A stretch of DNA of 64,000 nucleotides from Bordetella genomosp. 1 (GTDB lineage: Bacteria > Pseudomonadota > Gammaproteobacteria > Burkholderiales > Burkholderiaceae_B): assembly GCF_002261335.1 (NCBI RefSeq), contig NZ_NEVL01000001.1, positions 620,001 through 684,000 of the forward strand, written 5' to 3'. The translations under genes and the position numbers were made by a program. Below the pieces are notes generated by a model. That model saw only the letters and a list, made by a program, of their open reading frames with translations, searched no databases and was not told the DNA's origin. How positions within the stretch are numbered: position 1 is the stretch's first letter; every line of letters starts with the position of its first letter. Positions 1 through 64,000 of this stretch are shown one piece after another.

Positions 1-1009
1 CGTCGAGGACAAGGGCCGCCAGATCAACCTGGTGATCGACCGCGACGCCGCCACCCGGCTCGGCATCGACATGTCCACCATCGCCGCGGTGCTGAACAAC
101 TCCTACAGCCAGCGTCAGGTCTCGGTGATGTACGGGCCGCTGAACCAGTATCACGTGGTGATGGGCGTGGACGCGCGCTTCGCCGAAGATGCCGAGTCGC
201 TCAAGCAGCTGCAGGTGATCGCGGCCGATGGCAGCCGCGTGCCGCTGTCGGCCTTCGCCAGGCTCGAGGTCGGCAACGCGCCGCTGTCGGTGAGCCACCA
301 GGGCCTGTTCGTGGCCGACACCATCTCGTTCTCGACCGCGCCCGGCGTGTCGCTCGACCAGGCGCTGGCCGCCATCGATACGGCGGTGGCGCGCATCGGC
401 CTGCCCTCGGATCAGATCCAGGCCGGCTTCCAGGGCACGGCCGCCGAGCTGCAGAAGACGCTGGCGCGCCAGCCCTGGCTGATCCTGGCCGCGCTGGTGG
501 CGATGTACATCGTGCTGGGCATGCTGTACGAGAGCTTCGTGCATCCGCTCACGATCCTGTCGACGCTGCCCTCGGCCGGCATCGGCGCGCTGCTGGCGCT
601 GATGCTGCTCAACACCGAGTTCACGCTGATCGCGCTGATCGGCGTGTTCCTGCTGATCGGCATCGTGAAGAAGAACGCCATCATGATGGTGGACTTCGCG
701 CTCGACGCCGAGCGGCGCGAGGCCATGGCGCCGCGCGACGCCATCTTCCAGGCCTGCCTCACGCGCTTTCGCCCCATCATGATGACCACGCTGGCCGCGA
801 TCTTCGGCGCGCTGCCGCTGGTGCTGGCCACCGGCGCGGGCGTCGAGATGCGGCGCCCGCTCGGCATCACCATCGTGGGCGGCCTGGTGCTGTCGCAGAT
901 CCTCACCCTCTACACCACGCCCGTCGTCTACCTGTACCTCGACCGACTCCGCCTCTGGGCCGCGCGCCGCCGCGCCGGCACGGCCTCCGTTCCGACTCCG
1001 CATCCATGA
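1..1009 (+). CDS. RND efflux pump permease, C-terminal part (MdtC/MuxC type, cut by window edge)
   Basis: Inner-membrane proton-driven drug exporter of the HAE1 RND family. Only the last ~335 residues are in the window, and the frame is open to the left edge. What remains is the end of the second periplasmic loop, then several hydrophobic helices. The helix carrying [15 protein letters not shown] is the form typical of MdtB/MdtC/MuxB/MuxC rather than AcrB. It is followed by the RFRPIMMTT and [12 protein letters not shown] segments expected near the C-terminus. The stop overlaps the start of the outer-membrane channel gene (ATGA), so the two form one operon. Probably the last permease of a two-permease pump; substrate unknown. 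Confidence 0.9.
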
Positions 1010-2514
1010 TCCGATTTCCGACCCTGACCTCCGTCTTCTCCGCGCGCCTGGCGCCGCTGGCGCTCGCGCTGCTGCTGGCCGGCTGCGCGGTGGGCCCCGA
1101 CTACCAGCGCCCCGCCATCGACGTGGGCGCCGGTTTCAAGGAAGGCGAGGGCACGGTGCCGGGCTGGAAGCGGGCGCAGCCCGCCGACCAGGTCGAGCGC
1201 GGCGAATGGTGGCGCGTCTACGGCGATGCCACGCTCGATGCCCTGATGGCCGACCTGAACACTGCCAACCAGACCGTGGCGCAGTCCGAGGCCAACTATC
1301 GCCAGGCCCAGGCGCTGGTGAATTCGGCGCGCTCGGCCTTCTTCCCGACGGTCGGCGCCGACGCCGGCCTGACCCGTGCCGGCAACGGCGCCAGCTCGCA
1401 GAGCACCGGCACCAGCACCTCGAATCAGTATTCCCTGAGCGGCAGCGTGAGCTGGGAGCTGGACGTGTGGGGCCGCATCCGGCGCCAGGTCGAATCGAGC
1501 CAGGCCTCCGCGGCGGCCAGCGGCGCCGATCTCGCGGCGACGCGCCTGAGCGCGCAGTCGGCGCTGGCGCAGAACTATCTGCAGCTGCGCATCCTCGACG
1601 AGCAGAAGCGCCTGCTGGACGCCACGGTGGCGGCCTACGAGCGCTCGCTGCAGCTCACGCGCAATCGCTACGAGGCCGGCGTGGCGGGCAAGGCCGACGT
1701 GGCCGTGGCCGAGACGCAGCTCGAGAACACGCGTGCGCAATCGATCGACCTCGATTGGCAGCGCGGCCAGTACGAGCACGCGATCGCCGTGCTGGTCGGC
1801 CTGGCGCCGTCGCGTTTCGCCTTGCCGCCCGCGCCGTTCACGCAGCAATTGCCCGAGATCCCGGTGGCCCTGCCCGCGACGCTGCTGGAGCGCCGGCCCG
1901 ACGTGGCTGCGGCCGAACGCCGTGCCGCAGCCGCCAACGCCGACATCGGCGTGGCCGTGGCCGCCTGGTTTCCCGACCTGACGCTGTCGGCCAGCGGCGG
2001 CTTTCGCAGCGGCCAGTTCGGCGACCTGCTGACCGCGCCCGCGCGCTTCTGGTCGCTCGGCCCCGCGCTCGCGCTCACGATCTTCGACGGCGGCGCGCGC
2101 GAGGCGCAGATCGCGTCGGCCCGCGCGGCCTATGATTCGCAGGCCGCGGCCTATCGCCAGAGCGTGCTGGTGGCGCTGCGCGAGGTCGAAGACTATCTGA
2201 TCCAGCTGCGCGTGATGGCGCAGGAGCAGGAGGTGCAGCGCCGCGCGCTGACCTCGGCACGCGAATCGTTGCGCCTGACGCGCAACCAGTACGAGGCCGG
2301 CCTGGTCGACTATCTGAGCGTGGCGGTGGTCGAGGCCACCGCGCTCAACGCCGAGCGCAGCGCGCTCACGCTGTTGGGCAATCGACTGAATGCCAGCGTG
2401 CAGCTGATCGCCGCGCTGGGCGGCGGCTGGGAAGGGTTGCCGCAGGCGGATCGCCCGCCCGCGGCACAGGAGACCGCGACGGCCGGCACGCCGGCACCGG
2501 CCGCGCAACCCTGA
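1006..2514 (+). CDS. Outer-membrane efflux lipoprotein, NodT/OprM family
   Basis: TolC-like outer-membrane channel of the tripartite pump, 502 residues, a normal family length. A signal peptide ends in the lipobox LLAGC with the acylated cysteine at residue 27, followed by AVGPDYQRP, the classic start of mature NodT/OprM proteins. Two homologous OEP repeats follow, each with the RYEAG/QYEAG turn motif (near residues 220 and 430). The C-terminal ~25 residues are Pro/Ala-rich and look disordered. The start overlaps the permease stop by 4 bases, so translation is coupled. Confidence 0.93.
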
Positions 2515-2553
2515 CGCATTGCTGCGGCGGGCGCGACCGGCGCGTGTGCGCTG

Positions 2554-2569
2554 GCCGCGCCGGCGCGGC
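2554..2569. other. 16-bp perfect GC palindrome between convergent genes
   Basis: GCCGCGCCGGCGCGGC lies between the ends of the efflux lipoprotein gene and the convergent Nudix gene. It could fold in either transcript, but there is no T-run, so a terminator role is only a guess. Confidence 0.3.
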
Positions 2570-3532
2570 TCAGATCAGGCCGCGGATCGCGGCGATGCCG
2601 TGCGCGCCGTGCTGCTGCGCGTCGCGCAGCGTGTCGGGCGACTGACCGCCCAGCGCAAACACCGGCAGGCCGGCGTCGCGGTTGTGCTGCACGAAGCCGT
2701 CCCAGCCGATGGCCGGCTGGCCCGGATGGCTGGCGGTCGGCAGCACCGGCCCGAGCACCGCGAAATCGGCGCCCAGTTCGCGCGCATGCACCACCTCGGC
2801 GTGCGTGTGCGCCGACACGCCCACCAGCTTGCCCTCGGCCGCGGCCGGGCGCGTCTGCAGCGCCTTCGCATCGGCCGCGCGCAGGTGCACGCCATCGGCC
2901 TCGTTCCACCAGGCTTGCGGATGCACACTGTTGACGAGCAGGCGCGCGCCCGCGCGCTGGCAGCGGGCCAGGGCCTCCTGCATGGCCGCATGCAGCGACG
3001 CCGCATCCGCGCCCTCCGGCCAGGCCGGTTCGCGCCACTGCACCAGCTTCAGGCCCTGCGCCAGCGCCCGGTCGAGCTTGGCGAACCAGGCCGGCAGCGC
3101 GGCGGGCGAGCCGGCCGAGCTGATGCCGTAGCGCGTTGGCAGCTGCAGCCAGCGCAGCGGCGGCAGCGTGGCCGGCAGCAGGTCGCCCACCACGTCCGCG
3201 TGGGCCGGGTCGACCCATTGCAGCCGCTGGTTTTCCAGGCCGCGCGGCTCGCCGTCCCAGCCCGTGACGTGGCAGAACGCCAGCCGCACGGTGGTGTGCG
3301 GATAGACGTGCACGTAGGTGACCCACGGCCGCGCCTCGGTCACGCGGATGCCGATCTCTTCTTCGAGCTCGCGCGCCAGCGCCTGCAGCACGGTCTCGCC
3401 GGGCTCGAGCTTGCCGCCCGGCAGTTCCCACCATCCCGACCAGGGCTTGCCTTCCGGACGCTGGCCCAGCAACAGCTGGCCGTCGGGCCGCAGGATCAGC
3501 CCGGCCGCGACGTCGATGATCTTGTCAGACAT
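2570..3532 (-). CDS. Nudix hydrolase (MutT type) fused to a ThiE/TenI-like barrel
   Basis: Two-domain protein of 320 residues. Residues ~1-130 hold a full Nudix box (GGKLEPGE...RELEEEIG), as in MutT enzymes that hydrolyse 8-oxo-dGTP. Residues ~145-320 resemble a thiamine-phosphate synthase/TenI barrel (KLVQWREP, ADGVHL, GPVLPTASHPG, ALGG). The ThiE metal site is not conserved: NS replaces the usual ND. This fusion is common in proteobacteria and is usually called MutT. The ATG at 3532 was chosen because MSDKIIDVAAGLI begins the Nudix fold directly and overlaps the upstream ATPase stop by 8 bases. Thiamine synthesis by the second domain is doubtful; a true thiE lies at 31895. Confidence 0.88.
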   Translation of the reverse strand: MSDKIIDVAAGLILRPDGQLLLGQRPEGKPWSGWWELPGGKLEPGETVLQALARELEEEIGIRVTEARPWVTYVHVYPHTTVRLAFCHVTGWDGEPRGLENQRLQWVDPAHADVVGDLLPATLPPLRWLQLPTRYGISSAGSPAALPAWFAKLDRALAQGLKLVQWREPAWPEGADAASLHAAMQEALARCQRAGARLLVNSVHPQAWWNEADGVHLRAADAKALQTRPAAAEGKLVGVSAHTHAEVVHARELGADFAVLGPVLPTASHPGQPAIGWDGFVQHNRDAGLPVFALGGQSPDTLRDAQQHGAHGIAAIRGLI

Positions 3533-4391
3533 GGCGGGCCGCCCAGTCGCGTGCGAACTGATAGGCCACCCGGCCCGAGCGCGAGCCGCGTTCCAGGGCC
3601 CATTGCAGCGCCTCGGTGCGGCTCGGCAGCACCTGGTCTTCGGGGCAGCCCAGCTCGCGCAGCCAGTGATAGACGATGTCGAGATAGTCGTCCTGGCGGA
3701 ACGGATGGAACGACAGCCACAGGCCGAAGCGCTCCGACAGCGAGATCTTCTCCTCGACCGTCTCGCCCGGGTGGATCTCGCCATCCGACTGGTGCTTGGC
3801 CTGGAGGTTTTCGCTCATGTATTCCGGCATCAGGTGGCGCCGGTTGGACGTGGCGTAGATGAGCACGTTGTCGCCTGCGGCCGAGACCGAGCCGTCGAGC
3901 ACCGACTTCAACGCCTTGTAGCCGGCCTCGCCCTCCTCGAACGACAGGTCGTCGCAGAACACGATGTAGCGCTCGCTGCGCGGCGCCACCAGCTCGACGA
4001 TGTCGGGCAGGTCGCCCAGGTCGGCCTTGTCGACCTCGATCAGGCGCAGGCCCGCGTCGCCGTGCGCGGCCAGCATGGCCTTGACCAGCGAGCTCTTGCC
4101 GGTGCCGCGCGCGCCGGTCATGAGCACGTTGTTGGCCGGCTTGCCGGCCAGGAACTGGCGCGTGTTGCGTTCGATGATGCCTTTCTGGCGCTCGATGTGC
4201 TGCAGGTCGTCGGCCTCGATGCGGGCGACGTGGCGCACGGCGTCGAGCCAGCCGCGCGAGCCGCGCTTGCGCCAGCGGTAGGCGTGCGCGCTCCAGTCGA
4301 TCTCGGGCGGCGCGGCGGGCAGAAAGGCTTCGAGCTGCGCGAGCACGCGCTCGGCGCGGGCCAGCAATTGGGTGTAGTCGGTAGCGGTCAC
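3525..4391 (-). CDS. ATP-binding protein, DUF815 (AAA-type ATPase)
   Basis: Cytoplasmic P-loop ATPase of the DUF815 family, function unknown. Walker A is GARGTGKSS near residue 97, and a Walker B-like stretch is YIVFCDDLSF. SATSNRRHLMPEYM and the late ERFGLWLSFHPF block match the family. The GTG at 4391 gives 288 residues, the usual length; the open frame continues upstream, but that part is arginine-rich and reads as non-coding. It is the first gene of a pair with the Nudix gene (8-base overlap), a pairing suggestive of nucleotide-pool or stress functions, though this is inference. Confidence 0.85.
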   Translation of the reverse strand: MTATDYTQLLARAERVLAQLEAFLPAAPPEIDWSAHAYRWRKRGSRGWLDAVRHVARIEADDLQHIERQKGIIERNTRQFLAGKPANNVLMTGARGTGKSSLVKAMLAAHGDAGLRLIEVDKADLGDLPDIVELVAPRSERYIVFCDDLSFEEGEAGYKALKSVLDGSVSAAGDNVLIYATSNRRHLMPEYMSENLQAKHQSDGEIHPGETVEEKISLSERFGLWLSFHPFRQDDYLDIVYHWLRELGCPEDQVLPSRTEALQWALERGSRSGRVAYQFARDWAARHV

Positions 4392-4534
4392 TGCGAAATT
4401 CCTGGTGAGGCGGCCCGGGAAAGGGGCGCGCCGGCGGTTACGACAGGATCGTCGCTGCCGCCACAGGGGTCGCGGCGGCACGCGGACGAAACGCGCCGGC
4501 GGGGGTACTGCGACGCGCTGCAAGCAGATGCGGC

Positions 4535-4568
4535 GGCCGGGGCGGGCGGGTGACGGCCCGCCCCGGCC
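4535..4568 (-). terminator. Strong hairpin downstream of argJ
   Basis: A perfect 13-bp inverted repeat (GGCCGGGGCGGGC and its complement) with an 8-base loop lies just past the argJ stop, before the DUF815 gene. There is no T-run, so it is either a weak/Rho-assisted terminator or an mRNA-stabilising hairpin. Confidence 0.4.
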
Positions 4569-4595
4569 GTGGGTGCGCCCCGTGAGGCGCGGCGA

Positions 4596-5822
4596 TCAGG
4601 AACGGTAGTCGGCGTTGATGCTGACGTACTCGTGCGAGAAGTCGCAGGTATAGACGGTCTCGGTGTGCTTGCCGCGGCCCAGCGCGATGCGCACGCCGAT
4701 CTCGGCCTGCTTCATCACGCGCTGGCCATCGGCTTCCTGGTAGTCGGGATTGCGGCCGCCGTCGAGGGCCACCAGCACGTCGTCGAGCCACAGGCGGATC
4801 TTGCTCACGTCGAGGTCGTCGATGCCGGCGTAGCCGATGGCGGCCAGGATGCGGCCCAGGTTGGGATCGGAGGCGAAGAAGGCGGTCTTGACCAGCGGCG
4901 AGTGCGCCACGGCGTAGGCCACCTTCAGCGCCTCGTCGGCGTTGCCGGCGTCTTCGACGCGGATCGTCATGAACTTGGTGGCGCCCTCGGCGTCGCGCAC
5001 GATCTTCTGCGCCAGGTCGGTGGCGGCCTCGGCCAGCGCCGCGCGCAGGGCCGGGTAGTTGGCGTCGGTCTCGCTGTCGACCTGCAGGCCGCTCGCGCCG
5101 GTGGCGATCACGATGAACGAGTCATTGGTGGAGGTGTCGCCATCGACCGTGATGCGGTTGAACGACACGTCGGCGATCTCGCGCGCCAGCTTGTCGAGCA
5201 GGGGCTGGGCGATGCCGGCGTCGGTGGCGAGGTAGCTCAGCATGGTCGCCATGTTGGGGCGGATCATGCCGGCGCCCTTGCTGATGCCGGTCAGGGTGAT
5301 GGTCTTGCCGCCGATCTCGACGCGGCGCGAATAGATCTTCGGCAGCGTGTCGGTGGTCATGATGCCGTGCGCGGCGTTGAACCATTCGTTGGCGCCCAGC
5401 TTGGCGATCGCGCCCGGCAGGCCGGCGACCAGGCGGTCGAGCGGCAGCGGCTCCAGGATCACGCCGGTGGAGAAGGGCAGCACTTCCTCGGCCTTCACGC
5501 CCAGCAGGCGGCCGAGCTCGGCGCAGGTGGCGCGGGCCTTCTCCAGGCCCGGCTCGCCGGTGCCGGCGTTGGCGTTGCCGGTGTTGATGACCAGCGCGCG
5601 GATCGGGCCGCCGGCCTGCAGATGGGCCTGGCAGACCTGCACCGGCGCGGCGCAGAAACGGTTGCGGGTGAAGACACCGGCCACGCTCGAGCCGGGCGCC
5701 AGGCGGAACACCGTCAGGTCGCGTCGGTTGGCTTTGCGGATGCCGGCCTCGGTGACGCCGATTTCAACACCGGCTACGGGGTGGATGTCGGATTCGGAAG
5801 GAATCTGAAGATTAACGGCCAT
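4596..5822 (-). CDS. argJ: Bifunctional glutamate N-acetyltransferase / ornithine acetyltransferase
   Basis: Arginine biosynthesis: recycles the acetyl group from N-acetylornithine to glutamate. 408 residues, normal length. The precursor cleaves itself before a threonine. The site is visible as PNMATML, with the nucleophile at Thr193, preceded by the conserved SKGAGMI. Other family blocks are [28 protein letters not shown] and GDTSTNDS (substrate and oxyanion sites). The C-terminus ends INADYRS, as in other ArgJ proteins. It is transcribed alone or together with the downstream DUF815-Nudix pair, about 200 bases away. Confidence 0.96.
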
Positions 5823-5938
5823 GGAGTCGTCTCGATGAGCAGGACGGGAAAAACACCGCGCGCAGGCGGTGGCGGAAAATCTCTCTATTATCCCACCGCC
5901 ACGAGACAGGCGCTCGCGCGGCGGGTTTCAGGCCGGGG

Positions 5939-6943
5939 TCAGGGCCCCAGCCGCACCGACGCCACGTCGAGCACGCCCGCGTCGCGGTTCGACAGCACGC
6001 TGCGCACCTCGCCGCCGGGCGCCTGCAACACCGACTTGCCGGCGGGCACCTCGGCGCCGCCCGCCCGCCGGGCGCTGCGGCCGCGCGAGGGCGAAAACAG
6101 CAGGTCGCCCGCCTGCGCGCCGGGCACCTTGGCGCCGGCGCTGGCCACGCGCGTGCCGGCCGGGTAGGTGACCTCGCCCAGCGTGGCCTCGCTGCTCAGC
6201 AGCCCCTCGAACGACAGCCGCTTGCGCTCGGGCGAGAGCCGCAGCTCCACCTTGAGCAGCGGCAGCTGGTCGACGCCGAGCGCCTCGCTGCCGTCGGTGC
6301 GGACCAGCCAGCCGGGCTCGCCGGCGCGGCTGGTGAGCCAGGCGCCGGCCGGCAGCGGCCGCTCGTCGAGCGTGTTGCCGGCGGCCAGGTGACAGCCGGC
6401 GAACTGCGGCTTGCCGTTGACCAGCCTGAATTCCAGCGGATGGGTCGCCATGCAGGTCCAGCCGTCGATGCGCTGGTTGGTGGCGGTGGTGAGCGACCAG
6501 GCCTGGGCCGCGCCGGGCGTGCTGGCCTGGTAGCGGGTCAGGCCGATCGCGTCGATGCCGGCCACGGGCATGGGCGCCGGGAAGCGCGCCGAGATGAAGG
6601 TGTCGGGCTGGCCGGCCGTGGCCAGCCGCAGCTGGGTGCCGGCCGGCATCTGCACGCCGGCCAGCGAGGCGGGCGCGTCGAGCGTGACGCGGCGCGCCGC
6701 GTCGGCGCGGGCCTCGCGCTGGGCCTGCACCCAGGCGCTGATGTGCTGATAGGGGAACACGCCGCCGGCCAGGGCCAGCAGCGCCATCAGGGTGGGGCCG
6801 AGACGGCGGTGTTCGGACAGCCATTCGCGGCTGTCGGGATTGCGGGCCAGCGACACGCACCACGTCAGCAGGGTGCTCAGGCAGATCAGCGAGATCGCCA
6901 TGGAGACGTAGTAATTGCCGCCGGGAATCGAGACGGAGATCAT
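5939..6943 (-). CDS. Unrecognised membrane-anchored protein, 334 residues
   Basis: Not recognised. The N-terminus has two hydrophobic segments (about residues 8-32 and 49-66), separated by a charged loop, giving a membrane anchor. The remaining ~260 residues look soluble and probably periplasmic, with two cysteines (in WTCMATHP and AGCHLAAG) about 25 residues apart that could form a disulfide. A repeated theme of 'P-A-G-T/A-x-L/V' turns (MPAGTQLRLA, LPAGAWLTS, YPAGTRVAS, VPAGKSVL) suggests several similar beta-rich repeats. It lies between argJ and the marR gene on the same strand. Length and composition match its neighbours, so nothing suggests recent transfer. Confidence 0.65.
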   Translation of the reverse strand: MISVSIPGGNYYVSMAISLICLSTLLTWCVSLARNPDSREWLSEHRRLGPTLMALLALAGGVFPYQHISAWVQAQREARADAARRVTLDAPASLAGVQMPAGTQLRLATAGQPDTFISARFPAPMPVAGIDAIGLTRYQASTPGAAQAWSLTTATNQRIDGWTCMATHPLEFRLVNGKPQFAGCHLAAGNTLDERPLPAGAWLTSRAGEPGWLVRTDGSEALGVDQLPLLKVELRLSPERKRLSFEGLLSSEATLGEVTYPAGTRVASAGAKVPGAQAGDLLFSPSRGRSARRAGGAEVPAGKSVLQAPGGEVRSVLSNRDAGVLDVASVRLGP

Positions 6944-6997
6944 GGCGGCTATTATGCGCCAAACCCGGCCGCGCCAGCGCCGGCGCGGCCGCCGTTT

Positions 6998-7486
6998 TCA
7001 TTCCGATTCGGCGCGCTTGGATACCACCTGCAACTTCAGTTCGCCCAGCGCCTTGTAGAGCGTGTTGCGGCTCGCCTCGGGCATGTCGCCGAACATCCCC
7101 TTCACCCACGATTCATGGGCCTTGGCCATCTTGGCGAAGGCCTTCCTGCCCTGCGGGGTGAGCTTGAGCAGCGAGCTGCGCCGGTCGGATTCGACCTTGG
7201 TGCGCACCACCAGGCCCTCCTTCTCGAGTTGGTCGGTGATGCCGGTGATGTTGCCGTTGGTCACCATCATGTGGCGCGACAGCTCGCCCATCTTCATGCC
7301 CTTGGGCGCGCGCTGGAGCTGCGCCATCAGGTCGAAGCGCGGCAGCGTGGTGTCGTACTCGGTGCGCAGCCGGCTGCGGATCTCCGATTCGATCAGGTTG
7401 CAGCAGGTCAGCATGCGCAGCCAGAGCCGCAGCGCGTGATGATCGTCGGGCGCGGCCCGCGTTTCCAGGTCGGGTGAGTCGATCAT
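6998..7486 (-). CDS. MarR-family transcriptional regulator
   Basis: Winged-helix regulator, 162 residues. The DNA-binding core runs from MKMGELSRHMMVTNGNI (recognition helix) to the wing VVRTKVESDRRSSLLKLT. Flanking helices would form the dimer interface and ligand pocket. It is the second gene of a two-gene operon, overlapping the hydrolase stop by 4 bases (ATGA), and divergent from the ABC transporter. MarR proteins commonly respond to aromatic acids or their CoA thioesters, so it is the likely local repressor of the transporter and the operon starting at 13637, where a shared 20-bp dyad is found. That assignment is inferred from position and motif sharing. Confidence 0.9.
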   Translation of the reverse strand: MIDSPDLETRAAPDDHHALRLWLRMLTCCNLIESEIRSRLRTEYDTTLPRFDLMAQLQRAPKGMKMGELSRHMMVTNGNITGITDQLEKEGLVVRTKVESDRRSSLLKLTPQGRKAFAKMAKAHESWVKGMFGDMPEASRNTLYKALGELKLQVVSKRAESE

Positions 7487-8409
7487 GAAAGAGTGCCTTG
7501 TTGCTGCGTGGAAGAAAGGTCGGGAGGCGTGAGGCCCATCTGCGACAGCAGCGCGCGCGTGTAGGGCGCGGCCGGGTCGTTCAGGCTCAGCACGAGGTCG
7601 AAATGGTTGGAGCCCGGCATCGCGACATACTCGCCGGCAAAGCCCGCGGCGCGCCAGGCCGCCAGGAAATCCTGGCTCTGGCGCTTGAATTCATCGGTTT
7701 CGCTTTCGCCGTAGGTGACCAGCAGCGGGCAGCCGCCGTGCTCGGGCAGGTGCAGCTGCGGGCTGTTGCGCTCGGCATCGGCCGGGCTCATGCGCATCCA
7801 TTCATTGATGTGGGTGTGCACCAGCGGGCGCAGGTCGAACAGGCCCGACATCGGCGCGGCGCCGCGCAGCACCTGCTTGGGCACGCCATAGGCCGCGTGC
7901 CAGCCCTCGGCCAGCAGCGCGCCCACCAGATGGCCGCCGGCCGAACTGCCGCAGGCATGCAGCCGGGCGGGATCGCCGCCGAGGCGGCCGATGTGCCGGT
8001 GCACCCAGGCCAGCGCGCGGCGGTTCTGGTCGACGATGCGGTCGAGCGTGACGGCCGGCGCAAGCGAGTAGTTCACCGCCACCACGATGGCGCCGGCGCG
8101 GGTGAAGAGCGGCGCCATGCCGCTCGAATCGCTCTTGGACAGCAGGCGCCAGTAGCCGCCGTGGATGAACAGCAGCACCGGCGCGCGGCCGTCGATGCGG
8201 TCGGGCAGGAAGATGTCGAGCGTCTCGTCGGGATGCTCGCCGTAGGCCACGTCGAGCTCGCAGCGCAGCGTCTCGCGCGCCATGCGGCTGTCGTCGGCAT
8301 AGCGCTTGAGTATCGGGTGGATGTCGGGTACTGTCGCGCGAGCGTTGTACTGCACATCCAGTGCCGCGCGATCGTATTCGCGATACAGGGGTCGGTCTTG
8401 ATCGGCCAT
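7483..8409 (-). CDS. Alpha/beta hydrolase, arylformamidase (kynurenine formamidase)-like
   Basis: Serine hydrolase of the esterase/lipase fold, 308 residues. The oxyanion motif is FIHGGYW, as in kynurenine formamidases and carboxylesterases. The nucleophile elbow is CGSSAGGH, and a late His in SNHFDLV completes the triad, with an acidic residue probably in GESETDEF. No signal peptide, so cytoplasmic. It overlaps marR by 4 bases and is divergent from the transporter. Next to genes for aromatic-acid import and CoA activation, a role in freeing an aromatic amine or acid from an amide or ester (for example an N-formyl or N-acyl anthranilate) is plausible but not shown. Confidence 0.82.
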   Translation of the reverse strand: MADQDRPLYREYDRAALDVQYNARATVPDIHPILKRYADDSRMARETLRCELDVAYGEHPDETLDIFLPDRIDGRAPVLLFIHGGYWRLLSKSDSSGMAPLFTRAGAIVVAVNYSLAPAVTLDRIVDQNRRALAWVHRHIGRLGGDPARLHACGSSAGGHLVGALLAEGWHAAYGVPKQVLRGAAPMSGLFDLRPLVHTHINEWMRMSPADAERNSPQLHLPEHGGCPLLVTYGESETDEFKRQSQDFLAAWRAAGFAGEYVAMPGSNHFDLVLSLNDPAAPYTRALLSQMGLTPPDLSSTQQQGTLS

Positions 8410-8449
8410 GGCGTCCAGCGTGTGGGGGTTATCGGTACAAACCCTAGAC

Positions 8450-8481
8450 TTGTTTTGCCGAATACTTTAAACCTAAACTAT
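8450..8481 (+). promoter_or_regulatory. Transporter promoter with candidate MarR operator (site 1)
   Basis: The dyad ATACTTTAAACCTAAACTAT at 8462-8481 has half-sites matching at 7 of 10 positions. It is 15/19 identical to the site at 13555. A possible -35 (TTGTTT, 8450-8455) and -10 (TAAACT, 8474-8479; 18-bp spacing) would place the operator over the core promoter. It lies in the divergent region between the hydrolase-marR and transporter genes, where autoregulation is common for MarR proteins. Confidence 0.55.
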
Positions 8482-8644
8482 GGCGCACGCCAGTTTCTTT
8501 TGCCCCGCGCGCATGCCGGCACGGGGGCAAGGTCAGGTCGGGCCGCGGGGTCCGGCGGTCCGATGCCGATGCTGGCGCTGGAAGCATCCGTATCAAAAAA
8601 GGCCGTATAAAAAACCTGCCGCGCCCTGCGCAAGGAGCTCCACC

Positions 8645-9808
8645 ATGCGTTTGATCCCCTCCCTCCTGGTCGCGGCGGCAATGCTGCCGGGCCTGGCCAG
8701 CGCCGACACCATCAAGGTCGGCATCGCCAACGACATCTCCGGCCCGTTCTCCGCGCTGGGCGCCGAAGCCCGCGACGGCTTCAACCTCGCCATCAAGCAG
8801 CTGGGCAACAAGCTGGGCGGCCAGCCCGCCGAGTTCATCCAGACCGACATGGGCGGCAATCCGGATCAGGCACGCCAGCTCGTCACGCGCTACATCCAGC
8901 GCGAAAAGATCGATTTCTTCACCGGCCCGATCGGCTCGAACGTCGCGCTGGCCGTGGGCCCGGCGCTGTTCGCCGCCAAGGTGCCGTTCCTGTCGAACAA
9001 CCCCGGCCCCAGCCAGTATGCGGGCGCCCAGTGCAACAAGTTCTGGTTCGGCCTGTCGTACCAGAACGACGCCTTCCACGAGGCCGCCGGCAAGGTCGCC
9101 GCCGACCGCGGCTACAAGAAGGTGTTCGTGATGGCGCCCGACTATCCCGCCGGCAAGGATGCGCTCACCGGCTTCAAGCGCGGCTACAAGACGCCCGTGG
9201 CCGAAGAGCTCTACACCAAGCTCGGCCAGCTCGACTACGCCGCCGAGCTCGCGCAGATCCGCGCGGCCAAGCCCGACGCGGTCTACATCTTCCTGCCGGG
9301 CGGCATGGGCATCAACTTCGTCAAGCAGTTCGTGGCCGCCGGCCTGTCGCAGGGCACCGCGCTCGTGGGCCCCGGCTTCTCGGCCGACGAAGACGTGATC
9401 CAGGCCGTGGGCGAGCCCATGCTCGGCATGTACAACACGGCGCAATGGGCACACGACCTCGACGTGCCGCAGAACAAGCAGTTCGTCGACGCCTTCCGCA
9501 AGGAATACAACAACCGCTATCCGTCCGTGTATGCCGCCCAGGCCTACGACGTGATCATGGCCATCGACGCGGCCGTGAAGCAGAGCGGCGGCAAGGCCAG
9601 CGATCGCGACGCCATCGTGGCGGCGCTGGAGAAGGCCGACTTCTCCTCCGTGCGTGGCCCCTTCACCTACGGCAAGAACCACTACCCGATCCAGCCCTAC
9701 TACGTGCGCGTCGTCGACAAGGACGCCAGCGGCAAGATCACCAACAAGCTGGTCGGCAAGGTGTTCGACAAGTACCAGGACGTCTACGTAGGCGAGTGCA
9801 AGCTCTGA
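8645..9808 (+). CDS. ABC transporter substrate-binding protein, branched-chain/aromatic acid type
   Basis: Periplasmic binding protein of the Leu/Ile/Val-binding (LivK, Peripla_BP_6) family, 387 residues. The ATG at 8645 follows AAGGAG and starts a signal peptide cleaved after GLASA, giving a mature protein beginning DTIKVGIANDISGPFSALG, typical of the family. First gene of the SBP-permease-permease-ATPase-ATPase operon. A hairpin with T-run just after the gene would favour excess binding protein over membrane components. Next to CoA-dependent aromatic genes, the ligand is probably an aromatic carboxylate rather than leucine (inference). A homologue of similar layout is at 22688. Confidence 0.93.
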   Translation: MRLIPSLLVAAAMLPGLASADTIKVGIANDISGPFSALGAEARDGFNLAIKQLGNKLGGQPAEFIQTDMGGNPDQARQLVTRYIQREKIDFFTGPIGSNVALAVGPALFAAKVPFLSNNPGPSQYAGAQCNKFWFGLSYQNDAFHEAAGKVAADRGYKKVFVMAPDYPAGKDALTGFKRGYKTPVAEELYTKLGQLDYAAELAQIRAAKPDAVYIFLPGGMGINFVKQFVAAGLSQGTALVGPGFSADEDVIQAVGEPMLGMYNTAQWAHDLDVPQNKQFVDAFRKEYNNRYPSVYAAQAYDVIMAIDAAVKQSGGKASDRDAIVAALEKADFSSVRGPFTYGKNHYPIQPYYVRVVDKDASGKITNKLVGKVFDKYQDVYVGECKL

Positions 9809-9812
9809 TGGC

Positions 9813-9843
9813 AAAAGGCGCGCCCCTGAAGGGCGCGCTTTTT
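9813..9843 (+). terminator. Intra-operon Rho-independent terminator/attenuator
   Basis: Stem GCGCGCCC/GGGCGCGC extended by A-T pairs, loop of 5, followed by TTTTT. It sits between the binding protein and permease genes, so probably partial termination that leaves more binding-protein mRNA. Confidence 0.8.
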
Positions 9844-9923
9844 GCCGCGTCCACCGCGCGCGGGGCGGTGGCGCATCACGACACGCGGGCGCAGCGATCG
9901 CCCGCGGCTTCGGGGGAAGTTTC

Positions 9924-10844
9924 ATGACGTTCACGCTGGTCATCGAGCAACTGCTCAATGGACTGCAATTCGGGCTGATGCTGTTTCTGATCGCCGCCGG
10001 GCTCACGCTCGTGTTCGGCATCATGGACATCATGAACCTGGCCCACGGTTCACTCTACATGGCGGGCGCCTACGTGGCCGCCGAAACCATGCAGCGCACC
10101 GGCTCCTTCGTCGCCGCCGTGGCGGTGGCGGCCATCGCCACCGGCGTGGTGGGCGCGGTGCTCGAGCTGGTGCTGATCCGCCGCCTGGCGCTGCGCGATC
10201 ACCTGGCGCAGGTGCTGGGCACCTACGCCATCATTCTCATCGCGGGCGACCTGGTCAAGATGGTCTGGGGCCCGGCGCCGATGATGCTCAACATGCCCGC
10301 CGCGCTGGCCGGCCCGGTGCGCCTGCTGCCCGACCTGATGTATCCGGCCTACCGCCTGATGATCATCGTGTTCGGCCTGCTCGCGGCCGCGGGGCTGTAC
10401 TGGTTCGTGACGCGCACCCGCGCGGGCGTGCTGGTGCGCGCCGGCGCGTCGAACCGGCAGATGGCCACGCTGATGGGCGTGCGCGTGCCGATCCTGTTCC
10501 TCGGCGTGTTCGTGCTGGGCGCCATGCTGGCGGCGGTGGCGGGCGCGCTGCTCGGGCCGATCACGGCGGTGCAGATCGGCATGGGCGAGGAGATCCTGAT
10601 CCTGGTGCTGGTGTGCATCGTGATCGGCGGCATCGGGTCGATCCGCGGCGCCTTCGTCGGCGCGCTGCTGGTCGGCATGGTCGACACGGCGGGGCGGGCC
10701 TTCCTGCCCATGCTGCTGCGCCAGGTGTTCTCGCCGGCGGTGGCGTCCAGCGTCGGCCCGACGCTGGCGGCCATCCTGATTTATGTGTTGATGGCCGGGA
10801 TCCTGGTGTTCCGTCCGTCGGGTCTGTTTCCGGCGCGCGGGTGA
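9924..10844 (+). CDS. Branched-chain-type ABC transporter permease (LivH type)
   Basis: Inner-membrane permease, 306 residues, largely hydrophobic with about eight helices. LNGLQFGLMLFLIAAGLTL and the GIMDIMNLAHG block are signatures of LivH permeases. The cytoplasmic coupling region is RAGASNRQMATLMGV, and a late GGIGSIRGAFVGALLVG is also typical. RBS GGGGAAG precedes the ATG. It pairs with the LivM-type permease 3 bases downstream. Confidence 0.93.
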   Translation: MTFTLVIEQLLNGLQFGLMLFLIAAGLTLVFGIMDIMNLAHGSLYMAGAYVAAETMQRTGSFVAAVAVAAIATGVVGAVLELVLIRRLALRDHLAQVLGTYAIILIAGDLVKMVWGPAPMMLNMPAALAGPVRLLPDLMYPAYRLMIIVFGLLAAAGLYWFVTRTRAGVLVRAGASNRQMATLMGVRVPILFLGVFVLGAMLAAVAGALLGPITAVQIGMGEEILILVLVCIVIGGIGSIRGAFVGALLVGMVDTAGRAFLPMLLRQVFSPAVASSVGPTLAAILIYVLMAGILVFRPSGLFPARG

Positions 10845-10847
10845 AGC

Positions 10848-11813
10848 ATGCGTAGATCTCTATACTGGACTGTCGCCCTGTTGCTGGCCCTGGCGGTGTT
10901 TCCGCTGGTCGCGCCGGCCCTGGGCCTCGACTTCTACATCTCCTTCGTGCGGCGCGTGCTGATCTATGCGCTGGCGGCGACCAGCCTGAACCTGATCCTG
11001 GGCTACGGCGGCATGGTGGCGCTCGGGCATGCGGCCTTCTTCGGCGCCGGCGCCTATGCGGTCGGCATCCTGCAGTCGCTCGGCGTCAACAGCGCGCTGC
11101 TGGCCTGGCCGGCCGCGATGCTGCTGGCGGCCGTGCTGGCCTGGATCATCGGCGCGATCTCGCTGCGCACCCGCGGCGTGTACTTCATCATGATCACGCT
11201 GGCCTTCGCCCAGATGGTCTATTACATCTTCATCTCGCTGCGCCAGTACGGCGGCGAAGACGGCCTGAACCTCGCCGGCCATTCGCAGCTGCCGGCGCTC
11301 GACCTGGCCAACGACGTCACCTTCTACTACGTGGTGCTGGTGCTGTTCGCCGTGCTGCTGTTCCTGTTCAACCGGCTGGTCGACGCGCGCTACGGCGCGG
11401 CGCTGCAGGGCATCCGCGAAAACGAATCGCGCATGGAGTCGCTGGGCTATCCGGTCTACCGCATGAAGCTCACGGCCTTCGTGATCAGCGGCGCGGTCGC
11501 GGGCCTGGCCGGCGCGCTGCTGGCCAACCACAACCTCTTCATCTCGCCCAGCCTGATGCACTGGACCCAGTCGGCCAACCTGCTGATCATGGTGCTGGTG
11601 GGCGGCATCGGCCTGCGCTACGGCGGCGTGGCCGGCGCGGCGGTGATGCTGGTGCTCGAGGAAGTGCTGCGCCTCTGGACCGAATACTGGCACCTGCCGT
11701 TGGGCCTGCTGCTGCTGGGCGTGGTGCTGGGCGCCCCGCGCGGCCTGGCCGGGCTGGTCGGCCCCTGGTTCGCCAGCCGCACGCCCGCCACCGAACCCGC
11801 GAGGAAAGCGTGA
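10848..11813 (+). CDS. Branched-chain-type ABC transporter permease (LivM type)
   Basis: Second inner-membrane permease of the transporter, 321 residues. LNLILGYGGMVALGHAAFFGAGAY is represented by its core LGHAAFFGAGAYA, the LivM signature. The coupling loop is GIRENESRMESLGYPV, contacting the ATPases. A late GGIGLRYGGVAGA matches the family. The stop shares a base with the ATG of the following ATPase gene. Confidence 0.93.
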   Translation: MRRSLYWTVALLLALAVFPLVAPALGLDFYISFVRRVLIYALAATSLNLILGYGGMVALGHAAFFGAGAYAVGILQSLGVNSALLAWPAAMLLAAVLAWIIGAISLRTRGVYFIMITLAFAQMVYYIFISLRQYGGEDGLNLAGHSQLPALDLANDVTFYYVVLVLFAVLLFLFNRLVDARYGAALQGIRENESRMESLGYPVYRMKLTAFVISGAVAGLAGALLANHNLFISPSLMHWTQSANLLIMVLVGGIGLRYGGVAGAAVMLVLEEVLRLWTEYWHLPLGLLLLGVVLGAPRGLAGLVGPWFASRTPATEPARKA

Positions 11814-12582
11814 TGACGACATCCAACACGCCCGCCCTGCGTGCCACCGGCCTGGTGCGCCGCTTCGGCGCGCTGCTCGCCACCGACCAGGTGTCGATCG
11901 AGCTCGCGCCGGGCGAGATCCATGCCCTGATCGGCCCCAACGGCGCCGGCAAGTCCACCCTGATCCATCTGCTGTCCGGCACGCTGGCCGCCGACGCGGG
12001 CACGCTGCACGTGGGCGGCACCGACGTGTCGGCCATGACGGCCCACGAACGCGTGGCCGCGGGCCTGTCGCGCTCGTATCAGATCACCAACATCTTCCGC
12101 AGCTTCAGCGTGCTCGACAATCTGCTGCTCGCGGTGCAGGCCCATGCGGGCAGCAGCTTCCGCTTCTGGCAGTCGCGCGCCCACGAGGCCGCGCTGTACG
12201 ACGCGGCCCGCGCGCTGGCGCAGGAGTGCTGCATCGACGCCTCGCTGTTCGCGCGCCAGGCCGGCACGCTGCCGCACGGCGAGCAGCGCAAGCTGGAGTT
12301 CGCGCTGGCGCTCGCCGCGCGGCCGAGCGTGCTGCTGCTCGACGAGCCCATGGCCGGCATGGGCCCCGACGAAACGCTGCGCCTGACCGAGCTGATCGAG
12401 AGCCTGCGCGGCCGCGCGGCGATGCTGCTGGTCGAGCACGACATGCAGGCGGTGTTCCGCCTGGCCGACCGCATCTCGGTGCTGGTCTATGGCCGCGTGA
12501 TCGCCACCGGCACGCCGGACGAGATCCGCGCCAACCCCGACGTGCGCCAGGCCTATCTGGGCGACGATGAAACGGAGGCCGT

Positions 12583-12589
<7 letters not shown>
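11813..12589 (+). CDS. Branched-chain-type ABC transporter ATPase (LivG type)
   Basis: Cytoplasmic ATPase subunit, 258 residues. Walker A GPNGAGKS, Q-loop in RSYQITNIF, signature LPHGEQRKLE (the LivG form), Walker B LLLDEPMAGMG, switch His in LVEHDMQ. ATG 11813 is preferred over the overlapping GTG 11810 because GAGGAA lies 6 bases upstream of the ATG. The C-terminal VYGRVIATGTPDEIRANPDV is typical of LivG. Overlaps the next ATPase gene by 7 bases. Confidence 0.93.
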
Positions 12590-13287
<698 letters not shown>

Positions 13288-13530
13288 CGTAGCCCGTCCC
13301 TGATTTCCCGCCGGCCCGGCGTGGACTCCCCCGGCGCATCGCGCTCGCGGCGTCCACCCCGGGCCGGCGGTGTTTTGGGGCGCCCGCAGGGACGCCCGCA
13401 GGGACGCCCGTAGGGGCGCCCGCAGGGGACGCCCGCAGGAGGCGCCCGCAGGAGGCGCCCGCAGGAGGCGCCCGCACGGGCGCGTGCACGGGCGGCGCGC
13501 CCGCGGAGGCGGGTCGGTGTAGACCCCGTC
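13288..13530. other. Intergenic spacer: inverted GGCCCGG elements plus the tandem array
   Basis: No gene seen. The first 90 bases hold GCCGGCCCGGCGTGGAC and its inverse GTCCACCCCGGGCCGGC (about 13306-13370), a long imperfect hairpin that may end the transporter transcript. The tandem array follows. Confidence 0.5.
13377..13485. repeat. GC-rich 12-bp tandem array
   Basis: About nine imperfect copies of a 12-13-bp unit, GGGCGCCCGCAG, with variants GGACGCCCGCAG and GAGGCGCCCGCAG; the last copies are nearly identical. Each unit contains the palindrome GGGCGCCC or GGCGCC, so the transcript can fold extensively. It lies between livF and the catabolic promoter. No spacers, so not CRISPR. Likely a slippage-prone, strain-variable array. 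Confidence 0.85.
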
Positions 13531-13574
13531 TTGCGCAGTGTCCACGCGGGGTATATATTTCAAGCCTAAAATAT
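13531..13574 (+). promoter_or_regulatory. Catabolic operon promoter with candidate MarR operator (site 2)
   Basis: Possible -35 TTGCGC (13531-13536) and -10 TATATT (13554-13559) with a 17-bp spacer. The dyad ATATTTCAAGCCTAAAATAT (13555-13574; half-sites match at 8 of 10) covers the -10 and probable start, an ideal place for a repressor. It is closely related to the site at 8462. Confidence 0.6.
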
Positions 13575-13636
13575 CAAAGGTTCAAAATCAACGGCGGTCG
13601 ATCGAGGCGTGCCGCCGCTGCCACGGAGCTGTACAC

Positions 13637-15991
13637 ATGAAGATAGTCTGCCAGGGTGGTGGTCCCGCCGGTCTGTATTTCGGCCTGCTGATGAAACTGC
13701 AGGATCCGTCCAACGACGTGACCGTGGTCGAGCGCAACCGGCCCTACGACACGTTCGGCTGGGGCGTCGTGTTCTCCGACGCCACGATGGACAATCTGCG
13801 CGAGGCGGATCCCGTCTCCGCCAAGACCATCGGCGATGCGTTCAATCATTGGGACGACATCGACATCCATTTCAAGGGCCGCACGATCCGCACCGGCGGC
13901 CACGGCTTCATCGGCATCGGCCGCAAGCACCTGCTCAACATCCTGCAGGCGCGTTGCGAAGAGGTGGGCGTGAAGCTGGTGTTCGAAACCTTCGTGCAGG
14001 ACGACCAGGCGCTGGCGCGCGAGTACGACGCCGACCTGGTCATCGCCGCCGACGGCCTGAACAGCGTGGTCCGCACGCGCTACGCCGACACCTTCAAGCC
14101 CGACATCGACCAGCGCCGCTGCCGCTTCGTCTGGCTCGGCACCACCAAGGTCTTCGACGCGTTCACCTTCGCGTTCGTGCAGACCGAGCACGGCTGGTTC
14201 CAGGCCCATGCCTACCGCTTCGAGGACGGCCTCTCGACCTTCATCGTCGAGACCCCCGAAGAAACCTGGCAGGCGGCCGGCATCGAGCAGATGAGCCAGG
14301 AAGACGGCATCGCCTACTGCGAGAAGCTGTTCGCGCCGTGGCTCGACGGCCATCGCCTGATGAGCAACGCCGGCCACCTGCGCGGCTCCGCCATCTGGAT
14401 CCGCTTCCCGCGCGTGATCTGCAACGGCTGGGTGCAATGGAACCACCTCGACACGCCGCGCGGCGAGCGCGACGTGCCGGTGGTGCTGATGGGCGACGCC
14501 GCCCACACCGCGCACTTCTCGATCGGCTCGGGCACCAAGCTCGCGCTCGAAGACGCCATCGAGCTGGCGCGCTGCCTCGACGGCCAGCCCGACCTGCGCG
14601 CCGCGCTCAAGCATTACGAGGAGGTGCGCAGCGTCGAGGTGCTCAAGATCCAGAACGCCGCGCGCAACTCCACCGAGTGGTTCGAGAACGTGGAGCGCTA
14701 TGCCGGCCTGGAGCCGGAGCAGTTTGCCTATTCGCTGCTCACGCGGTCGCAGCGCATCTCGCACGAAAACCTGCGGCTGCGCGATCCGGCCTGGCTCGAG
14801 GGCTACGAGCGCTGGATCGCCGAGCATGCCGGCGAGGCGGCCCCCGCGGGCAAGACCGTGCCCGCGCCGCTGCCCATGTTCACGCCCTACCAGGCCCGCG
14901 GCGTGCGCCTGCCCAACCGCATCGTGGTCTCGCCCATGGCGATGTATTCCTGCGTCGATGGCGTGCCGGGCGAGTTCCACCTGGTGCACCTGGGCGCGCG
15001 CGCGCTCGGCGGCGCCGGCCTGGTGATGGTCGAAATGACCTGCACCTCGCCCGACGCGCGCATCACGCCGGGATGCCCCGGCCTGTGGAACGACGAACAG
15101 GCGGCCGCCTTCAAGCGCATCGTCGATTTCGTGCACGCCAATTCGCCCGCGAAGATCGGCATGCAGCTCGGCCACGCCGGCCGCAAGGGCTCGACCCAGC
15201 TCGGCTGGCAGCGCATCGACCACCCGCTGGCCGAGGGCAACTGGCCGCTGGTGTCGGCCTCGCCGCTGCCCTACATGCCGGGCGTGTCGCAGGTGCCCGC
15301 CGAGCTCGATCGCGCCGGCATGGACCGGATCCGCGACGAGTTCGTGGCCGCCGCCCGGCGCGCCGCCGCGGCCGGCTTCGACTGGCTCGAGCTCCACTGC
15401 GCGCACGGCTACCTGCTGTCGAGCTTCATCTCGCCCATCACCAACCAGCGCCAGGACGAATACGGCGGCAGCCTCGACAACCGGCTGCGCTTCCCGCTCG
15501 AGGTGTTCCGCGCCGTGCGCGAGGTGTGGCCGGCCGACAAGCCCATGTCGGTGCGGATCTCCGCGCACGACTGGGTCGAGGGCGGCATCGACGCCGACGA
15601 CGCGGTGGCGATCGCCCGTGTCTTCAAGCAGGCGGGCGCCGACATGATCGACTGCTCGTCGGGTCAGGTGAGCCCCGAGCAGCGCCCGGTGTATGGCCGC
15701 ATGTTCCAGACCCCGTTCGCCGACCGCGTGCGCAACGAAGCCGGCATCCCGACCATCGCGGTGGGCGCCATCTTCGAGGCCGACCATGCCAACGGCATCA
15801 TCGCGTCGGGCCGTGCCGACCTGTGCGCGCTGGCCCGGCCGCACCTGGCCGACGCCTCCTGGACGCTGCGCGAGGCCGCGCGCGTGGGCTACACCCACAC
15901 GCACTGGCCGCAGCAGTACGAGGCCGGCAAGCGCCAGCTCGAAACCAACTTCGAACGCGCCGCAGCCATGGCGCAACAGGAAGCGAAATGA
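13637..15991 (+). CDS. Bifunctional aryl-CoA monooxygenase/reductase (salicylyl-CoA 5-hydroxylase / 2-aminobenzoyl-CoA monooxygenase-reductase family)
   Basis: Fusion flavoprotein, 784 residues. Residues 1-~400 are an FAD monooxygenase: [10 protein letters not shown] near the N-terminus, [11 protein letters not shown], and [18 protein letters not shown]. Residues ~415-784 are an Old Yellow Enzyme-type FMN oxidoreductase ([45 protein letters not shown]). The same architecture occurs in the Azoarcus evansii 2-aminobenzoyl-CoA monooxygenase/reductase, which hydroxylates and then reduces the ring of the CoA thioester, and in salicylyl-CoA 5-hydroxylases. The RefSeq-style name would be the salicylyl-CoA enzyme; the downstream beta-oxidation genes favour the ring-reducing aminobenzoate route. 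ATG 13637 starts the Rossmann fold directly; stop overlaps the SDR start (ATGA). Confidence 0.9.
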
Positions 15992-16770
15992 GCGCCGCAC
16001 TTCCCCTGCAGGGCCACCACGCGCTGGTGACCGGCGGCGCCCGCGGCATCGGCCTGGCCTGCGCGCAGGCGCTGCTGGCCCAGGGCGCGCAGGTCACGCT
16101 GCTGGGCCGTGACGGCCAGGCGCTGGCGCGCGCTGCCGAAGCGCTGGGCCCCGCCGCGGGCTATGCGCAGGCCGACATCAGCGACGCCGCCTCGGTGCGC
16201 GCCGCCTTCGACGCGGCCGCGCTGGCGCGCGGTCCGATCGCGATCCTCGTCAACAACGCCGGGCAGGCCGAGAGCCAGCGCTTCGACCGCACCGACGAGG
16301 CGCTGTGGCAGCGCATGCTCGACGTCAACCTCACCGGCACCTTCCATTGCATCCAGGCCGCGCTGCCGGGCATGCTGGTCCGGGGCCACGGCCGCGTCAT
16401 CAACGTGGCCAGCACCGCCGGCCTGATCGGCTATGCCTACGTGGCGGCCTACTGCGCCGCCAAGCACGGCGTGATCGGCCTGACCCGCGCGCTGGCGCTG
16501 GAGGTGGCCAGAAAGGGCGTCACCGTCAACGCGGTGTGTCCCGGCTACACCGAGACCGACATCGTGCGCGACGCGGTCGCCAACATCGTGCAGAAGACCG
16601 GGCTCGACGAGGCGGGCGCGCGCGCCAAGCTGGCCGAGCGCAATCCGCAGGGCCGGCTGGTGCAGCCCGAGGAAGTCGCCGCCACGGTGGCCTGGCTGGC
16701 GCTGCCGGCCAGCGCCTCGGTCAACGGCCAGGCCATCTCGATCGATGGCGGCGAGGTCATGCCGGGTTGA
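15988..16770 (+). CDS. SDR oxidoreductase (3-hydroxyacyl-CoA dehydrogenase-like)
   Basis: Short-chain dehydrogenase, 260 residues, cytoplasmic. NAD(P) motif [13 protein letters not shown], catalytic Ser in NVASTAG and Tyr-Lys in [16 protein letters not shown] and the terminal SIDGGE are standard. It overlaps the monooxygenase by 4 bases. With a hydratase and dehydrogenase alongside, oxidation of a hydroxyacyl- or hydroxycyclohexenyl-CoA intermediate is likely. Confidence 0.9.
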
Positions 16771-16814
16771 GCCGCGCCGCTTTGCCCCGCACACACAGAC
16801 AAAGGAGAAGACAG

Positions 16815-17669
16815 ATGAGCGCAAGCGAACAGCACACGATGAAGCATCACAAACGGCCCTATGCCGGCTACGAGGCACGCACCTTCCTCTGGGACGTGAG
16901 CGCCGACGGCAAGGTCGCCACCATCACGCTGAACCGCCCCGAACGCAAGAACCCGCTCACGTTCGATTCCTATGCCGAGCTGCGCGACCTGTTCCGCGGC
17001 CTGGTCTACGCCACCGACATCAAGGTGGTCGTCATCACGGGCGCCGGCGGCAACTTCTGCTCCGGCGGCGACGTGCACGAAATCATCGGCCCGCTCACGC
17101 AGATGAGCATGCCCGAGCTGCTCGACTTCACCCGCATGACCGGTGACCTGGTCAAGGCGATGCGCGCCTGCCCGCAGCCCATCGTGGCCGCGGTCGACGG
17201 GGTGTGCGCCGGCGCCGGCGCCATGGTGGCGCTGGCCTCCGACCTGCGCCTGGGTACCGCCGCCGCGCGCACCGCCTTCCTGTTCACCCGCGTCGGGCTG
17301 GCCGGCGCCGACATGGGCGCGTGCACGCTGCTGCCGCGCATGATCGGCCAGGGCCGCGCGAGCGAGCTGCTCTACACCGGCCGCGCCATGCGCGCCGACG
17401 AAGGCCTGGCCTGGGGCTTCTTCAACAGCCTGCACGAGCCCGAGGCGCTGGGCGGCGCGGCCGCCGAGCTGGCCGCGCAGATCGCCGCCGGCCCGACCTT
17501 CGCGCACGGCGTCACCAAGAAGCTGCTGCACCAGGAATGGAACATGGGCGTGGACGAGGCCATCGAGGCCGAGGCCGAGGCGCAGGCCATCTGCATGCAG
17601 ACGCGCGACTTCCGTCGCGCCTACGACGCCTTCGTGGCCAAACAGAAACCCGTGTTCGAAGGAGACTGA
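16815..17669 (+). CDS. Enoyl-CoA hydratase/isomerase family protein
   Basis: Crotonase-fold enzyme, 284 residues. [18 protein letters not shown], the CoA-oxyanion segment [15 protein letters not shown], and [18 protein letters not shown] are present. [13 protein letters not shown] carries an Asp at the position where hydratases have a catalytic Glu, so the exact reaction (hydration, hydrolysis or ring opening) is open. RBS AAAGGAGAAG is 4 bases before the ATG at 16815. In 2-aminobenzoyl-CoA pathways this family handles the non-aromatic CoA intermediates. Confidence 0.88.
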
Positions 17670-17673
17670 GCTC

Positions 17674-18846
17674 ATGATGCGCGACAGCAGCTGGCTCGAC
17701 TGGCCGTTCTTCGAAGACCATCACCGCACCCTGGCACACGAGCTCGACGCCTGGTGCGAGTCCAACCTCGGACACGTGGACCACCACGACGCCGACGCGT
17801 CCTGCCGCAAGCTGGTGGCGGCGCTGGGCAAGGCAGGCTGGCTGCGCTATTGCGTGCCGGCCGGCGCCGATGGCGCCTGGGGCGGCAGGCTGCCCCAGGT
17901 CGATTCGCGCGCGGTGTGCATCCTGCGCGAGACGCTGGCGCGCCACGAGGGCCTGGCCGACTTCGCGCTGGCGATGCAGGGCCTGGGCAGCGGCGCGATC
18001 TCGCTGATGGGCACCGAGGCCGTCAAGGCGCGCTATCTGCCGCGCGTGGCGAGCGGCGAGGCCATCGCGGCCTTCGCGCTGTCCGAGCCGGACGCCGGCT
18101 CCGACGTGGCCGCCATGAGCTGCGCGGCCCGTCTCGACGGCGATCACTACGTGCTCGACGGCGCCAAGACCTGGATCTCGAACGCCGGCATCGCCGACTT
18201 CTATTGCGTGTTCGCGCGCACCGGCGAGGCGCCCGGCGCGCGCGGCATCTCGGCCTTCGTGGTCGATGCCGACACCCCGGGCTTCAGCGTGAGCGAGCGC
18301 ATCGACCTGATCGCGCCGCATCCGCTGGGCACCCTCACGTTCGACCAATGCCGCATCCCCGTGTCGCAGCGCCTGGGCGAGCCCGGGCAGGGCTTCAAGC
18401 TGGCCATGATGACGCTGGACATCTTCCGCGCCTCGGTGGCGGCTGCCGCGCTCGGCTTCGCGCGCCGCGCGCTCGACGAGGGCCTGGCACGCGCCCGGAG
18501 CCGCAAGATGTTCGGCCAGACCCTGGCCGACCTGCAGCTGACGCAGGCCGCGCTGGGCGACATGGCGACCGCGATCGATTCGTCGGCGCTGCTCACCTAT
18601 CGCGCGGCCTGGCTGCGCGACGTGCGCGGCGAACGCACCACCCGCGAGGCCGCGATGGCCAAGATGACCGCCACCGAGTCGGCGCAGCAAGTGATCGACC
18701 GCGCGCTGCAGATGTTCGGCGGCGCCGGCGTGGTTAGCGGCATGGCGGTGGAAAAACTTTATCGGGAAATCAGAGCGCTGCGTATTTACGAAGGCGCCAC
18801 GGAAGTGCAGAAGTTGATCATTGCCCGGGAGCTGTTGAAGTCCTGA
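17674..18846 (+). CDS. Acyl-CoA dehydrogenase
   Basis: FAD-dependent dehydrogenase, 390 residues, normal for the family. [15 protein letters not shown] and [18 protein letters not shown] bind FAD and substrate. [22 protein letters not shown] and [20 protein letters not shown] precede the YEGATEVQ block near the C-terminus. AAGGAG is 9 bases before ATG 17674 (a second ATG follows at once). Part of the operon from 13637; probably oxidises a cyclic or ring-opened acyl-CoA. Confidence 0.92.
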
Positions 18847-18903
18847 TTCCAGGGCGTGCGTACCACGGGCAAGTCACCACACCTACAGCAACAGGGGAAA
18901 TCC

Positions 18904-20556
18904 ATGGAAGTATCCGCGCACACCGACACCTTTGCCCGCGACAACCTGCCGCCGCAAGACCTCTGGCCCGAGTTGTTGCTGGACGGTCCGGACGTGGCCT
19001 ATCCGGCCCGTTTCAATTGCGCCGTGGAGCTGGTCGACCGGCACGTCGCCGAAGGCCGCGGCGAGCGCATCGCGCTGCGCTGGCGCGAGGGCGATGCCCA
19101 GCGCACCATGACCTACGCCGCGCTGCAGGCGCTGACCAACCAGGTCGCCCGCGTGCTGGTCGAAGACATGGGCCTGGCCCCCGGCAACCGCGTGCTGCTG
19201 CGCGGCCCCAACAATCCCATGATGGCGGCCAGCTGGCTGGGCGCGATCAAGGTCGGCCTGGTCACGGTGCCGACCATGCCGCTGTTGCGCGCCAAGGAGC
19301 TCAAGCAGGTGATCGACAAGGCGCGCGTGCAGGCCATGCTGTGCGACGTGCGCCTGGCCGACGAGGCGCTCGCCTGCATGCGTCAGGGCGGCGACTACTA
19401 CTGCCCCGATCTGAAGCAGATCAAGATGTTCAACGACACCGGCAGCGATGCGCTCGACACGCTGGCCGCGTCCAAGCCCGAGGCGTTCGAGGTGTGCGAT
19501 ACCGCCGCCGACGACGTCTGCCTGATCGCGTTCACCAGCGGCACCACCGGCGCGCCCAAGGGCTGCATGCACTTCCACCGTGACGTGCTCGCCATGTGCG
19601 ACCTGTTCCCGCGGCACGTCATCAAGCCCGGCGCCGACGACGTGTTCTGCGGCACGCCGCCGCTGGCCTTCACCTTCGGCCTGGGCGGCCTGCTGTGCTT
19701 CCCGCTGCGCGTGGGCGCCAGCACCGTGCTGGCCGAGAAGCTCTCGCCCGAATCGCTGCTGCAGCTGATCCAGGATTTCCGCGCCACCATCGTCTTCACC
19801 GCGCCCACCTTCTATCGCCAGATGGCGGCGCTGGTGCCGAAGTTCGACATCGGCTCGCTCGCAAAGAGCGTGTCGGCGGGCGAGGCGCTGCCCGATGCGA
19901 CCCGCCAGCTCTGGAAAGACGCCACCGGCATCGAGATGATCGACGGCATCGGCGGCACCGAGATGATCCACGTGTTCGTGTCCAGCCCGCCCGAGGCCGT
20001 GCGCCGCGGCGCCATCGGCAAGGTCGTGCCCGGCTACGTGGCCGTGGTGGTCGACGAGAACATGCAGCCGGTCCCGCACGGCACCATCGGCCGCCTGGCG
20101 ATCAAGGGCCCGACCGGCTGCCGCTACCTGGCCGACGAGCGCCAGCGCAAGTTCGTGCAGGCCGGCTGGAACCTCCCCGGCGACACCTTCATGCAGGACG
20201 CCGACGGCTACCTGTACTACCAGGCCCGCAACGACGACATGATCATCTCGGCCGGCTACAACATCGCCGGACCCGAGGTCGAGGATGCCCTGCTGCGGCA
20301 CGAGGCCGTGGCCGAGTGCGGCGTGGTCGGCATGCCCGACGACGAGCGCGGCCAGCTGGTGGCGGCCTATGTGGTGCTCAAGCCCGGTTTCGAGGCCACG
20401 CCCGCGCTGGCGACGGCGTTGCAGACCTACGTGAAGGACACCATCGCGCCCTACAAGTATCCGCGCGTGGTCGAATTCGTGACCGCGCTGCCGCGTACCG
20501 AGACCGGCAAGCTGCAACGCTTCGCGCTGCGCAAGCAGGCGTCGGGAGGCCAGTGA
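18904..20556 (+). CDS. Aryl-CoA ligase (2-aminobenzoate-CoA ligase/benzoate-CoA ligase family)
   Basis: AMP-forming acid:CoA ligase, 550 residues. P-loop AFTSGTTGAPKGCMHFHRD; substrate pocket TPPLAFTFGLGGLLCFPLR, which resembles benzoate/2-aminobenzoate-CoA ligases; MIDGIGGTEMIHVFVSS; hinge YYQARNDDMIISAGYNI; catalytic Lys in TETGKLQRF. It activates the aromatic acid for the monooxygenase at 13637. The ATG at 18904 follows AGGGGAAATCC. Substrate (2-aminobenzoate, salicylate or benzoate) cannot be fixed from sequence alone. Confidence 0.9.
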   Translation: MEVSAHTDTFARDNLPPQDLWPELLLDGPDVAYPARFNCAVELVDRHVAEGRGERIALRWREGDAQRTMTYAALQALTNQVARVLVEDMGLAPGNRVLLRGPNNPMMAASWLGAIKVGLVTVPTMPLLRAKELKQVIDKARVQAMLCDVRLADEALACMRQGGDYYCPDLKQIKMFNDTGSDALDTLAASKPEAFEVCDTAADDVCLIAFTSGTTGAPKGCMHFHRDVLAMCDLFPRHVIKPGADDVFCGTPPLAFTFGLGGLLCFPLRVGASTVLAEKLSPESLLQLIQDFRATIVFTAPTFYRQMAALVPKFDIGSLAKSVSAGEALPDATRQLWKDATGIEMIDGIGGTEMIHVFVSSPPEAVRRGAIGKVVPGYVAVVVDENMQPVPHGTIGRLAIKGPTGCRYLADERQRKFVQAGWNLPGDTFMQDADGYLYYQARNDDMIISAGYNIAGPEVEDALLRHEAVAECGVVGMPDDERGQLVAAYVVLKPGFEATPALATALQTYVKDTIAPYKYPRVVEFVTALPRTETGKLQRFALRKQASGGQ

Positions 20557-21020
20557 TGAGCACCGCCGTCGCCCAGGGCGCGCCGTTCGAGGCCGAGGTC
20601 GAGGTCCGGTTCCGGCATTGCGATCCGGCCGGCATCGTGTTCTATCCGCGCTATTTCGAGATGATCAATGACTTCGTCGAAAACTGGTTCGACAAGGGCA
20701 TGGATCTGCCATTCCACACGCTGCACGTGGAGCGCCACATCGGCACGCCGCTGGCGTCGGTGCACTGCGATTTTTCGGCGCCCAGCCGTTGGCACGAACG
20801 GCTGCGCCAGGTGCTGGAGGTGCGCCGCATCGGCGGGGCGTCGTTCCAGGCCGACGTGCGTTTCGAGGGGCCGGACGGACAGCTGCGGCTGTCGGCTCGG
20901 CTCACCATCGTGACGGTCGACCTGCGCACCATGCGTGCGATGCCCCTGCCCGACGACCTGCGTGCGCGCATGCAGGCCTTCCTGATTTCCGCGCCGCCGG
21001 CCGCTGCCGGCACGCCCTGA
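20556..21020 (+). CDS. Acyl-CoA thioesterase, 4-hydroxybenzoyl-CoA thioesterase-like (hot-dog fold)
   Basis: 154 residues. The motif RHCDPAGIVFYPRYFEM contains the catalytic Asp of the 4HBT family, followed by the long helix NDFVENWF. It starts on the last base of the ligase stop (TGATG). A thioesterase in an aryl-CoA operon usually recovers CoA from dead-end thioesters such as salicylyl- or gentisyl-CoA. The Pro/Ala tail (last ten residues) is not part of the fold. Confidence 0.9.
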   Translation: MSTAVAQGAPFEAEVEVRFRHCDPAGIVFYPRYFEMINDFVENWFDKGMDLPFHTLHVERHIGTPLASVHCDFSAPSRWHERLRQVLEVRRIGGASFQADVRFEGPDGQLRLSARLTIVTVDLRTMRAMPLPDDLRARMQAFLISAPPAAAGTP

Positions 21021-21056
21021 TACGCATTCCCCAATAGACCATAAGAGGATGAGGCT

Positions 21057-21464
21057 ATGAAGATTCTGCAACCGCCCGACTGGCTCGCGCCGCGTGGTTA
21101 TGCCAATGGCACGATGACCGAGATGCAGGTGGGTTCCCGCCTGGTGTTCGTGGGTGGCCAGATCGGCTGGAACGGCCAGCAGCAGTTCGAGACCGACGAC
21201 TTCGCGCTGCAGGTGCGCCAGACGCTGGCCAACATCGTGGCGATCCTGGCCGAAGGCGGCGCACGCCCCGAACACATCGTGCGCATGACCTGGTACGTGA
21301 AGAACAAGCAGGAATACGTGGCCGCCTATCCCGAGATCGGCAAGCACTATCGCGAGCTGATCGGCCGCCACTTCCCCGCCATGACGGCGGTCGAGGTGGC
21401 CGACCTGGTCGAAGATCGCGCCAAGGTCGAGATCGAGGTGACGGCGGTGGTGCCGGCCGCCTGA
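21057..21464 (+). CDS. RidA/YER057c/UK114-family protein lacking the deaminase arginine
   Basis: 135 residues, the usual length; the trimeric fold is recognisable from FVGGQIGWN, QTLANIVAILAEGGARPEHIV and the C-terminal VEIEVTAV. In true RidA imine deaminases an Arg follows the Pro-Ala of 'PARS'; here the same place reads PAMTA, with Met109. The protein thus belongs to a subgroup without that arginine, and imine hydrolysis cannot be assumed. It closes an operon whose likely intermediates include enamines/imines of aminocyclohexene-CoA, which may explain its presence. Confidence 0.88.
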   Translation: MKILQPPDWLAPRGYANGTMTEMQVGSRLVFVGGQIGWNGQQQFETDDFALQVRQTLANIVAILAEGGARPEHIVRMTWYVKNKQEYVAAYPEIGKHYRELIGRHFPAMTAVEVADLVEDRAKVEIEVTAVVPAA

Positions 21465-21475
21465 CCGGCGCCGGC

Positions 21476-21507
21476 CACGGCGGCCCGGCCGTGATGGCCG
21501 GGCCGTG
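21476..21507. terminator. Bidirectional hairpin between ridA-like gene and araC gene
   Basis: CACGG...CCCGGCC with GGCCGGG...CCGTG, a 5-base loop and a 3-base bulge, lies in the short gap between convergent genes. No T-run. Confidence 0.45.
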
Positions 21508-22494
21508 TCAGCGCACGGCGCAGGCCTGGCGCCGCAGCGTGGCGCTGGGCAGCTCGCCGTGGCGCTCGCGGTAATACTCCGAGAAGCGGCCCAGGTGGCC
21601 GAAGCCGACCGCCAGCGCGACGTCGGTGACCGGCATGCCGCCCTGCAGCAGGTGGTCGCGCGCGCGGTCTAGCCGCAGCGCGCGCAGCGCCAGCATCGGC
21701 GTGGTGCCGCGGTGGTCGTGGAACAGCCGGCCCAGCTGGCTGGCGCTCACGCCCGCGTGGCGCGCGATGTCGAGCGCGCTGATCGGCGCGGCCAGTTGCG
21801 CGCGCATATATGACTCGGCCTGGGCCAGCCCGCGCGGGGTGGGGCTCGCGGCGTCGCGCCAGCTGTTGGGCTGGTGCCAGAGCAGATGCAGCACCAGCAT
21901 TTCCTGCATGCGCAGCGTCCAGGCATCGGGCGCGGCGCCGTCGTCGCGCGCGAGCAGCGGCAGCGTGTGCAGCAGGCCCGCCATCAGGGCGCGCCAGGCC
22001 GCGCCCGCCGGGCTGACCAGATCGAGCCCCGGCACGAAATCGAGCGGTTGCCGGGCCGCCTCGCCGAACGCCTGCAGGCCCACGGTCTCGAGCAGGCCGC
22101 GCGGAATCTTCACCAGCAGCTGCTCGCAGCCGCTTTCCCAGTGCAGTGACAGCGGCCGGTCGGGGGCGATGACGGCCGCCCGCCGCGTACAGGTCTCGAC
22201 GACGTCGGTGCCGCATTGCACGCGGGCGCGCCCGGTGAGCGGCACCTGCACCAGCATGAAATCGCGCAGCCGGCCCGGGTCGATGCGGACCTCCGGGCCG
22301 TAGCGCAGCGTACAGATCGTGAGGGCGCCGATGCGGGCGCGCGAGAGCCGCGCGTCGACCGGGCCGGCCTGCCAGCTGAGGTGATGATCCTTGAGCGCCT
22401 CGGAGACGCGGCTGCGGGTTTCGTCGCGCTCGCGCGAGCGGAACACCCGCCGGGCCACCAGCGGGGCGAGTTCACTGCGCGACCATCCATGCAT
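21508..22494 (-). CDS. AraC-family transcriptional regulator
   Basis: 328 residues. The N-terminal ~200 residues resemble the AraC_binding_2 (cupin-like) ligand domain, with VQVPLTGRARVQCG and the RRAAVIAPDRPLSLHW turn. The C-terminal ~100 residues are the double helix-turn-helix: ISALDIARHAGVSASQLGRLF and VTDVALAVGFGHLGRFSEYYRE. The ATG at 22494 was chosen because GGGGAG lies 6 bases upstream; the frame stays open further but without an RBS. It is divergent from the operon at 22688, for which it is probably the activator. Related regulators control aromatic dioxygenase operons. Confidence 0.9.
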   Translation of the reverse strand: MHGWSRSELAPLVARRVFRSRERDETRSRVSEALKDHHLSWQAGPVDARLSRARIGALTICTLRYGPEVRIDPGRLRDFMLVQVPLTGRARVQCGTDVVETCTRRAAVIAPDRPLSLHWESGCEQLLVKIPRGLLETVGLQAFGEAARQPLDFVPGLDLVSPAGAAWRALMAGLLHTLPLLARDDGAAPDAWTLRMQEMLVLHLLWHQPNSWRDAASPTPRGLAQAESYMRAQLAAPISALDIARHAGVSASQLGRLFHDHRGTTPMLALRALRLDRARDHLLQGGMPVTDVALAVGFGHLGRFSEYYRERHGELPSATLRRQACAVR

Positions 22495-22687
22495 GCTGTT
22501 CTCCCCGGGAGCCGGGACGCGGCGAAGTGCAACGAGCATAGGCCAGGGGCGCGGGCTGCGGAATTAGGTGAATCTCGGATAAGAGTGGCGTAAAACGGAT
22601 AGAGCGCCGCTCCGGCCGGGCGTATCGTGGGCGTCGAGCCTGCGCCGCGAGAGCCGGGCCGCCATTGCGAACTCAAGGGGAACACGC

Positions 22688-23899
22688 ATGAACCTCGGCA
22701 ATACCTCCGTTGGTGTCATAGGCGCGCGCCTGCGCGCCGGGGCAGCCGTGCTGGCCGCCTGCTGTACCGTGGCCGGCCTGCCGGCCCAGGCCGCGCCGGC
22801 CCAGGAAATCAAGGTCGGCCTGGTCACCACCCTGTCCGGCCCGGGCGCCGCGCTCGGCAATGAAATCCGCGACGGCTTCAACCTGGCCCTGCAGCACACC
22901 GGCGGCAAGCTCGGCGGCGTCACGGCCCAGGTCATCGTGGCCGACGACCAGCAGAAGGCCGACGCCGGCCGCCAGGCCGTCGACCGCCTGCTCAAGCGCG
23001 ACAAGGTCGACGTGATGACCGGCATGGTGTTCTCCAACGTGCTGCTGCCCGTGATGCCGGGCATCCTGCAATCCGACACGATCTACCTGAGCGCCAACAC
23101 CGGCCCCGAGAACTACGCCGGCGCCGGCTGCCATCCCAACTTCTTCGCCGTGGCCTGGCAGAACGAAGACATCCCCGCGGCCATGGGCAAGTACGCGGCC
23201 GACAAGGGCTACAAGCGCGTCGCGCTGATCGCGCCCGACTACCCCGGCGGCCGCGAATCGCTCAAGGGCTTCAAGCGGCTGTACCAGGGCGGCGTGGCCG
23301 AAGAGGTCTACACCCAGATGGGCCAGCTCGACTACGGCGTCGAGATCTCGCAGCTGCGCGCCAGCCAGCCCGACGCGGTGTTCTTCTTCCTGCCCGGCGG
23401 CATGGGCGTGAACTTCATCAAGCAGTTCAACGGCGCGGGCCTGAGCGGCCGCATCGCGCTGCTGGCCCCGGGCTTCTCGGGCGACCAGGACACCATCGCC
23501 GCCGTGGGCGCGCCCATCGAGGGCCTGTTCAACACCGCGCAATGGTCGGCCGACCTCGACAACGCCGCCAACCAGCGCTTCGTGGCCGACTTCAAGGCGA
23601 AGTACGGCCGCGCGCCGTCGCTCTACGCGGCGCAGGGCTACGACACCGCCATGCTGCTCGACAGCGCCGTGCGCCAGACCGGGGGCGACCTGGCCAAGCC
23701 GGCGCTGCGGGCCGCGCTCAAGCGCGCCGACTTCGCCTCGGTGCGCGGCAGTTTCGCCTTCAACACCAACCAGTATCCGATCCAGGATTACTACCTGCGC
23801 GAAGTCGTCAAGCAGCCCGACGGCAGCCTGGCCAACAAGCGGGTGTCGACCGTGCTCAGCAAGTACCACGACCCGTTCGCCAGCGCCTGCAAGATGTGA
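22688..23899 (+). CDS. Second ABC substrate-binding protein, branched-chain/aromatic acid type (no cognate permease)
   Basis: 403 residues. The signal peptide ends around LPAQAAPA, and the mature start EIKVGLVTTLSGPGAALG matches the LivK family. It aligns throughout with the protein at 8645 (YAGAGC, APDYPGG, LPGGMGVNF, FNTAQW, QYPIQDYY), so they are paralogues. RBS AAGGGGAAC. There is no permease or ATPase in its operon, so it probably feeds the transporter at 9924-13287 or one elsewhere. First gene of the dioxygenase operon. Confidence 0.92.
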   Translation: MNLGNTSVGVIGARLRAGAAVLAACCTVAGLPAQAAPAQEIKVGLVTTLSGPGAALGNEIRDGFNLALQHTGGKLGGVTAQVIVADDQQKADAGRQAVDRLLKRDKVDVMTGMVFSNVLLPVMPGILQSDTIYLSANTGPENYAGAGCHPNFFAVAWQNEDIPAAMGKYAADKGYKRVALIAPDYPGGRESLKGFKRLYQGGVAEEVYTQMGQLDYGVEISQLRASQPDAVFFFLPGGMGVNFIKQFNGAGLSGRIALLAPGFSGDQDTIAAVGAPIEGLFNTAQWSADLDNAANQRFVADFKAKYGRAPSLYAAQGYDTAMLLDSAVRQTGGDLAKPALRAALKRADFASVRGSFAFNTNQYPIQDYYLREVVKQPDGSLANKRVSTVLSKYHDPFASACKM

Positions 23900-23907
23900 A
23901 TCACGAG

Positions 23908-23931
23908 GCCGGGCCGCATCCGCCGCCCGGC
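23908..23931 (+). other. Intercistronic hairpin
   Basis: GCCGGGC/GCCCGGC, 7-bp perfect stem, 10-base loop, directly after the binding-protein gene. No T-run. Probably a transcript-stability element or a partial block. Confidence 0.4.
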
Positions 23932-23950
23932 ACGAACCGAAGGAGAATTC

Positions 23951-25189
23951 ATGACTTCCACCGTTCAGACCCGCACCGTCCGCATCGAGGCGCAGGATGG
24001 CGGCGCATTCGACGCCTATCTGGCCGTGCCGGCCGCGGGCAAGGGCCCCGGCCTGGTGCTGTGCCAGGAGATCTTCGGCGTCAACGATTTCATGCGCCGC
24101 ACCGCGCAGCTGCTGGCCGAGGAAGGCTATGTGGTGATCGTGCCCGACCTGTTCTGGCGCCAGCAGCCGGGCATCCAGCTCACGGACGGGCCGTCCGACA
24201 TGCCCCGTGCCTTCGCGCTGTACCAGGGCTTCGACGAAAACCTCGGCGTGGCCGACATCGGCGCCACGGTGGCGAAGCTGCGGACCTTGCCCGAATGCGA
24301 AGGCGGCGTCGGCGCGCTGGGCTATTGCCTGGGCGGCAAGCTGGCCTACCTGGCGGCCTGTCGCACCGACGTGGACGTGGCCGTGGGCTACTACGGCGTG
24401 GGCATCGAAAACAGCCTGGCCGAGGCCGACGCGCTGCGCGGCAAGCTGGTGCTGCACATCGCCGAACAAGACGGCTTCTGCCCGCCACCGGCGCGCGCGC
24501 AGATCCTCGAGGCGCTGGGCGGCCGGCCCGGCGTCGAGCTGTACGTGTATCCCGGCATGGACCACGCCTTTGCCCGCACCGGCGGCGATCACTACGACAA
24601 GCCCTCGGCCCTGATGGCGCACCAGCGCAGCATCGCCGCGCTCAAGGCGGCGATCGGCCCGCACTACGACTACTCGTATCTGTGGGACAAGCACTGCGAA
24701 TACGAATTCGGCACGCGCGACGTGGCCGCGACCATGGCCACCATGGTGGCCGAGCCCTATGTGAACCACATCCCCACCATGACGGGCGGCGTGGGCTTCA
24801 AGGAGCTGTCGCGCTTCTACCAGCACCACTTCGTCAACAGCAACCCGCCCGACACGCGCCTGATCCCGCTGTCGCGCACCGTGGGCGCCACGCAGATCGT
24901 CGACGAGATGCTGTTCTGCTTCACCCACACCACCGAGATCGACTGGATGCTGCCCGGCGTCGCGCCCACCGGCAAGCCGGTCGAGGTGCCGCTGATCGCC
25001 ATCGTGAAGTTCCGTGGCGACAAGCTCTATCACGAGCACATCTACTGGGACCAGGCCAGCGTGCTGGTGCAAATCGGCCTGCTCGATCCGCAGGGCCTGC
25101 CGGTGGCCGGCGTCGAGACGGCGCGCAAGCTGCTCGACGAGACCCTGCCGTCGAACACGCTGATGGCGCGCTGGAAAGACAGCGCCTGA
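23951..25189 (+). CDS. Dienelactone hydrolase family protein fused to an NTF2/SnoaL-like domain
   Basis: 412 residues, much longer than a plain dienelactone hydrolase (~240). Residues 1-~235: alpha/beta hydrolase with all expected parts, CQEIFGV (the Glu that activates the thiol), nucleophile Cys in GYCLGGKLAY, Asp in AEQDGFCPP, and His in GMDHAFAR. Residues ~260-400: NTF2/SnoaL-like cone (VNHIPTMTGG, FCFTHTTEIDWMLPG, VEVPLIAIVKFRGDKLYHEHIYWDQ). RBS AAGGAGAA. Part of the dioxygenase operon; hydrolysis of a lactone formed from a ring-cleavage product is the family role, but no ring-cleavage gene is nearby. Confidence 0.9.
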   Translation: MTSTVQTRTVRIEAQDGGAFDAYLAVPAAGKGPGLVLCQEIFGVNDFMRRTAQLLAEEGYVVIVPDLFWRQQPGIQLTDGPSDMPRAFALYQGFDENLGVADIGATVAKLRTLPECEGGVGALGYCLGGKLAYLAACRTDVDVAVGYYGVGIENSLAEADALRGKLVLHIAEQDGFCPPPARAQILEALGGRPGVELYVYPGMDHAFARTGGDHYDKPSALMAHQRSIAALKAAIGPHYDYSYLWDKHCEYEFGTRDVAATMATMVAEPYVNHIPTMTGGVGFKELSRFYQHHFVNSNPPDTRLIPLSRTVGATQIVDEMLFCFTHTTEIDWMLPGVAPTGKPVEVPLIAIVKFRGDKLYHEHIYWDQASVLVQIGLLDPQGLPVAGVETARKLLDETLPSNTLMARWKDSA

Positions 25190-25201
25190 CACGCAAGAAC
25201 C

Positions 25202-25223
25202 GGCCCGGCCCCCGCGCCGGGCC
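25202..25223 (+). other. Intercistronic hairpin
   Basis: GGCCCGGC/GCCGGGCC, perfect 8-bp stem with 6-base loop, between the hydrolase and the Rieske alpha gene; second such spacer hairpin in this operon. Confidence 0.4.
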
Positions 25224-25241
25224 CTCTCGGAGACCGAATCC

Positions 25242-26588
25242 ATGGCTTACACCCAAGCGCAGCTGGCCGCGCTGGTACGCGGCGACAGCGTGCACAAGGC
25301 CGTCTATACCGACCCGCAGATCTTCGCCCTCGAGATGCGCCGCATCTACGGCCGGGCCTGGATCTACGTAGGCCACGAGAGCCAGGTGCCCGGCACCGGT
25401 GACTATCACACCACCCGCCTGGGCGACCAGGACGTGATGATGGTGCGTGCCGCCGACAAGCAGGTGCACGTGCTCTACAACCGCTGCCCGCACAAGGGCG
25501 CCAAGGTGGTGGCCGACGGCGATGGTTGCGCCGGCAAGTTTTTCCGCTGCCCCTATCACGCCTGGACCTTCAAGCTCGACGGCTCGCACCTGGGCGTGCC
25601 GCTCAAGCAGGGCCTGGAAGGCACCAACTACGATCCGAAGAGCCCGGAGTTCTCGATGCGCCGCGTGGCGCGCGTGCAGAGCTATCGCGGCTTCGTGTTC
25701 GCCAGCCAGAGCGCCGAGGGGCCCGACCTCGAAACCTTCCTGGGCGGCGTGAAGTCGTCCATCGACAATCTGTGCGAGCGCTCGCCCACCGGCGAGGTCG
25801 AGGTGGCGGGCGGCGTGTTCCGCGTGATGCAACGCTCCAACTGGAAGGTGTTCTACGAGAACCTGCACGACACCATGCACGCGCGCGTCACGCACGAATC
25901 GTCGTTCCAGGCCGCGCGCGACGAGGCCCAGGAGCTGGGCGAGATGCCGTTCGAGCTGCACATCATGGACGGCAATGGCGAGCCCTACGAATTCTGGGAG
26001 AAGCTCGAGCTGCGCGCCTACCCCAACGGCCATGGCTACATGGAAGGCATCTTCAATCCGGGCGCGGCCGAACGAGATCCGGTGTCGCGCGCGCATTTCG
26101 AGGTGCTCACCGGCGCCTATGGCGAGGCGCGTGCGCGCGAGATCCTCGGCATGAACCGCCACAACACCGTGATCTACGGCAGCGGCTCGCCCCACACCGT
26201 GTTCCAGCAGTTCCGCGTGATCCGGCCGGTGGCGGTGGACCGCACGCTGATCGAGATCCAGACCTTCCGCTGCAAGGGCGCGCCCGACAGTGTGTTCCGC
26301 CGGGCGATGCTGTATGCCAACGTGATCAATTCGCCGTCGTCCAACGTCATGCCCGACGACATCGAGCTCTACAACCGCTGCCAGGAGGGCAATGCCACCG
26401 AAGGCGGCGAATGGGTCAGCATGCACCGCTACCACGGCACCGACCGCGAAGACGAGCAGGGCCTGGTGTCGGTGAACGGCACCAGCGAGCTGCCCATGCG
26501 CAACCAGTTCCAGGCCTGGCGCGACTACATGACGCAAGACGTGGCGGTGCCCGTGGCACTGCCGCAGAAGGAGCAAGCATGCTGCTAG
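25242..26588 (+). CDS. Rieske non-heme iron ring-hydroxylating dioxygenase, alpha subunit
   Basis: 448 residues. Rieske [2Fe-2S] ligands are C82-x-H84 (CPHKGA) and C103-xx-H106 (CPYHAW). The mononuclear iron site is NLHDTMHARVTH with bridging D210 and ligands H213 and H218; the third ligand is probably an Asp of PDDIELYNRCQEG. These enzymes add O2 to an aromatic ring to give a cis-diol, using electrons from a ferredoxin/reductase, neither of which is encoded here. Paired with the beta subunit (10-base overlap). Substrate unknown; the AraC regulator and binding protein suggest an imported aromatic acid. Confidence 0.93.
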   Translation: MAYTQAQLAALVRGDSVHKAVYTDPQIFALEMRRIYGRAWIYVGHESQVPGTGDYHTTRLGDQDVMMVRAADKQVHVLYNRCPHKGAKVVADGDGCAGKFFRCPYHAWTFKLDGSHLGVPLKQGLEGTNYDPKSPEFSMRRVARVQSYRGFVFASQSAEGPDLETFLGGVKSSIDNLCERSPTGEVEVAGGVFRVMQRSNWKVFYENLHDTMHARVTHESSFQAARDEAQELGEMPFELHIMDGNGEPYEFWEKLELRAYPNGHGYMEGIFNPGAAERDPVSRAHFEVLTGAYGEARAREILGMNRHNTVIYGSGSPHTVFQQFRVIRPVAVDRTLIEIQTFRCKGAPDSVFRRAMLYANVINSPSSNVMPDDIELYNRCQEGNATEGGEWVSMHRYHGTDREDEQGLVSVNGTSELPMRNQFQAWRDYMTQDVAVPVALPQKEQACC

Positions 26589-27112
26589 AAATCGATTTCG
26601 ACGTCTCCACCGCCCACCTCGCGCCGGCCAGCGTGCCGCCCGAGACCTACCACGCCGTGTGCCAGTTCCTGTATCGCGAGGCGCGTCTGCTCGACACGCG
26701 CGAGTACGACGCGTGGCAGTCGCTCTGGACCGAGGACGGCATGTACTGGATGCCGCACCACGCCGGCCAGCAGAGCCCGTATGACCACGTGTCGCTGTTC
26801 TGGGAAGACCGGATGCTGCGCGACGTGCGCATCCGCCGCCTGCTGCATCCGCGCAACTGGTCGCAGCAGCCGCCCACGCGCAGCGCCCGCATCGTGGGCA
26901 ACGTGATGATCGAGGGCGTCGATACCGGTGGCAACCTGGTGGTGCACTCCGCGTTCCAGATGACCGAATGGCGCAAGCGCCAGCCGCGCCAGCTCGCGGG
27001 CCACTACACCCACAAGCTGGCGGCCGAAGGCGAGGGCTGGCGCATTCGCATGAAGCGCGTCGACCTGGTCAATTGCGACGACGCCCACGACGCCTTCGAG
27101 GTCTACGTGTGA
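26579..27112 (+). CDS. Ring-hydroxylating dioxygenase, beta subunit
   Basis: 177 residues, NTF2-like fold of the small structural subunit in alpha3beta3 dioxygenases. FLYREARLLDTREYDAWQSLW, EDGMYWMPHH, and SVRLL-like VRIRRLLHPRNWSQQPPTRS are the standard family blocks, as is late WRIRMKRVDLVNCD. It starts inside the alpha gene (10-base overlap) and its stop overlaps the GTG of the next gene. Confidence 0.93.
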   Translation: MLLEIDFDVSTAHLAPASVPPETYHAVCQFLYREARLLDTREYDAWQSLWTEDGMYWMPHHAGQQSPYDHVSLFWEDRMLRDVRIRRLLHPRNWSQQPPTRSARIVGNVMIEGVDTGGNLVVHSAFQMTEWRKRQPRQLAGHYTHKLAAEGEGWRIRMKRVDLVNCDDAHDAFEVYV

Positions 27113-27768
27113 GCGCGCCCATCACAGAAAAGCGGCCGCCCGACACCGCGGTGCTGGCGCTGCACTACCAGAACGACGTGCTGCATCCCGACGGCCGCAT
27201 CCGCCTCGGCGTGGCCGGCGACGACCTGCTGCGCGGCCGCCTGGTGCGCGCCGCCTGGGACCTGCTTTCGGGCGCGCGGGCGCTCGATCTGGTGGTGGTG
27301 CACGTGCGGGTGGCGTTCCAGCCCGACTACACCGACCTGGTGCAGAACTGCACCATCTTCCGCAACGTGGCGGCCAGCGGCGCGGTGATCGACGGCGAAT
27401 GGGGCAGCGATTTCTACGACGGCTTGGCGCCCGATCCGCAACGCGCGCGCGAGCACGCCGTGCGCCACACCCGCATCAGCGCCTTCTACGACACGCCGCT
27501 CGAGGACATCCTGCGCGGCCACGGCGTGCGCCGGCTGGTGGTGGGCGGCGTGGCCACGCATTCGGTGGTCGAGGGCACCGTGCGGCATGCCTCCGACATG
27601 GGTTATGAAGTGATGGTGGCCGAGGATGCCTGTGCCACCGCGGATCCCGCCGCGCACGCGGCCGCGCTGTCCAGCATGAAACTCATCGCCGGCATCGGCA
27701 CCGTGGCGCGCGCCCTGCAATGGGCCGCCGAACCCGCGCACGCGCCCCACACCAAGGAACCCGCATGA
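27109..27768 (+). CDS. Isochorismatase-fold protein with all three catalytic residues replaced
   Basis: 219 residues, GTG start overlapping the beta-subunit stop. The fold is clear from VLALHYQNDVL, RHTRISAFYDTPLEDIL and GGVATHSVVEGTVRHA. In cysteine hydrolases of this family the triad is Asp (LviDxQND), Lys (KxrySAF) and Cys (GvaTnxCV). Here these places hold His19, His120 and Val153. The gene is otherwise intact and tightly coupled to its neighbours, so it is maintained rather than decayed. It may bind a product without Cys chemistry, or act on an isochorismate-like cis-diol without a thiol (known isochorismatases such as PhzD need no Cys). Function unknown. Confidence 0.85.
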   Translation: MSAPITEKRPPDTAVLALHYQNDVLHPDGRIRLGVAGDDLLRGRLVRAAWDLLSGARALDLVVVHVRVAFQPDYTDLVQNCTIFRNVAASGAVIDGEWGSDFYDGLAPDPQRAREHAVRHTRISAFYDTPLEDILRGHGVRRLVVGGVATHSVVEGTVRHASDMGYEVMVAEDACATADPAAHAAALSSMKLIAGIGTVARALQWAAEPAHAPHTKEPA

Positions 27769-28571
27769 GCGACACAGACCTCACCGGCAAGACCGCCATC
27801 GTCACCGGCAGCACGCAGGGGCTGGGCGCGGACATCGCGCGCGGCCTCGCGCAGCGCGGCGCCAACGTGGTGGTGGTGGGCCGCAGCCGCGACGCCGGCC
27901 AGGCCCTGGCGGCCAGCATCGGCGCCCGCGCGCTGTTCAGCGCCACCGACATCGGCGACGACGCGCAGATCCAGGCCTGCATCGCGCAGACCCGCGCGCA
28001 TTTCGGCGGCCTCGACATCCTCGTCAACAACGCCTGCCAGTATGCCGACCAGGGGCTGGCCTCGAGCCGCGCCCAGTGGCATGCCACGCTCGACACGAAC
28101 CTGATCTCGGCGGCGATGTTCACGCAGTTCGCGGCGCCGTGGCTGCCGCGCGGCGGCGTGGTGATCAACATGGGCAGCACCGGTGGCAAGTTCGGCGCGG
28201 CCGGCCGCGCCATCTATCCGGCCTCCAAGGCCGCGCTGCTGCAGATCACGCGCAACTTCGCGGTGGAGCTGGCGCCGGCCGGCATCCGCGTGCTGGCCGT
28301 GTCGCCGGCCTGGACCTGGTCGCCCTCGGTCGAGAGCCTGTCCGGAGGCGACCGCGCGCAGGCCGACGCGGTCGGCGCGCATTTCCATCCGCTGGGCCGG
28401 GTGGGCGGCGGCGAGGAGGTGGCCGCGGTGGTGTGCTTCGCGTGTTCGCCGGCGGCGTCGTGGATGACGGGCGTGGACCTGCCCGTCGACGGCGGCTTTT
28501 CGATCCTGGGCCCCGACCAGGGCCAGTCGCCGCGCAGCTGGTTCGCGCGGCTGGGCGGGCAGGGCGGCTAG
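27765..28571 (+). CDS. SDR oxidoreductase, possible cis-dihydrodiol dehydrogenase
   Basis: 268 residues. TGSTQGLG cofactor motif, NNACQY (the usual NNAG with Cys), catalytic Ser in NMGSTGG and Tyr-Lys in YPASKAA, late PVDGGFS. ATGA overlap with the isochorismatase-like gene. Last gene of the dioxygenase operon; oxidation of a dioxygenase-made diol back to a catechol is the natural guess. The next gene converges 18 bases away. Confidence 0.88.
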   Translation: MSDTDLTGKTAIVTGSTQGLGADIARGLAQRGANVVVVGRSRDAGQALAASIGARALFSATDIGDDAQIQACIAQTRAHFGGLDILVNNACQYADQGLASSRAQWHATLDTNLISAAMFTQFAAPWLPRGGVVINMGSTGGKFGAAGRAIYPASKAALLQITRNFAVELAPAGIRVLAVSPAWTWSPSVESLSGGDRAQADAVGAHFHPLGRVGGGEEVAAVVCFACSPAASWMTGVDLPVDGGFSILGPDQGQSPRSWFARLGGQGG

Positions 28572-28589
28572 CCCCGCGCCAGGGCCGGC

Positions 28590-30254
28590 TCAGCGCGTGC
28601 CGGCCGCCTTGATCACGAGCTGGCCTTCCTCCAGCATGGCCTTGCCGCCGATCGTGTCCTCGAAGATCTCCTGCACCTTGTTGCCGATCTGCAGGTGCAC
28701 GCCGCTGTGATAGCGGCGCGAGGCGATGATGGTGGCGGTCAGCAGCGGCTGCAGGTCTTTCTGCAGCGCCACTTCCTCCACTTCGACCTGGGCCAGGTCG
28801 GCGGTCACGCGGTGATGCGTGGCGCGGGCCCGGTCGCTCATGCCGTTGACGTTCTTGGCCGGGTTGTTGTGCAGGAAGACGATCAGCTTTTCCAGCTTGT
28901 TCTTTTCCTCGGTCAGGCCGGCGCGGCGCGCCTCCAGGGCCGCGCGCCGGGCCTCTGCATGCGGATGCAGGCCGACACAGATCTGGGTCGGCACGCCGGC
29001 CAGCGAGCCCATGGTACCTGCGCTCACCGACTTGGTGGCGTGGGCTTCGCCGCCCACGATCACGCCCATCTGCGAGGCGGGCGGGCCCACCGTCACGCTT
29101 TCGCCGGCATACACGCGGCTGGCGCGCACCTCCCGCTCGGCGGCGATGTTCTTGTCGGCATTGACCAGCGCGTTCTCGATGAAGCGCGCCTTCACCGAAC
29201 CGCCCGCCGTGATCTGCGCGGTGCGGATGCTGGGCGCCGCGCCCGGCGTGGGGCGGACGTCCTTGGCGATCTCGGCCAGGCCGATGATGCCGCCGTTCAC
29301 GCTGACGTTGCCGCCCGCGTGCACCAGCGCCGCTTCGATGGTGCCGTTGACCACCACGTCGCCGGAGACGCGCACTTCCATGCCCGACACGATGTCGCCG
29401 CGCACGCGCAGCGTGCCGTCGAAATTGATGTTGCCGGTGTTCAGGTCGACCGCGTCGACCTCGACCAGCGAGTTCACCAGCACGCCCTGCGGCACCACCA
29501 TCGGCGAGCCCGCGTTGGCGGCGCGCAGCAGGTTGGCGTCCTCTTCGTCGAGCGACACGCCGGTGAGGTTGGAGGCGAACGGGGTGTCCGGCATCTGCAC
29601 CGGTTCCACCGCCTCGCCCAGCACGTTCAGGCCGGGCTTGCCCTGCACCGGCGGGATGCGGCGCATCAGCGGCGTGCCGGGGGCCACCAGCGTGAGGTTG
29701 CCGAGCTCGCGGTAGTCGATGGGCGCGTTCTCGTCGTCTTCCTGCTGGCGCGTCTTGAGCGCGTCCAGCAGGCTTTCGAAGCGCACCGGGGTGCCGGCGG
29801 TCGGCGGCGTGCCCTGGGCCACCACGGCGGTGGCGCGGGTGCCGAGCGCGAGCGCCTGGCGGATCGAGGCCTCGTGCACGCCGTAGACCACGCCGTGCTC
29901 GATCAGCGCGGCCAGCACGGCCGATTCCTCGATCGCCGTGCCGCCCTTGGCGGGCACCACGACCAGCAGCACCGACATGCGGTCGGGAGAGATTTCCAGC
30001 TCGAAGCTGCCGTTGGTGACCTCGCCGATCTTGCCCTGCACCAGTTCCGTGGCGCTGCGGCAGCGCTCGATGAAGCCGATGGCGGCGACCTGGTCCAGCA
30101 CGTCGGCGTTCCAGCCGCGGTCTTCGATGGCCTGGACCAGCATGTCCAGCGTGGGCGCACTCAGCGCGGAATCGCCCTCGAGCGGTTCGAACACCGCCGA
30201 CAAGGCATGGGTCGTCTCGTCCAGTTCGAGGCGGAATGCGGTTTCCACTGACAT
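28590..30254 (-). CDS. FapA-family (DUF342) protein
   Basis: 554 residues. A central run of regularly spaced V/G/N turns (residues ~235-375: VDLNTGNINFDGTLRVRGD, VSGDVVVNG, VHAGGNVSVNGG) forms the predicted parallel beta-helix of DUF342, and a coiled coil follows (~395-470, AEARRAALEARRAGLTEE). The N-terminal third is the family's substrate-like domain. ATG 30254 is preferred: GGAGGG lies 5 bases upstream, whereas the earlier GTG has none. FapA proteins are polymer-like and often tied to cell surface or motility genes, but its neighbours here are unrelated, so the role is unknown. Confidence 0.87.
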   Translation of the reverse strand: MSVETAFRLELDETTHALSAVFEPLEGDSALSAPTLDMLVQAIEDRGWNADVLDQVAAIGFIERCRSATELVQGKIGEVTNGSFELEISPDRMSVLLVVVPAKGGTAIEESAVLAALIEHGVVYGVHEASIRQALALGTRATAVVAQGTPPTAGTPVRFESLLDALKTRQQEDDENAPIDYRELGNLTLVAPGTPLMRRIPPVQGKPGLNVLGEAVEPVQMPDTPFASNLTGVSLDEEDANLLRAANAGSPMVVPQGVLVNSLVEVDAVDLNTGNINFDGTLRVRGDIVSGMEVRVSGDVVVNGTIEAALVHAGGNVSVNGGIIGLAEIAKDVRPTPGAAPSIRTAQITAGGSVKARFIENALVNADKNIAAEREVRASRVYAGESVTVGPPASQMGVIVGGEAHATKSVSAGTMGSLAGVPTQICVGLHPHAEARRAALEARRAGLTEEKNKLEKLIVFLHNNPAKNVNGMSDRARATHHRVTADLAQVEVEEVALQKDLQPLLTATIIASRRYHSGVHLQIGNKVQEIFEDTIGGKAMLEEGQLVIKAAGTR

Positions 30255-30594
30255 CGTTCCCTCCACGGCGCGGGATCCTCGTCGGGACGGGCGCCTACAT
30301 ATCGTTTTTTATCGGTCGCGCTATTGCATCCGGACCGGAGAGTGTGACAGTCCGTCGCAAAAGTAATAACTCGAAATATGGAGATATATTAAGCGATATT
30401 CAACCGTGTGGGGGAGCGGAATCTTTGCGCCCGGCGGGGGCTATGTCACTGATATTTTGGAAAAAACACGTCATGCGGCGGTCTTGTTACGGACCCTCCG
30501 GCAACGTGATTGCTATGCCGTGCAACTGCCGCCAATGCGCGGCGATCGCGCCGCCGCCGTTCGCACGGCACCGACGTTCACGATCGTGCGGGCA
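30255..30594. other. Intergenic region with an AT-rich island upstream of the FapA gene
   Basis: No gene seen. About 30295-30475 is far richer in A/T than the rest of the window (for example TATATTAAGCGATATT and TATTTTGGAAAAAA), and presumably holds the FapA promoter on the minus strand. The other half, next to the hemL stop, is GC-rich and featureless. Confidence 0.5.
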
Positions 30595-31878
30595 TCAACC
30601 CTTCATGCGGGTAAACACCTGCTCGGCACGGTCCAGCGTGGCGTCGATGACGGTGTCGTCGTGGGTGGCCGAGACGAAGCCGGCCTCGAACGCCGAGGGG
30701 GCGAAGTGCACGCCGGCGTCGAGCATGGCGTGGAAGAAGGTCTTGAAGGCCTGGGTGTTGCAGGCCGAGACCTGGGCGAACGTGGCGGGGACCTCGTCGC
30801 TGAAGTACAGGCCGAACATGCCGCCGATCGCGTCGGCCGAGAACGGAATGCCGGCGGCGCGGGCGCGCTCCTGCAGCCCGAAGGCCAGGCGCTGGGTCTG
30901 GGCGGCCAGGTGCTCGTAGAAGCCCGGCTGGCCGATCAGGCGCATGGTGGCCAGGCCGGCGGCCACCGCCACCGGATTGCCCGACAGCGTGCCGGCCTGG
31001 TAGACGCCGCCCAGCGGCGCGATGTGCGCCATCAGGTCGGCGCGGCCGCCGAAGGCGCCCACCGGCATGCCGCCGCCGATCACCTTGGCCAGCGTGGTCA
31101 GGTCGGGCATGATGCCGGTCAGACCCTGCACGCCCTGCGGACCCACGCGGAAGCCGGTCATGACTTCGTCGAAGATCAGCACGGCGCCGTGGCGCGTGCA
31201 GAGCTCGCGCAGGCCCTCGAGAAAGCCGGCCGCCGGCTTGATCAGGTTCATGTTGCCGGCCACCGGCTCGACGATCACGCAGGCGATGTCGGCGCCGTGC
31301 TGGGCGAAGGCGGTCTGCACCGCGGGCAGGTTGTTGTAGTCGAGCGTGAGCGTGTGCGCGACGAACTCGGGCGGCACGCCGGCCGAGCTCGGGTTGCCGA
31401 AGGTCAGCAGGCCGGAGCCGGCCTTCACCAGCAGGCTGTCGGAGTGGCCGTGGTAGCAGCCCTCGAACTTCACGATCTTGTTGCGGCCGGTGGCGCCGCG
31501 CGCCAGCCGGATCGCGGTCATGGTGGCCTCGGTGCCCGAGCTCACCAGGCGCACCTGCTCGAGCGAGGGCAGGCGGGCGATCAGCAGCTCGGCCAGCTCG
31601 ATCTCGGCCTCGGTGGGCGCGCCGAACGACAGGCCGTGCACGGCCGCGTCCTGCACCGCGCGCACCACCTCGGGATGGGCGTGGCCCAGGATCGCCGGGC
31701 CCCAGGAGCCCACGTAGTCGATGTATTGCGTGCCTTCGGCATCCCAGATGTAGGGGCCCTGGGCGCGCGCGATGAAGCGCGGCGTGCCGCCCACCGAGCG
31801 GAAGGCGCGCACGGGCGAGTTGACGCCGCCGGGGATGCTGCGGCTGGCGCGTTCGAACAATTCGGCGTTACGGGACAT
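30595..31878 (-). CDS. hemL: Glutamate-1-semialdehyde 2,1-aminomutase
   Basis: PLP enzyme of C5 heme/tetrapyrrole synthesis, converting glutamate-1-semialdehyde to 5-aminolevulinate. ATG 31878 gives 427 residues, the normal length, starting [11 protein letters not shown] and [13 protein letters not shown]. The PLP lysine lies in [26 protein letters not shown] is the cofactor Asp region. An in-frame ATG at 31890 is possible (431 residues). It follows thiE closely on the same strand. Confidence 0.96.
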
Positions 31879-31894
31879 GGTGATGCTCATCGGT

Positions 31895-32575
31895 TCAGGG
31901 TTGGGGGGCGGCCGGCGGCTGGGCGCGGGCGCTCGCGCAGGCGGCGGCGCAGGCACGCGCGGCCGCCCGGATGTCGGGCATTTCGAACAGGCCGGTGATC
32001 ACGGCGATGCTGTCGGCGCCGGCCTGGGCCACCAGCGGCGCGTTCTGCGCCGTGATGCCGCCGATCGCCACCACGCCGGGACGCGGCGCCGGGCAAGCCT
32101 CGGCCAGCTGGGCGGCCTGCGTCAGCAGCGCCAGCGGCGCCTGGGCCGCCTGCGGCTTGGTGGGCGAGGCGAACACCGCGCCGAACGCGATGTAGTCGGC
32201 CCCCTGGGCCAGCAATTCGCGCGCCCGTGCCAGGTCGTTGTAGCAGGACACGCCCAGCAGCAGGTCGGGGCCGGCCTCGCGCCGGACCTCGGCCAGCGCG
32301 TCGTCGTCGCGGCCCAGGTGGGCGCCGTCGGCGCCGACGTCCAGCGCCAGGCGCCAGTCGTCGTTGATCATCAGCACCACGCCGAGGTCGCGGCACAGCG
32401 GCACGAGCGCGCGCGCCTGCGCGGCACGCTCGTCGGCGCTGGCGTTCTTGCGGCGCAGCTGCAGCGCGCGCATGCCGCCCTCGGCGGCCTGGCGCACGGC
32501 GGTGAGCAGGCGCGCGGTGTCGGCCCAGTCGGGCGTCACGCCGTAGAGGCCGGCGGGAAAGCGCAAGGGTTTCAT
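31895..32575 (-). CDS. thiE: Thiamine-phosphate synthase
   Basis: 226 residues, TIM-barrel enzyme joining HMP-PP and thiazole phosphate. QLRRKNAS (diphosphate binding), [23 protein letters not shown] (Mg and HMP-PP site), and [12 protein letters not shown] (thiazole phosphate) are all present, as is [14 protein letters not shown]. Unlike the ThiE-like half of the Nudix fusion at 2570 the active site is complete. Overlaps thiD by 4 bases. The last 25 residues are Ala/Arg/Pro-rich extra. Confidence 0.94.
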
Positions 32576-33414
32576 CCGGCCTGGCCCCCGTCGACGTGGC
32601 GGTGCGGCACGCGCCGGCCCATGCCGGGCAGGAAGCTGGCGGCCAGCACCTGGTCGGCATGCAGCAGCGCCTGTTCGACCGCCTGCGGCATCTCCAGGCC
32701 TTGCGCCAGCAGGGCGGCGGCGGCGGTGGCGGTCACGCCGCCGGTGTCGGCATTGCGGTCGGGCGGGGCGGTCCAGGGCAGGTTGACGGTCTGGCCGCCG
32801 GGGCCGACCAGCAGCTGCGTGTAGTGGCCGGGGCGGGTCGGGTGACCCAGCACCAGCGCCCACTGGGCGCCGCCGGCCAGCAGCGCGTGCGCCGGGGTGG
32901 GCGAGCCGGACGTGTCGATCGCGCCATCGGCCTGCCATTGGGCGAGCCGCATGTGTTCGACCACGACCAGGTCGGTCTGGGGCAGCACCAGCTCGAAGGT
33001 GGCGGCCAGCAGGTCGTCGGCGTCATCCTGCTGCTCCTGGTCTTCGGGCAGCAGGGCGCGCGGGCCGAGGTGCAGCACCAGCGGCACCTGGCTGTAGTCG
33101 GCCGCGATCTGCGCGGCCACGCTGGCGCCTTCGGCGGTGTAGAGGCCGCCGACCTTGAAGGCCTGCACCGGCATGTCTTCGAGCAGGCAGCGCGCCTGGT
33201 CGTCGAGCAGCTCGGGCGAGACGGGGTGGATTTCTTCGATGCCGGCGGTGTCCTGGACCGTCAGCGCGGTGGCTGCGGCCAGGGCATGACAGCCGAGCCG
33301 GGCACACGTGACGGCGTCGGCGGGCAGCCCGTCGGTGCCCGTGGGATCGAACGGGCCGAGAACGAGGACGAGAGGGGGGGCGGGAGGGGCCAATTGAACC
33401 TGAACAGCGCGCAA
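32572..33414 (-). CDS. thiD: Hydroxymethylpyrimidine/phosphomethylpyrimidine kinase-like protein (atypical ThiD)
   Basis: Ribokinase-fold protein of the ThiD family; HMP/HMP-P kinase in thiamine synthesis. VLGPFDPTGTDGLPADAVTCARLGCHALAAATAL matches the N-terminal block in outline. DMPVQAFKVGGL is typical of the family. The usual late HGTGC motif reads ADTGGVTAT, so the catalytic cysteine is Gly. Start is uncertain: a strong AGGAGG at 33426-33431 points to a TTG at 33414 (280 residues); ATGs at 33462 or 33486 would add 16 or 24 residues but lack an RBS. It is operonic with thiE. Confidence 0.8.
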   Translation of the reverse strand: MRAVQVQLAPPAPPLVLVLGPFDPTGTDGLPADAVTCARLGCHALAAATALTVQDTAGIEEIHPVSPELLDDQARCLLEDMPVQAFKVGGLYTAEGASVAAQIAADYSQVPLVLHLGPRALLPEDQEQQDDADDLLAATFELVLPQTDLVVVEHMRLAQWQADGAIDTSGSPTPAHALLAGGAQWALVLGHPTRPGHYTQLLVGPGGQTVNLPWTAPPDRNADTGGVTATAAAALLAQGLEMPQAVEQALLHADQVLAASFLPGMGRRVPHRHVDGGQAG

Positions 33415-33550
33415 CGTGGGGCAGTTCCTCCTGATTTGCGTTGAATCAGGAAGTAACCCCATTGGGTTTCGGTAAGATATGCCCATTCTAATGGATGCTT
33501 TCCGCGATTGGCCCGCTCCTGGGTCCGTCGGTGCAAGGCTAGAGAGAACT

Positions 33551-33715
33551 ATGCGTACTTGGATGTGTCTTATCTGTGGCTGGGTTTACGACGAGGAGGC
33601 TGGCTTGCCCGACGAGGGAATCGCTCCCGGCACCCGTTGGGAAGATGTGCCGCCGAACTGGGTCTGTCCCGAATGCGGCGCACGCAAGGAAGATTTCGAA
33701 CTGATGGAGATCTGA
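33551..33715 (+). CDS. Rubredoxin
   Basis: 54 residues, small electron carrier with one iron held by four cysteines: CLICG near the start and CPECG near the end, with the usual WVYDE, GTRWEDVPPNW between. Divergent from thiD and followed by yqgE, the usual order in this group. Partner enzyme not evident here. Confidence 0.96.
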   Translation: MRTWMCLICGWVYDEEAGLPDEGIAPGTRWEDVPPNWVCPECGARKEDFELMEI

Positions 33716-33804
33716 GCCCCGCGGCTCGTGGCCGGCCGCCCGCGCAGGCGGCCCGGCGCAAAAATTGCGGGTGCCCGCTCAGATTGCCCTTCCAGGGGTT
33801 TGCC

Positions 33805-34407
33805 ATGACCGAACACACTCGCTCCGAATCCGATGCCGACGACGCAGCCGCGTTGGCGGCCGATTTCTCCAATCAGTTCCTGTTGGCCATGCCCGGCATG
33901 GTCGAGGGCGCGCTGGCCGGCACCGTGATCTTCGTCTGCGAGCACACGCCGCGCGGCACGCTCGGGCTGGTCATCAATCGCCCCACCGACCTCACGCTGG
34001 GCTCGCTGTTCGAACGCATCGACCTCACGCTGGAGATCGGTCCCGTGTCCGACGATCTCGTCTTCTTCGGCGGTCCGGTCCAGACCGACCGGGGCTTCGT
34101 GCTGCACGCGCCGGCGGGCGACTACACCTCGAGCATCCGCCTGGGCGAGATCGCGCTCACCACCTCGCGCGACGTGCTGCAGGCGGTGGCCGACGGCAAC
34201 GGCCCGCAGCGCATGCTGGTCACGCTCGGCTACGCCGGCTGGGGCGCGGGCCAGCTCGAAAGCGAGATGGCACAGAACGCCTGGCTGAGCGTCGATGCCG
34301 ACGCCAGCATCATCTTCGACACGCCCGTCGACGAACGCTATCCCGCGGCGCTCAAGCTGCTGGGCATCGATCCGGTGATGCTTGCCGGTGACGCCGGGCA
34401 TGCTTGA
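33805..34407 (+). CDS. UPF0301/YqgE family protein
   Basis: 200 residues. NQFLLAMPGM, FVCEHTPRGTLGLVINRP, FFGGPVQTDRGFVLH and LVTLGYAGWGAGQLE are the family's conserved blocks. Function is not established; it is nearly always next to ruvX/yqgF, as here (8-base overlap). Confidence 0.95.
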   Translation: MTEHTRSESDADDAAALAADFSNQFLLAMPGMVEGALAGTVIFVCEHTPRGTLGLVINRPTDLTLGSLFERIDLTLEIGPVSDDLVFFGGPVQTDRGFVLHAPAGDYTSSIRLGEIALTTSRDVLQAVADGNGPQRMLVTLGYAGWGAGQLESEMAQNAWLSVDADASIIFDTPVDERYPAALKLLGIDPVMLAGDAGHA

Positions 34408-34801
34408 AGAAACCCTGCTCGCGTTCGATTTCGGCGAAAAGAAGATCGGCATCGCGATCGGCAACACGCTGACGCGGCACGCGCGCCCGTTGGAGATCAT
34501 CTTCGACGAGCGCCGCGACGTGCGCTTCGGCCGCATCGAGGCCCTGCTCAAGGAATGGCAGCCGCAGCGCGTGGTCGTGGGCCTGTCGCTCAACACCGAC
34601 GGCTCCGACCAGCCCGCCACGCTGCGCTGTCGGCGCTTCGCCAACCAGCTGCATGGCCGCTTCGGCGTCTGCGTCGAGCTGGTCGACGAGCGCGGCTCCA
34701 GCATGGAGGCGCAGCGCCTGCTGGGCACCCACGCGCCCGACGACGCGATGGCCGCGGCCGTGATCCTGCAACGCTACTTCGACGCCTTGCCGCAGGTCTG
34801 A
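34400..34801 (+). CDS. ruvX: Putative Holliday junction resolvase / pre-16S rRNA nuclease
   Basis: 133 residues, RNase H-like YqgF fold. LLAFDFGEKKIGIAIG carries the first catalytic Asp; VVVGLSLNTDGSDQPAT and LVDERGSSMEA follow, with DDAMAAAVILQRY at the end. The family matures the 16S rRNA 5' end. ATG 34400 sits within the yqgE end; an upstream TTG (34382) is less likely. Its stop shares a base with the next ATG. Confidence 0.94.
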   Translation: MLEETLLAFDFGEKKIGIAIGNTLTRHARPLEIIFDERRDVRFGRIEALLKEWQPQRVVVGLSLNTDGSDQPATLRCRRFANQLHGRFGVCVELVDERGSSMEAQRLLGTHAPDDAMAAAVILQRYFDALPQV

Positions 34802-35634
34802 TGTTCAACCCCCAGCTCGACCGCGGGGGCGCGCTGGCGCACCTGCTCACCACCGAAGGATTGCCGCGCCGCCTGCTCGAGCCGCTGCTCGCGCGCGCCG
34901 CACGGCTTCTCGCCCAGCCGGCCGCTGCCGGCCCCGCCGCGCCGGCGCCTGGCGCGCTGGCGCTCCTGGCCGACCCGCCCGCGCCGCTGCTGCACGACGC
35001 CTGCGCGCGCGCGGCGGCGCAGCGGGGCATGGCGCTGGCCGATCCGGGCGCGCCCGCCTTGCCGCGCGGCCGCACCCTGCCGGACTGGCTCGGCGGCCTG
35101 CCGGCGCGCGGCATCGGCACGCTGGTGCTGCGCGACCGTGCCAGCGGCGCGGCGCATCTGGCCGCGCGGCTCGCGCCACCGGGCCTGCGCATCGTCAATG
35201 GCGGTGACGGCCCGCATGCCGATCCGGTCGCCGCGCTGGCCGCGCTGCTGTCGATCCAGGCCGCGCACGGCGGCTTCACCGAACTCACCGTCGCCTTCGT
35301 GGGCGACCTGAACCACGCGCCTGCGGCCCGCTCGCTGGTGCACGCGCTCACGACGCTGGGCGCGCCGCAGCTGCGCGCGGTGGCGCCCGCATCCCTGCTG
35401 CCCGAGGGCGTGGCCGCGCTGGGCCTGCATGCCTGGCCCGACGCCGACAGCGGCGTGGCCGACGCCGACGTGATCGTGCCGCTGCCCTGCGTGGGCGCGG
35501 CCTCCGGCTGGGCGCTCACGCCTGAGCGACTGGCGCGGGCCCGGCCCGGCGCGCGGGTGCTGCCGGCGCCCGATGCCGCCGCCTGCGCCGCCGTGCTGTC
35601 GGCGCTGCTCGCGTCCTGGCAGGAGGGCGCCTGA
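34801..35634 (+). CDS. Aspartate carbamoyltransferase-like protein without active site (PyrB pseudoenzyme)
   Basis: 277 residues against about 310-320 for PyrB. Homology is clear at both ends of the fold: FNPQLDRGGALAHLLTTEGLPR, then LRIVNGGDGPHADPVAAL, LTVAFVGDLNHAPAARSLVHALTTLGAPQLRAVAPASLLPEGV and GLTPERLA-like ALTPERLARARPGA. Every catalytic element is gone: the carbamoyl-phosphate motif STRTR is ADPPAPLLHD (res. 58-66), the SSxxKGES loop is PALPRGRT, HPTQ is ADPV, LRLQxER is PLPCVGAA, and HPGPMNRGVE is LPAPDAAACAA. The frame is intact and coupled to both neighbours by one-base overlaps. A working ATCase must be elsewhere if the cell makes its own pyrimidines. Confidence 0.85.
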   Translation: MFNPQLDRGGALAHLLTTEGLPRRLLEPLLARAARLLAQPAAAGPAAPAPGALALLADPPAPLLHDACARAAAQRGMALADPGAPALPRGRTLPDWLGGLPARGIGTLVLRDRASGAAHLAARLAPPGLRIVNGGDGPHADPVAALAALLSIQAAHGGFTELTVAFVGDLNHAPAARSLVHALTTLGAPQLRAVAPASLLPEGVAALGLHAWPDADSGVADADVIVPLPCVGAASGWALTPERLARARPGARVLPAPDAAACAAVLSALLASWQEGA

Positions 35635-36725
35635 TGAGCGCCGCGTCCTTCCTGGTCGTCAATGCGCGCCTGATCGATCCCGGCAGCGGTCTCGACCGCC
35701 CCGGCGCGCTGTGGGTCCGCGATGGCGTGATCGCGGCGCTGGGCGAGGTGCCTGCCGTGGCCGCTGCGGCGCCGGCGCGCGTCATCGATGCGCGCGGCCG
35801 CGCCCTGTTGCCCGGCCTGGTCGACCTCGGGTTCGGCCTGCCCGCCGATGCCGCCGATGCGCGGGCCCACCTGGCCGCCGCGGCGCGCGGCGGCGTGACG
35901 GCCGTGGTGTCGCCCGACCCGATGCGGGTGGCGGCGCGCGGCCTGCCGCGCATCCATGCGCCGCCCGCCGGCGTGGCCTGGCTGCGGCCGCACGACCCGG
36001 CCTTCGGCGCGGGCGTGGTGGCGGCCGGCGCCTATGCCACCCGGCTGGGCCTGGCCGGCCTGCCCGAGGCCGCCGAGGTCGCCGCCGTGCAGCGCGTGAT
36101 CGCCGCCGTGCGCACCGGCCGCGAGCCACACCATCTGGCCAGGCTGTCCACGGCGGCTGCGCTGGCGCAGGTGCGGCAGGCGCGCGCCGAGGGGCTGCCG
36201 CTGAGCTGCGACATCGGCATCAACCATCTCCATCTCACCGAGCTCGACATCGGCTTCTACGACGCCCACTGCCACCTGCGGCCCCCGTTGCGCACGCAAC
36301 GGGATCGCATGGCCCTGGCGCAGGGCCTGGCCGACGGCACGATCGCCGCGCTGGTCTCCGACCATACCGTGCTCGGCCCCGACGACAAGCTCGCGCCCTT
36401 CGCCGAGACCGTGCCCGGCGCCGCGGGCGCGGGCCTGCTGTTCTCGCTGGCCTATAAATGGGCGCGCGACAGCGGCCTGCCGCTGTCCCGGGCCCTGGCC
36501 TGCGTCACCAGCGGCCCGGCCGCGCTGGCCGGGCTGGCGGGCGGCCGGCTCGCCGTGGGCGCGCCGGCCGACCTGTGCCTGGCCGACCTCGACGACGACT
36601 GGCTGGCGCCGCCGGCCGCGCCGGGCGCAGGCATTGCCGCGACACCGTTCGCGGGTATGATGCAGCCCGGTCGCGTGTGTGCCACCTGGGTGGGTGGGCA
36701 TCCGGCCTGGGAGACCTCGTTTTGA
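35634..36725 (+). CDS. Dihydroorotase-like protein, non-catalytic and internally shortened
   Basis: 363 residues against ~425 for the non-catalytic dihydroorotase (pDHO, PyrX/PyrC') that normally supports ATCase in this group. The amidohydrolase fold shows in LVVNARLIDPGSGL, ARGRALLPGLVDLGFGLP, INHLHLTELDIGFYDAHCHLRPPLRTQRDR, and ALVSDHTVLGPDDKLAPFAE. The metal-binding HxH after PGLVDL is absent, and about 60 residues are missing after SPDPMRV (near residue 100) where pDHO has a barrel segment. Coupled to the ATCase-like gene by TGATG and to plsC by TTGA. Perhaps a structural partner of the preceding pseudoenzyme. Confidence 0.85.
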   Translation: MSAASFLVVNARLIDPGSGLDRPGALWVRDGVIAALGEVPAVAAAAPARVIDARGRALLPGLVDLGFGLPADAADARAHLAAAARGGVTAVVSPDPMRVAARGLPRIHAPPAGVAWLRPHDPAFGAGVVAAGAYATRLGLAGLPEAAEVAAVQRVIAAVRTGREPHHLARLSTAAALAQVRQARAEGLPLSCDIGINHLHLTELDIGFYDAHCHLRPPLRTQRDRMALAQGLADGTIAALVSDHTVLGPDDKLAPFAETVPGAAGAGLLFSLAYKWARDSGLPLSRALACVTSGPAALAGLAGGRLAVGAPADLCLADLDDDWLAPPAAPGAGIAATPFAGMMQPGRVCATWVGGHPAWETSF

Positions 36726-37462
36726 AACTGCTGCGTTTCATTGCCAGGGTGGCGCTGGTGTTGCCCTGGATCCTCTTCGGCCTGCTGTGCGTGAGCCTGG
36801 TGTACCGGGTGCTCGACGGCAACCGACGTGCCGCGCTCAATCGCTTCTGGTCGCGCGTGCTGATGCGCATGTGCGGCGTGCGGATGCACATCAGCGGCGA
36901 GCCGCGCCTGCAGGGCGCCGTGCTCTGGGTGGCCAACCACGTCTCCTGGATCGACATCTTCGTGGTCAACGCGGTGCGCGCCACCTCGTTCGTGGCCAAG
37001 GCGGAGATCCGCGCCTGGCCGGTGATCGGCTGGCTGGCGGCCGGGGCCGGCACGCTCTTCATCGAGCGCACCCAGCGCCACGCCGTGCATGCCATGGGCG
37101 AATCGATCCAGGCCTGTTTCGCGCGCGGTGAGGCGGTCGGCCTGTTTCCCGAAGGCACCACCACCGAGGGCCTGGACCTGCGGCCGTTCCACGCCAGCCT
37201 GTTCGAGCCGGCGCGCGTGGCCGACGTGGCCGTGCAGCCCGTGGTGCTGCGCTTCAAGCACCACGGCGAGCGCAGCGGTTTCGCGGCCTTCGTGGGCGAA
37301 GAAACCCTGGTCGCCAATCTCTGGCGCGTGCTCGGCGCCACCGGCATCTCGGTCGAGGTGGTGTTCCTGCCGGCGCTCGACACCCATCACGCCGACGGCA
37401 AGCCGTTCACCCGCCTCGAGGTGTCGCGCGCCGCGCGCGCCGCCATTCTCGAACGCCTCTGA
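36722..37462 (+). CDS. 1-acyl-sn-glycerol-3-phosphate acyltransferase (PlsC family)
   Basis: 246 residues; adds the second acyl chain in phosphatidic acid synthesis at the inner membrane. An N-terminal hydrophobic helix (residues ~5-28) is followed by the catalytic NHVSWIDIF (HX4D) and the FPEGTTTEG block. The start is a TTG overlapping the dihydroorotase-like stop by 4 bases; no ATG lies close enough to include the membrane helix. Ends just before a strong terminator. Confidence 0.92.
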   Translation: MKLLRFIARVALVLPWILFGLLCVSLVYRVLDGNRRAALNRFWSRVLMRMCGVRMHISGEPRLQGAVLWVANHVSWIDIFVVNAVRATSFVAKAEIRAWPVIGWLAAGAGTLFIERTQRHAVHAMGESIQACFARGEAVGLFPEGTTTEGLDLRPFHASLFEPARVADVAVQPVVLRFKHHGERSGFAAFVGEETLVANLWRVLGATGISVEVVFLPALDTHHADGKPFTRLEVSRAARAAILERL

Positions 37463-37479
37463 CGCGGCGCCGCGCCAAG

Positions 37480-37510
37480 AAAAAACCACGGCACGCCGTG
37501 GTTTTTTTTT
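37480..37510. terminator. Bidirectional Rho-independent terminator
   Basis: A-run, stem CCACGGC/GCCGTGG, then nine T. It is symmetrical, so it can end plsC on the plus strand and apaH on the minus strand. Confidence 0.93.
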
Positions 37511-37529
37511 CAGCGTCGCGCCGCGGTGT

Positions 37530-38363
37530 TCATTCGCCGCGCGGATCCTGCGACTGGGCGCAGCGGATCTGCACCAGCTTGCGGTCGTGCAGCCGCAGCG
37601 CGGTGAGCGAGCCGCCCCACACGCAGCCCGTGTCGAGGCAGACGAGGTGGGGGCGCACCAGCAGCCCGAGCGTGGACCAGTGTCCGAACACGATGGTCAC
37701 GTCGCGCGTGGCGCGGTTGGGCACGTCGAACCACGGCACCAGGCCGGCCGGCCAGGCGCCCGGCGCCACCTTGGTGGCGAACTCCATGTGGCCGTTGGGC
37801 GTGCACAGGCGGATGCGGGTGAGGGCGTTGATGATCACGCGCAGGCGCTTGCCGCCCTTGTGATCCTCTTTCCAGTTGGCCGGCTCGTTGCCATACATCT
37901 TCTGCAGGGCCTTCTGCCAGTTGGGGCCGCGCAGCGCGCGCTGGACCTCGTCGGCCAGCGCCAGCACCTTTTCCACGTCCCATTTGGCCAGCACGCCGGC
38001 ATGCACCATCAGGTGCTCGTGCTCGAAGTGCGCGAGCGGCCGATGACGCAGCCAGTCGATCAGGTCGGCGGCATCGGGCGCGCGCAGGATCTCGTCGAGC
38101 GTGTCCGACTTGGACGGCTTGCGCACCCCGGCCGCCGCGGCCAGCAGATGCAGGTCGTGGTTGCCCAGCACCGAGACGGCGCGATCGCCCAGCGCGATGA
38201 TGCGGCGCAGGGTCTCGAGCGACTGCGGGCCGCGGTTGACCAGGTCGCCCGCAAACCAGAAGCGCGCGTCGGGGTCGGCCGCCACGTCGGGGTGGGCGAG
38301 CAATTGATCCAGCGATGCGCAGCAACCCTGCACATCGCCAATCATCCAGATGCTGCCTGTCAT
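37530..38363 (-). CDS. apaH: Symmetrical bis(5'-nucleosyl)-tetraphosphatase
   Basis: 277 residues, metallophosphatase that splits Ap4A into two [33 protein letters not shown] and LMVHAGVL contain the metal ligands; [10 protein letters not shown] completes the family set. ATG overlaps the lptG stop by 4 bases. Confidence 0.95.
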
Positions 38364-39538
38364 ACCGGGACTTTTCTCCAGGGCCAGCGGCGCTCCATGA
38401 AGCGCGAGATCGCGTGGCGGTATTCCATGAGGATGAGCGCGCCGAGCGCGAGCGTCAGCGCGGCGACGTTGGGGCCCAGCGCCGTGAGCCAGGGCGGCCA
38501 GCGGTTGAGCATGCCGACGTTGAGCGCGAGCTGGTTCACCATGAAGAACGCCACCCCGAGCAGGATGCCGATGAAGACCTTGGCACCGACGCCGCCGCGG
38601 CGCGTCTGCATGAAGCCGATCGGCGCGGCGATGGTGATCATCACCAGCAGCGTGAACGGGTAGACGAACTTGCGCCACAGCGCGACCACCTGGCGGTCGG
38701 CCTGGAGCTGGTTGTTGTGCAGGTAATCGATGTAGTCGATCAGCGTGGCGAGCGACATGCGTTCCGGTGTCAGCACGCGCGCCAGCAGGCGTTCGCCGTT
38801 GAGCGTGGTGTCGAGCCGCAGGTCGGGCACCTTCACCACCGACGCGGGCGGGCGCTCGGGCGGCTTGCCGTTGGCGAGCGCCTCGGCGGCCTGTGCGTCG
38901 ATGCGGGTCTCGGTGACGTTGGTGAGCACCAGGTCGCCATCCTGGAAGCGGCCGTCGCTGGCCTGGGCCAGGCTCTGCAGTTCGAGATTGGGCTTGAGCT
39001 CGAACAAGGTCACGTCCTTCACCTCGCCATTGCCCAGCAGCGTCTTGATGTTGATCACCCGCGTGCCGCCCGAGCCGGTGGGTTCCTTGAACCAGTAGCC
39101 GCTGTTCAGGCGGCCGCCGCCGGCCTTGCCGCGCAGCGTCAGGGAGGCTTCGCCGCTCTTGATCTCGGCGATCGGGGTGACGAATTCGGAAAGCAGGGTC
39201 GCGCCGATCATCAGCGGGATCGTGATGAGCCAGAGCATGCGCATCAGGCGCATGCCGCTCACGCCCGAGACGCGCAGGATGACGAGTTCGTTACGCTGGG
39301 CCAGGCCGGCGAGCGCCAGGATGGCGCCGATCAGCAGGCCGATGGGCAGCAGGTCGTAGAGGCGCGTGGGCAGGGCCAGGCCCTGCATGTAGAACAGTGC
39401 CCACATGCTGAACTTTTCCCCGACGCTGTCGAGGTCGTCGACCAGCGCGAAGAACGTGAACAGCCCCAGCAGGGCCAGAAGGACCACTGCGCAGGAGCGA
39501 TAGATCTCGCGGGCCAGGTAACGGCGGGCAGTACGCAT
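38360..39538 (-). CDS. lptG: LPS export ABC transporter permease LptG
   Basis: 392 residues from ATG 39538 ([15 protein letters not shown]); the frame is open to 39586 via a GTG, without an RBS. Six hydrophobic helices in two sets of three (N-terminal ~110 residues, C-terminal ~110) flank a periplasmic beta-jellyroll. [15 protein letters not shown] is the cytoplasmic coupling helix that meets LptB. It lifts LPS from the inner membrane with LptB2F. The partner lptF, usually adjacent, is not here: the preceding gene is mtgA. Confidence 0.93.
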
Positions 39539-39620
39539 GAATCGAGGAACCGGTGGGACGCGCTTTCTTGGTGACGCGTAAAACACGACAGCTTAACAAA
39601 TAAGAGCCACGCCCGGCCCC

Positions 39621-40358
39621 TCAGGGGATCTCCACCATGCGCATGCGCCGCTGCAGCGTGGCGGTGCGCGAGTTCAGGTAGCCGGTGTAGCGATGCTTGT
39701 CATAGTAGCGGGGATTGGGCAGCATCGCGGCCAGCCGGGCCGCCTGGGCCGCGCCCAGGTTCGCCGCGCTGGTGTTGTAGTAATGCCGCGCCGCGGCCTC
39801 GGCACCGAACACCCCCACGCCCCATTCGGCGACGTTGAGGTAGAGCTCGAGGATGCGCTCCTTGCTCATCACCCGTTCGATCATGAAGGTCAGGATCAGC
39901 TCCTGGCCCTTGCGCGCGTAGCTGCGCGAGCTCGACAGGAACAGGTTCTTGGCGAGCTGCTGGGTGATGGTGGAGCCGCCGCGCACGCGCGCGCTGCCGC
40001 TCGACTCCTGCTTCTGGTTGTATTCCCAGGCCTTGCGGATGGCATCCCACTCCACGCCGTCGTGCTCGGTGAAGTTGGCGTCTTCCGACGCGATCACCGC
40101 CTGCTTGAGATTGCGGTTGATCTTGTCGTAGGGCACCCAGGTGTACTCGAGCTTGACCTCGGGGTCCTGCTCTCGCAGGCGCGAGAGCTCCTGGCGCATG
40201 ATGGCCGAGCTGCCCGGCTCGCGGTACGCATACCAGACCACCATGCAGAACATCCACAGCTGATAGAGGATGAACAGGCAGGCGAGCCCCATCACGATCG
40301 CGGTGGACACGCGCCACCAGTTCAGGCCTCGGCCGCGGGACGAGCGGGCGGCAGCCAT
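39621..40358 (-). CDS. mtgA: Monofunctional biosynthetic peptidoglycan transglycosylase
   Basis: 245 residues, family GT51. One N-terminal membrane helix (residues ~17-43), then the catalytic Glu in IASEDANFTEHDGVEWDAI, RGGSTITQQLAKNLFL, KGQELILTFMIE and RILELYLNVAEWG. Polymerises lipid II in the periplasm. No transpeptidase domain. Lies 5 bases from aroE. Confidence 0.95.
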   Translation of the reverse strand: MAAARSSRGRGLNWWRVSTAIVMGLACLFILYQLWMFCMVVWYAYREPGSSAIMRQELSRLREQDPEVKLEYTWVPYDKINRNLKQAVIASEDANFTEHDGVEWDAIRKAWEYNQKQESSGSARVRGGSTITQQLAKNLFLSSSRSYARKGQELILTFMIERVMSKERILELYLNVAEWGVGVFGAEAAARHYYNTSAANLGAAQAARLAAMLPNPRYYDKHRYTGYLNSRTATLQRRMRMVEIP

Positions 40359-40363
40359 GCCGC

Positions 40364-41230
40364 TCAGGCCTCCTGCGCCAGCAGCGCCGCCCGCAGCTGG
40401 GTCAGCACCGGCGCGGGGTCGGGCCGCACGCCGTGCCAGAGATAGAAGCTCTCGGCCGCCTGGCCGACCAGCATCCCCAGGCCATCGGCCGTCAGCGCGG
40501 CGCCGTCGGCGTGCGCCTGGCGCAGGAAGGCGGTGGGGTGGGCGCCATACATCATGTCGTAGGCCAGCGCGTCCGGCGCATAGAGGCCGGGCGGCAGGTC
40601 CGGCGCGGCGCCGGTCAGGCCGCTGGCGGTGGCGTTGATCACCACGTCCCAGCCGCCCTCCCGGCCGGCCTCGGCCAGGGTGCCCGCGCTGATGCCGGTG
40701 GCCGCGAGCGCGCCGTTCACGTTCCAGTCGTTGACCAGCTCGCGGGCGCGTTCCGCGGTCCGGTTCACGACCCGGATGCGCGCGCAACCAGCCTGGGCGA
40801 GCGGCTGCAGCACGCCGCGCGCGGCGCCACCGGCGCCCACCAGCAGCACGCTGGCGCCGTCGAGGCGGGCGCCGAGGCGGCGCAGGTCGCTCACCAGGCC
40901 CACGCCGTCGGTGTTGCAGCCGTACACCTCGCCGTCGCGCCACCACAGCGTGTTGACCGCGCCGGCCAGGCGCGCGCGATCGCTGAGGTGGTGGCGCGCC
41001 AGCGCATAGGCCTCCTGCTTGAACGGCACGGTCACGTTGAGCCCGGCGCCGCCCTGGTCCATGAAGGCCTGCACCGTGGCCGCGAAGCCGTCCACCGGCG
41101 CCAGCAGCCGGTCGTAGCGCAGCGCCACGCCGGTCTGTTCGGCGAACACGGCATGAATCTGCGGCGAGCGGCTGTGGGCGATGGGATTGCCCACCACGGC
41201 GTAGAGCGGAATCGCGGAGTCCTGGGTCAT
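40364..41230 (-). CDS. aroE: Shikimate dehydrogenase (NADP)
   Basis: 288 residues; reduces 3-dehydroshikimate. VVGNPIAHSRSPQIH binds substrate, NVTVPFKQEA contains the catalytic Lys, NTDGVGL follows, VGAGGAARGVL binds NADP with NRTAERA as the phosphate-binding motif. Overlaps the TonB-like gene by 4 bases. Confidence 0.95.
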   Translation of the reverse strand: MTQDSAIPLYAVVGNPIAHSRSPQIHAVFAEQTGVALRYDRLLAPVDGFAATVQAFMDQGGAGLNVTVPFKQEAYALARHHLSDRARLAGAVNTLWWRDGEVYGCNTDGVGLVSDLRRLGARLDGASVLLVGAGGAARGVLQPLAQAGCARIRVVNRTAERARELVNDWNVNGALAATGISAGTLAEAGREGGWDVVINATASGLTGAAPDLPPGLYAPDALAYDMMYGAHPTAFLRQAHADGAALTADGLGMLVGQAAESFYLWHGVRPDPAPVLTQLRAALLAQEA

Positions 41231-42150
41231 GGCGCGGAGGTTTCCAGAGTGTCGTTGACGAAATGCCAGGTGCGCGTGATCACGAGCTCGTCGGTGGTGC
41301 GCGCGATGTCGGGCGGGAAGGGCGCGAAGGGCGCCGCGAGCTGCACGATGCGGCGCGCCGCCTGGTTCAGCACGGCGTGTTCCGAGGGCTGGTCGATGTC
41401 GAACCCGGCGAGCGTGCCGTCGGCGCGCACGATCACGGTGATACGCAGCTTGCCATAGATCCTGCCTCGGGCCTGGTCCGGGAAATGCTGCGTGCCGATG
41501 GTTTCCACCCGGGTGCGCCAGGCGTCGAGATAGGCGGCGTAGGGCGAGGCCTGCGCGGAGGGCGCCACGAAGCTGCGGCGCGGCTGGGCGTTGTAGGCCT
41601 GCACGCGCGCCGCCAGCGCGGCGACCTGGGCGTTCTGCACCACGCCGGGCTGGTCCTGCGGCGCGTCGCCCGGCTGGGACGACTCGTCCCAGGGATGCAC
41701 CGGGGTGCGCTCGGTCGCGCCCGCGTCGCGCGATTGCAGCTGCGTGAGCAGGCGCAGTTGTTCGGCTTCGAGCTGGGCCTGGCGCTGGCGCATGGCCTCG
41801 AGCACGATGGTGTCGGGGGAGTCGCCGGTGCGCGGCAGCGGGGTGGTGGCCAGGCCGCGCTCGGCATTGCCGCCGCCATCGACGTCGGTCTGGGCCAGCA
41901 CCTGCGCCTGCACCGGCGCGGTGGGCGTGTGGGCATTGACCAGCGCCACCTCGAGGCTGGCCGGCACGGGCCGGGCGGGCGCGCTCGCGCCCCAGCGCCA
42001 CGCCAGCAGGCCGGCGTGCACCAACAGGGAGATGGCCGTGGCGACCAGCAGATAGTGCTGGGCGGGAGCGCCCAGCCAGCGCCAGAAGCGACCCGGCGGC
42101 GAGGACGGGGATCGGGAGCGTTGCACGCTGCCGATTTTAGCCCCAGCCAT
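41227..42150 (-). CDS. TonB-like energy transducer
   Basis: 307 residues. One N-terminal membrane helix (about 33-51, LLVATAISLLVHAGLLAW, with the His typical of TonB), a central linker with a probable coiled coil (MRQRQAQLEAEQLRLLTQLQ) and a TonB C-terminal domain (YLDAWRTRVETIG, GKLRITVIVRADGTLAGFDI). No neighbouring exbB/exbD or receptor. The Pro-rich region is shorter than in classical TonB. Confidence 0.85.
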   Translation of the reverse strand: MAGAKIGSVQRSRSPSSPPGRFWRWLGAPAQHYLLVATAISLLVHAGLLAWRWGASAPARPVPASLEVALVNAHTPTAPVQAQVLAQTDVDGGGNAERGLATTPLPRTGDSPDTIVLEAMRQRQAQLEAEQLRLLTQLQSRDAGATERTPVHPWDESSQPGDAPQDQPGVVQNAQVAALAARVQAYNAQPRRSFVAPSAQASPYAAYLDAWRTRVETIGTQHFPDQARGRIYGKLRITVIVRADGTLAGFDIDQPSEHAVLNQAARRIVQLAAPFAPFPPDIARTTDELVITRTWHFVNDTLETSAP

Positions 42151-42171
42151 GCGACCGCCGGCGCCCCGCCA

Positions 42172-44058
42172 TCAGGCCTCGACCGTGCCGAGGTAGCGGC
42201 AGTCGATCTCGAGCGTGAGCTCGTCGCTGCCCAGGATGTCGATCTCGACGGCGGTGCCGCGTTCGAGCTCGGGCAGGCCGCCGACCCGGGTGACCAGGGG
42301 GGCGTTGCCCAATCGGACCAAGTCTTCGCGCAGCACGTGGGCCACGCAGCGCGTGACGTTGTTCTGCTTGAGCCAGCGCAGCACCCAGTAGCGCTCCATC
42401 GCGCTCTGGAACTCGGCCCAGGCGGTGTATTGCGCGTCGAAGGCGCCGATGATGGCGAACAGGTCGGCATCCTTGGGCTTGAACGGCGCCACCAGGCGCG
42501 CCGACACGCCGTGCTCCACGGCGGCGATGAGCTGCCACTGGTTCACCAGGTCGACGTAGCGGCGCAGCGGCGAGGTGCTCCAGGCGTACTGCGGCACGCC
42601 GATGGCCTCGTGGGGCAGCGCCTGGGTGCTCATGCGCACCCGGCCGGCCTGTTGCGAGCGGTAGATGCCCGGCACGCCGTGCTGGTGCAGCAGGCCGCCC
42701 CAGGTGTTGTTGGCCAGGATCATGTACTCGGCCACCATGCGGTCCAGCGGGGCATTGCGCTGGCGCGGCACCAGCCGCACGATGGTGTCCGGATCGTCGG
42801 GGTTGCCGTCGAGATAGAAGCTGTACTCGACGCGCGAGTTGTTTTCGGGCTTGCCGCGCACCGCCTCGCGCTGGGCGCTCAGGTGCTGGGCCAGGCGCCA
42901 CAGCGGACGCAGCCAGTGGCCGTAGGGCAGGGGTGCGTCCGGATCGGCCAGCGCCGCCTCCGTGATCTCGGTGTCGAGCGTGTTGTGGCGCAGGTTCTCG
43001 CGCACCACGATGCGCTCGAGGCGGGTCTCGGTGGCGCTGATCTCGCCGGTGGCGAGGTCGGCGGTCACATAGAGCGAGAGCGCGGGCACCTCGCGCCCGG
43101 CGTCGAGCGAGAAAGCCTGGATCACGTTGTCCGGCTGCATCGGGATCTTGTCGCCCGGCATGTAGACGGTCGACAGGCGGGCACGCGCCAGCTTGTCGAG
43201 CTCGCCGCCGCGCGTCACCGACAGGCCGGGCGCCGCCACGTGGATGCCGATGCGCACCAGGTCACCTTCGAGCGGAGTGACCGACAGCGCGTCGTCGATC
43301 TCGGTGGTCGTCACGTCGTCCACCGAATAGATCTCGGCGTCGGCCAGGGGCAGCTCGCGCTCGATCGGGGGGATCTCGACGTCGGGGAAGCCCACGCCGC
43401 GCGGGAAGTTCACGGCCAGGAAGCGGCGCTTGTGCAGGGCCAGCGGATGCGGCCAGGCGCCCAGGTCCAGCAGCAGCCGCTCGGGGCTCTTCTGCAGGCG
43501 GGCGCAGGCGGCGTCGAGCGCCTTCCACTGCATGGTGTTCTTGTCGGGCCGCACCACCAGCGCCTCGGCCATCTGCGCGATTTCCTCGGGCAGCTGGCCG
43601 GCGGCCATCTGGTCGACCCAGGCGTCCTGCTGTTCGGCCTGGCGCTGCTTCTTCTCGATGGCGGCCAGGGCGGCGGCCAGGATGTCGGGCGGGGCGGGGC
43701 GATACTGGCCGCGACCGCGGCGATGGAAGTAGGCCGGTGCGCCGTGCAGGCGCATCAGGATGGCGGCCTGCTCCACCGCGTTCGGGGCGTGGCCGAAGTA
43801 GTCGGCGGCGAGCGCCGGCGAGTCGAACTCTTCCTGCGGCGCGCATTCCCACAGGAATTGCAGATCGATGTCCTCGGCCATGACCTGGGCCTGGCTCATC
43901 AGCGCGGCGGGGTCGGGCGAGGCGAAATTGAAGAGGGTGCTGTTGCGCTTGATCTTGCTGCGCTTGCCCGACTCCGACTCCACCTGCAGGCTGGCGTCGG
44001 TCTCCGACATGATCTTGCCGGCCTTGAAACTGCCGTCATCTTCGTAAAACACGTACAT
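42172..44058 (-). CDS. Ribonuclease II/R family exoribonuclease
   Basis: 628 residues. Catalytic RNB domain from about residue 230: DDVTTTEIDDALSV and IGIHVAAPG contain the metal-binding aspartates, YMILANNTWG and YAWSTSPLRRYVDLVNQWQL are late family blocks. The N-terminal third lacks the canonical cold-shock motifs and matches the shorter RNase II-like form typical of this order. 3'-to-5' RNA degradation in the cytoplasm. Confidence 0.92.
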   Translation of the reverse strand: MYVFYEDDGSFKAGKIMSETDASLQVESESGKRSKIKRNSTLFNFASPDPAALMSQAQVMAEDIDLQFLWECAPQEEFDSPALAADYFGHAPNAVEQAAILMRLHGAPAYFHRRGRGQYRPAPPDILAAALAAIEKKQRQAEQQDAWVDQMAAGQLPEEIAQMAEALVVRPDKNTMQWKALDAACARLQKSPERLLLDLGAWPHPLALHKRRFLAVNFPRGVGFPDVEIPPIERELPLADAEIYSVDDVTTTEIDDALSVTPLEGDLVRIGIHVAAPGLSVTRGGELDKLARARLSTVYMPGDKIPMQPDNVIQAFSLDAGREVPALSLYVTADLATGEISATETRLERIVVRENLRHNTLDTEITEAALADPDAPLPYGHWLRPLWRLAQHLSAQREAVRGKPENNSRVEYSFYLDGNPDDPDTIVRLVPRQRNAPLDRMVAEYMILANNTWGGLLHQHGVPGIYRSQQAGRVRMSTQALPHEAIGVPQYAWSTSPLRRYVDLVNQWQLIAAVEHGVSARLVAPFKPKDADLFAIIGAFDAQYTAWAEFQSAMERYWVLRWLKQNNVTRCVAHVLREDLVRLGNAPLVTRVGGLPELERGTAVEIDILGSDELTLEIDCRYLGTVEA

Positions 44059-44111
44059 ATTGAGGGGTCCATCGGGCCGGGCGGGCCGCGCGCTGTGTCT
44101 TGAGGCGGGTG

Positions 44112-44717
44112 TTATCGGTGGGGGCTGGCCAGCGCGAAATCAAGCACCTCGTCGAGGTGATCTGCGAAATCCGAGAGGCCGTGATCGCTGCCTTCGATGA
44201 TGCGCTGGCGGCAAGCGCGGAAGCGGTCACGCATCTCTCGCCAGTCCAGCACCTCGTCGCCGGTGGCGGCAATCAGGAAATAACGGTCGGGGCGGGTGAT
44301 CTCCGCCACGTCCAGCGCCTTCAGCTCGTCCACGTACTCGGGGCGGAAGATGAAAGGCGCGTCGGAATGATACATGCGGTGCTCGCCGACCTGGGTCGCG
44401 AGGTCGCGCGCCGCATGGACGGCCGGGTTCAACAGCACCGCCTTGCACCCGAGCCGCTCGGCCGCCCAGGTGGCGTAATAGCCCCCGAGCGACGAGCCGA
44501 TCACGGTGAGGTCGGCGGGGTCGCCATCCGGCACCAGCAACCGGGCCGCCTCGGCCGCGATCAGCGCCGCGGCCTCGGCCGGGCTGGCCGGCAGTTGCGG
44601 GCCGGACCACTGCCGCGTCAGGCCGCGCGCCTGCATCGCCTGCGCCATCAGCCGGCCCTTGAACGAGTCGGGCGAGGAGCGGAAACCGTGCAGGTAGAGG
44701 ATGCGGGCGGAGGTCAT
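44112..44717 (-). CDS. YqiA/YcfP-type esterase
   Basis: 201 residues, small alpha/beta hydrolase. YLHGFRSSPDSFK starts the fold, nucleophile in VIGSSLGGYYATWAAE, Asp in AATGDEVLDW, His in EGSDHGLSDF. The family (UPF0227) contains E. coli YqiA; natural substrate unknown. Between rnb and mpl, same strand, 18 bases from mpl. Confidence 0.92.
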   Translation of the reverse strand: MTSARILYLHGFRSSPDSFKGRLMAQAMQARGLTRQWSGPQLPASPAEAAALIAAEAARLLVPDGDPADLTVIGSSLGGYYATWAAERLGCKAVLLNPAVHAARDLATQVGEHRMYHSDAPFIFRPEYVDELKALDVAEITRPDRYFLIAATGDEVLDWREMRDRFRACRQRIIEGSDHGLSDFADHLDEVLDFALASPHR

Positions 44718-44735
44718 AAGTGCGTTTCCGGGTGT

Positions 44736-46112
44736 TCAGGCGCCGGCGCGGGCGGCCAGCGCGTCGAGCAGCTTGCCGTGCACGCCGCCGAAGCCGCCAT
44801 TGCTCATCACCAGCACGTTGTCGCCCGGCCGGGCGGCGGCCACGACCGCGTTCACCAGCTCGCCGAGATCGTCATGGCTGGAGGCGCGCGCGCCGAGCGG
44901 GGCCAGCACCTGGGCCGGGTCCCAGCCCAGCGCGTGCTTGCCCTCGTGCGCGCCGAAGCAGAACACCAGGTCCGCGCCCTTGAGCGCCTCGGGCAGCCGG
45001 GCCGCCATCGTGCCCAGCTTCATCGTGTTGGAGCGGGGCTCGAGCACGGCCAGGATGCGGGCATCGCCGACCTGGCGGCGCAGCCCGGCGATGGTGGTGT
45101 CGATCGCGGTGGGGTGGTGCGCGAAATCGTCGTAGACCCGCACGCCGCCCACGGTGCCGCGCAGCTCCATGCGGCGCTTCACGCCGCCGAAGCGCGACAG
45201 CGCCTCGATCCCGGCGGGCGCGTCCACGCCGGCATGCTCGGCCGCGGCCAGCGCGGCCAGGGCGTTCATGCGGTTGTGCGCGCCGCTGAGCGTCCAGCGC
45301 AGAGTGCCTGCCGGCTTGCCCGCGCGCAACACCTCGAAGGCGCCGTCATCATCGGGTTCGCCGGCGCTCCAGGCGCCATCCGCGCCGAACCGTACCGTTT
45401 CCGACCAGCATCCGCGCGCAATCACGCGATCCAGCGCCGGCGAGTCGGTGGGCAGCACGATGCGACCCTCCGATGGGATGGTACGCACGAGATGGTGGAA
45501 TTGGGTCTCGATCGCGGCGAGATCGGGGAAGATGTCCGCGTGGTCGTATTCCAGGTTGTTCAGCACCGCCGTGCGGGGACGGTAGTGCACGAACTTGGAG
45601 CGCTTGTCGAAGAAGGCGGTGTCGTATTCGTCGGCCTCGATCACGAAGGGCCGCACGGCCGGATCGAAGCGGGCGGAGACCTTCAGGTCGTTGGCGACGC
45701 CGCCGATCAGGAAGTTGGGCGCGAGGCCCGCATGCTCCAGCACCCAGGCCAGCATCGAGCTGGTGGTGGTCTTGCCGTGCGTGCCGGCGACCGCGAGCAC
45801 GTGCGCGCCCGGCAGCACGTTTTCGCCCAGCCATTGCGGACCCGAGACGTAGCGCGCGCCCGAATTCAGGATGGCTTCCATCAGCGGGTTGCCGCGGCTC
45901 ACCACATTGCCGATCACGAACAGGTCGGGCTTGAGCGCGAGCTGCTCGGCGCCGAAGCCCTCGATCAGGTCGATGCCCTGTTCGGACAGCTGCGTGCTCA
46001 TCGGCGGATAGACGCCGGCGTCGCAGCCCGTGACCTTGTGCCCGGCCGCCCGCGCGATCAGCGCCAGGCCGCCCATGAACGTGCCGCAAATACCAAGAAT
46101 GTGCAGGTGCAT
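44736..46112 (-). CDS. mpl: UDP-N-acetylmuramate:L-alanyl-gamma-D-glutamyl-meso-diaminopimelate ligase
   Basis: 458 residues; Mur-ligase-fold enzyme that reuses murein tripeptide. Rossmann start HILGICGTFMGGLALIA, ATP loop VAGTHGKTTTSSML, YDTAFFDKRSKFVHY (substrate), and FAHHPTAIDTTI. ATG 46112 has AGGAG 7 bases upstream; the frame is open further but reads as noise. Divergent from the TlpA-like gene. Confidence 0.95.
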   Translation of the reverse strand: MHLHILGICGTFMGGLALIARAAGHKVTGCDAGVYPPMSTQLSEQGIDLIEGFGAEQLALKPDLFVIGNVVSRGNPLMEAILNSGARYVSGPQWLGENVLPGAHVLAVAGTHGKTTTSSMLAWVLEHAGLAPNFLIGGVANDLKVSARFDPAVRPFVIEADEYDTAFFDKRSKFVHYRPRTAVLNNLEYDHADIFPDLAAIETQFHHLVRTIPSEGRIVLPTDSPALDRVIARGCWSETVRFGADGAWSAGEPDDDGAFEVLRAGKPAGTLRWTLSGAHNRMNALAALAAAEHAGVDAPAGIEALSRFGGVKRRMELRGTVGGVRVYDDFAHHPTAIDTTIAGLRRQVGDARILAVLEPRSNTMKLGTMAARLPEALKGADLVFCFGAHEGKHALGWDPAQVLAPLGARASSHDDLGELVNAVVAAARPGDNVLVMSNGGFGGVHGKLLDALAARAGA

Positions 46113-46205
46113 ACGAATCTCCTGCCCGCATTGTAGAGGCTTGCGCGCCGGCTGCCCGGCACGGCGGGACTCGGCAGATGCGGCGCCAGCGGCTATGATC
46201 GCGGC

Positions 46206-46760
46206 ATGAATCGCCGACTCTTCCTGTCCACCGCCGCCATCGCCATCGTGGGCGCCGGTGCCGCCACGCTGTATGCCGGACGCAAATCCGCGCCGGCCGA
46301 TGCCGCACCGGGCGCCGCTGCGTCGGGCGCCGCCACCGCGTCGGGCACGCCCGACCTGTACGCCTTGTCGTTGCCCGACGTGGGCGGGCAGACCCAGGCG
46401 CTGGCGCAGTGGCGCGGCAAGCCGATGGTGGTGAATTTCTGGGCAACCTGGTGCGCGCCCTGCGTGCGCGAGATGCCCGAGCTCGATGCCTTGGGCAAAA
46501 AATACGCAGGCGTTCAATTTGTCGGGATCGGCGTCGATAGCGCCGACAACATCCGCAAATTCCAGGAAAAAGTCAGCGTTTCCTATCCGCTGCTGGTGAT
46601 GGGCATGGGTGCCATCGACACGCTGCGTCAGCTGGGTAATCCGGCGGGCGGGCTGCCTTTTACGCTCGTTTTCAAAGCAGATGGCAGCATTAGCGAGAAA
46701 ATCCTGGGGGAAATCGACCCGGCCAAGCTCGACGCCTCGCTGGCGCAGCTAGTGGCTTGA
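46206..46760 (+). CDS. TlpA/ResA-like thiol-disulfide protein
   Basis: 184 residues. N-terminal membrane anchor or signal ([20 protein letters not shown]), an Ala/Ser-rich linker, then a thioredoxin fold with the redox site [17 protein letters not shown] and cis-Pro in GLPFTLVF. Periplasmic reductase, often for cytochrome c or other extracytoplasmic thiols. Upstream of aroQ as in related genomes. Confidence 0.93.
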
Positions 46761-46836
46761 TTCGATTGGACAAATAACAGGAATTGGCGTAAAAAGTCGG
46801 TTTATCGATTGTTTTGCCAGCATATCGGCAAGCTCC

Positions 46837-47271
46837 ATGGCGCAACGCATACTGGTATTGCATGGCCCCAATCTGAACCTGCTCGGGACTCGCGAGCCTC
46901 ATATCTACGGCAGCCTCACGCTGGCGCAGATCAATGAAGGCCTCGAAGCCCTGGCGGCGCAATTGGGCGTGACGCTGGCGGCCTGGCAGAGCAATCACGA
47001 GGGCGCGCTGGTGGACCGCATCCAGGCGGCCGCCCAGGACGGCACCGACTTCATCATCATCAACGCAGCGGCCTACACGCATACCAGCGTGGCGGTCCGT
47101 GATGCGTTGGCCGGGGTGGCGATCCCATTTATTGAAGTACATTTGTCCAACCTGTACAAGCGCGAACCGTTCCGTCATCACTCGTACCTCTCCGATCTTG
47201 CCGTGGGCCTGATTTCCGGCCTGGGCGCGGATGGCTACGAGGCGGCCCTGCGCTACGCGGTGCGGCACTGA
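46837..47271 (+). CDS. aroQ: Type II 3-dehydroquinate dehydratase
   Basis: 144 residues, dodecameric shikimate-pathway enzyme. [18 protein letters not shown] carries the essential Arg and Tyr; [28 protein letters not shown], and [17 protein letters not shown] hold the remaining site including the catalytic His. The GC-rich gene is preceded by a comparatively AT-rich 75-base spacer likely to hold its promoter. Confidence 0.97.
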
Positions 47272-47362
47272 CTCTCACCCGGATCAAGATTTACATCCTA
47301 AATACCCGGCGCGACCCGGATCAGACACGGGCGCCCTCAAACTCAATCGGGAAGCAGCTTCT

Positions 47363-47815
47363 ATGGACCTCCGAAAACTCAAGACCCTGATCGACCTGGT
47401 GGCGGAATCGGGCATTGCCGAGCTCGAAATCACCGAAGGCGAAGGCAAGGTTCGCATCGTCAAGTTCTCCCAGGCGCTGCAGCCCGTGGCCTACCACGCG
47501 CCCGAGGCTCCCGCTTCGGTCGTGGCCGCCGCCGCGCCGGCCGCAGCCCCCGCTGCCGAGCCCGCCGCTCCCGTGATCCAGGGTCACGTGGTCAAGGCGC
47601 CGATGGTCGGCACCTTCTACCGCGCTCCCAATCCGGGCGCCGCTCCCTTCATCGACGTCGGCCAGTCCGTCAAGGAAGGCGATCCGCTGTGCATCATCGA
47701 AGCGATGAAGCTGCTCAACGAGATCGAAGCCGACAAGTCGGGCGTCATCAAAGAAATCCTGGTCGAAAACGGCGAGCCCGTTGAATACGGTCAACCGCTG
47801 TTCGTCATTGGCTGA
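47363..47815 (+). CDS. accB: Acetyl-CoA carboxylase biotin carboxyl carrier protein
   Basis: 150 residues. N-terminal helix [13 protein letters not shown], an Ala/Pro linker (residues ~55-73), then the biotinyl domain with the thumb [15 protein letters not shown] and the biotin lysine K116 in EAMKL. First step of fatty acid synthesis; translated with accC 9 bases downstream. Confidence 0.97.
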
Positions 47816-47824
47816 TAGCGAAAA

Positions 47825-49171
47825 ATGTTTGAAAAAATCCTGATCGCCAATCGCGGCGAGATCGCACTGCGCATCCAGCGCGCCTGCCGCGAGCTTGGTA
47901 TCAAGACCGTGGTGGTGCACTCCGAGGCCGACCGCGATGCCAAGTACGTCCGCCTGGCCGATGAGTCGGTCTGCATCGGACCCGCTCCCTCGCGCGAGAG
48001 CTACCTGAACATGCCGGCCATCATTTCGGCTGCCGAAGTGACGGACTCCGAGGCGATCCACCCCGGTTACGGCTTCCTGTCGGAAAACGCCGATTTCGCC
48101 GATCGCGTCGAAAAGAGCGGCTTCGTCTTCATCGGCCCGCGTCCCGACACGATCCGCCTGATGGGCGACAAGGTCAGCGCCAAGCGCGCCATGATCGAGG
48201 CCGGCGTGCCGGTGGTGCCGGGTTCGGAGGGCGCGTTGCCCGACGATCCGCAGGAGATCCTGCGCGTTGCACGCGAAGTGGGCTACCCGGTCATCATCAA
48301 GGCCGCCGGTGGCGGTGGTGGCCGCGGCATGCGCGTGGTCTACACCGAAGCCGCGCTGCTGAACGCCGTCACCATGACGCGTTCGGAAGCGGGCGCCGCG
48401 TTCAACAATCCTGAAGTCTATATGGAGAAGTTCCTCGAGAACCCGCGCCATGTGGAAATCCAGGTGCTGGCCGATGGCGGCCGCAACGCCGTCTGGCTGG
48501 GTGAGCGCGACTGCTCGATGCAGCGCCGTCACCAGAAGGTCATCGAAGAAGCGCCGGCACCGGGCATCGCCCGCCGCCTGATCGAGCGCATCGGCGACCG
48601 CTGCGCCGACGCCTGCCGCAAGATGGGCTATCGCGGCGCGGGCACGTTCGAGTTCCTGTACGAAAACGGCGAGTTCTATTTCATCGAAATGAACACCCGG
48701 ATCCAGGTCGAACACCCCGTGACCGAGCTGATCACCGGCATCGACCTGGTGCAGCAGCAGATCCTGATCGCCGCCGGCGAGAAGTTCACGCTGCGCCAGC
48801 GCGACATCGCCTTCAAGGGCCATGCGATCGAGTGCCGCATCAACGCCGAAGATCCGTTCCGCTTCGTGCCCAGCCCCGGCCGCATCACCAACTGGCACGT
48901 TGCCGGTGGTCCGGGTGTGCGCATCGATTCGCACGTGTTCAACGGCTATTTCGTGCCGCCGAACTATGATTCGATGATCGCCAAGGTCATCACCTACGGC
49001 GACACGCGCGACCAGGCCCTGGCCCGCATGCGCACGGCGCTGTCGGAAATGGTGGTCGAGGGTATCCAGACCAACATCCCGCTGCATCGAGAGCTGTTGC
49101 AGGACGCCCGCTTCATCGAAGGCGGCACCAGCATCCACTACCTCGAAAACAAGTTGGCTCAGCGTCCCTGA
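47825..49171 (+). CDS. accC: Acetyl-CoA carboxylase biotin carboxylase subunit
   Basis: 448 residues, ATP-grasp enzyme that carboxylates biotin on Acc[15 protein letters not shown] start, [14 protein letters not shown], glycine-rich ATP loop [17 protein letters not shown]-like [31 protein letters not shown], and [16 protein letters not shown]. Ends before a strong terminator. Confidence 0.97.
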
Positions 49172-49183
49172 CCAACCTGACCG

Positions 49184-49208
49184 GGGGGCCGCTGGCCCCC
49201 TGTTTTTT
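49184..49208 (+). terminator. Rho-independent terminator after accBC
   Basis: Stem GGGGGCC/GGCCCCC, loop GCT, followed by TGTTTTTT, 12 bases past the accC stop. Confidence 0.9.
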
Positions 49209-49265
49209 GCTTGGCTATATTAGGCAGACGCGCCCGCGTGGCGCCCTGCCCATGGAATTCGACAC

Positions 49266-50189
49266 ATGCGTGAACTCGTTCTTCATTGCCGCGAGGCGCA
49301 GGCCGAAGCGCTGTCCGATGCCCTGCTCGAAGCAGGCGTGCTGTCGGTTTCGGTCGAAGACGCCGATTTCGGCACGGAGGAAGAGCGGCCGCTGTTCGGC
49401 GAGCCCGGCACCGAGCCCGAAGTGCAGGCCTGGGACCACAATCGCGTGGTCGCCCTGCTGCCCGACGGTGCCGACCCGGCCCAGCTGCTGGCGCAGGCCG
49501 CCACCGAGGCCGGCCTCGATCCGGCGCTGTTCGAGGGCTGGACCCTGCGCGACGTGCCCGATGCCGACTGGGTGCGCCTGACGCAGGCGCAGTTCGGTCC
49601 CATCCAGATTTCCGAGCGCCTGTGGATCGTGCCGAGCTGGCATCGCGACGATCCCGGCGTGGCCGAGGCCATCGCCGCCACGCCCGACACCGCCATTCAC
49701 ATCGAGCTCGATCCGGGCCTGGCCTTCGGCACCGGCAGCCACCCCACCACGCACCTGTGCCTGGCCTGGCTCGAAGCCGAGCTGCCGCAGGGCGCCACGC
49801 TGCTCGACTACGGTTGCGGCTCCGGCATCCTGGCCATCGCGGCGCGCAAGCTGGGCGCCGGCAAGACGCTCGCGGTCGACATCGACCCGCAGGCGGTGCA
49901 GTCCAGCGTCGACAACGCCCGCACCAACCAGGTCGAGCTGAGCGCGATGCTGCCCGACGGCCTGGCCGACGGCACCTTCGACGTCGTGGTCGCCAACATT
50001 CTTTCCAATCCGCTCAAGGTGCTCGCGCCGATGCTGGCCGGCCGTGTCGCGCCGGGCGGCGCCCTGGTGCTGTCGGGCGTGCTCGAGCGCCAGGCCGAAG
50101 AAGTGGCCGCCGCCTACGCGCCGTGGATCGATCTGTCGGTCTGGCGTGCGCGCGACGGCTGGGTCTGCCTGAGCGGCCGCAAGGCCTGA
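49266..50189 (+). CDS. prmA: Ribosomal protein L11 methyltransferase
   Basis: 307 residues. N-terminal L11-recognition domain (~1-100), then SAM-dependent methyltransferase: [49 protein letters not shown], and the NPPY-type [10 protein letters not shown]. Trimethylates L11. Typical neighbour of accC. Confidence 0.96.
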
Positions 50190-50205
50190 TGACGGGGGCG
50201 GCGGC

Positions 50206-51636
50206 ATGGCCCTGGTGACCCGTTGCCCGCAATGCGGCGCCGCCTTCAAGGTGGTGGCCGACCAGTTGCGCGTGCGCAATGGCCTGGTCCGCTGCGGCGC
50301 CTGCCAGACCGTGTTCGACGGCCGCGCCTGCCTGGTGCAGCCCGAAGCGCCGGTCGTGCCGCTGCTCACGCAGCCGGCCGACGAGACGCCGCCCGCGCCG
50401 GTGCCCACGCCGGTGCCCACGCCGGTGCCCACCCCGGTGCCCACGCCCACCCCGGCGCCTCATCTGGCGCCGCCGGTCGAGCCCGCCATCCCCGACGTGC
50501 ACACCCCGCCCGCGCCTGCCGTGCCCGAGGTCGCGCCCGCCGTGCTGCGCGGCCGCGCCGACATGCGCCGCGACGCGCCCGAGCAGGCGGCCGACGACGA
50601 TAACGACGAGAACGACGCGTTCGACGAGGGGGCCGACGCGGCGCCCGCGCCGCTTGCGTCAGCCGCGCCGTATGGCCGCACCGAACCCCAGGTTTCCTTC
50701 CCGCCCCTGCGCGCCGCGCGCGACGAGGCCGGGCGCGAGCCGCGCCTCGGCACGCCGGCCCCCTGGGACGACACGCCCGCGCGGCCGGACGACGCGCCGG
50801 CCGTGATGCGCGGCGTGGCCCGCCCCGGCCAGGTGCGCGGCGAGCCCCGTCTCGGCGCGGGCCCGCGCGAGCCGGTCTGGCGCGATGGCGCCGGCGAGGC
50901 GCAGCCCCAGCCCGATCCCGACCCGGACGACGACGCGCCGCGCTGGCGCGCGCCCCTCGAGGCCGAGCCGCGCATCGGCGCCCACGAAGACGACGACATC
51001 CGCGCAGCGGATCCGCAGGACGACGAAGACGAGTCGCAGCCGGTGGTGCAGGGCGAGTCCCGCACCCGCTACTCCAGCGCCACCGACAGCGGCCGCACGC
51101 CGCCCGAATTCCTCGACGACGACCGCAGCGAATCGCGCCGTGCCGGCCGCCGGATCTGGAGCCTGCTGTGCGTGCTGGGCATCGTGGCGCTGCTGTTGCA
51201 GCTGCTCTACGTCTACCGCACCCCGATCGCCACCACGATTGCGCCGCTGCGCCCGGTGCTCGAGCTGGCGTGCCAGCCGCTCGGTTGCAGCGTCGGCTAC
51301 GCGCGCCGCATCGAGCGCATCGCCATCGCCTCCTCGTCGTTGCAGCCGCCCAGCGGCAGCGCCGGCGCGGCGGAAGAAGGGCGCAGCCAGCTGGTTCTGA
51401 ATGTGATTTTGCGCAACCGGTTCGACAAGCCGCAGCCCTGGCCCGCGCTGGTGCTGCAGCTCACCGACATGTCGGACACGGTGGTGGCGCGCAAGGTGCT
51501 GATGCCGCGCGACTACCTCACGCCGCAACAGGCCGCCGGCCCGTTCGCCGCGGCCGGCGAGGCGCGCATTTCGGTGCCCGTCCAGGTCAGCGGCCTGCAG
51601 GTCAACGGCTATCAGCTCGACAAATTCTTTCCCTGA
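50206..51636 (+). CDS. Zinc-ribbon/DUF3426 membrane protein with Pro-rich linker
   Basis: 476 residues. Residues ~5-40: MJ0042-type zinc ribbon (TRCPQCGAAFKV, VRCGACQTVFDG). Residues ~55-310: disordered, Pro/Ala/Arg/Asp-rich, with a VPTP repeat near 65-82. One membrane helix at about 322-340 (LLCVLGIVALLLQLLYVY), then a periplasmic DUF3426 domain (LVLNVILRNRFDKPQPWPALVLQLTD). The family has no fixed role; the ribbon would be cytoplasmic. Between prmA and the kinase. Confidence 0.9.
   Translation: MALVTRCPQCGAAFKVVADQLRVRNGLVRCGACQTVFDGRACLVQPEAPVVPLLTQPADETPPAPVPTPVPTPVPTPVPTPTPAPHLAPPVEPAIPDVHTPPAPAVPEVAPAVLRGRADMRRDAPEQAADDDNDENDAFDEGADAAPAPLASAAPYGRTEPQVSFPPLRAARDEAGREPRLGTPAPWDDTPARPDDAPAVMRGVARPGQVRGEPRLGAGPREPVWRDGAGEAQPQPDPDPDDDAPRWRAPLEAEPRIGAHEDDDIRAADPQDDEDESQPVVQGESRTRYSSATDSGRTPPEFLDDDRSESRRAGRRIWSLLCVLGIVALLLQLLYVYRTPIATTIAPLRPVLELACQPLGCSVGYARRIERIAIASSSLQPPSGSAGAAEEGRSQLVLNVILRNRFDKPQPWPALVLQLTDMSDTVVARKVLMPRDYLTPQQAAGPFAAAGEARISVPVQVSGLQVNGYQLDKFFP
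50400..50460 (+). repeat. In-frame 12-bp tandem repeat (GTGCCCACGCCG)
   Basis: Four to five copies encode the VPTP run of the DUF3426 protein. The unit keeps the frame, so copy number can vary without breaking the gene. Confidence 0.8.
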
Positions 51637-51656
51637 TTCATCTTTGAGGATCCAGC

Positions 51657-52595
51657 ATGACGGCCCCTGTTTTGATTTGCGGTTCCATGGCGTTCGACAC
51701 GATCGCCGTGTTCGAAGGGCGCTTCAAGGAACACATCCTGGCCGAGCGCATCCAGTCGCTCAGCGTTTCGTTCCTGGTGCCGTCGATGCGCAAGGAATAC
51801 GGCGGTTGCGCGGGCAACATCGCCTACAACCTGAAGCTGCTGGGCGGCACGCCGCTGCCGGTGGCCACGGTGGGCGAAGACGCGGGTGAGTACCTCGACT
51901 ACCTCGCCAAGCTGGGCATCGACAGCACCTACGTGCGCACCGTGCCGGGCACCTTCACGGCCCAGTGCTACATCACGACCGACCTCGACGACAACCAGAT
52001 CGCCGCGTTCCACCCGGGCGCCATGGCCTTCTCGGCCGACAACGATCTGTCCGCGGCGCAGGCGCAATGGGCCATCGTCGCGCCCGACGCCAAGGAAGGC
52101 ATGTTCGCGCACGCCCAGGCGCTCAATGCCCGCGGCATCCCGTTCATCTTCGACCTCGGCCAGGCCATGCCGCTGTTCGATCGCGACGACCTGGAGCGCA
52201 TGATCGGCCTGGCGCAGGCCATGACCGTCAATGATTACGAAGCCGGCGTGGTCGAGCAGCGCACCGGCCGCAGCATGCAGGACATCGCCAAGACCCTGAA
52301 GGCCGTGGTCATCACCCGCGGCGCGCAGGGCGCGACGCTGATCACCGAAGGCCAGACCACCGAGATCGCGCCGCTCACGGCCGACGCCGTGGTGGACCCC
52401 ACCGGTTGCGGCGACGCGCACCGGGGCGGTCTGCTCTACGGCCTGACCGCCGGCTGGAGCTGGGCCGACAGCTGCCGCCTGGGCAACCTGATGGGCGCGA
52501 TCAAGATTGCCTCGCGCGGCCCGCAGAACCACGCCCCGTCGCACGCCGACATCGACGCGCGCCTGCACGCCGCCTACGGCCTGCGCCTGGGCTGA
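51657..52595 (+). CDS. PfkB-family carbohydrate/nucleoside kinase
   Basis: 312 residues, ribokinase fold. LICGSMAFDTIAVFEG start, YGGCAGNIAYNLKLLG (substrate loop), and DPTGCGDAHRGGLLYGL with the catalytic Asp; the common form is DTTGAGD, so here GA is GC. Adenosine kinase-like proteins with this layout are standard in Burkholderiales. RBS GAGGAT. Followed by a terminator. Confidence 0.92.
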   Translation: MTAPVLICGSMAFDTIAVFEGRFKEHILAERIQSLSVSFLVPSMRKEYGGCAGNIAYNLKLLGGTPLPVATVGEDAGEYLDYLAKLGIDSTYVRTVPGTFTAQCYITTDLDDNQIAAFHPGAMAFSADNDLSAAQAQWAIVAPDAKEGMFAHAQALNARGIPFIFDLGQAMPLFDRDDLERMIGLAQAMTVNDYEAGVVEQRTGRSMQDIAKTLKAVVITRGAQGATLITEGQTTEIAPLTADAVVDPTGCGDAHRGGLLYGLTAGWSWADSCRLGNLMGAIKIASRGPQNHAPSHADIDARLHAAYGLRLG

Positions 52596-52600
52596 GATCG

Positions 52601-52632
52601 GGCGGCCATCCCGCCGGGGTGGCCGCCGTTTT
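52601..52632 (+). terminator. Rho-independent terminator after the PfkB kinase
   Basis: GGCGGCCA/TGGCCGCC stem, 11-base loop, then GTTTT, six bases past the stop. Confidence 0.8.
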
Positions 52633-52665
52633 GCGCAAAATCAGACTTTGCGCTTGCCACCACGC

Positions 52666-52690
52666 CTTTGGCGGGAACCTCCCGCCAAAG
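52666..52690. other. Perfect 10-bp inverted repeat, 5-base spacer
   Basis: CTTTGGCGGG - AACCT - CCCGCCAAAG in the spacer between the kinase terminator and the lipoprotein gene, about 195 bases upstream of the latter. No T-run follows. Could be an operator or an RNA hairpin. Confidence 0.5.
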
Positions 52691-52885
52691 CGCCGCCTCT
52701 AATCATCGGATAAGCTCAAACAGGGCCAAAACGATGTTCCCGGCCTCCCGCCCCTCGCTTCGGCGATCCCCGCGGTTACAGGCTCGTCTACCTTGGTTTC
52801 ACCCTGTTTCGGCCTCGCGCAAATAACGGCACGGGCCGGAGTATCATCAATTCATCAGTGTCGTCGTTCCGATCGAGGAGTTTCA

Positions 52886-53389
52886 ATGACCCCCACTCTT
52901 ACCCCCTCCAAGTCGGTTCCGCGTGCCGGCCGCTGGCTGGCTGTGGCCGCCCTCGTCACGTCCGTGGCCGTGCTGTCGGGTTGTGCCAATCCCAGCGCCT
53001 CGGCCAACACGTATTCCTACGGCCAGGCCCAGCGTGAACAGATCGTGCGCACCGGCACCGTGACGGGCGTGCGTCCGATCACCATCCAGAACGACAAGTC
53101 CAGCGGCGGCGGCATGCTCGCCGGCGGCGCCCTCGGCGGCGTCGCAGGCAACGCCATCGGCGGCGGCACCGGCCGCGCCATCGCCACGGTCGGCGGTGTG
53201 ATCCTCGGCGCCCTGGCCGGCAACGCGGTCGAAAACCAGGTGGGCCGCAGCTCGGGCTACGAAATCACCGTGCGCCTCGACAACGGCGAGACCCGCGTGG
53301 TCGCGCAGGAAGCCGACGTGCCCGTGAGCGTCGGCCAGCGCGTGCAGGTCGTCAGCGGCGCAGGCCCGACCCGCGTCACGCCGCTCTGA
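52886..53389 (+). CDS. Glycine-zipper outer-membrane lipoprotein (SlyB/Pcp-like)
   Basis: 167 residues. Signal peptide with lipobox VLSGC (lipidated Cys33). GTVTGVRPITIQ precedes a glycine zipper (GGMLAGGALGGVAGNAIGGG, GVILGALAGNAVENQ) that would insert in the membrane. The C-terminal YEITVRLDNGETRVVAQ strand repeat is typical of SlyB. GAGGAG 6 bases upstream of the ATG at 52886 sets the start. Envelope-stress lipoprotein, exact role unknown. Confidence 0.92.
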   Translation: MTPTLTPSKSVPRAGRWLAVAALVTSVAVLSGCANPSASANTYSYGQAQREQIVRTGTVTGVRPITIQNDKSSGGGMLAGGALGGVAGNAIGGGTGRAIATVGGVILGALAGNAVENQVGRSSGYEITVRLDNGETRVVAQEADVPVSVGQRVQVVSGAGPTRVTPL

Positions 53390-53469
53390 TTCCCGGTTTT
53401 ACCAGGCATCGCGCGCAGTAGGATGGGCCCCACTGCCGGGCCTGGCCTCACCGCCAGGTCCATGCGAGC

Positions 53470-53502
53470 AAACCCGCGTCCCTCAGGGGCGCGGGTTTTT
53501 TA
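53470..53502 (+). terminator. Rho-independent terminator
   Basis: AAACCCGCG...CGCGGGTTTTTT with inner CCC/GGG pairing, 80 bases past the lipoprotein stop. Confidence 0.9.
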
Positions 53503-53669
53503 TTGGGCGCCGCGCGGCGGTGCGGCGGCATCGTGTGTTCCGTACCACAAGCCTCATCCCCATGGATGAGATTCAGCGTGTCGTCAGTTATCGGCTTGTA
53601 TAGTCGCGTCGCAACTCTCGGGGGCGGGGGTGATCAAGCCCGTAGAGGGCGCCTGACCATATTCATCCT

Positions 53670-53909
53670 ATGCACACCGAGCAAGAACTCCACACCCGGA
53701 TCGGCGAGATCGTCGAGTCGATCGTCCTGAAGAAAGTCTCTCCCGATACCCCGCTGATCTCCTCCGGCCTGGTCGACTCGCTCGCCGCCGTGGACATCAC
53801 TCTCGCGGTCGAAGCGGAGTACGGTTGCAGCATCCCGGCTCCCGAAATCGCTGAGCACATGCAGTCGGTTCGCGTTCTCGCCGGCTATGTTGCTGCCCAC
53901 GCTTCGTAA
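53670..53909 (+). CDS. dltC: Acyl carrier protein (DltC-like)
   Basis: 79 residues. Phosphopantetheine attachment serine is Ser37 in LVDSLAAVDI. EYGCSIPAPEIA is the typical third-helix region. Opens an operon with homologues of all the other D-alanylation (dlt) proteins, so it is the likely D-alanyl carrier loaded by the enzyme at 56360. Its end overlaps the DltD-like gene by 23 bases. Confidence 0.9.
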   Translation: MHTEQELHTRIGEIVESIVLKKVSPDTPLISSGLVDSLAAVDITLAVEAEYGCSIPAPEIAEHMQSVRVLAGYVAAHAS

Positions 53910-55065
53910 TCCCCGCCTGCTGTCGCACATCGCTGCGGCAGCCACCGCCACGGCGCTGGCGCTGGGATGCTATCTGGGCGCCGACACCGCGCTGACGCAG
54001 GCGGTGCAACCGCGCTCCAGCCTGCCCTCGGTCAGCGACAACTACCTGCCCAACCTCGGCCCCGACTGGGGCACGCAGAACGTCAACCTGACGCGCCTGG
54101 GCAATGCCCTGTCCGACGGCACGCTGGTGGTGCTGGGCTCGTCCGAGCTGTCCAGCCACGACCTGCGTTTCGTGCCGTACCGCTTCTTCCCGCAAGAGCT
54201 CAAGGTGCCGACGCTGGCCTATGGCCACGCCATGTTCCAGTCGTATGGCATCGTCAGCGTGCTGGAGTCGGTGGCCGATTCGCTCACGCCCAACTCGCGC
54301 CTGGTCGTGATGGTGTCGCCGGCCTGGTTCGCCTCGGGCGGACAGTTGCCGCGCTCCGCGTTCGCCGAGCATGTGAGCGGCCCGGTCTGGGACAGGCTCT
54401 GGGACCGGCCCGCCACGCGCGAGCAGATGCAGACCTGGATCACCAACAACGCCAACTGGGGCCTGCTGTGGCTGATCGCCAATGGCCAGGCCGCCGAGCT
54501 GAAGGACAAGCTGCAGCTGTGGTGGAAGGCGCGCGGCGAGCCGCAGCCCGACAAGCCGCGCAGCGCGCTGTCGGTGCCGGCGCACAAGTACGTGACCTGG
54601 CCCTCGGCCGCGCGCCTGTCGGGCACGCAGTGGGACAAGCTGCTGGGGCAGGCGCATGAGGTCGAGCACAAGCTGGGCAGCAACAATCCCTACGACGTGC
54701 GCGACGACTACTACCAGCAGTATCTCGCGCCGCTGAACTCGCCCGCGCGCAACGAATTTCCCGATCTCGCGCCGATGGCGCGCCCCGAGCTCGGCGACCT
54801 GGCGCGCGTGATGGCGCTGCTGCAGCAACGCAAGGTGCGCGCCTACTTCGTGATCCAGCCCTTCAACCCCAAGCTGATCCTCGACGTGGAGCGCTTCGAT
54901 CCGGTGGTCGATGCGATCAAGGGGATGTGCGAGCGCTACGGCATGGGTTGCCTGGACATGTACAGCATCCCCTTCCAGCGCGGCATGGTGCGCGACGACA
55001 TGCACCTGGCCGAAGTCGGCTGGGCCATGGCCGACCGGGGTATTGCGGAGTTCTTCTCGCGATGA
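53887..55065 (+). CDS. dltD: DltD-like D-alanyl transfer protein
   Basis: 392 residues. N-terminal membrane anchor (residues ~14-30), extracytoplasmic SGNH-like domain. Motifs: VVLGSSELSS (nucleophile Ser, as in DltD) and a C-terminal RDDMHLAEVGW (Asp-x-x-His pair). YLAPLNSPARNEF region sits in the middle. In Gram-positives DltD helps move D-alanine to teichoic acids; here the acceptor must be another envelope polymer or protein. ATGA overlap with the small gene that follows. Confidence 0.9.
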   Translation: MLLPTLRNPRLLSHIAAAATATALALGCYLGADTALTQAVQPRSSLPSVSDNYLPNLGPDWGTQNVNLTRLGNALSDGTLVVLGSSELSSHDLRFVPYRFFPQELKVPTLAYGHAMFQSYGIVSVLESVADSLTPNSRLVVMVSPAWFASGGQLPRSAFAEHVSGPVWDRLWDRPATREQMQTWITNNANWGLLWLIANGQAAELKDKLQLWWKARGEPQPDKPRSALSVPAHKYVTWPSAARLSGTQWDKLLGQAHEVEHKLGSNNPYDVRDDYYQQYLAPLNSPARNEFPDLAPMARPELGDLARVMALLQQRKVRAYFVIQPFNPKLILDVERFDPVVDAIKGMCERYGMGCLDMYSIPFQRGMVRDDMHLAEVGWAMADRGIAEFFSR

Positions 55066-55187
55066 AACGCTTTCTGTGGCACCTGTGCCTTTATATCGGC
55101 CTGATCCTCGTGTTCGTGCTGCAGGCGACGCCGCCTACCGGCAGCGGCGGACCGATCAAGGTCGAATTCCAATACCAGCAGTTCTGA
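55062..55187 (+). CDS. dltX: DltX-like membrane micro-protein (41 residues)
   Basis: 41 residues. Starts inside the DltD stop (ATGA) and ends 7 bases before the MBOAT gene. One hydrophobic helix (about residues 5-22, LWHLCLYIGLILVFVLQ), a short linker, and the C-terminal sequence VEFQYQQF. DltX of Gram-positive dlt operons has the same size, single helix, and a C-terminal FxYxxF-type motif; both are present here (F-Q-Y-Q-Q-F). Easily missed because of its size. The topology puts the C-terminus where it could act as an acyl carrier or MBOAT partner. Confidence 0.75.
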   Translation: MKRFLWHLCLYIGLILVFVLQATPPTGSGGPIKVEFQYQQF

Positions 55188-55194
55188 GTTCGCC

Positions 55195-56322
55195 ATGGAA
55201 CTGTTCGCCAGTTTGAATTTCTTCGGCTCCGCGCTGCTCGGCAGTCTCGGCCTGCTGGTCTACCGCTCGCTCGCGCTGCCGTGGCGCATCGGCTACCGCC
55301 AGGTGATCGCGCTGCTGTCGGTGGTGATCTGGCTCGCGATCTTCGGCGCGCGGCCCTGGCAGCCGCTGGCCCTGCTCGCGATCTCCGGCGCCGCGCTGTA
55401 TGCCAACCGCCGCGGCTGGTTGCCCACCTGGGCCAGCGTCATCATCACGATGTCGCCGCTGCTGCTGGTCAAGACCGGCGTCACCACGCTGCCCGGCATG
55501 CTGGGCCTGTCGTTCGCCACCTTCCGCGCCATCGACGTGCTGCTGTTCGCGCAGCGCAACGAGCGCGTCTCCGCGCTCGACTACTTCATCTATCTGTTCT
55601 TCCCGCTGGCGCTGCTGGCCGGGCCCATGTATCGCTGGCGCAGCTTCCAGGCCGACCTGAAGCGCGGCTACGAAGGCGTCACGCTCGACACCTGGCTCAC
55701 CGGCCTGGAGCTCACGCTGCTGGGCGTGATCCAGAAGTTCGGCCTGGCCGAGGCGATCTGGCGCTACGGGCTGGCCACGCTGGACGCGCACGATTATTCG
55801 TTCACCGGGGTCGCGCTCAACGCCTCGCTCTACAGCTTCTACCTGTTCTTCGACTTCGCCGGCTACAGCAGCATGGCGATCGGGATCGGCATGCTGTTCG
55901 GCTTCACGCTGCCCGTGAACTTCCGCAATCCGCTCGCCACTCTCAACCCGCAGGACTTCTGGCGCCGCTGGCACATCAGCCTGTCGGAGTGGCTGCGCGA
56001 CGTGGTGTTCATGCCGATCTACAAGGCCCTGTCCAAGACGCGCTTCTTCGGCCGTCATCGCCTGGCCGCGCAGAACATCGGCATCTTCGCCACGCTGCTG
56101 GCGATGGGCGTATGGAACGGGCTGGCCTGGCACTACATCGTCAGCGGCCTGATGTTCGGCGCCTATTCGGTGGGGCACAACCTGCTGGTCAACGCGAGCC
56201 GTACGCGCCCGGGGCTGCAGGCCTTCATGGCGCGCCGGCCGGTGCAGTGGGCGGGCCGCGCGCTGACCCTCGTGCTCGCCGCGCTCGCGCTGTATGTGTT
56301 CAGCGGCCGCAGTCCCATCTGA
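55195..56322 (+). CDS. dltB: MBOAT-family O-acyltransferase, DltB-like
   Basis: 375 residues, about ten membrane helices. GPMYRWRSFQADL, FYLFFDFAGYSSMAIGIG, NFRNPLATLNPQDFWRRWHISLSEWLRD are DltB/AlgI family blocks; H260 in RRWHISLS is conserved. In most MBOATs the active histidine lies in a WHG motif; here the sequence is MGVWNGLAWHYI, with Asn308 in its place and His313 five residues on. Whether His313 takes over cannot be told from sequence. Moves an acyl group (probably D-alanyl) across the membrane. Confidence 0.9.
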   Translation: MELFASLNFFGSALLGSLGLLVYRSLALPWRIGYRQVIALLSVVIWLAIFGARPWQPLALLAISGAALYANRRGWLPTWASVIITMSPLLLVKTGVTTLPGMLGLSFATFRAIDVLLFAQRNERVSALDYFIYLFFPLALLAGPMYRWRSFQADLKRGYEGVTLDTWLTGLELTLLGVIQKFGLAEAIWRYGLATLDAHDYSFTGVALNASLYSFYLFFDFAGYSSMAIGIGMLFGFTLPVNFRNPLATLNPQDFWRRWHISLSEWLRDVVFMPIYKALSKTRFFGRHRLAAQNIGIFATLLAMGVWNGLAWHYIVSGLMFGAYSVGHNLLVNASRTRPGLQAFMARRPVQWAGRALTLVLAALALYVFSGRSPI

Positions 56323-56359
56323 GGCGGCCACGCCGCTACGCTCCCGACCCTGGTGTTCC

Positions 56360-57805
56360 ATGCGACTCGATCTGCACACGTTCCAATTCGTCGACGCGGC
56401 GCGCGCGGATGACGCGCCCGCCGTGGTCGCGCCCGATCGCAGCCTGAGCTGGCAGGCCCTCGCGGCCGAGGCGCGGGCCTGGGCCGAGCGCGCCCGCGCG
56501 GCGGGTGCTGGCCCCGACCGCGCCGTCGTGGTCTACGGCCACAAGCAGGCCGGCTTCTTCGTGGCCATGACCGGCGCGCTGCTGCTCGGCGCGCCGTTCG
56601 TGCCGGTCGACACCATCTATCCCCCCGAGCGCCTGCGCCGCATCGTCGAGATCGTCGGCGCCGCCACCGTCTATGACGCCGCGCAGGACCGCTTCGAGGC
56701 CGGCGCCGCCGCGCCGCGCGTGCTCGACGAAACCGGCCTGGCCTACGTGATGTTCACCTCGGGCAGCACCGGCGATCCGAAGGGCGTGCAGATCGGCCGC
56801 GAGAGCGTGGCGCTGCTGGGCGAATGGATGGCGCGCGACTTCGGTTTGGGCGAGGCGCCGGTATTCATGAACCAGGCGCCGTTCAGTTTCGACCTGTCGA
56901 TGTACGAGGTGTTCGGCACGCTCGCCACGGGCGGCACCTGCTTGATGTCGTCGCGCGACCAGATCGCCGCGCAGGCGGCGTGGCTCGCCGGCCTCGCGCA
57001 GGCCGGCATCAACGTCTGGGTCTCGACGCCGTCGTTCGCGCACCAGCAACTGGTGAGCCGCGATTTCTCGCCGGCCATGCTGCCGACGCTGCGCTGTTTC
57101 CTGTTCTGCGGCGAGCCGCTGCCGGTGGCCCTGGCGCGCAAGCTGCGCCAGCGCTTCCCCGATGCGGTCATCCTCAATACCTATGGCCCGACCGAGGCCA
57201 CCGTCGCCACCACCGCGATCGCGATCGACGACGCCGTGCTGGCGGCGCACGAGGCGCTGCCGATCGGCCGCGCCAAGCGCGACAGCCTGGTGTTCGTGCG
57301 CGACGGCGAGCTCTGCATCGTGGGCGATCACGTGATGCGCGGCTATCTGAATCGGGCCGACCTGAACCAGAGCAAGATGTTCGTGCACGAGGACGGCCGG
57401 CGCGGCTTTCGCACCGGCGACCTGGGCGAGGAAGGCGAGGGCGGGCTGTTGTTCTGCCGCGGCCGCATGGACGACCAGATCAAGCTCAATGGCTATCGCA
57501 TCGAGCTCTCGGAAATCGATGCCGTGCTGGCCGATCTGCCGGGCGTGGCGGGCGGCGCCTGCGCCGTGCTGCGGCGCCCGGACGGTACCGCGGTGCGGCT
57601 GATCGGTTTCGTGGACGCGGCGGTGGCGCGCGCGGGCTTCGACGTGCCTGCCGCGCTGGAAGACTGGAAGGGGCGGCTGGCGCGGCGCCTGCCGCCTTAT
57701 ATGGTGCCGTCGGAACTGGTGGCCTGCCCGGGCCTGCCGATGTCGGCCAACCACAAGACCGACCGCAAGAAGCTGCTCGACATCTACGCCGCGATCGAGG
57801 TGTGA
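56360..57805 (+). CDS. dltA: D-alanine--carrier protein ligase, DltA-like
   Basis: 481 residues, adenylation enzyme. VMFTSGSTGDPKGV, NTYGPTEATVATTA, FRTGDLG, RGRMDDQIKLNGYRIEL, and the C-terminal NHKTDRKKL lysine are all present and match DltA. It activates D-alanine with ATP and loads the DltC-like carrier at 53670. Last in the operon; ends 7 bases from the convergent YggT gene. Confidence 0.93.
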   Translation: MRLDLHTFQFVDAARADDAPAVVAPDRSLSWQALAAEARAWAERARAAGAGPDRAVVVYGHKQAGFFVAMTGALLLGAPFVPVDTIYPPERLRRIVEIVGAATVYDAAQDRFEAGAAAPRVLDETGLAYVMFTSGSTGDPKGVQIGRESVALLGEWMARDFGLGEAPVFMNQAPFSFDLSMYEVFGTLATGGTCLMSSRDQIAAQAAWLAGLAQAGINVWVSTPSFAHQQLVSRDFSPAMLPTLRCFLFCGEPLPVALARKLRQRFPDAVILNTYGPTEATVATTAIAIDDAVLAAHEALPIGRAKRDSLVFVRDGELCIVGDHVMRGYLNRADLNQSKMFVHEDGRRGFRTGDLGEEGEGGLLFCRGRMDDQIKLNGYRIELSEIDAVLADLPGVAGGACAVLRRPDGTAVRLIGFVDAAVARAGFDVPAALEDWKGRLARRLPPYMVPSELVACPGLPMSANHKTDRKKLLDIYAAIEV

Positions 57806-57812
57806 CGCGGCC

Positions 57813-58382
57813 TCAGGCCGCGCCGATCGCCAGGGCGTTGTAGCTGAGGCGGCCCAGCATCATCAGCACCACCTGCGCGATGATCAGCACGACCAGCGGC
57901 GAGAAATCGATGGCGGTGCGCGGCAGGATGCGGCGCACCGGCTCGAGCAGCGGCGCGGTGAGCGTCTGCAGCAGCGCCATCAGCGGCGACATCGGATTCA
58001 CCCACGACAGCACGGCCTGGATCAGCGTGAGCCACACGATCAGGTTGAGCGCCCACTTGGCCACCGTGATCAGCGCGACCAGCAGCAGCATCGGGAACAG
58101 CGCGCCGATCAGCTGCACCGGCAGCGTGACCAGCAGCGACAGCACCAGGAACACCAGCGCCGCCAGCCAGGCCGCGGCCAGGCTGGTCCAGTCGATCGAG
58201 TTGCCCGCCGGAATCACCTTGCGCAGCGGCACCACCAGCCAGTTGGTGACCTGGTAGACGGTCCGGGCCAGCGGGTTGAACGGGTGCAGCCGCACGGCAT
58301 GGATCCAGGCGCGCAGGATCAGCGCGGCGCCGAACAGGGTGAACAGGATGTCGATCAGGAAGTGCAGGATTTGGGCGAGCAT
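57813..58382 (-). CDS. YggT family membrane protein
   Basis: 189 residues with two YGGT repeats, each a hydrophobic hairpin: near the N-terminus (LIDILFTLFGAALILRAWI...PFNPLARTVYQ) and near the C-terminus (IVWLTLIQAVLSWVNP...LLEPVRRILP). About four to six helices. Function unproven; members are often linked to osmotic response or cell division. Confidence 0.92.
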   Translation of the reverse strand: MLAQILHFLIDILFTLFGAALILRAWIHAVRLHPFNPLARTVYQVTNWLVVPLRKVIPAGNSIDWTSLAAAWLAALVFLVLSLLVTLPVQLIGALFPMLLLVALITVAKWALNLIVWLTLIQAVLSWVNPMSPLMALLQTLTAPLLEPVRRILPRTAIDFSPLVVLIIAQVVLMMLGRLSYNALAIGAA

Positions 58383-58430
58383 GGACTCTCTACCGGGCTG
58401 AGCAAGCGGCTATTTTCGCACGGCTGGAAT

Positions 58431-58462
58431 GCAAAAAGCCGCCTGGCTGGGCCAGGCGGCTT
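58431..58462 (-). terminator. Terminator of the histone-like gene
   Basis: On the minus strand: AAGCCGCCTGGC, loop, GCCAGGCGGCTT, then TTTTT. Sits 30 bases past the histone stop. Confidence 0.9.
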
Positions 58463-58493
58463 GAAGTACAGCTAGCGCGTTGACGCGTCCGTA

Positions 58494-59123
58494 TTACGGA
58501 CGGCCACCCGTCGGGAAGGGCCACGACGCGGCAGGATTCAGCGCGGACTTGGCACCCGGGGCAGCAGCCGTGGAGGGCGGCGTAGCGGGCTTCTTGGGGG
58601 CAGCCTTCTTGGCAGCGGGCTTCTTGGCAGCAGCCTTCTTCGCAGCCGGGGCCTTCTTGGCAGCAGGCGCCTTCTTGGCAGCAGCAGCCTTCTTGGCAGG
58701 CGCCTTCTTGGCGACGGCCTTCTTGGCTACGGCTTTCTTGGCGACAGCCTTCTTGGCAACGGCCTTCTTGGCAGGCGCCTTCTTGGCGACGGCCTTCTTG
58801 GCAACTGCCTTCTTGGCTACGGCCTTCTTGGCGACGGCCTTCTTGGCAACCGCCTTCTTGGCGACGGCCTTCTTGGCAACGGCCTTCTTGGCGACAGCCT
58901 TCTTGGCTACGGCCTTCTTGGCTGCCGGTTTCTTGGCGGCGACCTTCTTGGCTGCCGGCTTCTTGGCGGCAACCTTCTTCACCGCCGGCTTCTTCGCGGC
59001 GACCTTCTTCACTGCAACCTTCTTGGCGGCAGCTTTCTTGGCCGGGGCGGCCTTCTTCACCGCGGCCTTCTTGGCTGCGGGTTTCTTAACCGCCTTCTTG
59101 GCGGCCTTCTTGGCAGTTGCCAT
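58494..59123 (-). CDS. Histone H1-like nucleoid protein (Bordetella BpH1 type)
   Basis: 209 residues, almost wholly Lys, Ala, Val, Pro. Starts [19 protein letters not shown]. The middle is about 15 tandem copies of AKKAV or AKKAP. Such proteins coat DNA like the tail of eukaryotic H1; BpH1 of Bordetella is the model. ATG 59123 is preferred: AAGGAG lies 7 bases upstream, while the first ATG (59129) is too close. The C-terminus [15 protein letters not shown]-like tail is not repetitive. Confidence 0.92.
58690..58930. repeat. 15-bp tandem repeat inside the histone gene
   Basis: About 15 copies of GCCTTCTTGGCGACG (minus-strand codons for VAKKA), with silent and Ala/Pro changes between copies. 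Frame is preserved, so the protein can change length by 5-residue steps. Confidence 0.9.
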
Positions 59124-59443
59124 GGTCATGCTCCTTAGGTTCAGGGGTCCCAGAACTTAAACCCGTGTCATCACCCGCCAACAAGGCGGGCAACACCCGG
59201 GCTATTCATCGGCGCATGCTCCTGTCCCTTGCAGGCGACAGCACTTCAGCTTGCGCTAATGAATTCAGCACAGCCATTTGATATGGCCCTCGCTCCGGCG
59301 CGAGCCATCTCAAATGGCGTCGATAGGCACATGCCTACCGCTACGTCCTACGTGTCCGAACACTGACCGGGGGCATCCCAGGCGCTCGCCGGCCAGTGTG
59401 TCGGGCTTGGCCAATTCCATTGGCCGGCGAGTGTCAGCAGGTC
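59124..59443. other. Intergenic region with two stacked inverted repeats
   Basis: No gene seen. It holds the histone promoter (59130-59270, minus strand) and structures downstream of nrdB: an imperfect hairpin 59274-59317 (CCATTTGATATGG / CCATCTCAAATGG with inner CTCGC/GCGAG), a small dyad TAGGCA-CA-TGCCTA at about 59325, and CTCGCCGGCCA / TGGCCGGCGAG at 59385-59431, which competes with TTGGCCAAT / ATTGGCC inside it. Confidence 0.6.
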
Positions 59444-60646
59444 TTATTCCCAGCTCAGCGCACCGCCGGTCTGGTATTCGATCACGCGAGTCTCGAAAAA
59501 GTTGCGTTCCTTCTTCAGGTCGATCATCTCCGCCATCCACGGGAAGGGATTTTCTTCCTGCGGGAACAGCGGCTCGATGCCGATCTGCTGGCAACGACGG
59601 TTGGCGATGAAGCGCAGGTAGGACTTGAACATCGGTGCATTCAGTCCCAACACACCGCGCGGCATCGTGTCTTCGGCGTAAGCGTATTCGAGTTCGACTG
59701 CTTTTTGGAAGAGTTCTCGAATTTCTTCGCGGAATTCCGGCGTCCAGAGATGCGGATTCTCGAGTTTGACGGTATTGATCAGGTCGATGCCGAAGTTGCA
59801 GTGCATGGATTCATCGCGAAGGATGTACATGTACTGTTCGGCCGCGCCGGTCATCTTGTTCTGGCGGCCCAGCGCCAGGATCTGCGTGAAGCCCACATAG
59901 AAGAACAGGCCTTCCATCAGGCACGCGAACACGATGAGCGACTTCAGGAGCGTCTGGTCCGCTTCGGGCGTGCCCGTGCGGAAGTCGGGATCGGCAATCG
60001 CGTCGATGAACGGGATCAGGAACTCGTCCTTGGCACGGATCGAGGGGACCTCGTTGTACGCGTTGAAGATCTCCGACTCGTCCAGGTCGAGACTTTCGAC
60101 GATGTATTGATAAGCGTGGGTGTGGATCGCTTCCTCGAACGCCTGGCGGAGCAGGAACTGGCGGCATTCGGGCGCCGTGATGTGGCGGTAGGTGCCCAGC
60201 ACGATGTTGTTGGCCGCGAGCGAGTCGGCGGTCACGAAGAAACCCAGGTTGCGCTTGACGATGCGGCGCTCGTCCTCGGTGAGCCCGTTCGGGTTCTTCC
60301 AGAGGGCGATGTCGCGCGACATGTTGATTTCTTGCGGCATCCAGTGGTTCGCGCACGTGGCCAGGTATTTTTCCCAAGCCCACTTGTACTTGAACGGCAC
60401 CAGCTGGTTGACGTCGGTTTCGCCGTTGATGATGCGCTTGTCGGCCGCCTTGACGCGGCCCGACGAACCGAGGGTGTTCAGTGCGGCGGCGTGCTCCGGT
60501 GCGCTCGGCGTCGGCAGCGCCGAGTCGCCGAACACGCCGGTGGCGGCGCGCACGTTGTTGTCCTCGGACGCAGCGTTACCCGCGCCGGATTGCTCCGGCG
60601 ATTTCGCGGGTTGCGTGGCGAGGTTGTCGTTATCCCAATTAAGCAT
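59444..60646 (-). CDS. nrdB: Ribonucleotide reductase, class Ia, beta subunit
   Basis: 400 residues. The N-terminal ~80 are extra and low-complexity. The di-iron/tyrosyl core follows: [34 protein letters not shown] (Glu/His ligands), [35 protein letters not shown]. Second gene of the nrdAB operon (21-base gap). The C-terminus ending TGGALSWE binds NrdA. Confidence 0.96.
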
Positions 60647-60667
60647 GATCGAATTCTCCGGTGGCGG

Positions 60668-63595
60668 TTACTGGCAGGCCTCGCACTCTTCGAAGCCGGG
60701 ATCGCCCGGCCGCATGGTGCAAACCGCCCCGACGATTTCGGGTTCCGGCAAAACAGGTGCTGCTGCGGAGGCTGCGGCGGCGCTGTGGCCACCGGTGCTG
60801 ACGGCGTTCAGTTCGCCGCCACGGCCCGTCGACTTCTCGGCGCTGGTGGCACCCAGGGTGCGCAGGTAGTAGGTGGTCTTGAGACCACGCTGCCACGCCA
60901 GCTTGTAGGTGTCGTCGAGCTTCTTGCCCGACGCGCCCGCCATGTAGATGTTCAGCGACTGCGCTTGGTCGATCCACTTCTGACGGCGCGACGCGCACTC
61001 GACCAGCCAGCTCGGTTCGACTTCGAACGCGGTGGCGTAGAGTTCACGGAGTTCGGAAGGCACGCGATCGATACGGGACAGGCTGCCGTCGAAGTACTTG
61101 AGGTCGGCGACCATGACTTCGTCCCAGAGACCGAGTTTCTTCAGGTCACGCACGAGGTAATCGTTAACGACCGTGAACTCGCCGGAGAGATTCGATTTGA
61201 CGTACAAGTTCTGGAAGGTGGGTTCGATGCACGCAGATACACCAATGATATTGGAAATCGTCGCGGTTGGGGCGATGGCAATGCTGTTCGAGTTGCGCAT
61301 GCCGTGTTCTTTGATGCGTGCACGCAACGCATCCCAATCGAGCGTGCTCGATTCATCGACCTCGACGAAGCCACCACGCGCATCGCGCAGCATCTTCACG
61401 GTGTCTTGCGGCAGGATGCCTTGCGACCACAGCGAGCCTTCGTACGTTTGATAGCGGCCGCGTTCCTTCGCGAGATCGCTCGATGCCCAATACGCGTGAT
61501 AGCACACGGCTTCCATCGAACGATCGGCGAATTCGATCGCGGCTTGCGATGCGTACGGCACGCGCATCATGTGCAGGCAATCCTGGAAGCCCATGATGCC
61601 CATGCCCACCGGACGGTGCAGCGCGTTGGAATTGCGCGCCTTCTCGACGGCGTAGTAGTTGATGTCGATCACGTTGTCGAGCATGCGCATGGCGATGCTC
61701 ACCGTGCGCTTGATCTTGTCGTGGTCGAGTTCGAAGCCGCCGTTGGCGGTGGGCTTCATGTGCGCGACCAGGTTCACCGAACCCAGGTTGCACACCGCGA
61801 TTTCCTTGTCGTTGGTGTTCAGCGTGATCTCGGTGCAGAGATTCGAGCTGTGCACCACGCCCACGTGCTGTTGCGGCGAGCGGATGTTGCAAGGATCCTT
61901 GAACGTGATCCACGGGTGGCCGGTTTCGAACAGCATCGACAGCATCTTGCGCCACAGCGAGACGGCCGGCATCTTCTTGAACAGCTTCAGGTCGCCGCTG
62001 GCGACGCGCGCTTCATAGCCGACGTAGGCGGCTTCGAAAGCGGCGCCGTACTTGTCGTGCAGGTCGGGGCAGTCGGAGGGCGAGAACAACGTCCACTCGC
62101 CGTTTTCCATGACGCGCTTCATGAACAGGTCGGGAATCCAGTTCGCCGTGTTCATGTCGTGGGTGCGGCGGCGTTCGTCGCCGGTGTTCTTGCGCAGTTC
62201 CAGGAATTCTTCGATGTCCAGGTGCCACGTTTCGAGGTACGTGCACACCGCGCCCTTGCGCTTGCCGCCCTGGTTCACCGCGACGGCGGTGTCGTTGACG
62301 ACCTTCAGGAACGGAACCACGCCCTGGCTTTCGCCGTTGGTGCCCTTGATGTGGCTGCGCAGCGCGCGCACCGGGGTCCAGTCGTTGCCCAGGCCGCCGG
62401 CGTACTTGGCCAGCAGTGCGTTTTCCTTGATGGCGTCGTAGATGCCTTCCAGGTCGTCGGAGACGGTGGTGAGGTAGCACGACGACAGCTGCGAGTGCAG
62501 GGTGCCCGAGTTGAACAGCGTCGGGGTCGAGCTCATGAAGTCGAACGACGACAGGATCTCGTAGAACTCGATGGCGCGGGCTTCGCGGTCGTCTTCACGC
62601 AGCGCCAGGCCCATGGCCACGCGCATGAAGAACACCTGCGGCAGTTCGATGCGGGTGCCGCGGATGTGCAGGAAGTAGCGGTCGTACAGCGTCTGCAGGC
62701 CGAGGTAGCCGAATTGCAGGTCGCGTTCGGCCTTCAGCGCGGCGGCGATGCGGGCCAGGTCGAACTTGGCCAGCTCGGGCGACAGCAGGCCGCCTTCGAT
62801 ACCGCGCGTGATGAAGGTCGGGAAGTAGTCGGCGTAGCGCGTGGCCATGTCGGCCTGCGAGACTTCTTCGCCCAGCACTTCCTTGCGGACCGTGTGCAGC
62901 AGCAGGCGGGCGGTGACCTGGCTGTAGGCCGGATCTTTCTCGACCAGCGCGCGGGCCGACAGGATGGCGGACTTGAACACTTCGTCGATCGGCACGCCGT
63001 CGTAGAGGTTCTTGACCGTTTCCTTGAGGATCGACTCGGTGTCGATGAATTCGGTCAGGCCGACGCCGGCGGCTTCGATCGTGGCGCGCAGGGCGGCCAT
63101 GTCGAGCGGGCGGCGGGCGCCGTTGTCGTTGACGTAGATCGCGTGTTCCTGGGGCGCGGGCGCGGCCTTGTCCAGCACGTCGGCGGCGGCGGCGCGCTCC
63201 TGGGCGCGCTTCTCGCGGTACAGCACGTAGGAGCGGGCGACGTCATGCTGGCCCGAGCGCATCAGCGACAGCTCGACCTGGTCCTGCACGTCTTCGATGT
63301 GGAAGGTGCCGCCACCGGGGCGGTTGCGCACCAGCGCGTTGACGACCTGGCTGGTCAGTTGTTCGACCAGCTCGCGCACGCGTGCCGAGGCGGCACCCTG
63401 GCCGCCGTTGACGGCCAGGAAGGCCTTGGTCATGGCGATGGCGATCTTGCCCGGCTCGAACCCCACCACCGAGCCGTTGCGGCGGATGATGTTGTAGCTG
63501 GACCATTGGCCAGCGGGCGAGCCTTGTTGGGCGGAGGTGGATTCGGGCGGCACGGCGGTGGAAGGCCGAGTCACAGAGGCGATCGTAGTCTGCAT
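60668..63595 (-). CDS. nrdA: Ribonucleoside-diphosphate reductase, class Ia, alpha subunit
   Basis: 975 residues. N-terminal ATP-cone (about 35-130, IRRNGSVVGFEPGKIAIAM) for allosteric activity control, then the reductase core: FNSGTLHSQLSSCYLTTV with one active-site Cys, ICNLGSVNL-like AVCNLGSVNL, SNLCTEI, and ATISNIIG. The C-terminal EECEACQ provides the swinging thiol pair. ATG 63595 has AGGAG 6 bases upstream; an earlier start at 63643 is unlikely. Controlled by the NrdR boxes upstream. Confidence 0.96.
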   Translation of the reverse strand: MQTTIASVTRPSTAVPPESTSAQQGSPAGQWSSYNIIRRNGSVVGFEPGKIAIAMTKAFLAVNGGQGAASARVRELVEQLTSQVVNALVRNRPGGGTFHIEDVQDQVELSLMRSGQHDVARSYVLYREKRAQERAAAADVLDKAAPAPQEHAIYVNDNGARRPLDMAALRATIEAAGVGLTEFIDTESILKETVKNLYDGVPIDEVFKSAILSARALVEKDPAYSQVTARLLLHTVRKEVLGEEVSQADMATRYADYFPTFITRGIEGGLLSPELAKFDLARIAAALKAERDLQFGYLGLQTLYDRYFLHIRGTRIELPQVFFMRVAMGLALREDDREARAIEFYEILSSFDFMSSTPTLFNSGTLHSQLSSCYLTTVSDDLEGIYDAIKENALLAKYAGGLGNDWTPVRALRSHIKGTNGESQGVVPFLKVVNDTAVAVNQGGKRKGAVCTYLETWHLDIEEFLELRKNTGDERRRTHDMNTANWIPDLFMKRVMENGEWTLFSPSDCPDLHDKYGAAFEAAYVGYEARVASGDLKLFKKMPAVSLWRKMLSMLFETGHPWITFKDPCNIRSPQQHVGVVHSSNLCTEITLNTNDKEIAVCNLGSVNLVAHMKPTANGGFELDHDKIKRTVSIAMRMLDNVIDINYYAVEKARNSNALHRPVGMGIMGFQDCLHMMRVPYASQAAIEFADRSMEAVCYHAYWASSDLAKERGRYQTYEGSLWSQGILPQDTVKMLRDARGGFVEVDESSTLDWDALRARIKEHGMRNSNSIAIAPTATISNIIGVSACIEPTFQNLYVKSNLSGEFTVVNDYLVRDLKKLGLWDEVMVADLKYFDGSLSRIDRVPSELRELYATAFEVEPSWLVECASRRQKWIDQAQSLNIYMAGASGKKLDDTYKLAWQRGLKTTYYLRTLGATSAEKSTGRGGELNAVSTGGHSAAAASAAAPVLPEPEIVGAVCTMRPGDPGFEECEACQ

Positions 63596-63734
63596 GGAAG
63601 CTCCTGTGGGAATGCGAAAAAGGTGAGACATGGCCCGTGCCATGCCTGGGTACTGAGAAGAATTCGGTGTGCGGGGACGTAAAGCTTGGACCGAGAGTCC
63701 GGGCGCGTGGCCGTGGGTCCAGCTTATGTATTGA

Positions 63735-63782
63735 CCACTATATGTAGTGTACCACCCCCTCGCGGTGCACTAATTCTAGTGA
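63735..63782 (-). promoter_or_regulatory. Tandem NrdR boxes of the nrdAB promoter
   Basis: Box 1: CCACTATATGTAGTGT (63735-63750); box 2: GCACTAATTCTAGTGA (63767-63782). Both fit the NrdR consensus ACACwATATATwGTGT, box 2 less well. Centres are 32 bp apart, three helical turns, the usual NrdR spacing. They would cover the core promoter and allow ATP/dATP-dependent repression. Confidence 0.85.
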
Positions 63783-63848
63783 GCGAAGGCGCACGCTACA
63801 AGACAGCGCGGTGACATCATTGCGATTTGTTTGTTACCAAATGTGGAA

Positions 63849-63868
63849 GCGCGCCGTAAACGGCGCGC
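63849..63868 (-). terminator. Hairpin downstream of the edge gene
   Basis: GCGCGCCGT-AA-ACGGCGCGC, a perfect 9-bp stem, about 30 bases past the stop of the partial gene on the minus strand. Weak T content after it. Confidence 0.5.
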
Positions 63869-63898
63869 CCGGGTTAGCAACTGCTCAGGCTGACGGTT

Positions 63899-64000
63899 TC
63901 AGGCGCTTCTGCGCACCGATACCGCCGCAAAGCCAGGAGACTCAAAGCTCGCGAGAAGCGTGTCCCGCTCGGTTCGGAACCGGGCGATGGCCGCTTCCTT
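63899..64000 (-). CDS. Possible C-terminal end of an unidentified gene
   Basis: An open minus-strand frame of 33 codons runs from the window edge to TGA at 63899-63901, reading KEAAIARFRTERDTLL and ending VSVRRSA. The composition is protein-like and a hairpin follows, but it is too short to assign. Confidence 0.4.
   Translation of the reverse strand, partial: KEAAIARFRTERDTLLASFESPGFAAVSVRRSA

Follow-up and report, generated by a model that had tools for sequence, protein, structure and literature searches.

The closest described system is the class A2 ATCase-pDHO complex of P. aeruginosa, in which the dihydroorotase-like chain (pDHO) is inactive and is required for the activity of the ATCase (PMC7053772). 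The same two protein families, again with an inactive dihydroorotase chain, make up a gene pair in the stretch of DNA analyzed here, a window of 64,000 nucleotides from Bordetella genomosp. 1. Unlike the P. aeruginosa complex, however, the ATCase chain of the window also lacks its catalytic residues, and the genome encodes another ATCase. Homologous chains assemble six and six in the DHO-ATC dodecamer of Aquifex aeolicus, where both are active (PMC3880350 and PMC4581275), whereas neither chain of the window pair has an active site. PMC4581275 defines the transcarbamylase family by three motifs (FxxxSxRT, HPxQ and an HxLP-type motif) and mentions many bacterial transcarbamylase-like sequences without essential motifs. 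The window pair may also be likened, by description, to a pseudo-ATCase that was later named ureidoglycine transcarbamylase, a transcarbamylase of purine breakdown with an ATCase-like sequence and another function (PMC4016543 and PMC4581275). A further member of the transcarbamylase family, the long ATCase of PRK11891/NF008853, occurs in the same genomes as the dead pair; unlike the ATCase-like chain of the window, it has an N-terminal extension, a length of 447 aa and all of the motifs checked, and it is encoded at another locus. The pDHO is known as a pseudoenzyme, and the new part, judged against the open-licence literature that we searched, is an ATCase-pDHO pair in which both chains are dead and which is under selection and recurs; that literature yielded no description of one. 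A term search of the main text of a paper on essential genes of B. pertussis (PMC8116675) gave no match to pyrB or pyrC.

A preliminary description of this DNA had called the two genes consecutive pseudoenzymes, one ATCase-like and one dihydroorotase-like, both without active sites. Our analysis bears this out, as the proteins are homologues of the two enzymes and both lack the active-site motifs. Both frames are open, as had also been stated, between ruvX and a plsC-like gene (Table 1). The ruvX/pyrB and pyrB/pyrC' junctions each read TGATG, a one-base overlap of stop and start. One-base overlaps had been proposed for the junctions with ruvX and plsC, and this holds for ruvX; the pDHO stop and the likely TTG start of plsC overlap by four bases instead (TTGA, 36722-36725). 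Overlap of the pyrB stop with the pyrC start was found in 56/56 dead copies (53 by pattern and three, reading GTGA, by eye) versus 18/40 copies scored as intact by two motifs, a set that includes a PRK11891-like gene in the place of pyrB (G048) and a truncated copy (G106). Since the ORF list of the window also contains antisense frames of up to 703 aa that span the same stretch, open frames alone are little proof at such a G+C content, and codon-level selection is the evidence that counts.

Table 1. Genes and segments of the ATCase-pDHO locus, in window coordinates
Feature	Position	Strand	Description
ruvX (Holliday junction resolvase-like)	34382..34801	+	upstream gene; PF03652 E=7e-37; start taken from the ORF finder
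Dead ATCase-like gene (pyrB relic), 277 aa	34801..35634	+	six motif patterns all missing; branch omega 0.07
Retained block 1 of the ATCase-like chain	34801..34908	+	N-terminal ~36 residues; the three dead sets retain 71-86% of invariant residues
Eroded block of the ATCase-like chain (approximate limits)	34909..35112	+	expected site of STRTR and the 80s loop; 15-23% kept, reference positions 56-110
Retained block 2 of the ATCase-like chain (approximate limits)	35113..35490	+	central region (VLR..SGAAH, NGGDG, GDL..ARS.HALTTLG)
Dihydroorotase-like gene (pDHO, pyrC'), 363 aa	35634..36725	+	HxH missing, ~60 residues deleted; branch omega 0.13
Stretch around the ~60-residue deletion (approximate)	35919..35975	+	deleted residues present in G009; profile offset 115 to 177
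Conserved C-terminal part of pDHO	35976..36722	+	HLHLTELDIGFYD, PPLR, SDH
plsC-like gene	36722..37462	+	downstream open frame; named plsC in the preliminary description; likely TTG start

The ATCase-like protein of the window scored 87 bits against the ATCase model NCBIfam NF002032, which has a cut-off of 263 bits; two other dead copies scored 105 and 138 bits and two intact copies 406 and 407. None of the patterns STRTR, SxxKGE, HPTQ, HSRVARS, LRLQxER and HPGPxNRG is present. With regard to the family-defining motifs, FxxxSxRT is missing from this protein (P0001), HADP stands in the place of HPxQ, and the HxLP-type motif, HPGP in the ATCases of the family, is missing as well. Equivalents of S52, T53, R54 and T55 are kept in 0% of seven dead Bordetella copies and in 3-13% of 38 dead Achromobacter copies, and those of H134 and Q137 in 0% of all three dead sets (Achromobacter, Bordetella and others). 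Among the 40 Achromobacter copies read, none has STRTR, KGE, HPTQ, LRxQxER or HPGP, and HSR(V/L)ARS is kept in 17; they encode proteins of 298-356 aa in 39 reads, and the fortieth ends at a contig end. Patterns and alignment thus agree with the earlier observation that STRTR, the SSxxKGES loop, HPTQ, LRLQxER and HPGPMNRGVE have been lost. The possibility, raised in the same place, that the motifs are present but shifted is ruled out by the alignment with intact copies.

We scored 151 near-invariant positions with 36 intact PyrBs as reference, leaving G048, G053, G106 and G222 out of the intact set and G079 and G093 out of the Achromobacter set. At 14 positions in E. coli ATCase numbering, which we take to be those of the active site, the mean fraction kept was 0.21 in 38 Achromobacter, 0.08 in 7 Bordetella and 0.10 in 8 other dead copies, compared with 0.55, 0.46 and 0.51 at the other invariant positions. 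Eleven of the 14 are kept in less than 20% of both the Achromobacter and the Bordetella dead copies; the main exception is the equivalent of R105 (kept 0.97, 0.86 and 0.62, respectively). The three dead sets have lost similar regions and kept similar regions, with erosion at reference positions 56-110 and 276-317 in each set and the best retention at 1-36 and 126-215. Retained block 2 preserves 50-75% of the invariant residues between reference positions 111 and 235, depending on sub-block and set, and the corresponding omega windows (3 and 4) gave 0.07-0.15. At the C-terminal end (276-317) the dead Bordetella PyrBs keep 15%. The statement that fold blocks remain at both ends therefore has to be revised: what is kept is the first ~36 residues together with the central third, and most of the C-terminal end is lost. 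By our mapping, trimer contacts that PMC7053772 describes in E. coli ATCase probably fall within the lost regions, and the former quaternary structure may therefore fail to assemble.

The dihydroorotase-like chain has a different history. As had been noted, it lacks both the metal-binding HxH and about 60 residues; the deletion is in-frame and leaves 363 aa versus 423 aa in the closest relative, G009. Its best family, NCBIfam NF005791, gave 312 bits against a cut-off of 442, and the full-length G009 protein also stays under this cut-off (385 bits). The HxH pattern was found in 0/7 Bordetella, 0/38 Achromobacter, 0/7 other dead and 0/35 intact pairs. Its absence from all 35 pDHOs that stand beside an intact ATCase indicates that death of the pDHO is ancestral and that only the death of the ATCase is new; the loss in pDHO is old and already known, and the pairing with an inactive dihydroorotase is not new. 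Invariant pDHO residues are kept to 87% in Achromobacter, 71% in Bordetella and 78% in the other dead pairs (G007, which has an in-frame stop in its pDHO, and G262, G079, G093, G048, G053, G106 and G222 are left out of the pDHO counts). The region beyond position 180 is retained best. Retention in Bordetella is 84-100% over reference positions 181-390 and 69% over 391-420, and it falls to 17% over 91-120 and 36% over 121-150, where the window deletion lies. Six positions that are conserved beside intact ATCases (E64, E68, L73, T94, L103 and M106 in G022 numbering) are kept in less than 30% of each dead set; all fall within 64-106, a clustering with p = 8e-5 when computed after the data had been seen.

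The known ATCase-pDHO operon is the ancestor of the pair, which shares with class A2 operons a pyrB directly followed by a dihydroorotase-like gene and a dihydroorotase-like chain without HxH; the complete active site of the ATCase chain, a further mark of such operons, is absent. In other families of the order, 20/23 loci have the intact arrangement beside ruvX, in which an ATCase that carries STRTR and HPTQ precedes pDHO (the exceptions being G048, G053 and G054). The distance from ruvX to pyrB is at least 366 bases in 31/40 intact copies, and the gene in this gap of G022 is PyrR. PyrR was found in all six of the other intact genomes tested (G022, G260, G220, G129, G110 and G042), and searches for pyrR gave no match in five genomes with a dead copy (G000, G009, G017, G023 and G262) or in G007, whose copy is intact.

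The genome of the window encodes three other proteins with transcarbamylase domains: ArgF, the PRK11891-type ATCase (848 bits) and an OTC-like protein that lacks SxRT and HPxQ. A dimer-type PyrC is also encoded elsewhere, with HxH present and a score above the TIGR00856 cut-off. The genome search suggested in the preliminary description, for an intact pyrB and a metal-binding pyrC, was thus answered by the long ATCase and this PyrC. Given a second ATCase and a PyrC that carry their motifs, pyrimidine synthesis should not need the pair; the PRK11891-type ATCase is the probable replacement enzyme, and the two enzymes encoded elsewhere have plausibly freed the old pair. Consistent with replacement, the PRK11891 ATCase is present (best E 1e-220 or lower) in 55/56 family genomes with a dead pyrB, the exception being 57% complete (G093), and (1e-162 or lower) in 21/22 family genomes that lack the pair, the exception being 77% complete (G012). 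It was found in 2/17 family genomes with a six-motif pyrB (G007 and G222); the other 15, one of them 66% complete, gave weak cross-matches only. The genomes behind these counts are not independent of each other.

A dead pyrB occupies the locus in 56 genomes of the family: 8 Bordetella, one of them frame-broken, 40 Achromobacter and 8 of two other genera. The 15 Bordetella genomes comprise one with an intact copy (G007), seven with a dead copy in an open frame, including the window, one with a broken copy (G014) and six that lack the pair. The Achromobacter copies come from 40 of 43 genomes (all but G069, G071 and G087), among them a fragment cut by a contig end (G079) and the 57% complete G093. 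Both genomes of genus g10 carry dead copies, as do six of seven loci of genus g67, the seventh being intact; the g67 loci were picked partly for odd profile scores and give no frequency. Besides the six Bordetella, 16 further family genomes have no pair between ruvX and plsC, which makes the pair dispensable. Parsimony on a RuvX and PlsC tree, a short two-gene tree covering 93 genomes (53 with a dead, 1 with a broken and 18 with an intact copy, and 21 pair-less), gave five deaths and eight direct deletions with irreversible loss imposed. The dead Bordetella clade that excludes G007 has 65% support, so four deaths or another history are possible. The intact pyrB of G007 sits on a long branch among the family copies (nearest distance 0.35), in a placement beside G036 that carries no support value, and the tree of 38 intact copies gave no sign of a recent gain. 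Premature stops in relatives had been named as a result that would speak for simple decay; among the eight Bordetella with a dead pair they were seen in one, G014, and the other seven are open. Omega in the pieces of the G014 copy is 0.12-0.20, and the break is probably recent because the pieces still show low dN/dS.

To estimate selection on the two chains we fitted a home-made codon model with F3x4 frequencies, so all omega values are approximate; in the fits to four sets of genomes and in the shifted-frame control, branch lengths were scaled from one nucleotide tree. Left out were 14/40 Achromobacter loci, 3/6 dead g67 loci (our choice), G014, and 2/12 genomes of the intact set that gave no plsC match. 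Omega of dead PyrB was 0.163 in 26 Achromobacter, 0.162 in 7 Bordetella and 0.238 in 3 g67, compared with 0.042 for intact PyrB in 10 genomes. For pDHO it was 0.105, 0.144 and 0.165 beside dead PyrB in the same order and 0.121 beside intact PyrB, and the values for RuvX and PlsC in the four sets lay between 0.034 and 0.178. Free-branch fits in Bordetella gave 0.13-0.14 for PyrB and 0.12-0.13 for pDHO. Omega=1 was rejected in every set, for RuvX and PlsC as well, and in the set and free-branch fits of PyrB (dead and intact) and pDHO 2dlnL was 143 or more. The signal is specific to the frame: dead PyrB gave 0.14 and 0.15 in frame, versus 1.06 and 5.10 in the shifted frames of Achromobacter and 1.20 and 3.38 in those of Bordetella. 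On the window branch itself omega was 0.069 for PyrB (omega=1 rejected, p=2e-7) and 0.133 for pDHO (p=7e-9). The control RuvX behaved oddly on that branch, with an omega of 0.261 that is above its value elsewhere (p=0.004) and for which omega=1 was not rejected (p=0.11), a warning that estimates from a single branch carry much noise. GC3 is ~0.85, and some pairs have almost saturated synonymous sites.

The genomes of the intact set have diverged further and have a lower G+C content than those of the dead sets, which makes absolute omegas poorly comparable, and we scaled each chain to its neighbours. The ratio of PyrB omega to that of RuvX or PlsC is 2.3-5.7 in the dead sets versus 0.24-0.44 in the intact set, and that of pDHO is 1.7-3.9 versus 0.68-1.27. 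By this measure the constraint on pDHO is 1.8-3.4 times weaker when the adjacent ATCase is dead than when it is intact, even though the absolute omega of pDHO differs little. Selection is thus relaxed on the two chains, to a much greater degree on the ATCase than on pDHO, yet each stays well short of neutrality. The comparison of dN/dS across relatives that had been called for thus reveals purifying selection on both chains after the loss, and the usual signs of a pseudogene are missing from the window, as its frames contain no stops or frameshifts and dN/dS is not near 1.

Several simpler accounts can be weighed against these data. The pair could be a redundant ATCase operon that drifts, its frames open by chance at high G+C. 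The redundant ATCase, the absence of the pair from 22 family genomes, the broken copy of G014 and the long chance antisense frames in the same stretch all fit such decay, as does the relaxation, which is strong in dead PyrB when compared with intact PyrB and is seen in pDHO when compared with its neighbours. We nevertheless regard it as unlikely, in view of omegas of 0.13-0.24 for which omega=1 is rejected, the dependence on frame and the same result on the window branch. In addition, the alignment of 26 Achromobacter PyrBs contains 203 and 64 stops in the shifted frames and 0 in the true frame, the zero being in part a result of the choice of open frames. Alternatively, the frames might be held open solely so that translation reaches plsC without polarity, a role that the overlapping junctions with ruvX, pyrC and plsC would suit. 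This is very improbable: such filler should be selected against stops and frameshifts and not against amino-acid changes, whereas omega is far below 1, and ruvX and a PlsC match lie within the same short stretch in 20/22 pair-less family genomes. The codon models reject both decay and retention for polarity as sufficient explanations.

Purifying selection, together with the near full length of the Achromobacter copies, would also be expected if the ATCase-like chain had become a new enzyme with another active site. We consider this quite unlikely. All three family motifs of PMC4581275 are gone, and HPTQ has become ADP(L/V) in some dead lineages and RPL or QPL in others; inspection by eye of the old site across the dead lineages revealed no shared new polar residue or active site. 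An error of sequencing or assembly, or a wrongly called frame, found no support in the data and is already refuted by the recurrence of the same state in seven other Bordetella assemblies, of which one is frame-broken, and in 40 from Achromobacter.

We therefore favor a different reading, resting on alignments and codon models, in which the window pair is probably a catalytically dead descendant of a class A ATCase-pDHO operon that has been retained as a two-protein complex with no catalytic function. The purifying selection that followed the loss supports a non-catalytic role and not simple drift. The preliminary description had offered either such a role or a pair set free by a real pyrB and pyrC elsewhere; both find support, in succession. 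In the sequence of events that we propose, pyrR would be lost first, from a lineage that had two ATCases, and the catalytic residues of the old ATCase would follow. Produced jointly through the overlap of stop and start codons, the two chains would still associate, and the complex itself would be the selected feature, with a non-catalytic task. That task could be, as a guess, that of a scaffold or a ligand sensor, with the working surface mainly on pDHO and the dead ATCase as structural partner; a scaffold or ligand-sensing role fits because pDHO is the better retained chain. A stronger version, to which we give limited credence, inverts the known roles, so that the dead ATCase is the prop and the selected function resides in pDHO, probably through the binding of a partner protein or of a ligand from the pyrimidine pathway. 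It is weakened by the relaxation of pDHO relative to its neighbours.

If such an inversion were true, pDHO would always have had a second task other than catalysis, and redundancy of the old ATCase would have exposed it about five times. The dead-pair state is common in Achromobacter, and it provides a natural experiment in which both chains are constrained beside a dead ATCase whose catalytic activity selection cannot see. In the same comparison, the six pDHO positions that are conserved beside intact ATCases and mostly lost in every dead set may be those that matter only with a working ATCase.

Besides the dead ATCase-like pyrB of the pair, the genome of Bordetella genomosp. 1 encodes another transcarbamylase-like protein that lacks motifs (see table), and a strong match to it was limited, among the 41 genomes searched, to this genome and one other, G009 (70% identity). 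The adjoining frame is presumably TauD-like, judging by its appearance. The pair itself is spanned by a long antisense open frame, which is an instance of the chance open frames at the G+C content of the window.

Open frames on the pair and on another contig of the same genome
Feature	Location	Strand	Remarks
Antisense open frame spanning the pair	window 34590-36701	-	703 aa
OTC-like transcarbamylase-like protein	L003 1051-2076, other contig of own genome		342 aa; without SxRT and HPxQ motifs

In the dead pair of G023 (L049), short-period amino-acid repeats are found in both proteins, GAAITGASITG in pyrB and GQSTYGQSTY in the dihydroorotase-like pDHO. Beside the sole intact Bordetella pyrB (G007, L039), pDHO carries an in-frame TGA near its C-terminal end. 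The pyrB frame of G106 (L141) contains the first four motifs and stops after 225 aa, and the best match in this genome to NF008853, the long second ATCase type, is a cross-match only (6.7e-32); either an assembly error or an auxotroph would account for this.

In G048, which belongs to a different family of the order, the frame for an ATCase adjoining ruvX (L089) resembles that long type, PRK11891, as it reads HPLPR and is open over 439 aa; no match to pDHO was found at this locus. These sequence features suggest that the replacement ATCase may occupy the old place of pyrB in G048. Within the family, G222 (L155) has both a PRK11891 ATCase and an intact pyrB, and the 4.5 kb read there gave no match to pDHO, a state that possibly represents a different order of loss.
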